Positions 1-48,401 of a stretch of 48,401 nucleotides of DNA are shown piece after piece. The position numbers were made by a program, and so were the translations under genes. Source of the stretch: an uncultured Trueperaceae bacterium (GTDB lineage: Bacteria; Deinococcota; Deinococci; Deinococcales; Trueperaceae); the NCBI GenBank assembly GCA_913062675.1, contig CAJXWR010000005.1, forward strand, positions 1-48,401. Reading direction: 5' to 3'. Numbering within the stretch: position 1 is the first letter of the stretch; each line of letters begins with the position of its first letter. The notes under the pieces were generated by a model. The model was not told where the DNA came from. It did no database searches and saw only the letters and a list, made by a program, of their open reading frames with translations.

Positions 1-25
1 GGGCGGAACGTGGGGAGGTGGTGGC

Positions 26-1252
26 GTGAGGTGGCGCATGGCGTGGTGGGTGGCGCGGAAGGAGGCGTTGTCGACGCTGCGGGACCGGCGTGCCTTGGTG
101 AGCAACCTGTTGATTCCGATTCTCGTGTTGCCGACGGTGATGCTCGGTTTGCCTCTCGCCCTGGGTGGCTTGTTCGAACGGGAGCAGGAGGCGCGCACGC
201 CCGTGGTGGTGGAGGCGCTCAACGACGTGCCCCGCGAGCTGGCTGACATGCTGAACGCCGCGAACGTGGAACTCGTGGCGAGTGAGGATGCGTTGCGGGA
301 CGTGCGGGAGGACGTGGCGGCGGTGGGGTTGATCGTGCCACCGGACTTGCCCGAGAGGCTGGCGGCCGGTGAGGTGCCCGAGGTCACGATCCTGCAGAAG
401 GTGGGGAACTTGCAGAGCGAGCTCGCGGCGGGCAAGGTGCAAGTCGCGTTGTCGCAGTACCGGCAGGGTCTCGTGGCGGAGCGGTTGATGGCAGCGGGTC
501 TCGACGTGGCCGTGCTGGAACCGGTGGCGGTGCGGACGGTGGATGCGAGTCGGCCCGAGGAACGCTCGAGTGGGCAGTTGTCTTGGTTGATTCCGTTCTT
601 CATTGCCGTGTGGGCGTTGACGGGTGGGCAGATGGTGGCGCTCGACGCGACGGCGGGTGAGAAGGAGCGAGGCACGTTGGAGGCGCTCCTGGTGGCGCCC
701 ATTCGACGGTCGGAGGTGGTGGTCGGGAAGTTCCTGGCGACGGTCGCGTCGGGTTTGTCCGCGTCGTTCATGGCGATTGCCGGGGTGCTGCTCGGGGGTG
801 TGTTGATGCGGCGGGTGTTCCTCCCGAACTTGGGGGAGGACGCTGCGGAGATGGTGGCGGTGATGGGGGGCACCCCCACGATTGGCGTGGAGGGGTTGTG
901 GGCGCTGCTGGGGAGCGCGGTGCTGCTAGCGGGCGCGGTGGCGGCGGTGCTGTTGGCGGTGGCCACGTTTGCTCGGTCGTTCAAGGAGGCACAGACGTAC
1001 GTCGCACCCCTGTCGATGGTGATGATCGTGCCGGCCCTGGCATTGCAGTTCGCGGACCTTCTGGACTTGGGTGCGCGGGTGTACTTCGTGCCGGTGATGA
1101 ACGTGATGGTGTTGATGGATGACGTGTTGCAGGGGTCGGTGCGACTTGCGGACGTGGCGGTGACGTGGCTGGTGATGCTCGCGTTGCTTGCGGCGTTGCT
1201 GACGTTCGCGTGGCGGACGTTCCTTCGTGAGGACGTGATCTTCCGGTCCTAG
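26..1252 (+). CDS. ABC-2 type transporter permease (NatB-like)
   Basis: Membrane subunit of an ABC exporter, 408 residues, usual length for NatB/ABC-2 proteins. One hydrophobic segment lies near the N terminus (about residues 25-50), followed by a large extracytoplasmic domain (about 50-185) and five or six membrane segments in the C-terminal half. The cytoplasmic stretch GEKERGTLEALLVAPI (about residues 210-225) is the signature loop of NatB-type permeases. Family knowledge: NatB with ATPase NatA exports sodium ions; many relatives export other compounds, so the substrate is open. The GTG start overlaps an upstream TGA as GTGA and is preceded by GGAGGTGG, which suggests translational coupling to an ATPase gene left of the window. 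Its stop lies 3 bases from the stop of the convergent DMT gene. Confidence 0.88.
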   Translation: MRWRMAWWVARKEALSTLRDRRALVSNLLIPILVLPTVMLGLPLALGGLFEREQEARTPVVVEALNDVPRELADMLNAANVELVASEDALRDVREDVAAVGLIVPPDLPERLAAGEVPEVTILQKVGNLQSELAAGKVQVALSQYRQGLVAERLMAAGLDVAVLEPVAVRTVDASRPEERSSGQLSWLIPFFIAVWALTGGQMVALDATAGEKERGTLEALLVAPIRRSEVVVGKFLATVASGLSASFMAIAGVLLGGVLMRRVFLPNLGEDAAEMVAVMGGTPTIGVEGLWALLGSAVLLAGAVAAVLLAVATFARSFKEAQTYVAPLSMVMIVPALALQFADLLDLGARVYFVPVMNVMVLMDDVLQGSVRLADVAVTWLVMLALLAALLTFAWRTFLREDVIFRS

Positions 1253-1255
1253 GCG

Positions 1256-2155
1256 TCAGTCTGCGTGGCCGCGCCCGGGTTTGGCGCCTCCCTGAACGCT
1301 GACGATGGCGACCGCACTGAGGACGAGGGCGACGCCGACGAGTTGCACGACCGAGGGCGTCTCCGCGAGCAGCCACCAGGCCCACAGGACGGTGAGGACC
1401 GGTTGGAGGAGGAGCACGACGGACGTATCGAGGGCGGGGAGTCGCGGGAGGGCGTAGAGGATGGCGAGCCACCCGATGACTTGGGGGCCGATGGCGGAGG
1501 CGAAGAGCCAACCGGCGGCAGCGGGTTGCGGAACGAGCTGGAAGTTGGGTTCGGTGGTGAGTCCGATGGCGAGGGTGACGAGGGCGGCACCGAGGGAGGC
1601 GTCGCCGAGCAGGCCGGCGGCGAGACCCCGGCCCCGGTTGAGGTTGCGGAAGAGGATGAGGAACGCGGCGTAGGTCAGGCCATTGGCGAGACCGAAGAGG
1701 ACGCCGCTGAGCGGTGCATCGCCATAGGCGGCCTCGCCACCGAGTCCGCTGGTGGCAAGCGCGCCGAGGAGGACGACCGGGATGCCGAGGAGGGCGGCGC
1801 GGCTGGGTCGTTCACCTTGCAGCACCCAGGCGGCCAGGCCGACGAAGATGACCTGCGAGTTTCCGAGGACGGTGGCGAGGCCTGCACCGATGGCGCTGAT
1901 GGCGACGTTCCAGAGGAGGAAGGCGACGCCCATGAGCGCACCTGCGGCAACGCTGGCAAGGCGTTCGCGTGCCAGCCGGGCGGGTCGCCCCTGACTGCGC
2001 TGCAGCAGGGTGATGGCGAGGAGGAAGGGAAGCGCGAGGAAGGGGCGGTGAAACGACGCCGTCGCGCTGCTGACGTCCGCAAGCCGAAAGAAGATGGCGG
2101 AGAAGGAGATGACGATGGCGCCGAATACGGCGACGGGGCGTGCGGCGAGCGTCAC
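1256..2155 (-). CDS. EamA/DMT-family transporter
   Basis: Inner-membrane exporter of the drug/metabolite transporter superfamily, 299 residues with about ten hydrophobic segments in two EamA repeats (about 10-140 and 160-290), the normal length. The first repeat ends with the phrase VLGNSQVIFVGLAAWVLQGE and the second with LQPVLTVLWAWWLLAE, both typical EamA helix ends with a conserved acidic residue after the membrane segment. The start is GTG and overlaps the stop of the upstream SDR gene as GTGA, so the two are translationally coupled. Substrate cannot be read from sequence; members export amino acids, metabolites or drugs. Confidence 0.88.
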   Translation of the reverse strand: MTLAARPVAVFGAIVISFSAIFFRLADVSSATASFHRPFLALPFLLAITLLQRSQGRPARLARERLASVAAGALMGVAFLLWNVAISAIGAGLATVLGNSQVIFVGLAAWVLQGERPSRAALLGIPVVLLGALATSGLGGEAAYGDAPLSGVLFGLANGLTYAAFLILFRNLNRGRGLAAGLLGDASLGAALVTLAIGLTTEPNFQLVPQPAAAGWLFASAIGPQVIGWLAILYALPRLPALDTSVVLLLQPVLTVLWAWWLLAETPSVVQLVGVALVLSAVAIVSVQGGAKPGRGHAD

Positions 2156-2919
2156 GTGCGCAGGTACGACGCGCCGTTGACGTCGAGGATGGCGCCGGTC
2201 GTGAAGGCTGCGTCCCTGGATGCGAGGAAGGTGGCGGCGTAGGCGACGTCCTCGGGCGTGGCGACGCGGCCGAGGGGGCTTTGCGCGCGGATGGCGTCGC
2301 CTGCGGGGCCGGCGAGTCGTTCGCGGGCGAGGTCGGTTTCGACGAATCCGGGGGCGACCACGCCGACGAAGATGCGGTGCGGCGCGAGTTGTTGGGCGAG
2401 CGACTGCGCGAGGGCGTTCACGCCAGCCTTGCTGGCGCCGTAGGCGGGTTGATCGGGTTCGCCTCGGAACGCACCCCGGCTGGAGATGAAGACCATGCGG
2501 CCGCCACCGCCTTGGATCATGTGGCGTCCAGCGGCGTAGGCGACGTTGGCGGTGCCCACGAGGTTGACGGCGAGGATGCGGCTCCAGGCGTGCTGCCAGG
2601 CGTCGTAGTCGTCCTCGTCGATGCGGTGGCGACCTCCGATGCCGGCGTTGGCGATGAGGACGTCCAGCCCGCCGAGGGCCGCATGGGCCTCGTCCACGAG
2701 GCGGTGCGCGTCCGCAGGATCGGCGATGTCGGCCCGGAGGGCGACATGGGCTCCAGGCGGCACCTCGGGCAGGGCTTGAAGCGTGGCTTGGGCACTCGCC
2801 TCGTCGCTGCGGTAGCCGATGGCGACGCGTGCACCTCGACTCGCGAGCGCATGGGCGGTGGCTCGGCCAATGCCGCGCGAACCGCCCGTGACGAGGACAC
2901 GTTGATCATCGAAGGTCAT
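2152..2919 (-). CDS. SDR-family NAD(P)-dependent oxidoreductase (FabG-like)
   Basis: Cytoplasmic short-chain dehydrogenase/reductase, 255 residues, standard classical SDR length. Visible: dinucleotide-binding TGGSRGIGRA (about residues 11-20), LIANAG (the NAG motif, about 88-93), a catalytic serine in FISSRGAF and the catalytic YGASK (YxxxK). The C terminus ILDVNGASYLR resembles 3-oxoacyl-ACP reductases and sugar/alcohol dehydrogenases. It probably reduces a keto group or oxidises an alcohol with NAD(P)(H); the substrate is unknown. ATG start preceded by GGGAG. It is coupled by GTGA overlap to the DMT exporter and follows the LRV-repeat gene by 47 bases, so the three may be cotranscribed. Confidence 0.88.
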   Translation of the reverse strand: MTFDDQRVLVTGGSRGIGRATAHALASRGARVAIGYRSDEASAQATLQALPEVPPGAHVALRADIADPADAHRLVDEAHAALGGLDVLIANAGIGGRHRIDEDDYDAWQHAWSRILAVNLVGTANVAYAAGRHMIQGGGGRMVFISSRGAFRGEPDQPAYGASKAGVNALAQSLAQQLAPHRIFVGVVAPGFVETDLARERLAGPAGDAIRAQSPLGRVATPEDVAYAATFLASRDAAFTTGAILDVNGASYLRT

Positions 2920-2966
2920 GCGCGGGGCTCCCGGGTCATGGCGGGAACTCTACCGCGCACGTGACG

Positions 2967-3455
2967 TCACCCCACGTAGGTCTCCGGGGGGAGGACGGGG
3001 GTGACCATCCCGCGGCGAACCGGTTCGGGTGCAGAGGGGTTGAAGGCGACGCGGCGTCGCACCTCGGCGTTCCAATGTTTGGCGAGGCGAAGCAGGAGGT
3101 ACGTGGGGAGGGCGGCGTTGCCCGCCAAGGCACCGAGGAGCCGGTCGTCCTCTGCGAAGCGGGCCAGGATCATGGCAGGGGTGGAGGGGTTGCCGGCGAG
3201 AGCGATGCGAACGTCCTCGCTTGCGCCCTCGGCGAGGTGGGCGAGCAGGTGGGGCGGGGTTCGGGTGTCGCGCGCGGCGGCGTGCTGCAGCGTGGCGTCG
3301 CCGGTGAGGGCGGCGGTGGCGAGTGCGAGTCGCGCGATGTCGTCCTTCTCGCCATCGGCGAGGGGTACGTCCCCCTGCTCGATGCGCCGCTCGAGGTGGA
3401 GCAGCAGGTTTCGGACGGGGTGTGACGCGTGCGATTTGGGTGCGCGGGCGGACAT
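2967..3455 (-). CDS. LRV (leucine-rich variant)-like repeat protein
   Basis: Small helical-repeat protein of 162 residues. From about residue 45 it consists of repeats of roughly 24 residues of the type LAGNPSTPAMILARFAEDDR and VAFNPSAPEPVRRGM, that is, NPxTPxxxLxxLAxDxxxxVRxxVA, which matches the leucine-rich variant repeat. LRV proteins are poorly characterised; some nitrogen-fixation members carry an iron-sulfur cluster, but no cysteine cluster is present here. I chose the ATG at 3455 because it follows CTGGAGGTCGCC (Shine-Dalgarno), not the upstream GTG-type extension whose sequence is low-complexity. Role unknown; probably protein-protein interaction. Confidence 0.65.
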   Translation of the reverse strand: MSARAPKSHASHPVRNLLLHLERRIEQGDVPLADGEKDDIARLALATAALTGDATLQHAAARDTRTPPHLLAHLAEGASEDVRIALAGNPSTPAMILARFAEDDRLLGALAGNAALPTYLLLRLAKHWNAEVRRRVAFNPSAPEPVRRGMVTPVLPPETYVG

Positions 3456-3556
3456 GGCGACCTCCAGGTTGGCGTGCCTTGGGGGTCCGATGCTACGCGC
3501 CGCACCCCGTGGCGAGGCGTGCAGATGCACGCCGCCCGCGGTGGCGTCGAGAGGCT

Positions 3557-3988
3557 TCAGGTCCGCTTCAGCGTGTGGCGTGCAATCCGGAGTCCGACGA
3601 TGCCGGTAGAGACGACGGCGACCGTGTAGACGACGAGGAGCGTGGTGACGAGGATCATGCGCCAGCCTTCGGCGGGCTGATCGCCACTCGCGAGGCCAAG
3701 GAGCATGGCGAGGCCCTGCGCGCCTGCGAGTCCGGCGAAGGCGACGAGGATGCTGCCGACGAGTTCGCGTCGCTGGACTTTGAGGCCGATGGCCGGGACG
3801 AGCAGGAGGGCGGCTCCACCGAGGTAACCGAGGAACATCTCGGCGGGCATGAGGGGGTCAATGCGAAGTTGGCCAGTCTGCACGAAAAAGACCACCGAGA
3901 TGAAGACGGTGAAGAGGATGGGAAGCCAGGCGAAGAGCGTTCCGGTGATGGCGAGTGCACGATCGAGGGCGGTGGGGTGTTCGTGCAT
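3557..3988 (-). CDS. Small four-helix membrane protein, unknown function
   Basis: 143 residues with four strongly hydrophobic stretches (about 12-35, 50-70, 80-100 and 112-135) and short charged loops, ending in RIARHTLKRT, so an integral inner-membrane protein with basic C terminus. I do not recognise the family. The ATG at 3988 is preceded by AAGGAGTCCCCC, a strong Shine-Dalgarno, and excludes the longer reading. A TACCAT element (revcomp of 4037-4042) about 48 bases upstream could be its -10 box. It is on the same strand as the LRV gene 101 bases downstream. Confidence 0.6.
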   Translation of the reverse strand: MHEHPTALDRALAITGTLFAWLPILFTVFISVVFFVQTGQLRIDPLMPAEMFLGYLGGAALLLVPAIGLKVQRRELVGSILVAFAGLAGAQGLAMLLGLASGDQPAEGWRMILVTTLLVVYTVAVVSTGIVGLRIARHTLKRT

Positions 3989-4422
3989 GGGGGACTCCTT
4001 GCGTTCGTGAGGGGCGGGGCGAGGTCTTCGTGCCTCATGGTACGCCCGATGCAGTCCTCGGGTGGGGCAGGGGCAGCGTGGGCGGCGTCCGCGATTCGAC
4101 CCGACCGATGTGAACACCCAGAGGGTGAGGTCAACTGAGGTCGACACGTTTGGAATCCATCCTGTGTTCGAGCGACGATCGCGGTGGCCCGATGAGACGT
4201 CTCATCGGGCCTGAATGGGCTGGAACCCGACGTCCGGCCCGCGAAAGGAAAGTTCGCCGGACGTTGAGGAGAACCCGGGTCTCGTCGTTCGACGCCTGCG
4301 TAAGCCAAGTCACGTTCGGCGGCCAGCCGCGAACGACGCGATAGCCGCCAAACTGCCGCGTGGGCGGTCACGCGGTCGGCGAGGTATCCATCCCGCCACG
4401 TGCAACCGGTGCTCGAAGACGT
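3989..4422. other. Gene-free interval with palindrome and possible toxin-gene remnant
   Basis: No convincing gene. It contains the upstream region of the small membrane protein, a 26-base perfect palindrome (4186-4211) and, just downstream of the AbrB-type antitoxin on the minus strand, a stretch where GGATGGATACCTCGCCGACC would encode pieces resembling a PIN-toxin N terminus (G-W then, one frame away, Y-L-A-D-R). Short ORFs here have no recognisable domain. It looks like decayed accessory DNA. Confidence 0.4.
4186..4211. repeat. 26-base perfect palindrome
   Basis: Left arm GGCCCGATGAGAC is followed directly by its exact reverse complement, 13 + 13 bases with no spacer. As RNA it would form an 11-bp stem with an ACGU loop. 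No T tract follows on either strand, so a classical terminator is doubtful. It sits 211 bases downstream of the antitoxin stop and 198 bases upstream of the membrane-protein start, in gene-free DNA. Possibilities are a dimeric-protein binding site, a terminator of unusual form or a mobile-element relic. Confidence 0.8.
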
Positions 4423-4629
4423 TCAGACCCGATCGTCGTCGCGCGGTACGGTCGTGTCAATGCCGGCAGCGAAGCCGCGCATGGAGGGAGCCTCGGATTG
4501 CGGGGCCAACACGATCTGACCGTCCACCGCCAGAATCGTCAATCGCTGGCCGACCGCGAGGTTCATCCGCTCCCGTACGCCCTTGGGAATGGCGATTTGG
4601 AACTTGCTCGTAAGGGTGACCGTATCCAT
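4423..4629 (-). CDS. AbrB/MazE/SpoVT-family antitoxin, toxin missing
   Basis: 68-residue swapped-hairpin AbrB-type DNA-binding protein. The core LTSKFQIAIPKGVRERM (about residues 5-21) followed by VGQRLTILAVDGQIVLAP is the family consensus (T-x-K-x-Q-x-x-I-P-x-x-x-R). Such proteins usually repress their own operon and neutralise a PIN (VapC) toxin encoded immediately downstream. Here no PIN ORF follows, only gene-free DNA with a possible remnant. I chose ATG 4629, eight bases after AGAGGA; ATG 4638 would add three residues but leaves no Shine-Dalgarno spacing. The tail (SMRGFAAGIDTTVPRDDDRV) would be the toxin-binding segment. Confidence 0.75.
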   Translation of the reverse strand: MDTVTLTSKFQIAIPKGVRERMNLAVGQRLTILAVDGQIVLAPQSEAPSMRGFAAGIDTTVPRDDDRV

Positions 4630-4953
4630 GAAGCGCATCCTCTCGACACTCGATCGTTAGACGACATTCAAGCAGGCGAACGACGTGGCCTTACGGCCTC
4701 CTTCCTCAAGGCTTAGCACGCCAGGCACCGGTGCGTCGGCCCCGATAGGGGATTCGCCTACGCTTGACCAGCCATGGCCGAAGGAGCGCGATGTCAACCC
4801 ACCGCGCGGCTTGGAGCCATTCACGTTGCCCAGCACCAGGGCTCGCGCCCAATCCCCCACCGAACGAAACGTGCAGGGCAGGACGGAATGAAGCCATCAC
4901 GAGACCACCACCAACCAGCCGCACGCGTCGGGGTCAGCCAGCCTCGCGCGCCG
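4630..4953. other. Gene-free interval between antitoxin and AMP nucleosidase
   Basis: 324 bases between the AbrB start and the AMP nucleosidase stop. Short ORFs on both strands (for example minus strand 4657-4860) show no family I recognise and no good ribosome site, and no tRNA-like or terminator structure was found. It probably holds the antitoxin promoter at its left edge and otherwise degraded sequence. Confidence 0.35.
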
Positions 4954-5790
4954 TCACCAGCGGTAGTGGCGAATGTGCTCCCCACGTTCGGCAATCTCGC
5001 TCATCGCGCGAATCCCAATCTCGATGTGCCGGTCGGTATGCGCGTGGAATACCGCACGCGCCTGATCGCGCGTCTTCACGCCCCCCTCGGTCAACGGCAG
5101 GTCGGACACGAGTAGCAGCGCGCCAATGGGCACCTTTGACGCGAACCCGACGCTGAACAACGTGGCCGTCTCCATGTCGATGGCCAGCGCACGCTCCTCG
5201 TAGAGCTGCTCCTTGAACCTCTCGTCGAACTCCCAGAACCGGTAATCGGTCGTGTGCACCACGCCCGTCCGGTAATCGAGGCCATCCTCCACCACGATCT
5301 GGCTCACGAACTTCTGAATCTTGAACGTCGGAAGGGCGGGCACCTGCTGCGGCATGAAGTGCCGCGACGCCCCCTCGTCCCGAATCGCCGCCGTCGGCAA
5401 GATCAGGTCCCCCACCACGAGCGAACGGTGCAACCCACCACAAATCCCGAGGAAAAGCGTGGCCTTCGGTTCCGCGGTGGCGAGCACCTCGATGATTAAG
5501 GCCGCCACTGGACTGCCAATGCTGAAATCGATGATCGACACGCCGAGCCGCTTGCTGTGCATCGCCGCCATGGCGGTGCCCCGTGTCGCCACGGCGTCCC
5601 CGGCGATCGCTTCGAAACGCTCGGTGTAGTACCCGAAGTTCGTGAGGATGATCTGCTTCTCGAACCCCTCGGGTTCGGTACCGGTGTACCGCGCGAGGAT
5701 GTCCCGCCCAATGCGCCACTTCTCGTCGTTGGCGTAGATGAGGTTCTTGCTGCGCCGGTCCGTACCAGGCGTCTTCAACGGTTCGTCCAT
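4954..5790 (-). CDS. amn: AMP nucleosidase (short, AMN-like form)
   Basis: Phosphorylase/nucleosidase-fold enzyme, 278 residues, matching the short bacterial AMN-like form rather than the 480-residue enterobacterial enzyme. Expected reaction: AMP + water to adenine + ribose 5-phosphate, in purine salvage and adenylate balance. Visible: TNFGYYTERF, the nucleoside-phosphorylase core FLGICGGLHRSLVVGDLILP (about 115-134), the substrate-loop phrase ALAIDMETATLFSVG (MET motif), and SDLPLTEGGVKT, with the C-terminal HIRHYRW close to what I remember of this family. No Shine-Dalgarno precedes the ATG; TATGCT lies 5 bases upstream, suggesting leaderless transcription. Alternative: another purine or uridine phosphorylase of the same fold, less likely given the AMN-like motifs. 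Confidence 0.82.
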   Translation of the reverse strand: MDEPLKTPGTDRRSKNLIYANDEKWRIGRDILARYTGTEPEGFEKQIILTNFGYYTERFEAIAGDAVATRGTAMAAMHSKRLGVSIIDFSIGSPVAALIIEVLATAEPKATLFLGICGGLHRSLVVGDLILPTAAIRDEGASRHFMPQQVPALPTFKIQKFVSQIVVEDGLDYRTGVVHTTDYRFWEFDERFKEQLYEERALAIDMETATLFSVGFASKVPIGALLLVSDLPLTEGGVKTRDQARAVFHAHTDRHIEIGIRAMSEIAERGEHIRHYRW

Positions 5791-5795
5791 GGGGA

Positions 5796-5801
5796 AGCAT
5801 A
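5796..5801 (-). promoter_or_regulatory. Leaderless -10 element of amn
   Basis: TATGCT on the minus strand, 5 bases before the ATG at 5790, with no Shine-Dalgarno between. It fits the TANNNT boxes that drive leaderless mRNAs in Deinococcus. Confidence 0.5.
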
Positions 5802-5881
5802 GCGCGCGAGATGCAAGGCCGACGGTGCACCCAACCGGCCCTCGTCGAGCCGGGCGCGCCTCGTGAAGCTTGCCGTTCCGA

Positions 5882-7195
5882 TCAGGCGGCGCGCCGAAAC
5901 AGCCCCACGCTGGGTCGATACCGCCACGCCAGGGTCGCCATGCGCGCGAACATCAGGGCGGTGATGCCCCACCACACCCCCGCAAGCCCCCAACCTGATG
6001 GCAGGACGAGCAGCAGCACGACCGCCGCCGCGAGGGCCGACAGGATCATCGCGACCGCCAGGTAATCGAAATCCTCCACCGCCATGTAGATGCCATCGAA
6101 CACGAACACCACGGCGTTCAAGGGTTGCATCAACGCCACGAACGGGAAGATGGCGAGCACCATCGCGACGACGGCGGCATCGTCACTGAACGCCGCGGCT
6201 AACCAGGGCCGCAAAATCCAGAAACCCACGCCGAGACCGACGCCGACGACGGCACCCATGAAGAGCAACCGGTCGGCCACGAGGCGCGCCTCCACGGGCC
6301 TCCCCTCCCCCACGAACCGCGCGACGAGCGCCTGCGCGGCAATCGCGAGGGCGTCCACGACGAGCGACAGGAACAACCACAGTTGTGCCGCCACCTGGTG
6401 TGCAGCCACCTCGACGACCCCCACGCGCGTGGCGATGGCGGTGGCGAGCGTCAGCGAACTGATCAACGCGAAGGTACGCAGCAGCAGCGCCCACCCGACG
6501 CGCAGGAACGGTGTCAACTCCCCCGGCGTGGGCAAGCGAAGCGGCACCTGCCAGGTGCGGCGAAGACGCCCATAGACGAGGAAGACGAACCACGCGGCAC
6601 CAAGCCACTGCGCAATCAACGTCGCCCAGGCAGCCCCGGCAAGCCCCCAACCGAAACCGAAGATGAACAGCGGGTCGAGGATGAGGTTCACGAGCGCCAC
6701 ACCGAGCGTGACGATGAGTGGCGTCCGCGTGTCCTGAAACCCCCGAAACGCTCCGTTCGCCGCGGTGATGAGAAGCAGGGCGGGCCCCGCGAAGATGCGA
6801 ATCCTCAGGTAGGTCTCCGCCGGACCCAGCAGAACCCCCTCCGCCCCCATGACGCGCAGCACCGGCACGGCGAGAATCTGCAGCACCACGACGACGACGA
6901 TGCCAAGCGCGAGGGCCAAGACGAACGCGTTCGCCACCACACGACCCGCGGTGGCCTTGTCGCCCCGTCCAATTGCCTTGCCCACCATGGGGGTGGTGCC
7001 GTACGCCAAGAAGTTGAACAGCACGAAGGCGAAGTTGAAGATCGCGACGTTCACGCCAAGCGCGGCGAGCGGAAGCGCACCCAACCGCCCCACGAACGCC
7101 GTGTCCACGAGCGACACGAGCGGATCGGCCGCGAGCGCACCCAGGGCGGGAATGGCGAGCGTCAGGATTTCGCGGTCGTATCGGGTGCGCAGCAC
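5882..7195 (-). CDS. MATE-family efflux transporter (DinF clade)
   Basis: Multidrug and toxin extrusion antiporter, 437 residues, twelve predicted membrane segments, normal length. N-terminal phrase LAIPALGALAADPLVSLVDTAFVGRLG (described here by its ends: LAIPALG ... VDTAFVGRLG, about 12-38) is the MATE signature of helix 1 in the DinF subgroup; the second half repeats it with VAAHQVAAQLWLFLSLVVDA. MATE proteins exchange sodium ions or protons for cationic compounds. It starts with GTG 9 bases after the MFS gene stop, without a Shine-Dalgarno; a TAGCGT box made partly of the MFS stop codon lies 6 bases upstream, so it may have its own leaderless start inside the operon. Confidence 0.88.
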   Translation of the reverse strand: MLRTRYDREILTLAIPALGALAADPLVSLVDTAFVGRLGALPLAALGVNVAIFNFAFVLFNFLAYGTTPMVGKAIGRGDKATAGRVVANAFVLALALGIVVVVVLQILAVPVLRVMGAEGVLLGPAETYLRIRIFAGPALLLITAANGAFRGFQDTRTPLIVTLGVALVNLILDPLFIFGFGWGLAGAAWATLIAQWLGAAWFVFLVYGRLRRTWQVPLRLPTPGELTPFLRVGWALLLRTFALISSLTLATAIATRVGVVEVAAHQVAAQLWLFLSLVVDALAIAAQALVARFVGEGRPVEARLVADRLLFMGAVVGVGLGVGFWILRPWLAAAFSDDAAVVAMVLAIFPFVALMQPLNAVVFVFDGIYMAVEDFDYLAVAMILSALAAAVVLLLVLPSGWGLAGVWWGITALMFARMATLAWRYRPSVGLFRRAA

Positions 7196-7201
7196 GGAAG
7201 A

Positions 7202-7207
7202 ACGCTA
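7202..7207 (-). promoter_or_regulatory. Leaderless -10 element before MATE gene
   Basis: TAGCGT on the minus strand, six bases before GTG 7195. Its first three bases are the TAG stop codon of the MFS gene, so the match could partly be chance. Confidence 0.4.
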
Positions 7208-8485
7208 CCCCGACGCTTGCGTCGAAGCCTCCATCTCAGCTCCAGAGCGAACCGTCGGTGGCCGCGCAAACCAAAAGGCGAATGAGGCGACCGCCCCGAA
7301 CACAGCAAGCGTGAAGAACGCCGGTTGATACGAACCCGTCAAATCGGCAAGGAACCCCGCGACGATCGGACCGGCAAGCTGACCCGCCATCAGAATCGTC
7401 ATCGTCACCCCCATGATCGACGCGAAGTACTTCGCCCCAAAGTAATCGGCACGCAGCGACGTCATGAGGGGACCCCGCACACCCCACGCGAAGCCATGCA
7501 ACGCGGCAAACGCAAAGCCGGTCCACAGGTTGGCCTCCAGTGCGAGGAGTGCGAACGCTGTGGCGTGCGTCCACATCGCGATCGTCGCCAACTTCCGCTT
7601 GTCGAACCGGTCCCCGATGGGTCCACCCACCAGCTGCCCCACGCCGGTGACGAGGGTCATCACCGTCACCACCCGCGCCGCACGCGCCAAGTCGAAACTG
7701 CCGCCCTCCACGAGCAGCGGCACGAGGTGCACGTTCACCGCATTCACGAGCACCAAGGCCGATGCGTGCCCCACGGCCAGCAACCAGAAGGCAGGGGTGC
7801 GTAAGGCAGCCGCAAGGGTGAGGCTCTCACCCGCCGGCGAATCTCCAGCCACCTTCGCTCGGGTTGCCCCAGGACCATCGGGCTCCTGGCCGTACGCCTC
7901 GGGCGGTTTGCGCATCAAGATGATGATGGGGACGAGCAGTACGGCAAGCAGCAGCGCCTCGGCGCGAAGCGTCGTACGCCACCCCCACGCCAGCACCGCA
8001 TCGGCGATGAGCGGGACGAACAGTCCGCCGATGCTCACCCCAAGCGTCATCAGTGCAATGGCGGTACTGCGCCTCGCCGCGAACCACGGCACGACCGCCG
8101 TCGTGATCGACAGGAACCCCGACATCGCGATGGCGAGACCCCACGCCGCCATGGCCAGGTAGAAGTGCACGATCGTCGTTGCGAACGACAGCGAAAGCAA
8201 AGCCACGATGAATCCTGCAAGGCCTGCCGCCACCACCCGACGCACGCCGACCCGGTCCAGTAGGCGACCAATCAGAATGGAGAGTGCGCCGCCCACGATC
8301 GTGGCGATTGCGAAGCCCGTCGACGTGGCCGTGCGGGACCAACCCAGGTCCTCGTTCCACGCCACGACGTACACGCCGAAACTCGCGAAGAACAGGGCCG
8401 TGTGCAACGTCTGCAACGTCGCACCCCCCACCACGGTGTCCCACCCCAGGAAACGACGCGTGGAAGAGGTCGCGCTGCGGCTCAC
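7205..8485 (-). CDS. MFS transporter
   Basis: Major facilitator superfamily permease, 426 residues, twelve hydrophobic segments with a longer central cytoplasmic loop (about 205-230) between the halves. The helix 2-3 loop reads GRLLDRVGVRRVVAAG, the classic MFS motif A (G-x-L-x-D-R-x-G-x-R-R), and the second half repeats it as GPIGDRFDKRKLA. The closest impression is the oxalate/formate- or monocarboxylate-type subgroup, but the substrate is not determinable. GTG start with GAGGTGA four bases upstream. It is followed by the MATE gene after 9 bases on the same strand, so they are likely one transcript. Confidence 0.85.
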   Translation of the reverse strand: MSRSATSSTRRFLGWDTVVGGATLQTLHTALFFASFGVYVVAWNEDLGWSRTATSTGFAIATIVGGALSILIGRLLDRVGVRRVVAAGLAGFIVALLSLSFATTIVHFYLAMAAWGLAIAMSGFLSITTAVVPWFAARRSTAIALMTLGVSIGGLFVPLIADAVLAWGWRTTLRAEALLLAVLLVPIIILMRKPPEAYGQEPDGPGATRAKVAGDSPAGESLTLAAALRTPAFWLLAVGHASALVLVNAVNVHLVPLLVEGGSFDLARAARVVTVMTLVTGVGQLVGGPIGDRFDKRKLATIAMWTHATAFALLALEANLWTGFAFAALHGFAWGVRGPLMTSLRADYFGAKYFASIMGVTMTILMAGQLAGPIVAGFLADLTGSYQPAFFTLAVFGAVASFAFWFARPPTVRSGAEMEASTQASG

Positions 8486-8551
8486 CCCGTCACCTCACGA
8501 TGCTGCACGATCCCTCCCGGCATTCGCGCAATGTACCCCGGTGGCGGTTCG

Positions 8552-9766
8552 CTATCCCTCGACCGTCTCGATCGTCACGGTCCCCTCGAGACTCCGGTGC
8601 ACGGGACAGCGATCGGCAATCTCGAGAATGCGCTTGCGTTGCTCGGCATCAAGATCACCCACGAGTTCGATGCGGCGCTCGAAGTGCGTGAAGACCTCCC
8701 CGTCGCGACGCTCGCTCTTGGACGTCACGTCACAGACGATGCGTTCGAGCGGCCATTCTTTCCGGTTGGCGTACATGCGGAGCGTGATGGTCGTGCAGGC
8801 GGCAAGCGCGCTGCGGAGCGCCTCGACCGGCGTGGGACCCGTATCCGTCCCGCCCGCCGTGAGGGGCTCATCGAAACGCATCGGGTGTCCCCCGGCGTAC
8901 GCGTCCGTGGCGTACCCCTCCTCCGTCACGGCGCGACTCAGACGCTCTTCGAGCCGGGGTTGACCCGACACGTTCGCCGTCACGTCCATCGTCCCGCCCG
9001 CCTGCTCGAGCAGGCTCGCCGCCCACGCGCCCAACACGTGACCGGCGAAGCGGGCGTCCGACTCCTTCACGAGCAGGTGATCGGCCTGGCCCAGCGACAC
9101 GTACGCCTTGCGCGGGTCACGCGCCGCCTGGAACAACGCCTCGGCATGCTTGACCGACACCACCGCATCGGTCACCGCGTGCAACGCGAGGAGCGGGAGT
9201 TTGAGTTCGCGCAGGCAGGCGAGGGGCGTACGCGCCTCGAGCTCGGAGAAGAACCGACCCGGCAGCGTGAAACTGCGGCCCGCAATCGTCGTCTCCACCG
9301 CTTCGTCGGCTCCGACCGTCGAAGGATCCACCGACACGAGATTCAACACGTGCGCGGGCTCGGACGGGGTCCCAATCGTCGCGAGTGCAACGAGGGAAGG
9401 TATCCGCTCCGCCGCGAGGATGGCAGCAAGGCCTCCCAACGAGTGCCCCACGAGGAGCGATGGTGCCACGTGGTGCTCGGCGAGCCACGCCGCTGCATCC
9501 TCGACGTCGTCCGCGTCCCCGCCCAGTCCTCCTTCGAGCGGCGTGCCGCCACTCTCCCCCATCCCCGTGAAGTCGAAGCGAAGGACGGCAAACCCGTGCT
9601 CCACGAGCGTTCGACTCAAGCGGACGAGACCCTTCAGATCCTTGCCGCAGGTGAAGCAGTGCGCGAGGAGTGCGGTTGCCCCGATCTTCCCGTCGTCGGG
9701 AAGGTCGAGGACGCCAGCGAGTGGCTGGCCTCTTCGGTTTTCGAACGTCACGTGTCGCGTAGCCAT
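8552..9766 (-). CDS. Bifunctional alpha/beta hydrolase - OsmC fusion protein
   Basis: 404 residues in two domains. Residues about 1-255 are an alpha/beta hydrolase with oxyanion region AHCFTCGKD, nucleophile elbow LVGHSLGG, acid in HAVTDAVVS and histidine in GQADHLL. Residues about 270-404 are an OsmC/Ohr domain with SALAACTTITLRMYA and EIADRCPVHRSLEG, holding the two redox cysteines used to reduce organic hydroperoxides. This fusion is an established family; it is thought to join ester or lipid hydrolysis to peroxide detoxification. I chose ATG 9766 (MATRHVTFENRRG); the upstream ATG 9784 adds an unlikely extension. No Shine-Dalgarno; GATACT six bases upstream is an imperfect leaderless -10. 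Divergent from the peptide-binding protein gene. Confidence 0.88.
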   Translation of the reverse strand: MATRHVTFENRRGQPLAGVLDLPDDGKIGATALLAHCFTCGKDLKGLVRLSRTLVEHGFAVLRFDFTGMGESGGTPLEGGLGGDADDVEDAAAWLAEHHVAPSLLVGHSLGGLAAILAAERIPSLVALATIGTPSEPAHVLNLVSVDPSTVGADEAVETTIAGRSFTLPGRFFSELEARTPLACLRELKLPLLALHAVTDAVVSVKHAEALFQAARDPRKAYVSLGQADHLLVKESDARFAGHVLGAWAASLLEQAGGTMDVTANVSGQPRLEERLSRAVTEEGYATDAYAGGHPMRFDEPLTAGGTDTGPTPVEALRSALAACTTITLRMYANRKEWPLERIVCDVTSKSERRDGEVFTHFERRIELVGDLDAEQRKRILEIADRCPVHRSLEGTVTIETVEG

Positions 9767-9772
9767 GTTTCT

Positions 9773-9778
9773 AGTATC
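9773..9778 (-). promoter_or_regulatory. Possible leaderless -10 of hydrolase-OsmC gene
   Basis: GATACT on the minus strand, six bases before ATG 9766, with no Shine-Dalgarno. It matches four of six positions of TATAAT but not strict TANNNT. Confidence 0.3.
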
Positions 9779-9863
9779 GCCCATGCGAACCGACACGTCG
9801 AAGCGTGGCACCGGATACCAAACCGAAGTCCAGAAGTGCTAAAGTTCACAGCCAAGAGGACGG

Positions 9864-9881
9864 TCGTGTCGCCCGACACGA
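9864..9881. promoter_or_regulatory. Inverted repeat between divergent genes, possible operator
   Basis: TCGTGTCG, two bases, CGACACGA: perfect 8-base arms. The half site CGACACG recurs at 9791-9797. It lies between the divergent hydrolase-OsmC and peptide-binding protein genes, about 20 bases downstream of a possible -10 (TAAAGT, 9840-9845) for the latter. It could bind a dimeric regulator or form a short 5' UTR hairpin. Confidence 0.4.
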
Positions 9882-9952
9882 ACGGACACGCACTTCGCAA
9901 AAAAGCGGTTCGTCGTGCCGTGCCTCTACACCCCCACGAGAAAGGGAGATTC

Positions 9953-11476
9953 ATGAACAGACTCGTACGTCTTCTCGTATCGCTCCTCGCCGTCGCCGCC
10001 ATGACGGCGTGGGCGTCGGCGCAAACGCTGGTCATCGCGCAAGGGACCGACGCGATCACCCTCGATCCGCACGACGTGACCGACTCGCCCACCGCCACGG
10101 TCACCAGCCACATCTACGAAACGCTGTTCGAACTCCAGCCCGACGGTACGATCGTTCCGCACCTCGCCGAGAGCTACGAGGTGTCGAGCGACTCGACCAC
10201 CTGGACGTTCAACATTCGTGAAGGCGTGACCTTCCACGACGGCACGCCCCTCACCGCCGAGATCGTCGCGGGCAGCATGGAGCGCTTCATCGATCCCGAT
10301 AACGCGTTCCGCTTCCGCTTCCTCCTCGACCGGATCACGGAGGTCTCCGTCGTCGGCCCGATGCAAGTCCAAGTGCAACTTGCAACGCCGTTCGCGCCCC
10401 TCCTCGCGCACCTGACGCACAACACCACGGCCATCGTACTTCCCGCCGCCGTGGAGGAGCTCGGTGAGGCGTTCGGCGAGAACCCCATCGGTACGGGTCC
10501 CTTCGCGTTCGAGTCTTGGGACCGCGGTTCCCGCGTGAACCTCGTCACCAACGAGAACTACTGGGGTGACGTGCCCGCCATCGACGGCGTTTCGTTCCTC
10601 GCCGTTCCGGAGAACACGACCCGCATGGCGCTCGTCGAGTCCGGTGAAGCACACGTCGCCGTGCGCGTGCCCCCGCAGGACATCCAGCGCCTCGACGCGC
10701 TCGACACCGTGACCGTCGAGAACGTCTCGAGCCTCCGCACGATCTACATCTACTTCAACCACACCCTCGAGCCGTTCACCGACCCGCGCGTCCGTCAAGC
10801 GTTCAACTACGCGGTGAACAAGCAGGACATCGCCGACTTCGTGCTCGGTGGCGCCGTGCGCCCCAGCGATGCGGCCATCGCCCCCGGCATCTTCGGTTAC
10901 ACCGACGTGGGTGGCTACCCCTACGATCCCGAGCGTGCGCGTGAACTGCTCGCCGAGGCGGGTTACCCCGACGGCTTCAGCACCACGCTGTACAGCCCCT
11001 CGGGCCGCTACCTGCAGGACATCCAAATCACGGAAGCCGTGCAGAGCCAGCTCGCCGAGGTCGGCATCGACGCCACCATCGAAACGCTCGAGTGGGGCGC
11101 TTACCTCGAACTCACCCGCCAACCGGCCGGCGAGAACGAAGTGCCCGTCGCCATGCTCGGTTGGGGCACCGTCACCGGTGACGCCGACTACGGCCTGTAC
11201 GCGCTGTTCCACACGAGCCAGCACGTGCCCGACGGCTCCAACCGCTCCTTCTACAGCAATGCGCTGGTCGATGACCTCCTCGACGAGGCGCGCGTGAATA
11301 CGAACCCCGCCGAGCGGGAAGCGCTGTACGAGGACGCGCTGCGCATCATCAACGAAGACGCGCCGTGGCTGTTCCTCCACAGCGAGACGCAGCTCGTCGC
11401 CGTCAACGACGCCGTGAGCGGCCTGGTCATCCACCCCACCGAGCGGGTGCTGGCCTGGAACGTTACGGTCGAGTAA
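9953..11476 (+). CDS. Peptide/nickel-type ABC transporter substrate-binding protein
   Basis: Extracytoplasmic solute-binding protein, cluster C (SBP_bac_5), 507 residues, usual length. Residues 1-23 form a Sec signal peptide (basic MNRLVR, hydrophobic core, ASA before QT); no lipobox cysteine follows, so it is probably secreted to the periplasm. Family phrases: ITLDPHDVTDSPTATVTSHIYETLF, given here only by position (about 37-61), LAESYEVSSDSTTWTFNIREG, DGTPLTAEIV, NPIGTGPF and DPRVRQAFNYAVNK. It captures peptides or a similar solute and hands it to the downstream permeases. ATG 9953 is chosen because AAGGGAG precedes it by 6 bases; the reading frame is open much further upstream, but that region is antisense to the hydrolase gene. 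A strong terminator follows. Confidence 0.9.
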   Translation: MNRLVRLLVSLLAVAAMTAWASAQTLVIAQGTDAITLDPHDVTDSPTATVTSHIYETLFELQPDGTIVPHLAESYEVSSDSTTWTFNIREGVTFHDGTPLTAEIVAGSMERFIDPDNAFRFRFLLDRITEVSVVGPMQVQVQLATPFAPLLAHLTHNTTAIVLPAAVEELGEAFGENPIGTGPFAFESWDRGSRVNLVTNENYWGDVPAIDGVSFLAVPENTTRMALVESGEAHVAVRVPPQDIQRLDALDTVTVENVSSLRTIYIYFNHTLEPFTDPRVRQAFNYAVNKQDIADFVLGGAVRPSDAAIAPGIFGYTDVGGYPYDPERARELLAEAGYPDGFSTTLYSPSGRYLQDIQITEAVQSQLAEVGIDATIETLEWGAYLELTRQPAGENEVPVAMLGWGTVTGDADYGLYALFHTSQHVPDGSNRSFYSNALVDDLLDEARVNTNPAEREALYEDALRIINEDAPWLFLHSETQLVAVNDAVSGLVIHPTERVLAWNVTVE

Positions 11477-11486
11477 TCCGACACAA

Positions 11487-11529
11487 CTGGGGGACCGCCA
11501 CGACGCGGTCCCCCAGACCCTATTTTTTT
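11487..11529 (+). terminator. Rho-independent terminator after binding-protein gene
   Basis: Perfect 12-bp stem CTGGGGGACCGC / GCGGTCCCCCAG with loop CACGAC, followed by ACCCTA and seven T residues (11523-11529). It lies between the binding-protein and permease genes, an arrangement that gives excess binding protein over membrane subunits. Confidence 0.92.
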
Positions 11530-11574
11530 GCGGGTTCGACGTATGACCCGCCTCGCTCCAGGTAAAGGAATCCG

Positions 11575-12495
11575 GTGTTCGAATATACGGTTCGTCGCAT
11601 TCTCGTCGCCCTCCCCGCAATTCTCGGCGTCATCGTGGTCGTGTTCCTCATGGTCCGCCTCGCGCCCGGCGACCCTGCCCTTCTCCTCGCCGGCGAGTTC
11701 GCCGACCAGGAAACGATCGAACGCGTCCGAGAACGCTTCGGTCTCGACAAGTCCCTCCCCGAACAGTTTGCAGCCTTCGTCGGCAACCTTGCGCAGGGTG
11801 ACCTCGGTCGCTCCACGCGCACGAACCGGCTCGTCACCGACGACCTGCGTACCTTCTTCCCCAACACCCTCGAACTCGCGCTTGCCGGCATCACCGTCGC
11901 CTTCCTGATTGGCATTCCCGCGGGCGTCATCTCCGCGATACGGCGCAACAGTTGGGTGGATGCAGTCGTGACGTTCATCGCGCTGCTCGGGGTGTCCATG
12001 CCCGTGTTCTGGTTCGGCCTGCTCGCCATCCTGTTCTTCAGCGTCGATCTGGGGTGGTTCCCCGTCGCGGGGCGCGGCACCTTCTCGCACCTCGTCCTCC
12101 CCGCCATCACGCTTGGCGTGTCCAGTACCGCCATCATCACCCGCATGACGCGCTCCTCGATGCTCGAAGTGCTCGACCAGGACTTCGTTCGAACCGCCCG
12201 CGCCAAAGGCGTGCTCAACCGCTCGTTGATCATCAAGCACGCACTCCGGAATGCCCTCGTGCCGGTCATCACCGTCGCCGGTCTCGAATTCGGTCGCCTG
12301 CTTGCAGGTGCCGTCCTCACCGAAACCGTCTTCACCTGGCCCGGCATCGGTCGCCTGCTCGTCGACTCGATCCTGGCTCGCGACTACCCGGTCGTGCAGG
12401 GCGCCGTCATGCTGATCGCCGTCTCGTTCATTCTCGTCAACCTCGTCGTGGATCTCGTCTACGGCGTCATCGATCCGAGGATCCGTTATGACTGA
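11575..12495 (+). CDS. ABC transporter permease, DppB/OppB type
   Basis: First membrane subunit of the peptide-type importer, 306 residues, six membrane segments, normal length. Signature features: N-terminal VRRILVALPAILGVIVVVF, the phrase RLAPGDPALLL, and the EAA loop DQDFVRTARAKGV in the last third (about 200-212), the ATPase docking site. GTG start preceded by AAAGGA. Its last 8 bases overlap the second permease gene (ATGACTGA), so both are translationally coupled. They must pair with ATPase subunits, but none are encoded in the window, and downstream genes are on the other strand. Confidence 0.92.
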   Translation: MFEYTVRRILVALPAILGVIVVVFLMVRLAPGDPALLLAGEFADQETIERVRERFGLDKSLPEQFAAFVGNLAQGDLGRSTRTNRLVTDDLRTFFPNTLELALAGITVAFLIGIPAGVISAIRRNSWVDAVVTFIALLGVSMPVFWFGLLAILFFSVDLGWFPVAGRGTFSHLVLPAITLGVSSTAIITRMTRSSMLEVLDQDFVRTARAKGVLNRSLIIKHALRNALVPVITVAGLEFGRLLAGAVLTETVFTWPGIGRLLVDSILARDYPVVQGAVMLIAVSFILVNLVVDLVYGVIDPRIRYD

Positions 12496-13573
12496 ACCAG
12501 TCACCCCCAACGCCCAAAGCGGTGCCCAGGCGGCCGCACCCAAGCGCAAACGCGCACGCTGGCAACGGCGTCTTCTCGCCAACCCGCTGGCCCGCTTCGG
12601 CTTCACGATCATCGCCTTCTTCTTGATCATCGTGACCTTCGCCCCGTTCATCGCGCCGTACCCCCCGACCGACCAGAGCTTGCGGACCACGTACCTCCCG
12701 CCCGGCGTCGGCGTCCACGCGCGCGGACCCGAGGGGCAACTCGGGATTTGGGTGTCCCCCGCCACGCGCACCCCCATCGGGGGCGTGCAGGTCGATGATT
12801 CCGAGCGCTACCCGGTACGCCTGTTCGTGCGCGGCGAACCGTACGAGTGGTTCGGCGGGTTGATCAAGGCCGACTTCCGCCTTTACGGCGTCGACGGTCC
12901 CGTCCGTTTCCACCTACTCGGGACCGACGAGCAGGGACGCGACGTCCTCTCACGCCTCGTGCACGGCGCTTGGATCTCGCTCTTCATTGGCCTGATCAGC
13001 GTGACGATCGGTGTCGGGGTGGGCGTTCCGGTGGGAGCCATTTCCGGGTTCCTGGGGGGTACGACCGACATCGTCGTGCAACGCATCGTCGACATCCTCC
13101 TCGCCTTCCCCGGCATTCTCCTCGCCATCGTTCTCGTCGCCACCTTCGGCACGGGTCTCGGCAACGTGATGATTGCCGTGGGCATCGCCTCGATTCCCGT
13201 CTATGCGCGCATCGTGCGCGGCAGCGTCCTATCGGTGAAGAACCGTGAGTACGTGGAGGCGGCGCGCGCCATGGGTCGGCGTGGCATGCCGATCCTGTTC
13301 CGGCACGTGATTCCCAACTCGCTGGCGCCCATCATCGTGCAATCGAGCCTGCAAATGGCGATTGCCATCCTGTTCGCTGCGGGCCTCGGCTTCCTCGGCC
13401 TGGGTGCCCGCCCCCCACAACCCGAGTGGGGCCTCATGCTGGCGCGGGGTCGGGAGTATCTCGCCGTCGCACCGCACGTGGCGACCTTCCCCGGTCTCGC
13501 CATCGTGCTCGTCGTGCTTGGCTTCAACTTGGTGGGCGACGCCCTGCGCGACGCGCTCGACCCGCGCGGCTAG
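12488..13573 (+). CDS. ABC transporter permease, DppC/OppC type, with enlarged first loop
   Basis: Second permease subunit, 361 residues, about 60 more than the usual 290-305. Basic cytoplasmic N terminus (PKRKRARWQRRLLANPLARF), membrane segment 1 at about 38-58, then an enlarged extracytoplasmic loop (about 59-150) ending in the standard HLLGTDEQGRDVLSRLVHGA, then five membrane segments with EAA loop NREYVEAARAMGRRG. The extra loop includes VRLFVRGEPYEWFGGL, which I believe occurs in a subset of peptide/alpha-galactoside permeases. ATG overlaps the previous gene. Followed by a bidirectional-looking hairpin. Confidence 0.9.
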   Translation: MTEPVTPNAQSGAQAAAPKRKRARWQRRLLANPLARFGFTIIAFFLIIVTFAPFIAPYPPTDQSLRTTYLPPGVGVHARGPEGQLGIWVSPATRTPIGGVQVDDSERYPVRLFVRGEPYEWFGGLIKADFRLYGVDGPVRFHLLGTDEQGRDVLSRLVHGAWISLFIGLISVTIGVGVGVPVGAISGFLGGTTDIVVQRIVDILLAFPGILLAIVLVATFGTGLGNVMIAVGIASIPVYARIVRGSVLSVKNREYVEAARAMGRRGMPILFRHVIPNSLAPIIVQSSLQMAIAILFAAGLGFLGLGARPPQPEWGLMLARGREYLAVAPHVATFPGLAIVLVVLGFNLVGDALRDALDPRG

Positions 13574-13597
13574 CCGCCCGCCCTCACCTCGAGAGAA

Positions 13598-13627
13598 CGC
13601 CCGTGCAGCCGATTGGCCGCACGGGCG
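13598..13627. terminator. Hairpin between convergent genes
   Basis: Stem CGCCCGTGC / GCACGGGCG (9 bp) with an inner GCC-GATT-GGC stem-loop. It lies 25 bases after the dppC-like stop and about 34 bases after the convergent aminotransferase stop. Flanking T runs are weak (CATTCCTTT on the plus strand, CGTTCTCT on the minus), so it is probably a shared, moderate terminator. Confidence 0.7.
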
Positions 13628-13660
13628 CATTCCTTTGGAGCCGTCTCTTCGGTCGCGAGC

Positions 13661-14812
13661 TCAGCCCAGCAGCTTGCCGATGCGGTCGAGCGCCGTGCGA
13701 ACGTTCTCGGTGCTCGTCGCGTAGCTAAAGCGCGCGAAGCCGGGCGCCGCGAAGTCCGTGCCGGGCACGACGGCGACGTGCGCCTCCTCGAGCAAACGCA
13801 AGGCCGCCTTCCCCTCATCGGGATCGATGGACGTCAGGTCCGCCATGGCGTAGAACGCGCCGTGCGGCATGGCCGTCGGGAGTCCGAGTGCGTTCAGGCC
13901 CTCCACGAGAATGGCGCGCCGCTCCATGTACGCCTCGCGCGTCATGGCCTGGAACGCCGCCGTCTTCTCCACCTCGTTGAGCGCAGCGACGGTGGCGTGT
14001 TGCGCAAGCGCGTTCGCGCCGCTCGTGACCTGACCCTGCAGGCGCGTCATGGCCTTGATGAGGGGCTGCGGTCCAACACCCCAGCCAATCCGCCAACCCG
14101 TGAGCGCGTACCCCTTCGACGCGCCGTGCACCGTGAGGGTGCCCTCGGGGTAGAGCGGTTGCATGGCGGTGAACTCGCCCTCGTAGATGAGGTGCTCGTA
14201 CAGGTCGTCGGTGATGAGCCACACGCCGTGCTTCCGGGCCATCTCAGCGAAGGTGCGCATGACCTCGGGGGGGTACACCGCCCCGGTCGGGTTGCTGGGG
14301 CTGTTGACGATCAACACGCGCGTCTTGTTCGTGAAGGCGGCTTCCACCGCGGCCGGGTCGGGTACGAACCCGTCCTCGGCACGCGCCTCCACGGAAACGA
14401 CGACACCACCCGCGATTTCCACCTGGGCGGGGTAGGACACCCAGTAGGGGGCGATGAGGATGACCTCGTCGCCGGGATCAATCATCGCTTGGATGGCGTT
14501 GTAGAGCACCTGCTTACCGCCGGTCCCCACGATCACCTGGTTCGGTTCGGCGGTCCAGCCGTTCTCGCGCTCGTGCTTTGCACAGATCGCTTGCCGCAGG
14601 TCCATCGACCCTTCGGCGGGCGTGTACTTCGTGATGCCCTTGTCGATGGCGTCGCGTGCAGCGTCGAAGACGTGTTCGGGAGGCTGGAAGTCGGGTTCGC
14701 CGGCGGTCATGGCGATCACGTCCACCCCTGAGCGCTTCATCTCCGTGGCCTTGGTGTTGAACGCGACGGTGGATGATGCGCGAACGCTCTGGATACGGTC
14801 GGACAGCCTCAT
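13661..14812 (-). CDS. Class I PLP-dependent aminotransferase (aspartate type)
   Basis: Cytosolic fold-type I aminotransferase, 383 residues, close to Thermus/Bacillus aspartate aminotransferase of subgroup Ib. Visible: N-terminal RIQSVRASSTVAFNTKA, substrate phrase MTAGEPDFQPPEHV, the dimer phrase GITKYTPAEGSMDLRQAI, NSPSNPTGAVY (PLP-ring binding Asn), ITDDLYEHL (Asp for the PLP nitrogen), VHGASKGYALTGWRIGW with the Schiff-base lysine, and ARFSYATS with the substrate-carboxylate arginine. Reaction: aspartate + 2-oxoglutarate to oxaloacetate + glutamate; some Ib members also use prephenate. ATG preceded by GGAGGAGG. It follows ndk by 39 bases on the same strand. Confidence 0.9.
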   Translation of the reverse strand: MRLSDRIQSVRASSTVAFNTKATEMKRSGVDVIAMTAGEPDFQPPEHVFDAARDAIDKGITKYTPAEGSMDLRQAICAKHERENGWTAEPNQVIVGTGGKQVLYNAIQAMIDPGDEVILIAPYWVSYPAQVEIAGGVVVSVEARAEDGFVPDPAAVEAAFTNKTRVLIVNSPSNPTGAVYPPEVMRTFAEMARKHGVWLITDDLYEHLIYEGEFTAMQPLYPEGTLTVHGASKGYALTGWRIGWGVGPQPLIKAMTRLQGQVTSGANALAQHATVAALNEVEKTAAFQAMTREAYMERRAILVEGLNALGLPTAMPHGAFYAMADLTSIDPDEGKAALRLLEEAHVAVVPGTDFAAPGFARFSYATSTENVRTALDRIGKLLG

Positions 14813-14851
14813 GACGCCTCCTCCGGCGGGCGGGCAAGCGCCCGCATGGGG

Positions 14852-15262
14852 TTACAACTCGGGGAAGAAAATGCCGATTTCGCGCACCGCGGTCTCGGGT
14901 GCGTCGGAACCGTGCGCGACGTTCTCGTCGATGGTTGTGGCGAAGTCACCACGAACCGTGCCGGGGGCGGCGTCCGCGGGATTGGTGGCGCCCATCATGC
15001 CGCGCCAGCCGGCGATGGCGTTCTCGCCCTCGAGCACCATGGCGACGACGGGTCCGCTGGTGATGAAGTCGACGAGGCCGCCGAAGAACGGCTTGCCCGC
15101 ATGCTCACCGTAGTGCTTCTCGGCGGTTTCGCGGGGGATCGTCATCTTCTTGAGGGCGACGATGTCGTACCCCTTGGCTTCGATGCGGCTGATGAGTTCT
15201 CCGACGAGGTGACGGCGAACGCCGTCGGGTTTGATCATGGCGAAAGTGCGTTCGATGCTCAT
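14852..15262 (-). CDS. ndk: Nucleoside diphosphate kinase
   Basis: 136 residues, typical for NDPK. Transfers the gamma phosphate of ATP to NDPs through a phosphohistidine. Visible: [14 protein letters not shown] at the start, [22 protein letters not shown] in the middle (given by its flanks PFFGG ... VLEG), [21 protein letters not shown] and the active-site [13 protein letters not shown], whose histidine is the phosphorylated one. It ends in EIGIFFPEL, usual for short NDPKs. There is no Shine-Dalgarno; TAGATT lies exactly 7 bases before the ATG, a clear leaderless -10. It precedes the aminotransferase on the same strand. Confidence 0.96.
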
Positions 15263-15269
15263 GACGCGG

Positions 15270-15275
15270 AATCTA
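15270..15275 (-). promoter_or_regulatory. Leaderless -10 element of ndk
   Basis: TAGATT on the minus strand, seven bases before ATG 15262; the seven bases (CCGCGTC) contain no ribosome site. A TSS at the A of ATG is expected. Confidence 0.6.
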
Positions 15276-15323
15276 CCACGGTTGCGAGGGACGATTCTCC
15301 CTGCCGCAAAGGGTGACGGCGTG

Positions 15324-15854
15324 TTACCCGTCGAGGATGGTGCCGAGCTGCTCGAGGTGGTTCAGGTCATGCCCGGCGAGGAAGCGCACGAAATCGTCGA
15401 CCGTCTCCTCGGCATCCCGTTCGGGGTGGTAGTACCGCGCGAGCCAACCGGCGAGGTCGAGCCGGGCGAGCCACGCGAGATTCCAGGCACGCAGAGAGGA
15501 AAAGGCGGCGACGGCGAGCGCCGGGTCCATGCGTTCATAGTGCCGCGCCCAGGCATCCTGGTCGTAGGGCTGCACGATGTGCGGTGGAAGCGGCGCGTCG
15601 GCATCGTCGAGCGGGTGTCGCTCGACCTCGGCGGTGGCGACGGTTTGGCGGGCGCGAAAGGCGAAGCCAACCTCCTGGTCGGCTAAGTGCGCGAGGATGG
15701 CGCGCCCGGTCCAACCACCCTCACGCCAGGCCTCATCGGGATCGAAGCGCGGATCGTCGAGGATGGCCTGCAGGTGGGTGGGCGTTTCGCGGAGGACGTC
15801 GAGCGGGTCGCGCTCACCGAGCAGACCGCGCAGTCGCGTGAGATAGGCGTCCAT
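15324..15854 (-). CDS. DinB-like four-helix protein
   Basis: 176 residues, DinB/YfiT-type four-helix bundle length. The pattern [23 protein letters not shown] (by its key part: W-T-x-x-x-I-L-A-H-L-A-D-x-E) and the C-terminal [16 protein letters not shown] contain the two spaced histidine motifs that bind a metal in this superfamily. DinB-like enzymes are metal-dependent thiol transferases or are of unknown role, and are abundant in Deinococcus. I start at ATG 15854 ([10 protein letters not shown]); the longer upstream reading is Arg/Ala/Ser-rich and not protein-like. No Shine-Dalgarno; TAGCCT stands 7 bases upstream. It is 61 bases upstream of ndk on the same strand. Confidence 0.78.
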
Positions 15855-15861
15855 GGCGGGG

Positions 15862-15867
15862 AGGCTA
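15862..15867 (-). promoter_or_regulatory. Leaderless -10 element of DinB-like gene
   Basis: TAGCCT on the minus strand, seven bases before ATG 15854, same geometry as at ndk. No Shine-Dalgarno in between. Confidence 0.55.
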
Positions 15868-16057
15868 GCACGGGCCCAGCTGGTCGTTGCGTCCCAGCCA
15901 ACGGCAGCAATCGTCCTTCGCGCGCTTGACCAACGTCGGTTGCATCCGCAAGCTGATGCGTGCACGCTCGCGGCATGGCGCGGAGGGACGTCAGAACGTG
16001 CCATCACGCTGAATTTCTATGGGTATCCGTTAGCATGCAGGCAGAGGAGGGCATCGA

Positions 16058-16264
16058 ATGCGAACGACCGTGATCTTGGACGAAACCTTGCTGGCAGAAG
16101 CTGCAGCCCTGTCCGGCGTGCGAGACCGGAACGCGCTCCTACACGAGGCTCTCCAAGCGCTCGTGCAGCGCGAAAGCGCCAGGCGACTCGCGGCGTTGGG
16201 TGGTACGCAACCCGACGCGAAACCGATTCCCCGGCGACGCCCACCCTTCGATACGCCTCGTTGA
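16058..16264 (+). CDS. vapB: VapB-type antitoxin
   Basis: 68 residues with the beginning MRTTVILDETLLAEAAALSG and RNALLHEALQALVQRESARRLAALGGT, the pattern of the VapB family whose ribbon-helix-helix-like N terminus binds operator DNA (TTVILDexLxxxA...), followed by an Arg/Pro-rich toxin-binding tail. ATG preceded by GAGGAGG (spacing about 6); TAGCAT at 16031-16036 may be its -10. The next gene in the overlapping frame is a damaged VapC toxin, so this antitoxin no longer has a functional partner here. It could still repress or protect against related toxins elsewhere. Confidence 0.8.
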   Translation: MRTTVILDETLLAEAAALSGVRDRNALLHEALQALVQRESARRLAALGGTQPDAKPIPRRRPPFDTPR

Positions 16265-16505
16265 CACTTCCGTATGGATCGACCATGTAAGGCGGCGTGA
16301 CACGCGTCGCGTCGGTACCTTGGCAAGGGGCCACGTCGTTGCTCATCCACTCGTCACGGGTGAGTTGGCCTGTGGCGACCAACGGAATCGTGCGTCGATT
16401 CCGTCCCTGCTAAACCGGCTCGGTCAGGCGATCGACGGAACACGGCTGTAGACGCACGACCGCCGGCTTCGCGCCGTGGCAAAGGAGCTTGGACTGTCGG
16501 CCTAA
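16251..16505 (+). pseudogene. vapC PIN-domain toxin, degraded
   Basis: Overlaps the end of vapB as in intact vapBC pairs. Frame 3 reads LVDTSVWIDHVRRRDTRRVG, then LARGHVVAHPLVTGELACG and RNRASIPSLLNRLGQA, which is the N-terminal half of a VapC RNase with the first acidic residue (VDTS) and second (GEL). Three defects are visible. The expected start position is ATA (16251). About 35 codons are missing after LGQA, which normally carry the third acidic block (GxxDxHLL). A TAG at 16449 stands where the homologous WTRDRRL has tryptophan. After the TAG the same frame continues THDRRLRAVAKELGLSA to TAA 16503, the normal VapC C terminus. The toxin cannot be active. Confidence 0.85.
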
Positions 16506-16583
16506 GGCTCAGGCTTGTGGGCGCCTTTCGCTTGGTTCGAAACGCGGAGAGGGCGTTACGGCACCACCGTCAAGGCCCGCGCC

Positions 16584-16832
16584 CTACCCTCGATCATCAA
16601 GGTTTCGATCCCAGTGGCCGCGAATCCAGTTGCGCGCCCCACGCCCCTCGATTCGGTCGTCGGAGACGACGCCGAGTGAGGTCGGCCGAGGCAAAGGGGC
16701 CTTGTCGAGGTACGTCATGATGGCTTCACGGATCAGTGCCGCTTGCGTCGTTCCTAGACGCCGCGCTTCGGCCTGGAGCCGTGTGCGGAGCCCATCGGGT
16801 AGGTAGACGGTCGTCTTGTCCACGAAGTTCAT
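16584..16832 (-). CDS. Ribbon-helix-helix (CopG-like) antitoxin, toxin missing
   Basis: 82 residues; MNFVDKTTVYLPDGLRTRLQ followed by ARRLGTTQAALIREAIMTYL is a classic RHH DNA-binding domain (beta strand TTVYLP, then two helices), with tail RPTSLGVVSDDRIEGRGARNWIRGHW resembling antitoxins that precede PIN toxins. I chose ATG 16832; the frame is open further upstream, but that part (Gly/Ser/Cys-rich) is not protein-like. No ORF resembling a toxin follows its stop: the next 80 bases lead to the broken vapC on the other strand. So it is an orphan antitoxin in a decaying TA patch. Confidence 0.7.
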   Translation of the reverse strand: MNFVDKTTVYLPDGLRTRLQAEARRLGTTQAALIREAIMTYLDKAPLPRPTSLGVVSDDRIEGRGARNWIRGHWDRNLDDRG

Positions 16833-17132
16833 GCTAGCACCCGCCATACGTGGCAATTTTGTGGCGCCGTTACCTCCCATCGCTGGATGCCCTGCATCAG
16901 GACGGCACACACTCGACCACGGATCATCGCCGCGTTGGCCGAAGGCCGTCAGGATCCACGATTGGCTTCCAACATCGCCACATCCTTCGTCCAACCGGGC
17001 AGCGCGAGGCCAGCGTCACGTTCGGCATGGATCATCCAGCGACCATCCTCCTCAGCTCCGGACGACCGAAATGAAGCGTGCGCGCAACCCATTCGGGTTG
17101 CGCGCACGTCAAGGCGAGCTTGAGGCGTGAGG
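16833..17132. other. Gene-free interval between RHH antitoxin and nuo terminator
   Basis: 300 bases. It holds the upstream region of the RHH gene on its left and the nuo terminator hairpin on its right (17077-17108). The rest contains short ORFs without recognisable domains and I see nothing else in it. Confidence 0.5.
17077..17108 (-). terminator. Terminator hairpin of the nuo operon
   Basis: Perfect 14-bp stem CGTGCGCGCAACCC / GGGTTGCGCGCACG with a four-base loop, about 25 bases after the nuoN stop. On the minus strand it is followed by CTTCATTTCGG, a partial T tract. Its strength and place make it the likely end of the 14-gene transcript. Confidence 0.85.
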
Positions 17133-18596
17133 CTACATGCCGGCCATGATGGCCATGCGCGCCCCATCCACCAGACCGAACCACAGGTCGGGGAACAGAC
17201 CCATGGCCACGGTGCCCGCCGCAGCCAACGCGATGGCCCAGCTTGCAGGCGCGCTGCGTTGCGGCTCACCCTTGCCGCCCCGCGCGAACCATATCGCCCA
17301 GATGAAACGCGTGTAGTACACGACCGCGACGACCGCAGCGAGGAGCGCGAGAACGGCCAGTTCGGACCAGCCCGCCTCGAACGCCGCCTGCACGGCAAGC
17401 GCCTTCCCGAAGAACCCGGCGAGCGGCGGGAAGCCAGCGAGACTGAAGAGGAACAACGACATGGCAATGGCCAGACCAGGACGCTTACGCCCAAGCCCTT
17501 CCCACGACTCGATGTGATCGCCATGCGGGTCGTTACCCATCACTTCGCTGAGCACGGCGAAGGCGCCCCCGTTCATCAGGGTGTACGCCAACAGGTACCA
17601 GACGACCACCGTCGGGGTGGCCATGCCCTGCCCCACGGCGAGGACGGCAAGACCAAGGTAGCCGGCATGCGCGACGGCGCTGTAGGCAAGCATGCGCTTC
17701 GCGCCACTCTGCAGCAGGGCACCGAGGTTGCCGATGACGAGCGTCAGCGCGATGAGAACCGCGAGCATCGTGTCCATCGTGGGACGCGCAGCCGGCCACG
17801 CCTCGCTCGCGACGCGCATGAGCGCACCGAACGCAGCGACCTTCACCACGACGCTCATGAACGCCGTGACGGGCGTCGGCGCACCGGTGTAGACGTCGGG
17901 CGCCCACTGGTGGAACGGAGCGAACGAAACCTTGAACGCCAGGCCGACGAGCACCAACGCGCCGCCGAGCAGGGCGAGCACGCCACCGGAACCGTCCGCA
18001 AGCAGCGTGCCAATCTCCGCGAACGTGAACGAGCCACTCGCACCGTAGGTGAGTGCCATGCCGTACACGAGGATGGCGGAGGCGAAGGCTCCGAGCAGGA
18101 AGTACTTCATGCCCGCCTCCTCGCTTCCATGCTCCCCCGTCCGCCAGGCGGAGAGGGCGTAGACGGAGAGCGAGAGGATCTCGAGGCCGAGGAGCAACAC
18201 CACGAAATCACCAGCGTGGAGCATGACGACGGCGCCCATCGTGGCAAGCAGGATGAGGGGGTAGTACTCGGGTCGGTCCATGCCGGTGCGTTGCACCGCA
18301 TCCCAGCCAGTTAGGATGGCGAGGAACGCGCCTACCAGGACGGCGAGCACCATGCCCGCCGAGGCGGCATCCACGCTCCATTGAAGACCGAACGCCGTGA
18401 ACGGTTCGCTGCGCGCGGCCAGCAGGTTCATCACGCCCAGCACGCCGGCAGCGAGCAGGCCGAGGAACGCCAACGCGCCCCCGTTGCGTGCGTCCCGCGT
18501 GACGGTACTCACGATCAACCCGACCGACGCGGCAATCAGCAGCGCGAAGGCGGGCGCAATGGCCGTCAAACCGATGTTGTCGGGTGCGACGATCAT
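17133..18596 (-). CDS. nuoN: NADH-quinone oxidoreductase subunit N
   Basis: 487 residues, about 14 membrane segments, one of the three antiporter-like proton-pumping subunits of complex I. Family marks: ALVLVGLAFKVSFAPFHQWAPDVY (by its key part, FKVSFAPFHQWAPDVY about 235-250) with the functional lysine and histidine, GVPTPVTAF-like GAPTPVTAFMSV, and the tail LAGFPPLAGFFGKAL. Last gene of the operon; its start overlaps nuoM by 4 bases (ATGA). The operon terminator follows. Confidence 0.95.
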   Translation of the reverse strand: MIVAPDNIGLTAIAPAFALLIAASVGLIVSTVTRDARNGGALAFLGLLAAGVLGVMNLLAARSEPFTAFGLQWSVDAASAGMVLAVLVGAFLAILTGWDAVQRTGMDRPEYYPLILLATMGAVVMLHAGDFVVLLLGLEILSLSVYALSAWRTGEHGSEEAGMKYFLLGAFASAILVYGMALTYGASGSFTFAEIGTLLADGSGGVLALLGGALVLVGLAFKVSFAPFHQWAPDVYTGAPTPVTAFMSVVVKVAAFGALMRVASEAWPAARPTMDTMLAVLIALTLVIGNLGALLQSGAKRMLAYSAVAHAGYLGLAVLAVGQGMATPTVVVWYLLAYTLMNGGAFAVLSEVMGNDPHGDHIESWEGLGRKRPGLAIAMSLFLFSLAGFPPLAGFFGKALAVQAAFEAGWSELAVLALLAAVVAVVYYTRFIWAIWFARGGKGEPQRSAPASWAIALAAAGTVAMGLFPDLWFGLVDGARMAIMAGM

Positions 18597-20050
18597 CGTT
18601 CACCTCCCAGCGCCAGCGAGGGTGGAATGGGTGCCTCGACCTGCGTGACCACCGCCACGCTCGCCGTCGCCTCGATGCGGTCCACCTGTGGTGCGGGCGC
18701 CAACCCGAGCCACAGGATGCCCGCCACGATCGGCGCGAGGATCAGCACGTCGAGACCCGCCACGTCGGAGCGCCGCTCCCCGGCCGGGCCGAGGAACAAC
18801 CGCTGATAGGTGTTCACACCGTACACGCCGGCGGCCACCACGCTCCCCAAGGCTGCGACGACGCCCAGCCATGGCGTGGCTTCGAACGCACCCAAGAGGC
18901 TCAGGAATTCACCCGGGAAGTTCGACAAGCCCGGCACGCCAATCGCAGCGAAGAGCGTGAACAGGAACAACGCCGCGAGTGCGGGTGCGCTCTTCGCCAA
19001 GCCACCAAAGGCATCGAAATCGAACGTGCCTGCCCGGTCGTGCAGCATGCCGGAGGCGAGGAACAACCCGCCGGTGCTGATCATCTGTGCGGCGAGGAGG
19101 AACATCGCACCGGTCAAACCGAACGTCGTCATGGAGAACACGCCGACGCCCACGACGCCCATGTGCGAGAGCGACATGTACGCCAGCATGGACTTGAAAT
19201 CCTTCTGCTGCGTCGCAGCCAGGCCACCCCACAACGCCGTGACGGCGGCCAGAGTGAGGAGCAGCGGTTGGAACGCCGCTGCGCCATCGGGCAGCAGCGG
19301 GATCGCCCAGGCGAAGAACCCGAAGCCACCCACCTTGTAGAGCGTGCCGCCCACGTCCGCGACGCCCGACGGGTGGTTCTGGCGGTGAAAGTCGATGAGC
19401 CACGAGTGGAGCGGGAAGAGCGGCAGCTTCACGGCGAATGCGGCTGCGAACCCGGCGAACAACCAAGTTTGCACCACGACGTCGAGCTCGCGGGTGGCGG
19501 GCAGCAGGTCGACGAACGCGTAGCTCGCCGCACCACTGAGCGGCCGTAGGGCGAGAATCGACGCGAGCATCAGGAACGAGCCGGTGATGGCGTACACGAG
19601 GTACTTCGTCACCGCGCCACGGCGATGCTCCCCACCGAACAACCCGAGGAGGAACAGGCTTGGAATCAGCGTCGCCTCCCAGAACACGTACGTGACGATC
19701 AGGTCGGTCGACAGGAACAGGCCGTTGAGCGTCGTCTGCATGAGAAGCAGCAACGCGAGGAACGTGTTCCTTCGGTCCGCACCCAGACGACTCGCCGCGA
19801 TCAGGGTCGGCACCATCGTCAACGCCGCCGCGATCACCAGGACGGAGCGCACGCCACTCGGGTCGAAGGCGAACTCCGCGCCCAGCGCCGGTAACCAGGC
19901 GAGGGACACGGAACCCATGTTGGGCAGGAACACGGCCATGACGAACGTGGCGATGCCCGACACCAGGGCGCCCGCCACGGCCAGACGACCGGGCAGGAAC
20001 CACGCGAGTGCGGCCCCGAGGAGCGGGAGGGCCAACGCGAGAAGGGTCAT
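18593..20050 (-). CDS. nuoM: NADH-quinone oxidoreductase subunit M
   Basis: 485 residues, antiporter-like membrane subunit with about 14 helices. Visible: YVFWEATLIPSLFLLGLFGG, containing the conserved glutamate of helix 5; AVKLPLFPLHSWLIDFHRQN with the channel lysine and histidines; SLSHMGVVGVGVFSMT and SNFPGEFLSLLGAF. Each antiporter-like subunit is thought to translocate one proton. Coupled to nuoL and nuoN by 4-base ATGA overlaps. Confidence 0.95.
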   Translation of the reverse strand: MTLLALALPLLGAALAWFLPGRLAVAGALVSGIATFVMAVFLPNMGSVSLAWLPALGAEFAFDPSGVRSVLVIAAALTMVPTLIAASRLGADRRNTFLALLLLMQTTLNGLFLSTDLIVTYVFWEATLIPSLFLLGLFGGEHRRGAVTKYLVYAITGSFLMLASILALRPLSGAASYAFVDLLPATRELDVVVQTWLFAGFAAAFAVKLPLFPLHSWLIDFHRQNHPSGVADVGGTLYKVGGFGFFAWAIPLLPDGAAAFQPLLLTLAAVTALWGGLAATQQKDFKSMLAYMSLSHMGVVGVGVFSMTTFGLTGAMFLLAAQMISTGGLFLASGMLHDRAGTFDFDAFGGLAKSAPALAALFLFTLFAAIGVPGLSNFPGEFLSLLGAFEATPWLGVVAALGSVVAAGVYGVNTYQRLFLGPAGERRSDVAGLDVLILAPIVAGILWLGLAPAPQVDRIEATASVAVVTQVEAPIPPSLALGGER

Positions 20051-21984
20051 GAGCGCACCCCCAACCAGGCGACGACGAGCACGAGGATCGCCGCCCCTGC
20101 ATACATGGCGTACGCGTAGGCGCGTACGAAACCGTTTTGCAGCAGCGCAGCGATGCGACCGAGGAAGCCAAGGGCGGCACCGAAGCCGAGCAGGCCACGG
20201 TCCACCACGTCACGATCGAGCACCGTGACCGCCTCGGCACTGCCTTCCGCGCCACCAATCACGACGGTGCGGTACGCCGCGTCGAAGCCCAGGCCACTGC
20301 GCGACAGGGCCGCGAGGGGTCCCTCAGCCAGGCTGCGAACCGGCTCACCCTCCCGCGAGGCGTACACCCACCAACCGAGCGCGAGGCCCACGACCGCCGC
20401 TGCGACCGACACGCCGATGAGGGTCCACTCGACCCACACCGCTGGGTGGTGGAACGGGACTTCCGTCAAGCCGCCAAGGGTGGCTTGATCGAGCCAGGGG
20501 TAGATCCAGTTCGGGAACGCGAACTTCGGCAGGCCGACGTAGCCCGCCACGACGCTGAAGAAAGCGAGGATGGTGAGCGGCACGGTCATGGTGAGCGGTG
20601 ACTCGTGCACGTTCGCCTCGACCTTCGCGTCCATGCGGCTCTCGCCACCGAAGATGCCGTAGTACCAACGGAACATGTAGAAGGCGGTGAGGACCGCCGT
20701 GACGAGCAGCACGCCGTACAGCGCGGTCGTGCCGAACCCCTCGACGTGCATCGAGGTGAGCGTGTACACGAGGATGGCGTCCTTGCTGAAGAAGCCGGAC
20801 AGGAACGGGACGCCCGCGATGGCGAGGGTGGCGATGAGGCTCGTCGTGCCGGTGATCCGCATCTTCGCGCCAAGCCCACCCATCTTGCGGATGTCCTGCT
20901 CGCCGCCCAGCGCGTGAATGACCGAACCGGAACCGAGGAACAGCAGGGCCTTGAAGAACGCGTGGGTGAAGACGTGGAAGATGCCGACCCAGTACGCGCC
21001 CACGCCCACGGCAACGAACATGAAGCCGAGCTGGCTGATCGTGGAGTAGGCGAGGATCTTCTTGATGTCGGTCTGTCCGAGGGCGGCGAGTGCGGCGATG
21101 AGTGCCGTGGCGGCACCCACCCAGGCCACGACTGCGGACGCGAGCGGCGTCATGGCGAACAGCGGCGCCGTCCGGGCAATGAGGTACACGCCCGCGGTCA
21201 CCATCGTCGCGGCGTGAATCAATGCGGAGACGGGCGTGGGGCCCGCCATCGCGTCGGGAAGCCACACTTGCAGGGGCAACTGCGCACTCTTGCCCGTCGC
21301 AGCGAGGAGCAGCAAAAGGCCGATGAGGGCGAGCATGCCGGAACCGAACGCCATGGTGACCGCCTCGGCGTTCACCTCGGCGATGGTGAGCGTGCCGAAC
21401 ACGCCAACCATGAGGAACATGGCGAACATGAGGCCAAGGTCACCAATACGGTTGACGATGAACGCCTTGCGGGCCGCATCGGCGTTCGCCTTGGTGGCGT
21501 ACCAGAAGCCGATCAGCAGGAACGAGCTCACCCCCACCCCTTCCCACCCGACGAACATGAGCAGGAACGAGTCGGCCAACACGAGGATGGACATGGCGGC
21601 GACGAACAGGTTGAGCAGCGCGAAGTACCGCGCGTAACCGGCATCGCCGTGCATGTAGCCCATCGAGTACAGGTGTATCAACGTGCCCACGCCGGTGATG
21701 ACCAGCATCATGAGCACGCTGAGCGGGTCGATGACCGCACCGATCGACAGGTCGAGACCCGCCAGGTTCAGGTACGGCCAGACGGTCACCGCCACGGTCG
21801 GGTCGTCGCGACCTTGCAGCGCAACGAAGGCGATGAGCGACAAGACGAACGCACCGGCCGCCACGAGCGTGGCGAGGATGCCGGGGAGGGGCTCCTTGAG
21901 CGCCCGTCCGAACAGGCCGTTGATCAGGGCACCGGTGAGCGCCAGCGCGGGCGCGAAGATGAGCCAGGCAGCGGGATCGGTCAC
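20047..21984 (-). CDS. nuoL: NADH-quinone oxidoreductase subunit L
   Basis: 645 residues, largest antiporter-like subunit. Besides the core helices it has the C-terminal lateral helix (HL) region expected to run along the membrane arm, here about residues 500-645. Marks: FVGWEGVGVSSFLLIGFW with the conserved glutamate, GKSAQLPLQVWLPDAMAGPT with channel residues and PTPVSALIHAATMVTAGVY. Overlaps nuoK and nuoM by 4 bases each. Confidence 0.96.
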   Translation of the reverse strand: MTDPAAWLIFAPALALTGALINGLFGRALKEPLPGILATLVAAGAFVLSLIAFVALQGRDDPTVAVTVWPYLNLAGLDLSIGAVIDPLSVLMMLVITGVGTLIHLYSMGYMHGDAGYARYFALLNLFVAAMSILVLADSFLLMFVGWEGVGVSSFLLIGFWYATKANADAARKAFIVNRIGDLGLMFAMFLMVGVFGTLTIAEVNAEAVTMAFGSGMLALIGLLLLLAATGKSAQLPLQVWLPDAMAGPTPVSALIHAATMVTAGVYLIARTAPLFAMTPLASAVVAWVGAATALIAALAALGQTDIKKILAYSTISQLGFMFVAVGVGAYWVGIFHVFTHAFFKALLFLGSGSVIHALGGEQDIRKMGGLGAKMRITGTTSLIATLAIAGVPFLSGFFSKDAILVYTLTSMHVEGFGTTALYGVLLVTAVLTAFYMFRWYYGIFGGESRMDAKVEANVHESPLTMTVPLTILAFFSVVAGYVGLPKFAFPNWIYPWLDQATLGGLTEVPFHHPAVWVEWTLIGVSVAAAVVGLALGWWVYASREGEPVRSLAEGPLAALSRSGLGFDAAYRTVVIGGAEGSAEAVTVLDRDVVDRGLLGFGAALGFLGRIAALLQNGFVRAYAYAMYAGAAILVLVVAWLGVRS

Positions 21985-22310
21985 AAGCGCACCTCCGAGA
22001 GGACGTCCACGTCGGTACTCAACCGGTCACGGAAGATGGCGACGAGGATGCCGAGACCCACCGCGACCTCCGCCGCGGCGATGGCGAGCACGACGAACAC
22101 GACGGTCTGACCACTCATGGCGACGTTCACGCCGGCGGTGGCCCACTGCTTCGCGTACGCCACGAGGGCAAGGTTGGCGGCGTTGAGCATCAACTCGACG
22201 CTGAGGAACACCAGGATGGCGCTCCGCCGCGTGAGGACGCCGATGCCGCCAATGGCGAACAGGGCGGCAGAAAGGATGACCCACGCTTCGGTGGGGACCG
22301 GCCCGCTCAC
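21981..22310 (-). CDS. nuoK: NADH-quinone oxidoreductase subunit K
   Basis: 109 residues, three membrane helices, ordinary size (about 100). LSAALFAIGGIGVLTRRSAI and LVFLSVELMLNAANLALVAY contain the conserved glutamate of helix 2 (VELMLNA), and VVFVVLAIAAAEVAVGLGI that of helix 3 (AAAEVAVGL); both lie in the fourth proton path. Coupled to neighbours by ATGA overlaps. Confidence 0.96.
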   Translation of the reverse strand: MSGPVPTEAWVILSAALFAIGGIGVLTRRSAILVFLSVELMLNAANLALVAYAKQWATAGVNVAMSGQTVVFVVLAIAAAEVAVGLGILVAIFRDRLSTDVDVLSEVRL

Positions 22311-22897
22311 GATGCGTCCTCGACGACGGGCGGCATGGGCGGCACCTCAGGCGGCATGTGGCCCGCCTGCCCGGCCGCGGCTCGCGCCTTATCCGTCTCG
22401 GTGGCGCGCTGCTGCACGAGACCGACGGCAGCCACGATCCCCGTGAGGAGAAGCACGCCGACGAGGTGGAACGAGAGGAGGAACGGCCCGAACAACTGGT
22501 CGGCCACCTGCTCCACACCGCTCCCTTGGAAGACGGCGGCGATGGCGGCCGTATCGAGTGCGGGACCCGGGTTCGCGACCAGGGCGGCAGCGACGCCTGC
22601 AATCACGAGACCGCCGGTGATCCAGGCGGCGGGCCGGATCCACGGTTGCGTCGGCGCGGGGGCCTCACCCCCGAGGTTGAGCAGCATGATGACGAACAGG
22701 AACAACACCATGATGGCGCCCGCGTACACGATCACTTGAATCGCGGCGAGGAACGGCGCGTTCAACACCACGTAGGCAATCGCCAGCGTGAGCAGCGTCC
22801 CAACGAGCGACAGGGCAGCGTGCACCGGGTCGCGAAGCAACACGACGCCGAGGGCACCCACGAGCATCACGGTCGCGAGGACGGCGAAGACGAGCAT
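22307..22897 (-). CDS. nuoJ: NADH-quinone oxidoreductase subunit J
   Basis: 196 residues, five membrane helices. Marks: LRDPVHAALSLVGTLLTLAI, and FLAAIQVIVYAGAIMVLFLF, the pi-bulge helix 3 region that gates the link from the quinone site to the membrane arm. I start at ATG 22897, which overlaps the nuoI stop as TAATG; the longer open frame upstream is inside nuoI and not protein-like. The C-terminal tail is Pro/Val-rich (GHMPPEVPPMPPVVEDAS). Confidence 0.93.
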   Translation of the reverse strand: MLVFAVLATVMLVGALGVVLLRDPVHAALSLVGTLLTLAIAYVVLNAPFLAAIQVIVYAGAIMVLFLFVIMLLNLGGEAPAPTQPWIRPAAWITGGLVIAGVAAALVANPGPALDTAAIAAVFQGSGVEQVADQLFGPFLLSFHLVGVLLLTGIVAAVGLVQQRATETDKARAAAGQAGHMPPEVPPMPPVVEDAS

Positions 22898-23424
22898 TAG
22901 TAATCCACGCCTTCGAGTTCGGGTCTCGGTCCGGCCTGGAAACCGAGTTCCACCTCGCCACCCTTGCGTTCCGCCTCGCGGCGTTGCCACTTCGAGCCCT
23001 TCACGCCAACGAGCATGTCCTCCTTGCCGTACACGAAGTGGTCGTAGCGGAAGTCGGCGAGTTCGAACTCGTGACCGAGGACCACCGCACCGGTGGGGCA
23101 CGCCTCTTCGCAGAAACCGCAGAAGATGCAACGCAGCATGTTGATCTCGTAGATCGACGCGTAGCGCTCGCCCGCACTCGTGGGGTCATCGGGATCGTTC
23201 TCGGCCGCCTCGACGTAAATCGCGTAGGCGGGGCAGGCGGCGGCACAGAGGCTGCAGCCGATGCACTTCTCGAGGCCCGTGTCGGGGTGACGCAACAGGT
23301 GGTGGCGTCCCCGGAAGCGCGCTTGAATCTGCGCCTTCTCCTCGGGGTACTGCACGGTGACCGGTTTCTTGAAGAGGTGGGACAGGGTGACGCCCATCCC
23401 CTTCGCAACGTTCAGAATGCTCAT
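22897..23424 (-). CDS. nuoI: NADH-quinone oxidoreductase subunit I (8Fe ferredoxin-like)
   Basis: 175 residues, peripheral-arm subunit with clusters N6a and N6b. Two motifs are visible: [20 protein letters not shown] and [17 protein letters not shown], each CxxCxxCxxxCP, at about residues 58-77 and 105-121. N terminus [20 protein letters not shown] is the membrane-contacting amphipathic helix. Start ATG 23424 with GAGGGGG upstream; a 72-base gap separates it from nuoH, the largest gap in the operon. Confidence 0.96.
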
Positions 23425-23496
23425 GGGGACCCCCTCATGGTGCGCGCCGTGGTGGCGTCGCCGGACTTACGGTGACGGGCAGGGTTGGGGTGCAGG

Positions 23497-24510
23497 TTAG
23501 AGAACAAAGGCGATCACCGCCCCCGTCAGCAAGGCTGCACCCAACGCGATTTCGAAGAGCCACACCCAACCGAAGCGCATGAGTTGGTCGTAGCGCATGC
23601 GCATCAGCGAGGCTTGCAGCCAAATGAACACCCCGAGCAGCAGGACGATCTTGAGGATCAGCCAGATGAACGGCCATTCACTCATTCCGGGGATCAGCAG
23701 GTCGAAGAAGGCGGGGCCCTTGTAGCCACCGAGGAACAGCGTGGCGATGATGGCCGACGCGTTGATCATGCCCACGTACTCCGCCATGAAGAAGAGCGCG
23801 AACTTGAGGCTCGAGTACTCGGTGATGTAGCCGGCCACGAGTTCCTGTTCCGCCTCGGGCAGGTCGAACGGCACGTTGCTGACCTCGGCCGTGGCGCTGA
23901 TCCAGAAGGCGAAGAGGGCCACGATGAGGCCGGGCCACAACCAGGGGCTGACCGACCAGACGTTCAATTCCACGATCTCGCGCAGGTTCAGGGTCCCGGC
24001 GATCATGATGACCGAGAGGACGGAAAGTCCGAGACCGAGTTCGTAGCTGATGATCTGCGCGCTCGAGCGGAGCGAACCGAGCAGCGAGTACTTGCTGTTG
24101 GCAGCCCAGCCGCCGAGGAAGATGCCGTACACGCCGATCGACGTGGTGGCCAGCACGTAGAGCAGGCCAATGTCGAGATCGAGGATCCACGGGTCGAGCC
24201 CGAAGAAGGAGTTGGCGGGACCGGCAGGAATCGCGCCGAAGGTGACGAGCGCGAAGACGACGCTGATGCCGGGCGCGAGGATGAACACGAACTTGTCGGC
24301 GCGCGTCGGCGTGACGTCCTGCTTGAAGATCATCTTGATCGCGTCGGCGATGGGTTGCAGCAGGCCGAACGGCCCGGTGCGGTTCGGTCCGAGGCGGTGC
24401 TGGAAGCGTCCCAGCAACCGGCGTTGATACCAGGTGAGGTAGGCGAATCCGCCGAGCAACAGGACGCTCATGACGAACGCCTTGAGGAAGATCACCCAGA
24501 GGGGATCCAT
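23497..24510 (-). CDS. nuoH: NADH-quinone oxidoreductase subunit H
   Basis: 337 residues, eight membrane helices, forms the quinone chamber and links the arms. Marks: RFQHRLGPNRTGPFGLLQPIADAIK (by its key parts RLGPNRTGPFGLLQP and ADAIK, about 35-58), GWAANSKYSLLGSLRSSAQ and PFDLPEAEQELVAGYITEYS, the acidic loop of the E-channel. Its start directly follows the nuoG stop with no spacer. Confidence 0.97.
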   Translation of the reverse strand: MDPLWVIFLKAFVMSVLLLGGFAYLTWYQRRLLGRFQHRLGPNRTGPFGLLQPIADAIKMIFKQDVTPTRADKFVFILAPGISVVFALVTFGAIPAGPANSFFGLDPWILDLDIGLLYVLATTSIGVYGIFLGGWAANSKYSLLGSLRSSAQIISYELGLGLSVLSVIMIAGTLNLREIVELNVWSVSPWLWPGLIVALFAFWISATAEVSNVPFDLPEAEQELVAGYITEYSSLKFALFFMAEYVGMINASAIIATLFLGGYKGPAFFDLLIPGMSEWPFIWLILKIVLLLGVFIWLQASLMRMRYDQLMRFGWVWLFEIALGAALLTGAVIAFVL

Positions 24511-26976
24511 CTACGCCACCTCCGCCGTTGCACTGCGCTCCCGCACCATCGCAGCGAGGTTGGCGTCGTAGAGGCCCACCGGTTGCTCGGGCAGGGTGGG
24601 AGCGAGCCACAAGCCTTCGGGCACCCCCTCGCTGGCGGTGACGCGAAGTTGGCGCGGAATCCCGCCAATGGGGAGGGTAACCACGTCGCCGCTCGTGAGT
24701 CCGTGCGCATGGAGCGTGGCGGGGTGCGCGCGCAGTGCGGCGTCGCCCCGTTCGGCCCGGAGGTGTGGGTTGCGGTCGAGGTGCTCGACGCGCACCATGC
24801 TCGGCACGATGAGCGCATCGCCGGTCGCGCGGGCGTACTCGCGTACGGCGCGGGCGCCGCTCGCCTTGCCGCGCACGGGGGGAAGCGGCTGGCCGGTGGT
24901 GGGGAGTTCGGCGGCATCGACGTCGAGGAGTTTCCGCAAGACGCGGCGCGCACTCTTGACGCTGCGGCCCTCGAGCCGCGTGCCGAAGGCTTCCCCGAGC
25001 TGCTTGACGACACCCGTGAAATCGGTTGCGGTGCCTGCCTCGACCGGTGCAGCGCGCACCGGAAGGAGGCGACCTTCGACGTTCAGGGTGGTGCCGTCCT
25101 TCTCGTAGCCCGTCACGGCGGGCAGCACCACGTCGGCGAGCGCACTCGTGGCGGTGGGGAAGGCCGCATGGACGACGAGCAGGTCGAGTTCACGGAGCCG
25201 GTCGGCGACCTTCGGGTCGACGGCAGGATCGAGGCTCGCGAGGAACAACGCCTTGGTTTCCGGCGTGAACATCGAGGCGTAGTCGTACCGGTCGTGGCTG
25301 GGAAGCACGCTGATGCGCTCGAGGCCGGCCGTGTTGGCCATGGGCCCGAGAATGAGCGTCTTGGCGCCCACGCTCTTCGCGAAGGTGCGGGCGGCCTCGT
25401 CGGCGCGTGGGTCGTTGGAGACGAACGCACTCCAAATCATGACGCCACGGGTGCTGCTGCGCATGCGGGTGATGAGCGCGTCCGCCTCGGCGGCGGTCAT
25501 ACCGAGCGCGTCGTCCCAGGCGCCGCTTGGCGTGCCGCCGTCGACCGTGGCGCTCGCCCGTTCGGCCAGCGCGTGGAGCAGGTCGACCATCGACGTGGCG
25601 GGCGGCACGTGTGCCTGCCCGGCGTGCTTCATCAGGTCCGTGCGATACGGCGCGCAAATCGTGAGGATTTCACGCTTGCGGGGCATGCGTTCCTTGAGGC
25701 GCAAATCGGCGATGGCGGGACCGTGCGGGAAGAGGGGTGCGGGCTCGACGCCCTTGAGCGCATCCTTGATGCGCAGGTCGACGATGCCGGCCTCCTCGGT
25801 CGGGTCGCCCACCACGAACAGGGCGTCACTCGTTGCAACGTCACGCAGCGTGGCGGCCGCCCCGTCGGGCAGGACCGACGCGGCGGGCCTGGGCGCGGTG
25901 TCCAACCGGCCGCTGCCGAGGTGATCGGCGAGCGCCTTCGCGGCGACGCCCTCCTCGAGGGTCGCGTCACCGCGCAGGGCGATACCGATGCGGGTGCCGT
26001 CCATCCCAGCGATCCGTTCGGCAATCTCGCGCGCAGCGTCCGCCCAGGTGGTCTCCACCAGCGTGCCGTCGCGTCGCACCATGGGTCGCGTGATGCGGTC
26101 CTCGGCATCGGCGTACTCATGCCCGAAGCGGGTGCCATCGTCAATCCACGTCTTGTTCACGTCGTCGTTGAGGCCCGCCTTGATGCGTTCGATGCGGCCC
26201 GTGCGGGTGTCGATGCGAAGCGCAGCGCCGGACGGGTCGTCGAGGCTCGTGGTGTCGGTGTGGTGGTACTCCCAGTTGCGGCCGCGGAAGCGGCTGGTCG
26301 TGTCGAGCAGCGCGCCGACCGGGCAGATGTCGGTGATGTTGCCGGTGAAGGGGCTCGGCAGGCCATCCTCGAGCGTTCCGATGTACGTGTGGCCGCCCCG
26401 CTCGATGAAGTCGAGCACCTCGTCGCCGGGCACCTCTTCGAAGTAGCGGACGCAGCGCTTGCAGTGAATGCAGCGCTCCCGGTCGAGGGTGATGAGTTCG
26501 CTCAGGGCGTGGTGCTTCTCCTGGTGCCGCTTGTCGAACACGAAGCGGCTCTCGCCACTGCCGTACTCGTAGGCGCGGTCCTGAAGTTCGCAGGCGCCGC
26601 CCTTGTCGCACGTGGGGCAGTCGAGCGGGTGGTTGACGAGCGTGAACTCCACCATGGCGTTTTGCGCCTTCTTGACGTCCTTGGAGATCGTGTCGACGAC
26701 CATGCCCTCCATGACTTGCGTGGTGCAGGTGGCCATGGGGTTGGGGAACCAGAAGATCTTGGGTTCGCCGGTCTCCTCGTCGAGGATCCAGTCGTTCGTG
26801 GCGCGGTCCTTGCGGGGGGCACCGATCTTGGCGAGGCACATGCGGCACGCGCCGATGGGGGACATGTACTCCTGGCTGCAGAAGTAGGGCACGTCGTGCC
26901 CCGCGGCGAACACGGCATCGATGACGCTCGTGCCAGGCGTGACGTCGAGCTCGACCTCGTTGACCTTGATCTTCAC
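24511..26976 (-). CDS. nuoG: NADH-quinone oxidoreductase subunit G, lacking N7 cluster ligands
   Basis: About 821 residues, peripheral-arm electron conduit. N-terminal ferredoxin domain with N1b cysteines (YFCSQEY ... [11 protein letters not shown] ... MATCTTQ), His-cluster N5 ([15 protein letters not shown]) and N4 (CIHCKRC ... [10 protein letters not shown]) are complete. The extra cluster N7 present in Thermus and E. coli is lost: [15 protein letters not shown] and [11 protein letters not shown] stand where T-T-C-x2-C-x3-C and WICDxGRF are expected, so all four cysteines are replaced. The molybdopterin-oxidoreductase-like domain follows. GTG 26976 overlaps the nuoF stop as GTGA; GTG 26985 (three residues longer, with GGAAGG upstream) is an alternative start. 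Confidence 0.95.
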
Positions 26977-28313
26977 GACTGCCACCGGTCCTTCCGTGGG
27001 TGCAGCGGCGTGCCGTGCTGCGCGAGGTGCTCGTACTCGTTGCGGAAGTACTTGAGGCTGGTCTGGACGGGCCAGGCGCAGGCGTCGGCGAGGGGGCAGA
27101 AGGCGGTGCCGCGCAGGTTGGACACCATGTCCTCCATCAGGTCGACGTCCTCGGGCGTCCCGAGTCCCGCGAGGAGTTTCTGGAACATCTTGGGAAGCCA
27201 GGTGCTGACGCCCTCACGGCAGGGGGTGCACTTGCCGCAAGACTCGTGCGCGTAGAAGCGGGTCACGTTGTACATGGCGTCGACGATGCACTGATCCTCG
27301 GGAATGACGATGAGTCCGCCGGTGCCCATCATGCTGCCGGCCTTGGCGACCGCGGCGTACTCCATGGGCAGGTCGAGGTGCTCGTCGTCGAAGGGGAACA
27401 GCGGGCAGGAGGTACCGCCAGGGATGAACGCCTTGGCGGGTCCCTTGGGTCCACCCGCGAGGTCGAAGATGATTTCGCGGTAGGTGATGCCCATGGGGAC
27501 TTCGAACACGCCGGGGCGGTTCACCGCACCACTGATTTGCACGTGGTGAATGCCCTTGCTGTCGTCGGTGCCCATGGCGGCGTACCAGTCGGCGCCCTTT
27601 TCGATGATGTGCACGGCGGAGGCGAGGGTGGTGACGTTGTTGATGGTGGTCGGCAGTCCGTACACGCCGGCTTGCGCGGGGAAGGGCGGCTTGAGGCGCG
27701 GGTTGGCGCGCAGGCCTTCGAACGAGTTCATGAGCGCGGTTTCCTCGCCGCAGATGTACGCGCCGGCTCCGCGGTGCAGGATGACGTCGAAGTCGAAGCC
27801 GCTGTCCATGACGTTCTCACCGAGGTAGCCGCGCTGGCGCGCCTCCTCGATGGCGTCGCGCAGGCGTTCGTAGGCGTGGTAGTACTCGCCGCGAATGTAG
27901 AGCACGCCCTTCGTGGCACCGATGGCGTACCCGGCGATCATCATGCCTTCGAGCAGTTGATGGGGATCGTCCTCCATGAGGTACCGGTCCTTGCAACTGC
28001 CGGGCTCGGACTCGTCGGCGTTGCAGACGACGAAGCGTTGCCGCCCGTCGACGGGCGGCATGAACGACCACTTCACGCCGGCAGGGAAACCGGCGCCACC
28101 GCGACCGCGCAGGCCGGATGCCTTGACGAGGTCGACGACCTCGCTGGGTTCCATGCCGAACGCTTTCTTCGCGGCGCCGTACCCACCGTGCGCGAGGTAC
28201 GCGTCGAGGGTGTGGGCGCCTTCGACGCCGACGTACTTGTAGAGCGTGACTTCGAAGCGCGGGTCGTGGCGACTCGTGATCGTGTCGGGCTTGTCGGCAA
28301 CCGCACCGCTCAT
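26973..28313 (-). CDS. nuoF: NADH-quinone oxidoreductase subunit F
   Basis: 446 residues, NADH-binding flavoprotein with FMN and cluster N3. Visible: [20 protein letters not shown] (NADH/FMN glycine loop, about 69-88), [33 protein letters not shown], and N3 ligands in [16 protein letters not shown] with the fourth cysteine in [14 protein letters not shown]. Oxidises NADH and passes electrons to N3 and onward through NuoE/G. Overlaps nuoE (ATGA) and nuoG (GTGA). Confidence 0.97.
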
Positions 28314-28966
28314 GCCGCACCTCCTTCGGGGTTCTCAGGCTCGGCGGCTTCCGCGTCGGCGAGGGCAGCGTCGGCTGCCGTGCCGGCCTCGAACGCTTCG
28401 CCGGCGAGGGGTGCAGCACCAAGCTGCGCATTGTCACCTTCGCGTGCGCGTTTGGGGGTCGGCATTTCGCCGCGGCGGAGGGCGTCGAGGAGCGCGTCGA
28501 GCTCGTCGCGGGTGACGCGCTCGTAGTACGTGTCGTTGACCTGAAGGACGGGCGCCGTGGTGCACGACCCGAGGCACTCGACCTTCTGCAGGCTGAAGAG
28601 GCCCTCGGTGTCGGTTTCGCCGGGCACGAGACCCAGGCTGTCCTCGAGGTGATCGCACATCTCGTCGCTGCCGGCAAGCTTGCAGCTGAGCGTGCTGCAC
28701 ACCTGCAGGTGGTACTTGCCGACGGGTTCGCCGTGGTACGTGCTGTAGAAGCTCATGACGCCGCGCACCTCGGTGGCGGTGAGCCCGACGATCTCGGCGA
28801 TTTCGACGATGCGCGCTTCGCTGACGTAGCGTTCGTGCCGTTGCACCTCCCACAGGAGAGGCATGACGGCGCTGCGGCGACCGTACTCGGGGTAGCGACC
28901 GAGAATCTCGTCGAGCACGTCGGGCTTGTCCTCGAAGTACGGGCGTATGGTGTTGAGTTCGATCAT
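28310..28966 (-). CDS. nuoE: NADH-quinone oxidoreductase subunit E
   Basis: 218 residues, thioredoxin-like [2Fe-2S] subunit with cluster N1a. Ligands: VCSTLSCKL (C-x4-C) and [12 protein letters not shown] (C-x3-C), both complete. The core ends near residue 165; the rest (about 165-218) is a low-complexity Ala/Glu/Gly tail such as [20 protein letters not shown], longer than usual for this subunit. Seven bases after nuoD, overlapping nuoF. Confidence 0.96.
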
Positions 28967-28973
28967 CGCACCC

Positions 28974-30197
28974 TCACTTGTCGACGTCCCCCATGACCGG
29001 GTCCATGGTGGCGATGTTGACGACCATGTCGGCGAAGGTGCCGCCGATGCTGGCCGGTTCGATGGCTTGCACGTTCACGAGGCTGGGTGTGCGCACCTTC
29101 ACGCGGTACGGCATGCTGCCCCCGTCACTGACGAGGTAGTAGCCGAGTTCGCCACGTGCCGATTCGGTGGGGACGTACACCTCGCCCATGGGCGGGTGGA
29201 AGCCTTCGGTGACGAGTTTGAAGTGGAAGATGACGGCTTCCATGCTCGTTTCGAGCTCGTGGCGTTCGGGCAGGCTGATGCGCCGGTCGGGATCCTTGAT
29301 GGGGCCCGGTTCGAGCCGGACGAGGGCCTGCTGGACGATGCGGAGGCTCTGCTCCATCTCGCGCGCGCGGACGGCGAAGCGTTGCTCCGCGTCGCCCTCC
29401 TCGGCCATGGGAACCTCGAAGTCGTAATCCTCGTAGCCGCTGTAGGGTGCCGCCTTGCGCACGTCGTAGTTCACGCCGCTCGCGCGGGCGGAGGGGCCGG
29501 TGAGGCCCACCTCGAGCGCCGTGTCGCGGGTGACGACGCCAGCACCGCGCACGCGGTTCACCCAGATGGGGTTGTCGGCGAACATGGCGAGGTACTCCTC
29601 GAGGCGGGCGGGGAATTCGTCGATGAAGGCTTGCACCTTTTCTTCGAATCCCTCGGGCAGGTCGCGGGAGAGGCCGCCGACGCGGAAGTAGCCGTAGTTC
29701 ATGCGGACGCCGCTGACCATTTCGAGGATGTCGAGGATCTTGTCGCGTTCGCGCATCGTGTAGAAGAACGGGGTGAGCGCGCCCATGTCGAGCAGGCCGG
29801 TGCCGAGCCCGAGCAGGTGGCTCGCGATGCGGTTGAGTTCGGTGAGGAGCACGCGGATGCGTTGTGCGCGTTCGGGGACGCGGGCGTCGAGGAGTTTCTC
29901 GGCTGCGAGGACGTAGGCGAGGTCATGCCCGAGCGCATGGGCGTAATCCATGCGGTTCGTGTAGGTGACCACCTGCTGCCAGGTTCGGTTCTCCATGGTC
30001 TTCTCGAAGCCGGTGTGGAGGTACCCGATGCGGGGCGCAACACCCATGACGGTCTCACCGTCGAGATCGACGACGAGGCGCAGCACGCCGTGCGTGGCGG
30101 GGTGCACCGGCCCGACGTTGATGCGCATGAGTTTCGTGGAGAAGTCTCCCGACCGCTCCTCGTGGAGCACCTGCGCACCGTGTGGAAGGTCGCTCAT
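28974..30197 (-). CDS. nuoD: NADH-quinone oxidoreductase subunit D
   Basis: 407 residues, 49-kDa subunit homologous to hydrogenase large subunits; forms the quinone site with NuoB and NuoH. Marks: [20 protein letters not shown] with the beta-hairpin histidine, [27 protein letters not shown] with the quinone-site tyrosine, and C-terminal [10 protein letters not shown]. The hydrogenase metal cysteines are absent as expected. ATGA overlap with nuoC. Confidence 0.97.
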
Positions 30198-30826
30198 GCG
30201 TCACTCCCCTCGGTCAATTCGCGTTCGGCGGCCTCGCGGCCCTGTTCACTGCGGACGCCCTTGCGCGCGCCACCGACCCAGCCGGTGCGGCCGGTGTCGC
30301 TGCCGAGCATGCCGGCGCGGAAGGTGGCGGGGTCGAGGAAGCGCCCGTCGTTGAAGAGGGTGGGCGTCTCCCCGAGGGGGAAGTCCTTGCGGAGGGGGTG
30401 ACCCTCGAGGTCGTCGGGGGTGACGAGCTTGCGGAGGTCGGGGTGCCCGGCGAAGGGAATGCCGAACAGGTCGTACACTTCGCGTTCCATGAACCCGGCT
30501 GCCTTCCATTGCGGCGTGATGGAGGGCACCTCTTCGTCCTCCTCGACGTTGACGCGCAGGAAGATGCGGGTGACCGGGTCGATCGAGGCGAGGTTGTACA
30601 CGACGGTGAAACGTTCGCCCTCGTGCCCGGGGTAGGCGCTCCAGTCGATGGCCATGACGTCGGCGAGGAGTTCGAACCCGGCAGCGCGGAGGCGACGGAC
30701 CGCCTCGCGAACGGTTTCCTTGTCGAGCGTGACGTGCACATCGCCGTGCCGTTCCCCCTGCTTGCCGCCCAGGTCGGCTTCGAGCATGGTGACGGCGTCG
30801 TGGAGGAGGCGTTCGGCTGCGCTCAC
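30194..30826 (-). CDS. nuoC: NADH-quinone oxidoreductase subunit C
   Basis: 210 residues, 30-kDa subunit. Signature ESVDWSAYP-like [20 protein letters not shown] and the diagnostic [20 protein letters not shown] followed by [13 protein letters not shown] (about 125-155). GTG start at 30826 overlaps the nuoB stop as GTGA, which rejects the much longer open frame that runs through nuoB. The C terminus has a charged tail ([20 protein letters not shown]). Structural subunit contacting NuoB/D. Confidence 0.95.
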
Positions 30827-31362
30827 GAGCGGGTCCAGCCTTCGACCATGGGCAGCTCGACGCCCTCGGCGTCGAACGTCTCGCCCATGACCTTCTTCTG
30901 CAGTTGCAGGACGGCGTAGACGAGCGCTTCGGGGCGGGGCGGGCAACCGGGGACGAACACGTCGACGGGGACGACGGAGTCGACGTTCTGCACGATGGCG
31001 TAGTTGTTGAACATGCCGCCCGAGCTTGCGCAGGCGCCCATGCTGATGACCCACTTGGGTTCGGGCATCTGCTCGTAGACGCGGCGCATGATGGGCGCCA
31101 TCTTCTTCGACAGGCGGCCGGCGACGATCATGACGTCCGCCTGGCGGGGGCTGGCGCGGAACACCTCGCTGCCCATGCGCGCCATGTCGTTGCGCGAGTT
31201 GGTGGATTGCATCATTTCCAGGGCGCAACAGGCGAGCCCGAAGGTGACGGGGTAGATGCTCTTGCTGCGACCCCAGGCAACGAGCTTGCCGAGGGTGGTG
31301 AAGAGAATCCCGTCACGTTCGAGTTCGGTGAAGTCCTTCTCGAAGAGGTCGTTCACGGCCAC
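30823..31362 (-). CDS. nuoB: NADH-quinone oxidoreductase subunit B
   Basis: 179 residues, holds terminal cluster N2. Four ligands visible: adjacent cysteines in [11 protein letters not shown], then [12 protein letters not shown] and [12 protein letters not shown], normal geometry. GTG start with GGAGGTGA four bases upstream, inside the end of nuoA. N2 donates electrons to quinone at the NuoB/D/H interface. Confidence 0.97.
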
Positions 31363-31366
31363 GACC

Positions 31367-31717
31367 TCACCTCCAATCCAGCACGCCGCGCCGCAGGATG
31401 TAGACGTACCCCACGGCGAGGATGGCGACGAAAATGATGGCGTTCACGAACAGGTACTCGGGCGCCACTTGGAACCGCACGGCGAGGGGGTAGAAGAATG
31501 CGGTTTCGAGGTCAAAGATGATGAAGAGCATGGCCACGAGATAGAAGTGGATGGGGAAGCGTTCACGCGCATCGCCGGTGACGGGGACACCCGCCTCGTA
31601 CGCGTCGAGCATGGCGCCGCGCACCTTCTTCTTGGGGCCGAGGATGGCGGTCAGGGTGAGTGCGGCCGCTCCGATGAAACCGGCGGCCAGGAAGAGCATG
31701 AATAGGGCTGTGTACAA
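31367..31717 (-). CDS. nuoA: NADH-quinone oxidoreductase subunit A
   Basis: 116 residues, three membrane helices; [20 protein letters not shown] is the exposed loop (about 40-59) near the quinone tunnel and [15 protein letters not shown]-like [18 protein letters not shown] carries the conserved Asp/Glu of helix 2. The start appears to be TTG (31717), since GAGGGG stands 6 bases upstream and no ATG lies earlier. First gene of the operon; TTG may keep its expression low. Confidence 0.94.
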
Positions 31718-31774
31718 CGCGTTCCCCTCTCTACGATCCGATGTCGAACCTTGCCCCGCGATGTGGGGGCTCCC

Positions 31775-31811
31775 GCACGAATCTCGTGCAGGATTTCACG
31801 TTCACAACGTG
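31775..31811. promoter_or_regulatory. Two evenly spaced inverted repeats upstream of nuoA
   Basis: GCACGA-ATC-TCGTGC (31775-31789) and CACGTT-CAC-AACGTG (31797-31811) each have perfect 6-base arms and a 3-base spacer. Their centres are 22 bases apart, about two helix turns, so two dimers would sit on the same DNA face. The right repeat overlaps the expected transcription start of nuo. Likely operators, or short 5' UTR hairpins. Confidence 0.5.
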
Positions 31812-31815
31812 TCGG

Positions 31816-31844
31816 ATGCTACCAAACGGGTGCGACTCCAACAA
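31816..31844 (-). promoter_or_regulatory. Candidate promoter of the nuo operon
   Basis: On the minus strand: TTGTTG (31844-31839), 17 bases, TAGCAT (31821-31816). The -10 fits TANNNT; the -35 matches only three of six TTGACA positions. It would start a leader of about 90 bases before nuoA that includes the inverted repeats. Confidence 0.4.
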
Positions 31845-31857
31845 GGCGAATCGTCCC

Positions 31858-33162
31858 TCAGCGACGTCGGCGAACCCCCCACCGCACGACCGTGACGATC
31901 AGCAGCAGGGCACCCACACTGAACCATGCCGGCAGTGGCACGAACACCGCCAATCCAAGGCACGAGACCAGGCCCGCCAGCGACACCCAAGGCGGCAGGA
32001 ACCGGCCCTCCCGCACGCGCAGCGCGGAGAGGTTCGCGAGGGCGTAGTAAAGCAGCACGCTGACCGCGCTGAAACTCCAGGTGAGCCTCACGTCACCGGT
32101 CGCGGCAAGACCCGCGATGACGAGGGCGACGGCGAGCACCGCGGCGCGGGGCGTGGTGCCCGTCGCGTCGAGTTGCGCGAACCGTCCGGGCGCCTCCCCG
32201 TCACGCGCCATGGCGAAAACGACGCGCGACAAGCCCAGCAGCAGGTTGAGGAGCACGCCCAGCATGGCGGTGACCGCCGCGATGGCCAGCACGAGTTGCA
32301 CGGCGGTGCGACCGCCGGTGGGCCCCAGGAAGGCGTCCGCCACCCGGGCCAACGGGGCGCCCGCACCCTCGATCGAGGCGGCGAGGCCAGCAGGGCCAAC
32401 GGTGGCCATGGCCACGAGGGTGACCGCGAGGTACGCCACGGACGACACGACCAGCGTCACGACGACCGCGCGGGGAATGGTGCGCCTCGGATCGTGCACC
32501 TCCTCCCCCATCGTCGCCACCCGCCCGTACCCCGTGTACGCCACGAACGCCAACGCCGTCGCGAACAACACACTGCGAAGCGTCACCCCACCCGAGGACG
32601 CCTCCAATACCGGCATGCCCACCGTCCACCCCGCCACGCCGCCCGCCGCGAGCGAACCCACCACGACGAAGGTGGCGAGACCGAGCAGTGTCACGCTCAC
32701 CAACAGCAGGTTCACGCGACTCGAGCGACGCACGCCCCGGTCCACCAGCCACGCAAGCAGCGCCACGGCAATCAACGCCAACGGGATTCGCCACGAGGCG
32801 GACACCCCAAGCACGAGCGTGACGTAGCCCGCCACGCCCAGCGCCGCGGTGGCCGCCGACGCGCTCTTCGCCGCGAGGAACGTCACCCCCGCCACGAACC
32901 CCAGGTACGGGCTCAGGAACCGCCGACCATACGCGTACGTCCCGCCGGCCACGGGATGCACCGCTGCGAGTTGCGCGCTACTCAACCCATTGAACGTCGC
33001 CACCACCCCACCCAACAGCACGGCGAGCGGCAACCATGCGCCCGCCTCCCCCGCCGCAATCGCCAACGCGACGAACACGCCCGTCCCGAGGATCGACCCG
33101 AGCCCCAGGCCGATCGCCCCCACCATGCCCACCTCGCGCCGCAACGTCGCCATGCGCGCCAT
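31858..33162 (-). CDS. APC-superfamily amino acid permease
   Basis: 434 residues, twelve membrane segments. The start REVGMVGAIGLGLGSILGTGVFVA (key part GLGLGSILGTGVF, the unwound substrate-binding helix 1) and HPVAGGTYAYGRRFLSPYLGF are typical of basic APC permeases of the YjeH/YfnA group. Imports or exchanges amino acids with protons; substrate unknown. ATG 33162 or ATG 33153; the sequence between has no clear Shine-Dalgarno. TTGACA at 33203-33198 with GGTGAT 17 bases later may be its promoter. Divergent from ppdK, and its end faces the nuo promoter. Confidence 0.85.
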   Translation of the reverse strand: MARMATLRREVGMVGAIGLGLGSILGTGVFVALAIAAGEAGAWLPLAVLLGGVVATFNGLSSAQLAAVHPVAGGTYAYGRRFLSPYLGFVAGVTFLAAKSASAATAALGVAGYVTLVLGVSASWRIPLALIAVALLAWLVDRGVRRSSRVNLLLVSVTLLGLATFVVVGSLAAGGVAGWTVGMPVLEASSGGVTLRSVLFATALAFVAYTGYGRVATMGEEVHDPRRTIPRAVVVTLVVSSVAYLAVTLVAMATVGPAGLAASIEGAGAPLARVADAFLGPTGGRTAVQLVLAIAAVTAMLGVLLNLLLGLSRVVFAMARDGEAPGRFAQLDATGTTPRAAVLAVALVIAGLAATGDVRLTWSFSAVSVLLYYALANLSALRVREGRFLPPWVSLAGLVSCLGLAVFVPLPAWFSVGALLLIVTVVRWGVRRRR

Positions 33163-33174
33163 CGTGCCACGCGC

Positions 33175-33203
33175 ATCACCCCGAATCGTCAGGTCCTTGT
33201 CAA
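33175..33203 (-). promoter_or_regulatory. Candidate promoter of APC permease gene
   Basis: Perfect -35 TTGACA (33203-33198), 17 bases, weak -10 GGTGAT (33180-33175), with the ATG only 12 bases further. The short leader agrees with the absence of a good Shine-Dalgarno. Confidence 0.4.
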
Positions 33204-33358
33204 CCCGCCCGCGCCCCGCGCGTGAGGACGTCTGGCCCTCCCGCGCGGGTCACCCTGCCCGTAGCGTGAACCGTTCGGATTTGGCTGCCGCCGAGCCGCA
33301 CGCGCCGCGCGACGTTCGACTCGGTCCCCTGCGGGGCTCGCCCGCACCGCATCGCGCG

Positions 33359-33375
33359 TACCGGAAGAACCGGTA
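33359..33375. promoter_or_regulatory. Inverted repeat just upstream of ppdK ribosome site
   Basis: TACCGG-AAGAA-CCGGTA, perfect 6-base arms and 5-base spacer, ending one base before the GGGAGAG ribosome site of ppdK. Possible operator or translational-control hairpin; may be chance in this GC-rich DNA. Confidence 0.35.
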
Positions 33376-33387
33376 GGGAGAGTCGAC

Positions 33388-36150
33388 ATGGCCGACAAGA
33401 AGTGGGTGTACCTATTCCGCGAAGTCAACGAAGCGGAATCCCGCATGGGGAGTTGGGACGCGACCCGCGCCCTCCTCGGCGGCAAGGGCGCGAACCTCGG
33501 GGACATGACCCGCCTCGGCGTTCCCGTACCCCCCGGCTTCACCGTCAGCACCGAAGCGTGCAACGCCTACCTCGACGAGGGAGAAGCGTTCCCCGAAGGC
33601 CTCTGGGAACAGGAACTGAAAGCCCTCGCCTCCATCGAGGAAGCCACCGGCAAGACGTTCGGAGATCCCAACAAGCCGCTCCTGATCTCCTGCCGCTCCG
33701 GCGCGAAGTTCAGCATGCCCGGCATGATGGACACCATCCTCAACATTGGCCTCAACGACACGGTCGCCGCAGGCCTCGAGGCCCTCACCGCCGACTCGCG
33801 CTTCGTGTGGGATGCCTACCGACGACTCGTGCAAATGTTCGGCAGCGTCGTCCTCTCCGTCCCCGACGAGGTATTCGAGGCCGTCATCACTGCGCGCCGC
33901 AAGGCGGCTGGCGTGCAGGTCGACAGTCAACTCGGCGCTGACGATTGGCGCGAGGTGACCCGCAAGTTCAAGGAAATCGTCAAGACCTACACGGGTGAGG
34001 CCTTCCCCGACGATCCGCACGAGCAACTCCGCCTCGCCACCGAAGCGGTCTTCAAGTCCTGGAACGGCAAGCGCGCACGCGACTACCGCAACGCCAGCAA
34101 CATCGCGCATGACCTCGGTACCGCCGTGAACATCCAAACCATGGTGTTCGGCAACATGGGCGACGATTGCGCCACGGGCGTGGCCATGAGCCGTAACGCC
34201 ACCACCGGCGAACCCAAACTCGAGGGGGACTACCTCCGCAATGCGCAAGGCGAGGACGTCGTCGCCGGCATTCGCGCCACGGAATCCATCGATCAGCTCA
34301 AGGTCGACATGCCCGCCGTGTTCGACGAGTTCCAGGACATCGCCAACCGGCTCGAGAAGCACTACCGCAACATGCAGGACATGGAGTTCACCGTCGAGCA
34401 CGACAAGCTCTGGTTGCTGCAAACACGGGACGGCAAGCGCACCGCACAAGCCGAGGTTCGCATCGCCGTCGACATGGCCGAGGAAGGCCTCATCACGAAG
34501 GCCGAGGCGGTACAGCGCGTGAAACCCGAACAGGTGGACGTGTTCCTCCACCCGCAGTTCACGCCCGCCTCCCGCGAGGAAGCCACCCTGCTCGCCACCG
34601 GCTTGAACGTCAGTCCAGGTGCCGCGAAGGGACGCGTCGCCTTCGACGCCGACACCGCCGAGCGTTGGGCGAAGGAAGGCCGCGCCGTCATCATGGTGCG
34701 CCCCGAAACGAAACCCGACGACGTGCACGGCATGCTCGCCGCTAATGGCATCCTCACGAGCCGCGGGGGCCGTACGAGCCACGCCGCACTGGTCGCCCGT
34801 CAATTCGGGAAGCCCGCCGTCGTGGGGGTCGCCACGCTCGAGATTGACCTCGAGCACCGCAGCATGCGCTTCGGTGACCTCGAGATCGACGAGGGTGAGG
34901 AGATCAGCATCGACGGCACGCTCGGCGAGGTGTACCAAGGCGCACTCGACACCGTGGTGCCCGACCTGGAGAACCCGTACCTCGCCAAGCTGCTGGGTTG
35001 GGCGGACGAGTTCCGCACGCTCGGCGTGCGCGCCAACGCCGATTACCCCGACGACGCCAGCAAGGCTCGCAGTTACGGCGCGGAGGGTCTCGGCCTGGTC
35101 CGCACCGAACACATGTTCTTCGAGGCGGACCGCATCGGCGTGGTGCAACGCATGATCCTCGCCCGCAGCGTCAGCGAACGCGCCGACGCGCTCGAGCAAC
35201 TCCTGCCCTTCCAGCGCGACGACTTCGCCGGCCTGTTCCGCGCGATGGACGGCCTGCCCGTCATCATTCGCCTCATCGACCCGCCGCTGCACGAGTTCCT
35301 GCCCGAACGCACGCAACTCGTCCGCGAACTCGCCGATTTGAAGGTGCAACTCCAGCACCAGGGGGACCTCGCGAAGATCGATGGGCTCCTCGAGGAGATT
35401 CGCCTCAAGCAGGATCAACTCACCCGCGTCGAGGAACTCCACGAGCAGAACCCGATGCTCGGGACGCGCGGCGTGCGCCTCGGCATCCTCATGCCCGAGC
35501 TCACCAAGATGCAGGTACGCGCCATCTTCGAGGCCGCCTGCGAGGTGAGCCGCGAGGGCGTGACGGTCGACCCCGAAATCATGATTCCGCTGACCAGCCA
35601 CGTTGCCGAACTGCAGATTCAAATGAAGGCGCTCGAGGAGGAAGCGAAGGAGGTCATGAGCGAGCAGAAGCGCGAGGTGGCCTACCGCTTCGGCACGATG
35701 ATCGAAGTACCGCGCGCGGCCCTCACCGCCGGCGAGCTGGCCGAGGTCGCCGAGTTCTTCAGTTTCGGCACGAACGATCTGACGCAAACCACCTACGGCA
35801 TCAGTCGGGACGACGCCGAGAAGGGCTTCCTGCTCAACTACCTGGAGCGCGGCATTCTCGAGGACAACCCGTTCGCCACGATCGACGTCAAAGGTGTCGG
35901 CAAACTCGTCGAGTTCGCCACCGAGGCGGGTCGTGAGATTCGCCCAGACCTTGAGGTCGGCATTTGTGGTGAGCATGGTGGTGACCCGGCCACCGTCGCG
36001 TTCTGCCACCGCGCTGGCCTCAGTTACGTGAGTTGTAGCCCCTTCCGCGTGCCGATTGCTCGGCTCGCAGCCGCCCATGCCGCCCTCGATGACGAGGCGG
36101 CGCAACCCTCCCCGGCGACCACGCCGAGCGGCGAGCCCGCTCTGGCGTAG
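33388..36150 (+). CDS. ppdK: Pyruvate, phosphate dikinase
   Basis: 920 residues, slightly longer than the usual 870-890. Interconverts ATP + pyruvate + Pi and AMP + PEP + PPi in three domains: ATP-grasp (LLGGKGANLGDMTRLGVPVPPGF at its start, key part GGKGANLGDM), phosphohistidine domain (SRGGRTSHAALVARQFGKP, catalytic His after the regulatory Thr; the usual GGMTSHAA has Met where Arg is here), and PEP/pyruvate-binding TIM barrel (HEQNPMLGTRGVRLG, FFSFGTNDLTQTTYG, and GICGEHGGDPATV with the catalytic Cys). ATG has GGGAGAG upstream. The C-terminal tail after HAALDD is low complexity. It likely links TCA/pyruvate flux to gluconeogenesis. No PPDK regulatory-protein gene nearby. Confidence 0.95.
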   Translation: MADKKWVYLFREVNEAESRMGSWDATRALLGGKGANLGDMTRLGVPVPPGFTVSTEACNAYLDEGEAFPEGLWEQELKALASIEEATGKTFGDPNKPLLISCRSGAKFSMPGMMDTILNIGLNDTVAAGLEALTADSRFVWDAYRRLVQMFGSVVLSVPDEVFEAVITARRKAAGVQVDSQLGADDWREVTRKFKEIVKTYTGEAFPDDPHEQLRLATEAVFKSWNGKRARDYRNASNIAHDLGTAVNIQTMVFGNMGDDCATGVAMSRNATTGEPKLEGDYLRNAQGEDVVAGIRATESIDQLKVDMPAVFDEFQDIANRLEKHYRNMQDMEFTVEHDKLWLLQTRDGKRTAQAEVRIAVDMAEEGLITKAEAVQRVKPEQVDVFLHPQFTPASREEATLLATGLNVSPGAAKGRVAFDADTAERWAKEGRAVIMVRPETKPDDVHGMLAANGILTSRGGRTSHAALVARQFGKPAVVGVATLEIDLEHRSMRFGDLEIDEGEEISIDGTLGEVYQGALDTVVPDLENPYLAKLLGWADEFRTLGVRANADYPDDASKARSYGAEGLGLVRTEHMFFEADRIGVVQRMILARSVSERADALEQLLPFQRDDFAGLFRAMDGLPVIIRLIDPPLHEFLPERTQLVRELADLKVQLQHQGDLAKIDGLLEEIRLKQDQLTRVEELHEQNPMLGTRGVRLGILMPELTKMQVRAIFEAACEVSREGVTVDPEIMIPLTSHVAELQIQMKALEEEAKEVMSEQKREVAYRFGTMIEVPRAALTAGELAEVAEFFSFGTNDLTQTTYGISRDDAEKGFLLNYLERGILEDNPFATIDVKGVGKLVEFATEAGREIRPDLEVGICGEHGGDPATVAFCHRAGLSYVSCSPFRVPIARLAAAHAALDDEAAQPSPATTPSGEPALA

Positions 36151-36170
36151 GTCCGACTCTCCTTTCGGGC

Positions 36171-36198
36171 GGCGCCCCGCACTTCGGTGCGGGGCGCC
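36171..36198. terminator. Hairpin with TTCG loop after ppdK
   Basis: Perfect 12-bp stem GGCGCCCCGCAC / GTGCGGGGCGCC closed by TTCG, 21 bases after the ppdK stop and 33 bases from the convergent comZ stop. No T tract follows on either strand, but the UUCG-capped stem is very stable and probably serves both genes. Confidence 0.75.
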
Positions 36199-36230
36199 CT
36201 CACGTGGAGTTCCGACGTAGCGACTCGAAC

Positions 36231-38174
36231 CTATTCGACCTGTTCGCGTTGCCCATAGGTGAAGACGAGGATGCTGCGCACGCCATCCTCGTTCACGGTC
36301 GGGAAGTTGGGCGGCGCGATGCCCTGCAAGCCCCGCGGGTCGAAGGTGAAGGCTCGCCCGTACCCGGAGATGTTGCGTCCCGTACTCGCGTTGAACAGCC
36401 CGAAGCCGCCGTAGTACCGCGCGATCACGCCACCAAGCAGGTTCATCGTTCCGCGGGGTGCACCGCGATCGTAATTCTCCACGGCAACCTCACCATCGCG
36501 GGACATGAGGACGCTGTGCACCGTCACGTCATACGGCGCGTTGAGGGTCTCGTCATACCAATGGGCATTGCCGACGAGGACGTCCCCCGACCGGGCGTAC
36601 ACGCCGAGTAGGTTGTCCGCATCCAGGTTCGAGCACTCCGCCGGTGTGACCGTGCCATCCGCCTCCCGGACGGGCGAACTCGAGCAGGGTGGATCCTGGT
36701 ACATCAAATCTCCCGTGATGCGGACGTCGTCCTCCGCGATCAGCGTGACCTGCGCGAAACTCGCGATGGCGGGGGCCGCATCGTCGGGATCTTCGCTGCC
36801 CACGGGATCGCGGACCGGTCCACGCAACCGCTCGACCTCCCCATCGACGAACAGGGAGAACGCGCGCGTGGACGCCTCCTCCTCCCAGAAGCAAACGATC
36901 TCGTCAACGATCTCCACGCAGTCCTCGCGCCACACGGTGAAGGCGGCGTTGGGCCCGTCGGCACCCTGCCAACGGAAGCGGTAGACATCCTCGTGGGGAA
37001 GGTCATCGCCCGCCCACAGCGTGTCCGGGGCGGTGATCTCGAGGTACTGATACGCGTTCGACCCGCCACCCCCTCCGTCGCTGGGCGAAACGTAGAGGAC
37101 GAGCGACTCGACATCCCCATCGACACTCAACGTCGCTTCGTCCTCGCGGCTGCGTTCCTCCACGCCGTTCTCGTCGGGCAGCGGAATGAACGATGCATCC
37201 CAGTCCACGCCCCCCGCGAACGTCGGGGCGTGATACCCGTACCGGTTCCACGCCCACGGCGAGGAGGGGGGCCGCATGCGCGAGACGTCCATGAAGCCAT
37301 ACCCGTAGAACGTGGCGCCTGACGCCTGGTCACGCCCGGGCACGTTCAGGCAATCCTCTTGACCTGCACGCACGCAACCGCTACTCGTCACGGCGCCTCC
37401 GAACCAGGGTTGCCCGAAGAAGGCGAACTGTTCGTTCGTGTGGATGGGCCCGTCGAACAGCGTGCTACCGGTGAACCAGATGGGGGTGCCCGACTTGGTC
37501 TGCTGCTCCCCCGTGAACAGCGCGTAGCGTGAGAAACTCGACCGGCCCACCAGGAACTGGAGTTCCCCGTAGGACGCGATGCTCCTTCGGTACGCCCCGG
37601 ACGACCCTTCCGCCACGATGACGAACGGTAGCGCGTACGTCTGGTCGGAAATGGCGCCATCCCCGTCGCGCGCCTGTCCACTGACGAAACGACCCTCGGG
37701 CAGCTCGACGCCGTTCGGGAGTGCACTTCCGCAGGCCGTGGGCGTGACGTGAATCCGCAGCGCGATCGAAGCGTCCGCCCCCACGTCCGGCAGGTCGGCG
37801 TCGCACAGCAGCGCATCGAGTTGGGCTTGGAGTCGGTACGCCACCGATCCAGACCCACCGGACAACGCTTGCGCGACCGAATCGGTGGAGGGTACGCCCG
37901 CCGAGGGCGTGCTCGTCCCGAACGACCAGCGCTCGGTCGCGGACGACTGGTCCTCCACGATGGCGTTCAACAATCCTCGGACGGGCCCCTGCAACACGGC
38001 GCCCGCAAGGTTGGCCGTACCCCGTGCCAGCATGAGCGTCTGGATGATGCCGGCATCATCCCCGGTGTTGCGCACCTCGTTGAAGGTTCGGGTCAACATG
38101 ACCGCCGTCACGCTCGCCACGAGCCCCAGCACGAGGATGGCGGTGAGGGCGGCAATGCCTTGCGTGCGACGCAT
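36231..38174 (-). CDS. comZ: ComZ-like pilin-related protein (large minor pilin)
   Basis: 647 residues. A short class III prepilin leader MRRTQG is followed by IAALTAILVLGLVASVTAVM; the Glu at +5 of pilins is absent, as in the PilX/GspK-type tip subunits. After the helix comes a long secreted region with several cysteines, phrases such as WFTGSTLFDGPIHTNEQFAF and ILVFTYGQREQVE, resembling the DUF4900-type proteins of Deinococcus-Thermus. In Thermus thermophilus, comZ follows pilA3 and is needed for natural transformation, and the position here is the same. ATG 38174 overlaps the pilA3-like stop as ATGA; GTG 38183 is less likely. The gene name is by synteny and architecture. Confidence 0.75.
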   Translation of the reverse strand: MRRTQGIAALTAILVLGLVASVTAVMLTRTFNEVRNTGDDAGIIQTLMLARGTANLAGAVLQGPVRGLLNAIVEDQSSATERWSFGTSTPSAGVPSTDSVAQALSGGSGSVAYRLQAQLDALLCDADLPDVGADASIALRIHVTPTACGSALPNGVELPEGRFVSGQARDGDGAISDQTYALPFVIVAEGSSGAYRRSIASYGELQFLVGRSSFSRYALFTGEQQTKSGTPIWFTGSTLFDGPIHTNEQFAFFGQPWFGGAVTSSGCVRAGQEDCLNVPGRDQASGATFYGYGFMDVSRMRPPSSPWAWNRYGYHAPTFAGGVDWDASFIPLPDENGVEERSREDEATLSVDGDVESLVLYVSPSDGGGGGSNAYQYLEITAPDTLWAGDDLPHEDVYRFRWQGADGPNAAFTVWREDCVEIVDEIVCFWEEEASTRAFSLFVDGEVERLRGPVRDPVGSEDPDDAAPAIASFAQVTLIAEDDVRITGDLMYQDPPCSSSPVREADGTVTPAECSNLDADNLLGVYARSGDVLVGNAHWYDETLNAPYDVTVHSVLMSRDGEVAVENYDRGAPRGTMNLLGGVIARYYGGFGLFNASTGRNISGYGRAFTFDPRGLQGIAPPNFPTVNEDGVRSILVFTYGQREQVE

Positions 38175-39082
38175 CAGCCGCACCCCACGATTCGCAGGGC
38201 CGTTTGAGGACCCTGTTGCGGTAGGGCCACTTGCAGGGCGTAGCCACGACCCGTCGGTCCGAACGGCGTTTCACCCGACACGCGAATCTCGACGCGCAAG
38301 GCGTCGAGCACGTAGGCAACGCCATCGATGACGACGCGCCTGAGGGAGGCACCGTCGCCGTCGCGATGGGGTTCGCTCCGCACGTCGACGTCACCATCCT
38401 CCGAGGCGTACACGTATTGCAGGGTGAACGCTTCGACGCCGAACGCCAGCGCGTCCTCACCCGAGGACGTGGTGCGGTAGATGGTTTGCGTGTCCGCGTC
38501 GTAGCGGTAGCCGATGGCGTCGACGGCTTGCAGGATCGTCGTGCCTTGGGTGTAGTCGATCGTGTTGGGGCAGCCGGGATGCACCAGGTTCCACGTCCGC
38601 GACGTGGGGCCACCCCGGCGCGCGATGGTTTGCACGTCGAGGGCGATGGCGTCCCCTTGACCGTTGCGCATGAGGGCGTGACCGCCGGCGAGTTGCAGGT
38701 CCTCCGCCCGGTCGACGGAGGCGGCGATCTGCACGTTGGCTGCCTGCACGAAACTCGCATTGTTGCCGGAGTCGTGCGGGTATACGGGCCAGGCGGGTCC
38801 CTCGGGGAGGAAGAAGGAAATGCGCGACGTTCCGCTCGGGTACGGCTCGTCGGCAATCGCGCCGAACGAAAGCGAGCGCATCTCCTCGGCAATGACCTGG
38901 GTTGCGCGCCGCGCGAGCGCTTGCAGCGACGCCACCTCGTCGTTGTGCCGCGAGACGCGGAGCGCCTGGATGATGCCGCCGGAGGCGAGCGTCAAGACAA
39001 CGAGGAAGACGGCCAGCGCGACGAGCAACTCGACGAGCGTCAATCCGGCCTGACCCCGGCCATCACGGCGATGCGAGCGCAT
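38174..39082 (-). CDS. PilW/PilA3-like minor pilin
   Basis: 302 residues. Leader MRSHRRDGRGQAG, then LTLVELLVALAVFLVVLTLA: prepilin peptidase site after Gly with Glu at +5. The soluble part is PilW-like (repeated LRVSRHNDEVASLQALARRA coil, then beta-rich region with YASEDGDVDVRSEP). ATG overlaps the upstream minor pilin stop (ATGA) and its own stop overlaps comZ. Third gene of the set, the position of pilA3 in Thermus. A priming/tip subunit of type IV pili or of the DNA-uptake pseudopilus. Confidence 0.82.
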   Translation of the reverse strand: MRSHRRDGRGQAGLTLVELLVALAVFLVVLTLASGGIIQALRVSRHNDEVASLQALARRATQVIAEEMRSLSFGAIADEPYPSGTSRISFFLPEGPAWPVYPHDSGNNASFVQAANVQIAASVDRAEDLQLAGGHALMRNGQGDAIALDVQTIARRGGPTSRTWNLVHPGCPNTIDYTQGTTILQAVDAIGYRYDADTQTIYRTTSSGEDALAFGVEAFTLQYVYASEDGDVDVRSEPHRDGDGASLRRVVIDGVAYVLDALRVEIRVSGETPFGPTGRGYALQVALPQQGPQTALRIVGCG

Positions 39083-39555
39083 CAGTTGATCCCCGGGAGC
39101 AGCGAGTTGGCGGCGTCGGGGGCGGGGGCAGGCCCGAAGGTGACCGCGTCGAGGCAACGCTCGCTGCCCTCGGCCATGGTGCACACGGTGATGAGGTACC
39201 GCACCGCGACCGCGCCGACGACATCCACCTCGTCATCGCTCTCGATGACCGCACGGTAGGCACCTGGGTCGAGGACGTCCGCATCGGTGCTCGACAGCTC
39301 GGGAAAGGTCGCGAGCACCTCGCCGTACGCCCATGTAAGCGAAGCGTCGACGTCCGGAAGCACGCGTGCGTCGCCCCCGACGATCTCGCGTCCGAAGAAC
39401 GCCATGACCGAGGCGAGTTGCGTGCGCGCATCGGTCGTGGAGGCGCTCCGAAGTGCCGTGGACGTGACCGACACGAGCACCAGGCTGGCGGTGAGCAGGA
39501 TGGCGACCGCGACGATGACTTCGATGAGGGTGAACCCTCGCGTCCGGCGGGTCAT
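39082..39555 (-). CDS. PilV/GspI-like minor pilin (PilA2 position)
   Basis: 157 residues. MTRRTRG leader, then FTLIEVIVAVAILLTASLVL, an ideal N-methylation/cleavage motif G|FTLIE. The rest is small and beta-rich, ending AANSLLPGIN with two cysteines (VCTMAEGSERC) that could form a disulfide. ATGA overlaps on both sides couple it to its neighbours. It occupies the pilA2 position of the Thermus cluster. Confidence 0.83.
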   Translation of the reverse strand: MTRRTRGFTLIEVIVAVAILLTASLVLVSVTSTALRSASTTDARTQLASVMAFFGREIVGGDARVLPDVDASLTWAYGEVLATFPELSSTDADVLDPGAYRAVIESDDEVDVVGAVAVRYLITVCTMAEGSERCLDAVTFGPAPAPDAANSLLPGIN

Positions 39556-40025
39556 GGCGTCACCTGACTTTGGCCCACGAGCGAAACGGCGAGGGTGTGG
39601 GTCTCTCCGCGCCAGGTGAACGACAGGGGGTCGGGAAGGTCGGCGAGGTTTTCGATGCGTCCACTCGGGGTGAACGTCACGAGTTCACCGGGCTCGAGCG
39701 TCGTTTGGGTGTCGGCGGGGAACGGCCAGCGTCGCACCACGTCCGCGTCTTCGCGCACCATGAGCTCGTCGCCGAGCCAGTGGATCGTCAGGCTTGCGCC
39801 CCGCGCCGAAGCGGCACCCGCGGCGTCCAGGAGAGCGAGTTGGAAGGTTTCGATGGCAGCGCGATCCGCCTCGTCGGATTGCACGCGCGAGACGCCCATC
39901 GCGAGAAGGCCGAGCGTCAAGCCGATGACCGCAAGGACGATGAGGAACTCGAGCAGCGTGAAGCCCGCTTCCCGTCGTCCAGACCCTGCCGTAACGCCGA
40001 CACGCACCCTCCCAGGAGAGTCCAT
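39552..40025 (-). CDS. GspH/FimT-like minor pilin (PilA1 position)
   Basis: 157 residues. Leader about 21 residues (MDSPGRVRVGVTAGSGRREAG), so longer than in the others, then FTLLEFLIVLAVIGLTLGLL with Glu +5. Followed by a GspH/FimT-like region with beta-strand phrases such as ASLTIHWLGDELMVRED. First gene of the four-gene minor pilin unit. No Shine-Dalgarno; TAGGGT lies 6 bases before ATG 40025, so leaderless start is likely. A shorter start at an internal GTG (residue 7) would also keep the leader. Confidence 0.8.
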   Translation of the reverse strand: MDSPGRVRVGVTAGSGRREAGFTLLEFLIVLAVIGLTLGLLAMGVSRVQSDEADRAAIETFQLALLDAAGAASARGASLTIHWLGDELMVREDADVVRRWPFPADTQTTLEPGELVTFTPSGRIENLADLPDPLSFTWRGETHTLAVSLVGQSQVTP

Positions 40026-40031
40026 GAGGAA

Positions 40032-40037
40032 ACCCTA
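40032..40037 (-). promoter_or_regulatory. Leaderless -10 element of minor pilin operon
   Basis: TAGGGT on the minus strand, six bases before ATG 40025 (spacer TTCCTC). It would give the pilin unit a promoter separate from the dehydrogenase genes 55 bases upstream. Confidence 0.5.
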
Positions 40038-40080
40038 TCCCGCACTACGATCCTTAGTTCGGTAATTCTGCACGTTGGCG

Positions 40081-41400
40081 TCAAAGGAGCAGGGTTTCGG
40101 GGTCTTGCAGCTGGTCGATGAGGTGGTTCGAGAAGTGCGCCACCTCCGCCCCATCCGCCAGGCGGTGATCGAAGGCGAGCGAGAGGTAGAGCATGTGACG
40201 CGCGGCGATCGAGTCGTCGGGCATCACGACGGGTCGCTTCTTGATGGCGTGCACGCCGAGGATGGCGGCCTCGGGTGCGTTGATGACCGGAAGGCTGAAC
40301 AATCCGCCGATCGTGCCGATGTTCGTCACGCTGAACGTGCCGCCCTGCACGTCGGCAGGGTCCAGCGTCCCGTCGCGCGCGGCGGTCGCGAGGCGCGTCA
40401 CTTCACGCGCGAGGTCCATCACGCCGAGCTGATCGGCATTGCGAAGGACCGGCACGACGAGTCCTGCGTCGGTAGCGACGGCGAGACCGAGGTTGACGCG
40501 GTCGTGCAGGACGATGCTCTCGTCGCTTGCATCGAAGCGCGCGTTGAGCATGGGGAACGCCGCGAGGCTACGCGTGAGCGCGGCGAGGATGAACGGCAGG
40601 TACGACAGGGACACGCCCTGCTCGGCTGCGCGGGGCTTGAGGCGATTGCGAAGCGCGACGAGGTCGCTGACGTCGGCCTCGTCGACCTGCAGGGCGCGCG
40701 CCGTGCCCAGGTGACTGTCCATCATTTGCCGCGCGATGGCGCGCCGCATGCCGCGGAGTGGAACGCGGGTGGTGCCTGGACCCGCGAGCTCAGGCGCGAC
40801 GGTCGTGCCGTGACGCGTGGCGGCCTGGGACGCACCCGTGCGAGCCAGGGCGGCCTCCACGTCGCTGACGCGAATGCGGCCGGCTGGACCCGATCCTTGG
40901 ATGGCCGTCAGGTCGATGCCCGCCTCGCGCGCCTTCCGGCGGGCGGCGGGCACGGCGAGCGGGCGGCCGTACGGTCCGGTCGCTGCCGTCGTCTCGCGAG
41001 CGGCTGGGCGTGCATTGGCCCCTGGCTTGCGGATGCGGGGGAGCGCCTCCCCCTCCCCGGCATCATGGGCGGTGAACAGGGTGCGCGCACTTCCATCATC
41101 CGCCTCGCCTTGGCCAGCCTCCCCAGCCGCATCCGGTTCGACGGCCGTGACGGCACCATCCGGTCCATCCGCGAAGCGTGCGAGGGGTTGACCGACGGGG
41201 ACCACGTCGCCCTCCGCCGCGAGGTGCGCCTCGAGCACACCGGTGTAGGGCGCGACGACCTCGACGGTGACCTTGTCGGTCATCACCTCCACGAGCGGCT
41301 GATTCTCCTGAACGACCTCACCCACGGCTGCGAGCCACTGCACCACTTCCCCCTCGACCACCGACTCGGCGAGCTCCGGCATGGTGAAGATGCGAGACAT
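40081..41400 (-). CDS. 2-oxoacid dehydrogenase E2, dihydrolipoyl acyltransferase
   Basis: 439 residues. One lipoyl domain (1-77) with the lipoylated lysine in VEVMTDKVTVEVVAP, an acidic/Ala-rich linker (about 80-130), a peripheral-subunit binding domain (GRPLAVPAARRKAREAGIDL ... GRIRVSDVEAAL, about 142-186), and a catalytic domain with SLAFDHRLADGAEVAHF (active-site His and Asp, DHRxxDG). Transfers the acyl group to CoA. The single lipoyl domain and E1 in two chains suggest the branched-chain 2-oxoacid dehydrogenase type, but pyruvate dehydrogenases of Gram-positive kind look alike. Starts 3 bases after the E1beta stop. Confidence 0.9.
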   Translation of the reverse strand: MSRIFTMPELAESVVEGEVVQWLAAVGEVVQENQPLVEVMTDKVTVEVVAPYTGVLEAHLAAEGDVVPVGQPLARFADGPDGAVTAVEPDAAGEAGQGEADDGSARTLFTAHDAGEGEALPRIRKPGANARPAARETTAATGPYGRPLAVPAARRKAREAGIDLTAIQGSGPAGRIRVSDVEAALARTGASQAATRHGTTVAPELAGPGTTRVPLRGMRRAIARQMMDSHLGTARALQVDEADVSDLVALRNRLKPRAAEQGVSLSYLPFILAALTRSLAAFPMLNARFDASDESIVLHDRVNLGLAVATDAGLVVPVLRNADQLGVMDLAREVTRLATAARDGTLDPADVQGGTFSVTNIGTIGGLFSLPVINAPEAAILGVHAIKKRPVVMPDDSIAARHMLYLSLAFDHRLADGAEVAHFSNHLIDQLQDPETLLL

Positions 41401-41403
41401 GAT

Positions 41404-42381
41404 TCAGTACTCCAGCACGCGCTGCACGGCGTGAAGGATGCGTCTGGGACCGGGCAGGTAGGCGCGGTCCTGCGCGTACGGGTAGGGCGTGTCGGCACCC
41501 GACACGCGGGTTGGAGGGGCCAGCAGGTGATCGAGCACCTGCTCCGAGATCGTGGCCGCCACTTCGCTCATGAACCCGGCGGTGTGCGGGGATTCGCTGA
41601 CGAGCACCACGCGCCCCACGCGGGCGGCGTGCTCGAGGACCGTGTCGCGATCCCACGGCATGAGGGAACGCAGGTCGATCACCGTGCTCGCCACGTCCTG
41701 CTCGGCAAGCGCATCGGCAGCCTGCAGCGTCTCCGCCATGCTGCCGCCGTAACTGACGAGCACCACGTCGTCCCCCTCGCGCCGCACGGCGGCGCGACCC
41801 ACGGGAACGATGTGATCGGGGTCCTCGGGCACGTCCTCCTTCACGGCGCGGTAGAGGCGCTTGGGTTCGAAGAGGACGACGGGATCGTTGCTGCGAATCG
41901 CGGAGCGCAGCATGCCCACGGTGTCGGACGGCGTGGATGGGTAGACGACGTGCAGACCGGCGGTGTGCACGAAGTGCGTCTCGGGGTTCTGGCTGTGGTG
42001 ATGCCCACCCTTCACGCCTCCGCCCGCCGGCATGCGAACCACGAGCGGCGCGGTGAACTGCCCGGCACTGCGGTAGCGGAGCTTCGCGACCTGCGAGACG
42101 AGTTGATCGAAGCCGTGAAACACGTACTCGGCGAACTGGATTTCGGCGACGGGCCGCATGCCGTGCACGCTCATGCCGAGCGCGGCTCCGATGATGCCGG
42201 CTTCGGAGAGAGGCGTGTCGATCACCCGGTCCGGTCCGAACTGGTCGTACAACCCTTCGGTGGCGAGGAACACCCCGCCGCGCTTCCCGACGTCCTCGCC
42301 CAGGACGACGACGGCCTCGTCGCGCGCCATTTCCGATGCGAGGGTGTACGACACCGCCTGCACGAGGTTCATCACCGGCAT
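41404..42381 (-). CDS. 2-oxoacid dehydrogenase E1 beta subunit
   Basis: 325 residues, transketolase-like pyrimidine-binding and C-terminal domains. Visible: [20 protein letters not shown] (key GEDVG, cofactor glutamate), [39 protein letters not shown] with the active-site histidines, and [13 protein letters not shown]. With E1alpha it decarboxylates a 2-oxoacid on thiamine diphosphate. ATG 42381 (MPVMNLV) lies 4 bases after the E1alpha stop; the longer open frame upstream is a shadow of E1alpha. Confidence 0.92.
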
Positions 42382-42385
42382 GCGG

Positions 42386-43483
42386 TCACCGCTCCATCTC
42401 CTCGCGTTGCTCCTCAAGGTGCCAGGGCACGCGCTCGTACACGTCCTCGAACATGGCGCCCAGCTCGGGAACGCCCGCTGCTTCGGCGCGCCGCACCGCC
42501 ACGTCGAGTTCCTCCTCGATCGCCGCGTCGAGTGCCGCCTCCTGCGCGTCGCTCCACGAACCCCGCTGCTCGAGAAAACGTCGGTATCGAGGCAGGGGAT
42601 CGCGCGCACGCCAGGCAGCCACCTCCTCGGCGGGGCGGTAGATGCTGTCATCATCGGCGCTGCTGTGCGGACCGTAGCGGTACACGCTGGCGTCGACGAG
42701 AGCGGGACCGAACCCCGCGCGTGCCCGTTCGACGAGTTCGCGCAGCAGGTACAGCGAAGCCAGCACGTCCATGCCGTCCACCTGGTACCCGGGCATGCCG
42801 TACGCACGCGCCTTCTCCGCAATCGTCGCGCTGCCACTCTGCTTCTCGAGTCCGACACTGATGGCGTAGCGGTTGTTCTCGCAGACGAACACGACGGGGG
42901 CGCCCTGCACCCCGGCAAAGTTCATGGCGGCGTGCCAGTCCCCTTCGCTCGTCGCGCCATCACCGAAGGAGCAGATCGTGACGTCGCCCTTGCCCGCAAG
43001 TTTCTGGGCGAGGCCCGACCCCGCGGCGGGGGGCACGTGCGACGCGATGGGACTGAGGGCGGTGAAGACGTTGAGGGGTCCGCTGCTCGGGTGGGACGGC
43101 ATTTGCCGCGCACCGGCGGGGTCGGCGAGCGTGCCGGTCATCTGCCCGATGATCTCCTCGAGGGGAACACCGAGTGCGCTGACCACGCCGTAATCGCGGT
43201 AGTAGGGGAACAACCAGTCGCGTCCCGCCTGCACCGATTTTGCGATGGCGACCTGGATGCCTTCATGGCCGGAGGACGGTGCCACGAAACTCGACTTCCC
43301 GGAGCGTTGCAGCACGCCGAGTCGCTCGTCGAGCTTCCGGGCGCGTTTGAGTTCCCGGTAGAGCGTCTGGAGTTCGGCTTCATCGAGGTCGAGGTCGAAC
43401 GACGCGATCCACGCGCCCTCGTCGGACGTGACGCGGAGGGGTTCGTCTTGGAACGGTTCGAACCGGCTCGACTCCTCGATCAT
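42386..43483 (-). CDS. 2-oxoacid dehydrogenase E1 alpha subunit
   Basis: 365 residues. Thiamine-diphosphate motif [20 protein letters not shown] (starting GDG, ending in the N of ENNRYAIS), [18 protein letters not shown] and [16 protein letters not shown], the phosphorylation-loop-like region. Phrases [18 protein letters not shown] and FPYYRDYGV are those of branched-chain 2-oxoacid dehydrogenase alpha subunits. ATG 43483 is chosen after GGGAGG; GTG 43498 would bury the ribosome site inside the gene. First of the three-gene unit. Confidence 0.92.
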
Positions 43484-43710
43484 CAGGACGCCTCCCACCT
43501 CGAAACTTGCTGGGTTCGTAGCGGCGCCATGCTAGCACTTGGCCCCCCCGCGACCGCTGCGTCAACCGTCCCAGGCAGGTGGCCTTCCCCGCCGTAGCGT
43601 ATGGGGACGGGGCCGACGGTCGGCGCCCGTCGCCCCGGAAAGGGGGTCGCCATGCGCACGCGCGGATCCATCCAGAACGGCAGGGCGGGTTGGGGAGGAG
43701 CGCGTTCACC

Positions 43711-45021
43711 GTGACGACAGCGCCCCTCGCTACACCGCCCGACGTGGCCATCGGGTCGCTTCTCATCGCCACGCTCATCGGCGCGTTGGTGGGCTTGGAC
43801 CGGGAACGCAAGCGGGAGCGGGCGAGCCACCTGGTGGCTGGAGTACGCACCTTCACGCTGATTGCGCTTCTCGGTGCCGCGAGCGCCCTGCTCGTCCCGA
43901 GCTTCGGAATCGTTCCCGTCATCGTTGCGTTCTTCGCGACGGCGGGCTTCATGGCGATTGGCTACCAGGCGCAAGCGCGGGAGGCGCGGGTCGGTGCGAC
44001 GACCGAGGTGGCTGCCATGGTCACGTTCGTGCTCGGGGTCCTCGCTGGGTTGGGTGCTCAGGTGCCCGCCCTGGCCGGGGCCGTGCTCGTGACCGGCACC
44101 CTGTCGCTGCGCGAGGAGCTGCACCACTTCGCGGGAACGCTCACGCAGCGGGACCTGCAGGCGGTCGTGCGGTTCGCGGTCGTGAGCCTCGTCTTGCTTC
44201 CCTTGCTGCCCGACGCGCCAATGGGACCGTGGGGCGTGTGGAATCCCCGCACGATTGGATGGTTGGTCGTGTTGATCAGTGGCGTGTCGTTCCTCGGGTA
44301 CGTCGCGATGCACCTCGTGGGGGTGCGGCGAGGCATTGGCCTGTCGGGCATCCTGGGGGGCCTCACCTCCTCCACGGCGGTGACCCTGGCCTTCGCGCGA
44401 CGAGCGCGTGACCACCCGGCCTTGCAGCCAAGCCTCGCATCGGGACTGCTGGCCGCGAGTGCCGTGGCGGGTCCGCGGTTGCTCGTGCTGCTGGGCGTGG
44501 TGGCCCCCGGGTTCGTCCTACCCGCCAGCATCCCGATTCTCGTGATGACGGTCCTACTCGCCATGGCCTCGTGGGGGATGGCGCGCCGTGCAGGGGACCG
44601 GGTGGAAGCGAACGCGCTCGAGGTGCGCAACCCGCTCGAGTTGCGGTCCGCGTTCGCCTTCGCCTTGGCGTTCGCCGCGATCGTGTGGATCGTCCGCGCA
44701 GCCGAGACGGTGCTCGGGGAGGGCGGCGTGCTGCTCGCGAGTCTCCTCGCTGGCTTGACCGATCTCGACGCCATCACGCTCTCGCTTGGCGAGCAACGCG
44801 CGAGCGGCATGGCGACGCTGCTCGCCGTCCGCGCGCTCGCCATCGCTGCCGCGTCGAACTGCCTGTTCAAGGGCGTCCTGGCGTGGAGCGTCGGGGGTTC
44901 CGCGTTGGGTCGCCGCGTGACGCTTTGGCTGCTGACGGCGGGGCTGGTGACCGTGGTCGCGACCTGGTGGCTCGCGCCCATCGCGCTCGATGCATTGGCA
45001 GGAATTTCGTGGCGGCCCTAG
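43711..45021 (+). CDS. MgtC/SapB-DUF4010 membrane protein
   Basis: 436 residues, about 12 hydrophobic segments. N-terminal MgtC-type half with ATLIGALVGLDRERKRER, VAGVRTFTLIALLGAASALL and the following helices, then a DUF4010 half (RRGIGLSGILGGLTSSTAVT, GLTDLDAITLSLG). The two-part protein is a known bacterial membrane family; its function is unknown, with proposed magnesium/phosphate links for MgtC relatives. GTG 43711 is preceded by GGGAGGAG. The frame is open further upstream but that part is Arg/His/Pro-rich. Divergent from E1alpha, 65 bases upstream of citrate synthase. Confidence 0.85.
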   Translation: MTTAPLATPPDVAIGSLLIATLIGALVGLDRERKRERASHLVAGVRTFTLIALLGAASALLVPSFGIVPVIVAFFATAGFMAIGYQAQAREARVGATTEVAAMVTFVLGVLAGLGAQVPALAGAVLVTGTLSLREELHHFAGTLTQRDLQAVVRFAVVSLVLLPLLPDAPMGPWGVWNPRTIGWLVVLISGVSFLGYVAMHLVGVRRGIGLSGILGGLTSSTAVTLAFARRARDHPALQPSLASGLLAASAVAGPRLLVLLGVVAPGFVLPASIPILVMTVLLAMASWGMARRAGDRVEANALEVRNPLELRSAFAFALAFAAIVWIVRAAETVLGEGGVLLASLLAGLTDLDAITLSLGEQRASGMATLLAVRALAIAAASNCLFKGVLAWSVGGSALGRRVTLWLLTAGLVTVVATWWLAPIALDALAGISWRP

Positions 45022-45058
45022 GGTCGCACGTCACGCCTGTGACGGCCGTCCGATTGGG

Positions 45059-45064
45059 TAAGAT
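45059..45064 (+). promoter_or_regulatory. Candidate -10 of citrate synthase gene
   Basis: TAAGAT, 22 bases before the chosen ATG. It would produce a very short leader that still includes the GGAGG ribosome site. No clear -35. Confidence 0.4.
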
Positions 45065-45086
45065 GCGGGACCAATTGGAGGCTGGA

Positions 45087-46226
45087 ATGGACATCTATCG
45101 CGGTCTAGCAGGAGTGAACGTCGATACCAGCAAGATTTGCAGCATCGATGGGGAACGCGGGGAACTCATCTACCGTGGCTACGACATTCGGGAACTTGCC
45201 GATCGGGCGTCGTTCGAGGAGGTCGCGTACCTCCTGTGGAACGGGGCGTTACCCACCCGGGAGCAACTCGACGCGTTCCAGGATCAACTTCGTCCCACCT
45301 TCCAGCTGCCCGGCGAAGTGCTCGAAATTCTCGCCGCGCTGCCGAAGGGCACGAACCCCATGGCGGCGTTGCGGACCGGTGTGAGTGCGCTGGGTGCGCT
45401 CGACCCGCATGCCGATGGGACCGACGAGGCGAACGTGCACCGCATCGGCACCCAACTGATGGGGCAGGTGCCTGCAATCGTCGCTGCGTTCCAGCGTCTT
45501 CAGGCGGGCCAGCAACCCATCGCGCCCGATCCGAACCTGTCGATCGCCGGGAATTTCCTTCGCATGGTGAACGGTGAGGAGCCGAGCGAGGCGGCCACGC
45601 GGGTGATGGACGTCGCGTTGGTGCTGCATGCCGAGCACGGCTCGAACGCCAGTACCTTCGTGTCGCGCTCCACCGCTTCGTCGCTCACCGACGTGTACAG
45701 CGCCATCACCGCCGGCATCGGTTCGCTCAAGGGCCCGCTGCATGGCGGCGCGAACTTCGGGGTGATGCAAGCGCTCGAGTCGATCGGTTCGGTCGAGGGC
45801 GTGGAAGCGTACGTGCTCGACACGCTCGGCAAGGAGGGGGGCCGCGTCATGGGGTTCGGTCACCGCGTGTACCGCGTGATGGATCCCCGCGCGATCATCC
45901 TCAAGGACGTCAGCCAGAAACTGGCGGAGGAATCGGGCGACTCGAAGTGGTTCGAGATGAGCCTCGAGATGGAGCGCGTCATGGAGCGCGAAATGTCGGC
46001 GAAGGGGAAGCAGGTCGCGCCCAACGTCGATTTCTTCAGCGCGTCGGTGTACCGCATGCTCGGCTTCGAGAAGGAAACCTACACGCCGATCTTCGCCGTG
46101 TCCCGCATTTCGGGTTGGATGGCGCACCTGTACGAGCAGTACGCCGACAACCGCTTGATGCGTCCGCGACTGGTGTACGAGGGGGAGAAGGGCAAGACCT
46201 TCACGCCCATCGATCAGCGCGGCTGA
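45087..46226 (+). CDS. gltA: Citrate synthase
   Basis: 379 residues, short type II-independent form common in Gram-positives and Thermus. Condenses oxaloacetate with acetyl-CoA to citrate, first TCA step. Visible: ISKICSIDGERGELIYRGYDI (key GELIYRGYDI), HAEHGSNASTF, GSLKGPLHGGANFGVM with active-site His, MGFGHRVYRVMDPRA with the second His and VDFFSASVYRMLGF with the catalytic Asp. ATG 45087 follows TTGGAGGCTGG, a good Shine-Dalgarno; ATG 45063 is a poorer start. Its stop is 5 bases from the convergent hydrolase gene. Confidence 0.95.
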   Translation: MDIYRGLAGVNVDTSKICSIDGERGELIYRGYDIRELADRASFEEVAYLLWNGALPTREQLDAFQDQLRPTFQLPGEVLEILAALPKGTNPMAALRTGVSALGALDPHADGTDEANVHRIGTQLMGQVPAIVAAFQRLQAGQQPIAPDPNLSIAGNFLRMVNGEEPSEAATRVMDVALVLHAEHGSNASTFVSRSTASSLTDVYSAITAGIGSLKGPLHGGANFGVMQALESIGSVEGVEAYVLDTLGKEGGRVMGFGHRVYRVMDPRAIILKDVSQKLAEESGDSKWFEMSLEMERVMEREMSAKGKQVAPNVDFFSASVYRMLGFEKETYTPIFAVSRISGWMAHLYEQYADNRLMRPRLVYEGEKGKTFTPIDQRG

Positions 46227-46230
46227 CGAT

Positions 46231-47400
46231 TCAGCGCGGCAGGACGGCCTGCAGGAAGGTCGCGACGCTCGCTTCGTACCGTTCCGGATCTTCGTTCCAC
46301 GCCTCGACGTGCTCCACGCCGTCGAGGCGTAGGTACGTGGGGGCCTGCGGCAGCGCTTCGGCGAAACCGTCAATCTCCTCGATGGGCGTGGTCATGTCGC
46401 CGGTTCCAGCGATGAGGAGGACGGGCACGTCGACTTGGGGGGCAGTAGTGCGCCGGTCGAGTGCCGCGAAGTCGATGCCGGCGCGCCAACCCGCCACGCG
46501 CGTGGCCCAGGCGGCGAGCGGCTCGGCCAGCGGGATCCCCATCTTCTCCGCGCCGATGCGGAAGGCGGCGAACGGGTCGATCATGGGACTGTCGAGAATC
46601 ACGCCCAGCACCTCGGGAGCGTCCGCGGGGTACTCGGCCAGCAGGCCAAGCTGGATGGCGCCCCCCATGGAGTAGCCGACGAGGACGACGCGTTCGACGC
46701 CCTGCCCAGCAAGCCAGGTGAGGGCGGCCGCCGCATCCTCGACTTCGGTCGCGCCGTAGTGGAAGTACCCGTCGGGGCTGGCGGGGGACGCGTCGTGATT
46801 GCGGTAGCTCGGGGCGAGAACCGAAGCGCCGCTCGCAGCGAGGGTGGGAAGCAAACGGAGGGTTTCCGTGCGGTCGGCGCGGCGTCGGCCGTGGAGGCTG
46901 ACGATGGCCGTCGTCGGGTCGCCGGTTTCCGCGTCGGCGGGCAACCACCAGGCGGGCAACGGTCCAAGCGGACCGGGAATCGTGACGTCCTCGTAGGCGA
47001 GGTCGCGGTCGGCTGGGGTTGCGAACAGGGTGACGTCGATGCGGGCGGGGAGTCCCTCGCTGGGGGGCGTGCCGCGCGTCACGTCGACGCGACGAACGAC
47101 CGTCCCGTCACCCCGCCCGAGGACCGGACCGAGCCGGCCGGCGCCGCCCTCCCAGAGGAGTCCGAAGGTGCCTTCGGCGTCGCTGCGTGCCGCCTGGGGG
47201 GGTGGTACGTCGCTGGGAACGGGGAGGACCACCTCGTACCGGCCGTCGCTCACCTCGCGGACCGGACCGAGGTTCCACTCGGGGAACAGTTGGTACGGCG
47301 CGGGAACGAGGATTTGGCTGGAGAACACCCACCCGGCGGCAGCCAGGCCGGCTGCCGCCAGGAGAAGGACGGTCGTGATGATCCAGAGCATCATGCGCAT
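46231..47400 (-). CDS. Membrane-anchored alpha/beta hydrolase
   Basis: 389 residues. N-terminal hydrophobic anchor or signal (about 5-28, TTVLLLAAAGLAAAGWVF), a beta-rich extracytoplasmic part (about 30-165), then an alpha/beta hydrolase domain: LHGRRRADRTETLRLLP (oxyanion area), nucleophile LVGYSMGGAIQ, acid IAGTGDMTTP and histidine GVEHVEAW. Serine ester/amide hydrolase of unknown substrate. No Shine-Dalgarno; TACCCT lies 6 bases before ATG 47400, so leaderless expression is likely. Convergent with citrate synthase. Confidence 0.82.
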   Translation of the reverse strand: MRMMLWIITTVLLLAAAGLAAAGWVFSSQILVPAPYQLFPEWNLGPVREVSDGRYEVVLPVPSDVPPPQAARSDAEGTFGLLWEGGAGRLGPVLGRGDGTVVRRVDVTRGTPPSEGLPARIDVTLFATPADRDLAYEDVTIPGPLGPLPAWWLPADAETGDPTTAIVSLHGRRRADRTETLRLLPTLAASGASVLAPSYRNHDASPASPDGYFHYGATEVEDAAAALTWLAGQGVERVVLVGYSMGGAIQLGLLAEYPADAPEVLGVILDSPMIDPFAAFRIGAEKMGIPLAEPLAAWATRVAGWRAGIDFAALDRRTTAPQVDVPVLLIAGTGDMTTPIEEIDGFAEALPQAPTYLRLDGVEHVEAWNEDPERYEASVATFLQAVLPR

Positions 47401-47406
47401 GGAGGG

Positions 47407-47412
47407 AGGGTA
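47407..47412 (-). promoter_or_regulatory. Leaderless -10 element of alpha/beta hydrolase gene
   Basis: TACCCT on the minus strand, six bases (CCCTCC) before ATG 47400; the spacer has no ribosome-binding capacity. Confidence 0.55.
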
Positions 47413-47462
47413 CGACGTGGTGCCGGCAGGCGGCTAGCCCCCAGGGGCCACCATGCGGCGCG

Positions 47463-48077
47463 TCACACCCAGGCGATCTCGCCGTACGTGTCGCGCCGGT
47501 CCGGACTCGTGGAGAACATGCCGACGGGCACCCCGACGAACGCTTCGATGCGCTGCAAGTATGCGGTGAGTTCGCTCGGGAGCGCGTCGCGCGTCTCGAT
47601 GCCGGTCAGGTCCCCCCAGCCGGGCATCGTCTCGTAGCGCGCAGCGCCGTCATCGTCGTAGCCGACCCCGAGCTTGAGGGTGTCCATCCCGGCGAGCACG
47701 TCGAGTTTCGTGACGACGAGGGTATCGAACCCGTTGATTTCCGCGGCGTACTTGAGTTGCGCGAGGTCGAGCCAACCCACGCGGCGCGCACGACCCGTGG
47801 TCGTGCCGTACTCGTCCCACGGGTTGCTGCCCGTCCCGCGGAGGCGGAGCAGGGTCGCCTCGTCGTGCACCTCGGTGGGGAACGGGCCGTGGCCCACGCG
47901 GGTGGTGAACGCCTTGACGACGCCGACGACCGTGCCGAGGGCGCGGTGCGAGACGCCTGCGCCCACGAGGATGCCGCCGACGATCCCGACGAAGAACGAC
48001 GGCTTGCCCGTTTTCCAAAGGCGGGACGATTGGTCCATCTCGTTGCCGTGGTCGGCGTCGTCGTTGTTGTCGGCCAT
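47463..48077 (-). pseudogene. purA: Adenylosuccinate synthetase C-terminal part joined to foreign N terminus
   Basis: 204 residues; a whole PurA has about 410-430. Residues from about 32 (IVGGILVGAGVSHRALGTVV) to the end match the second half of PurA: VKAFTTRVGHGPFPTEV, EYGTTTGRARRVGWLDLAQL, VTKLDVLAGMDTLKLGVGY and C-terminal DTYGEIAWV (as in Deinococcus). The N-terminal half, with the GDEGKGK loop, catalytic Asp and His, is absent. Instead there is MADNNDDADHGNEMDQSSRL with a TATACT -10 box (48124-48119) and GGAG ribosome site. Either a truncated and rearranged purA or an assembly join near 47984; as it stands it cannot make a working synthetase. The gene symbol is for the source gene. Confidence 0.8.
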
Positions 48078-48118
48078 CGTGTCTCCGAGGCTGTCCGAAC
48101 CGTCTTGACAGGAGCGGA

Positions 48119-48124
48119 AGTATA
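48119..48124 (-). promoter_or_regulatory. -10-like box upstream of the MADNN reading frame
   Basis: TATACT on the minus strand, 41 bases before ATG 48077, whose GGAG lies 7 bases upstream. No clear -35. It belongs to the sequence that replaced the purA N terminus. Confidence 0.35.
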
Positions 48125-48176
48125 CGCGCCACGTTCTCGCATGGCCGTGAAATTCGGAATCGAACGACCCGCAGCG

Positions 48177-48401
48177 TCAGTCGCCGACAAGCCGAAACTC
48201 CACCAGCTGCGGATCGCCGGCGATTTCGAACCGCATCGGCGGGCAATCGCCTTCGGTACATTCGCCGATCGTGAATTCGATGACTCGCTCGCCGTCCCGG
48301 TTCAGACAGGGCCCGAAGCTGGCGATATTCACCTTCATTTCCATCAGACCATCGTCGCGCAGCTGCGGTCTTGGATCCCGCTCGGGTCGGGGCAGCGGCA
48401 G
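48177..48401 (-). CDS. Partial ORF, unknown protein C terminus
   Basis: Open on the minus strand from the window edge to TGA at 48177-48179, 74 codons, start outside the window. Reads MEMKVNIASFGPCLNRDGER (about residues 20-39) then IEFTIGECTEGDCPPMRFEI and QLVEFRLVGD; three cysteines. Codon use differs from the rest of the window: GAA is favoured over GAG and GAT over GAC. I do not recognise the family. It may be native to a different genome if the right end is an assembly join. Confidence 0.45.
   Translation of the reverse strand: MPLPRPERDPRPQLRDDGLMEMKVNIASFGPCLNRDGERVIEFTIGECTEGDCPPMRFEIAGDPQLVEFRLVGD

Follow-up and report, generated by a model that had tools for sequence, protein, structure and literature searches.

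Probable loss of the off-path iron-sulfur cluster N7 from complex I of a Trueperaceae bacterium and patchy occurrence of N7 in Deinococcota

The [4Fe-4S] cluster N7 of complex I lies about 20 Å off the electron path (PMC7613608), is probably an evolutionary vestige (PMC10212512), and is homologous to FS0 of NarG (PMC5123574). It is not needed for electron transfer, and its loss leaves activity intact while destabilising the solubilised Escherichia coli complex (PMC5123574). N7 has been described as a vestige of some bacteria only, but the E. coli complex suffers when it is lost. The closest described counterpart of the NuoG studied here is Nqo3 of Thermus thermophilus (structures 2fug and 4hea), which is the same subunit with the same fold and other ligands, and is the best match by both sequence and structure. 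It differs in that all four N7 cysteines are present, together with the glycine that accompanies them. The homologous E. coli NuoG provides the ligand columns C228, C231, C235, and C263 and, unlike our protein, also has N7.

NuoG without N7 is already known, from mitochondria. In the mitochondrial and alphaproteobacterial 75 kDa subunit (NDUFS1/NuoG), the same four ligands are gone; ligand 2 is Asp, and the remaining positions hold small residues. In sheep complex I, Asp229, Asp232, Ser236, and Ser264 occupy the ligand positions and three waters replace N7 (PMC8357420). The NDUFS1-type subunit belongs to a separate lineage, and the set in our protein differs, reading Ser/Asp/Ala/Asp.

The nuo operon and the N7 site of its NuoG

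We analysed a stretch of 48,401 nucleotides from an uncultured Trueperaceae bacterium, referred to as the window. Its nuoG gene (24511..26985, minus strand) encodes 824 amino acids from a GTG start and was the sole NuoG match in a search of the genome. The start proposed in a reading of the sequence alone, position 26976, is indeed an in-frame GTG, overlapping the nuoF stop, but the open reading frame was called from the GTG at 26985. The protein scored 484.5 bits against NCBIfam profile TIGR01973 (cut-off, 470.05) and aligned with Thermus Nqo3 (2fug) over nearly its whole length (E value, 3.9e-173). The gene lies between nuoF and nuoH, and the nuo operon is intact around it. On the minus strand, the operon includes nuoL, nuoM, and nuoN for the three antiporter-like subunits (17133..21984), nuoI (22897..23424) with all eight N6a/N6b cysteines, nuoH (23497..24510), nuoF (26973..28313) with the N3 ligands C359, C362, C365, and C406, nuoE (28310..28966) with the N1a ligands C90, C95, C131, and C135, and nuoD (28974..30197). 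The expected cluster cysteines are also present in NuoB. A long PF00384 gene on contig C8 was considered as a second NuoG and rejected; its product carries a twin-arginine signal. A short PF00384 match was also found on contig C76. Elsewhere in the same genome, a gene for a molybdopterin oxidoreductase that has a twin-arginine signal was noted (locus L001, 1078-3699, plus strand).

Residue-by-residue alignment with Thermus Nqo3 showed that TTCALCPVGCGI is replaced in our protein and that WICD has become WIDD. The absence of all four N7 ligands, first noticed from the letters of the window, was thereby confirmed. Ligand position 1, a Cys in Thermus (E. coli C228), is Ser247 (26245..26247, minus strand, as for all residues below). 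Position 2 (E. coli C231) is Asp250 (26236..26238), position 3 (E. coli C235) is Ala254 (26224..26226), and position 4 (E. coli C263) is Asp282 (26140..26142). The protein therefore lacks the C-x2-C-x3-C motif and the distal Cys of N7-bearing NuoG. It also lacks the Gly three residues past ligand 4, a criterion derived in this study and so far unpublished: Thr285 (26131..26133) stands where every N7-bearing sequence examined has Gly. With four ligands absent and Asp at ligand 2, the site agrees with the N7-less, mitochondrial kind. A sequencing error was considered and rejected, as every other N7-less Trueperaceae locus shows the same kind of replacement.

The rest of the subunit is conserved. 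The ligands of the [2Fe-2S] cluster N1b (C36, C47, C50, and C87; 26725..26880), of N5 (H119, C123, C126, and C132; 26590..26631), and of N4 (C172, C175, C178, and C221; 26323..26472) are intact, as the sequence-only reading had stated, and these twelve columns were invariant in an alignment of 40 Deinococcota sequences. Its further statement that the surrounding fold is kept also held, since a Foldseek search with the AlphaFold2 model returned Thermus Nqo3 as the best match. The model has block-mean pLDDT values of 66 to 85 in the N7 segment, is poor for residues 118-239, and gives no site detail. A salt bridge of this domain has been described (PMC5123574). Arg297 (26095..26097), in the column of E. 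coli NuoG R278 and Arg in 57/57 sequences, was assigned as its arginine by analogy, its spacing from ligand 4 being that of NarG R108 from its own fourth ligand. The glutamate corresponds to Glu628 (25102..25104), in the column of E. coli NuoG E615 (Glu in 54/56). The bridge assigned in this way, R297-E628, is kept.

Very probably, then, the operon encodes a normal complex I (proton-pumping NADH:quinone oxidoreductase) in which the off-path [4Fe-4S] cluster N7 has been lost from NuoG. The complex is most likely functional and of a known kind, minus one non-essential cluster, and by analogy the Trueperaceae site most likely works like the sheep site. It is very unlikely that the acidic residues Asp249, Asp250, Asp282, and Asp283 bind another metal ion in the cluster's place. 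Such binding would suit the Asp or Asn found at ligand 2 in all N7-less Deinococcota and the Asp that N7-less Trueperaceae have at ligand 4 (see below), but positions 1 and 3 show no constraint on the residue, and waters are reported at the sheep site (PMC8357420), where ligand 2 is likewise Asp.

Distribution of N7 and residues accompanying its absence

A NuoG search of all 111 Deinococcota genomes of our set gave matches in 108. These and 19 named loci yielded an alignment of 128 rows, our protein included, in which some genomes appear twice. All four ligand positions were covered in 125 rows; two rows lacked the segment, and one showed the fourth position only, as Cys. Four N7 cysteines were present in 33 of the 125 rows and none in 92, while no row had one to three; the rows are loci and not independent events.

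Families and genera are given here by working codes (f for families, g for genera), and we use Thermus-like, Meiothermus-like, and Truepera-like as inferred labels. N7 cysteines were found in the Thermus-like genus f5-g30 (27 genomes), in its sister genus f5-g31, and in the three f2 genomes with data. Within Trueperaceae, all four are present in genome G100 (genus g13). The nuoG of G096 (g10) is truncated and misses its first part, and the remainder shows the fourth Cys and the Gly in WLCDGGRF. The cysteines are absent from all other Trueperaceae with data, from the Meiothermus-like genera f5-g27, f5-g28, and f5-g29, and from families f3 and f4; some f4 genomes share the mitochondrial set Asp/Asp/Ser/Ser. 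Two points of the earlier reading did not survive this mapping. A simple contrast with Thermus fails in view of the other N7-less groups, and absence is not an event special to the window's genome but an ordinary, nearly family-wide trait of Trueperaceae, shared with mitochondria. What is added here is that N7 is unusually patchy within one phylum, Deinococcota. Close pairs with and without N7 exist (Thermus-like versus Meiothermus-like genera, and g13 versus Truepera-like genomes), so the role of N7 in stability and its replacement can be tested between near relatives. Literature searches that covered a small part of the subscription papers gave no publication on N7 in Meiothermus, and none of the papers found for Trueperaceae and complex I treats the absence of N7 in its title or abstract; an earlier description may exist.

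Five columns separated the two states completely when 9 N7-bearing and 47 N7-less Deinococcota representatives were compared: the four ligands and the Gly after ligand 4. All 92 N7-less rows have either Asp or Asn at ligand 2. Ligand 4 is Asp in every N7-less Trueperaceae sequence and never in other N7-less Deinococcota. Ligand 1 (S, T, G, A, or D) and ligand 3 (S, A, T, or Q) vary. Among 70 NuoG sequences from Pseudomonadota, 31 had the four cysteines with the Gly, and the set was absent from 39, of which 38 had Asp at ligand 2. The sole exception, locus L269, has a lone Cys at this position (S-C-S-S), possibly a remnant of N7; in two other N7-less sequences, a single Cys is present, at ligand 3. 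The Gly is kept in 3 of the 39, and its link to N7 is thus not absolute outside Deinococcota. In a tree of the N-terminal part, the 39 sequences formed two clades, indicating few events. The recurring rule, by which all ligands go together, Asp or Asn takes ligand 2, and the Gly is usually gone, shows how a protein can dispense with a cluster and still retain its fold.

Several loci of the set deserve mention. No NuoG match was obtained at the limits used in G101 (g14), G008 (f3, g23), and G079 (g4), which have either lost complex I or are incompletely assembled at this place. The matches L115 (G061), L106 (G065), and L109 (G089) contain a TGA or are split over two frames, owing to sequencing error or a broken gene. 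A genome recorded as Lysobacter sp. (G111; loci L219 and L221; also L023, JAHCAU010000002.1) holds a Trueperaceae nuoG, with an N7 segment identical to those of L007 and L033, alongside a second NuoG of another kind. The Trueperaceae gene is probably on a misbinned contig.

Loss versus gain of N7

The sequence-only reading had also proposed that N7 was lost after having been present. Relatives of the same family still have the N7 cysteines, which makes loss from an N7-bearing ancestor the best reading, although the trees alone leave the matter undecided. With relatives aligned and cysteines mapped on trees, our protein had no Cys at any N7 position, whereas g13, and g10 by its fourth Cys, keep theirs. 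In a tree of rpoB and rpoC, g10 and g13 grouped with the N7-less, Truepera-like genus g16 (support, 99), and the three genera were together in a tree computed without nuoG from eight further subunits of the nuo operon (support, 100); their order was not settled in the concatenated tree. One genome of g16, G108, consists of just one contig, 3,260,398 bases long. Because g10 and g13 group with N7-less Truepera-like genomes, the loss is placed inside Trueperaceae. The ancestor would have had N7, which may have been lost within the family once or twice.

Counting changes does not by itself separate loss from gain. Loss without regain requires five losses on the concatenated tree, where unordered parsimony needs fewer changes; on the nuoG tree, unordered parsimony gives 3. 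The likelihood of the tip states was -12.79 (lnL) for gain only and -14.28 for loss only, so that gain was ahead by about 1.5 log units. The outgroup branches, which include the N7-bearing Acinetobacter and Phyllobacterium, were too long to root the family in the nuoG tree. On these counts, the ancestor of the phylum, or that of Trueperaceae, could have been without N7, and Thermus, f2, and g10/g13 could have acquired or reacquired it. The ligand-4 Asp shared by all N7-less Trueperaceae fits such a history, as does the Leu-Asp between the first two cysteines of G100, which resembles its N7-less relatives. We nevertheless regard it as unlikely. Each gain demands five matching residues at homologous sites, and N7 is old, being homologous to FS0 of NarG (PMC5123574) and frequent in Pseudomonadota. 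Removal of the N7 columns left the N7-bearing sequences inside their own families in the nuoG tree. Import of an N7-bearing nuoG into G100 was considered and rejected: the gene is Trueperaceae-like throughout, with no closer donor in any window along it. Finally, a topology holding g16 with the other N7-less Trueperaceae, which permits a single loss, was not rejected with nuoG left out (p-AU, 0.163).

Two further observations count against the preferred loss from an N7-bearing ancestor. As PMC5123574 relates, citing Pohl 2007, loss of N7 destabilises the E. coli complex; loss is therefore not free in every background. In addition, the uniform ligand-4 Asp suits a single loss at the Trueperaceae stem followed by regain. 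That N7 was lost at this stem and that g13 (and g10) restored it at the original site seems to us rather improbable. If true, it would be a case of a four-Cys iron-sulfur cluster regained after complete loss; to our knowledge, evolution is usually assumed not to regain such a cluster.

Thermophily was rejected as a driver of the distribution. Family f4 and the Meiothermus-like genera, which we take to be thermophiles from their inferred group names, are without N7.
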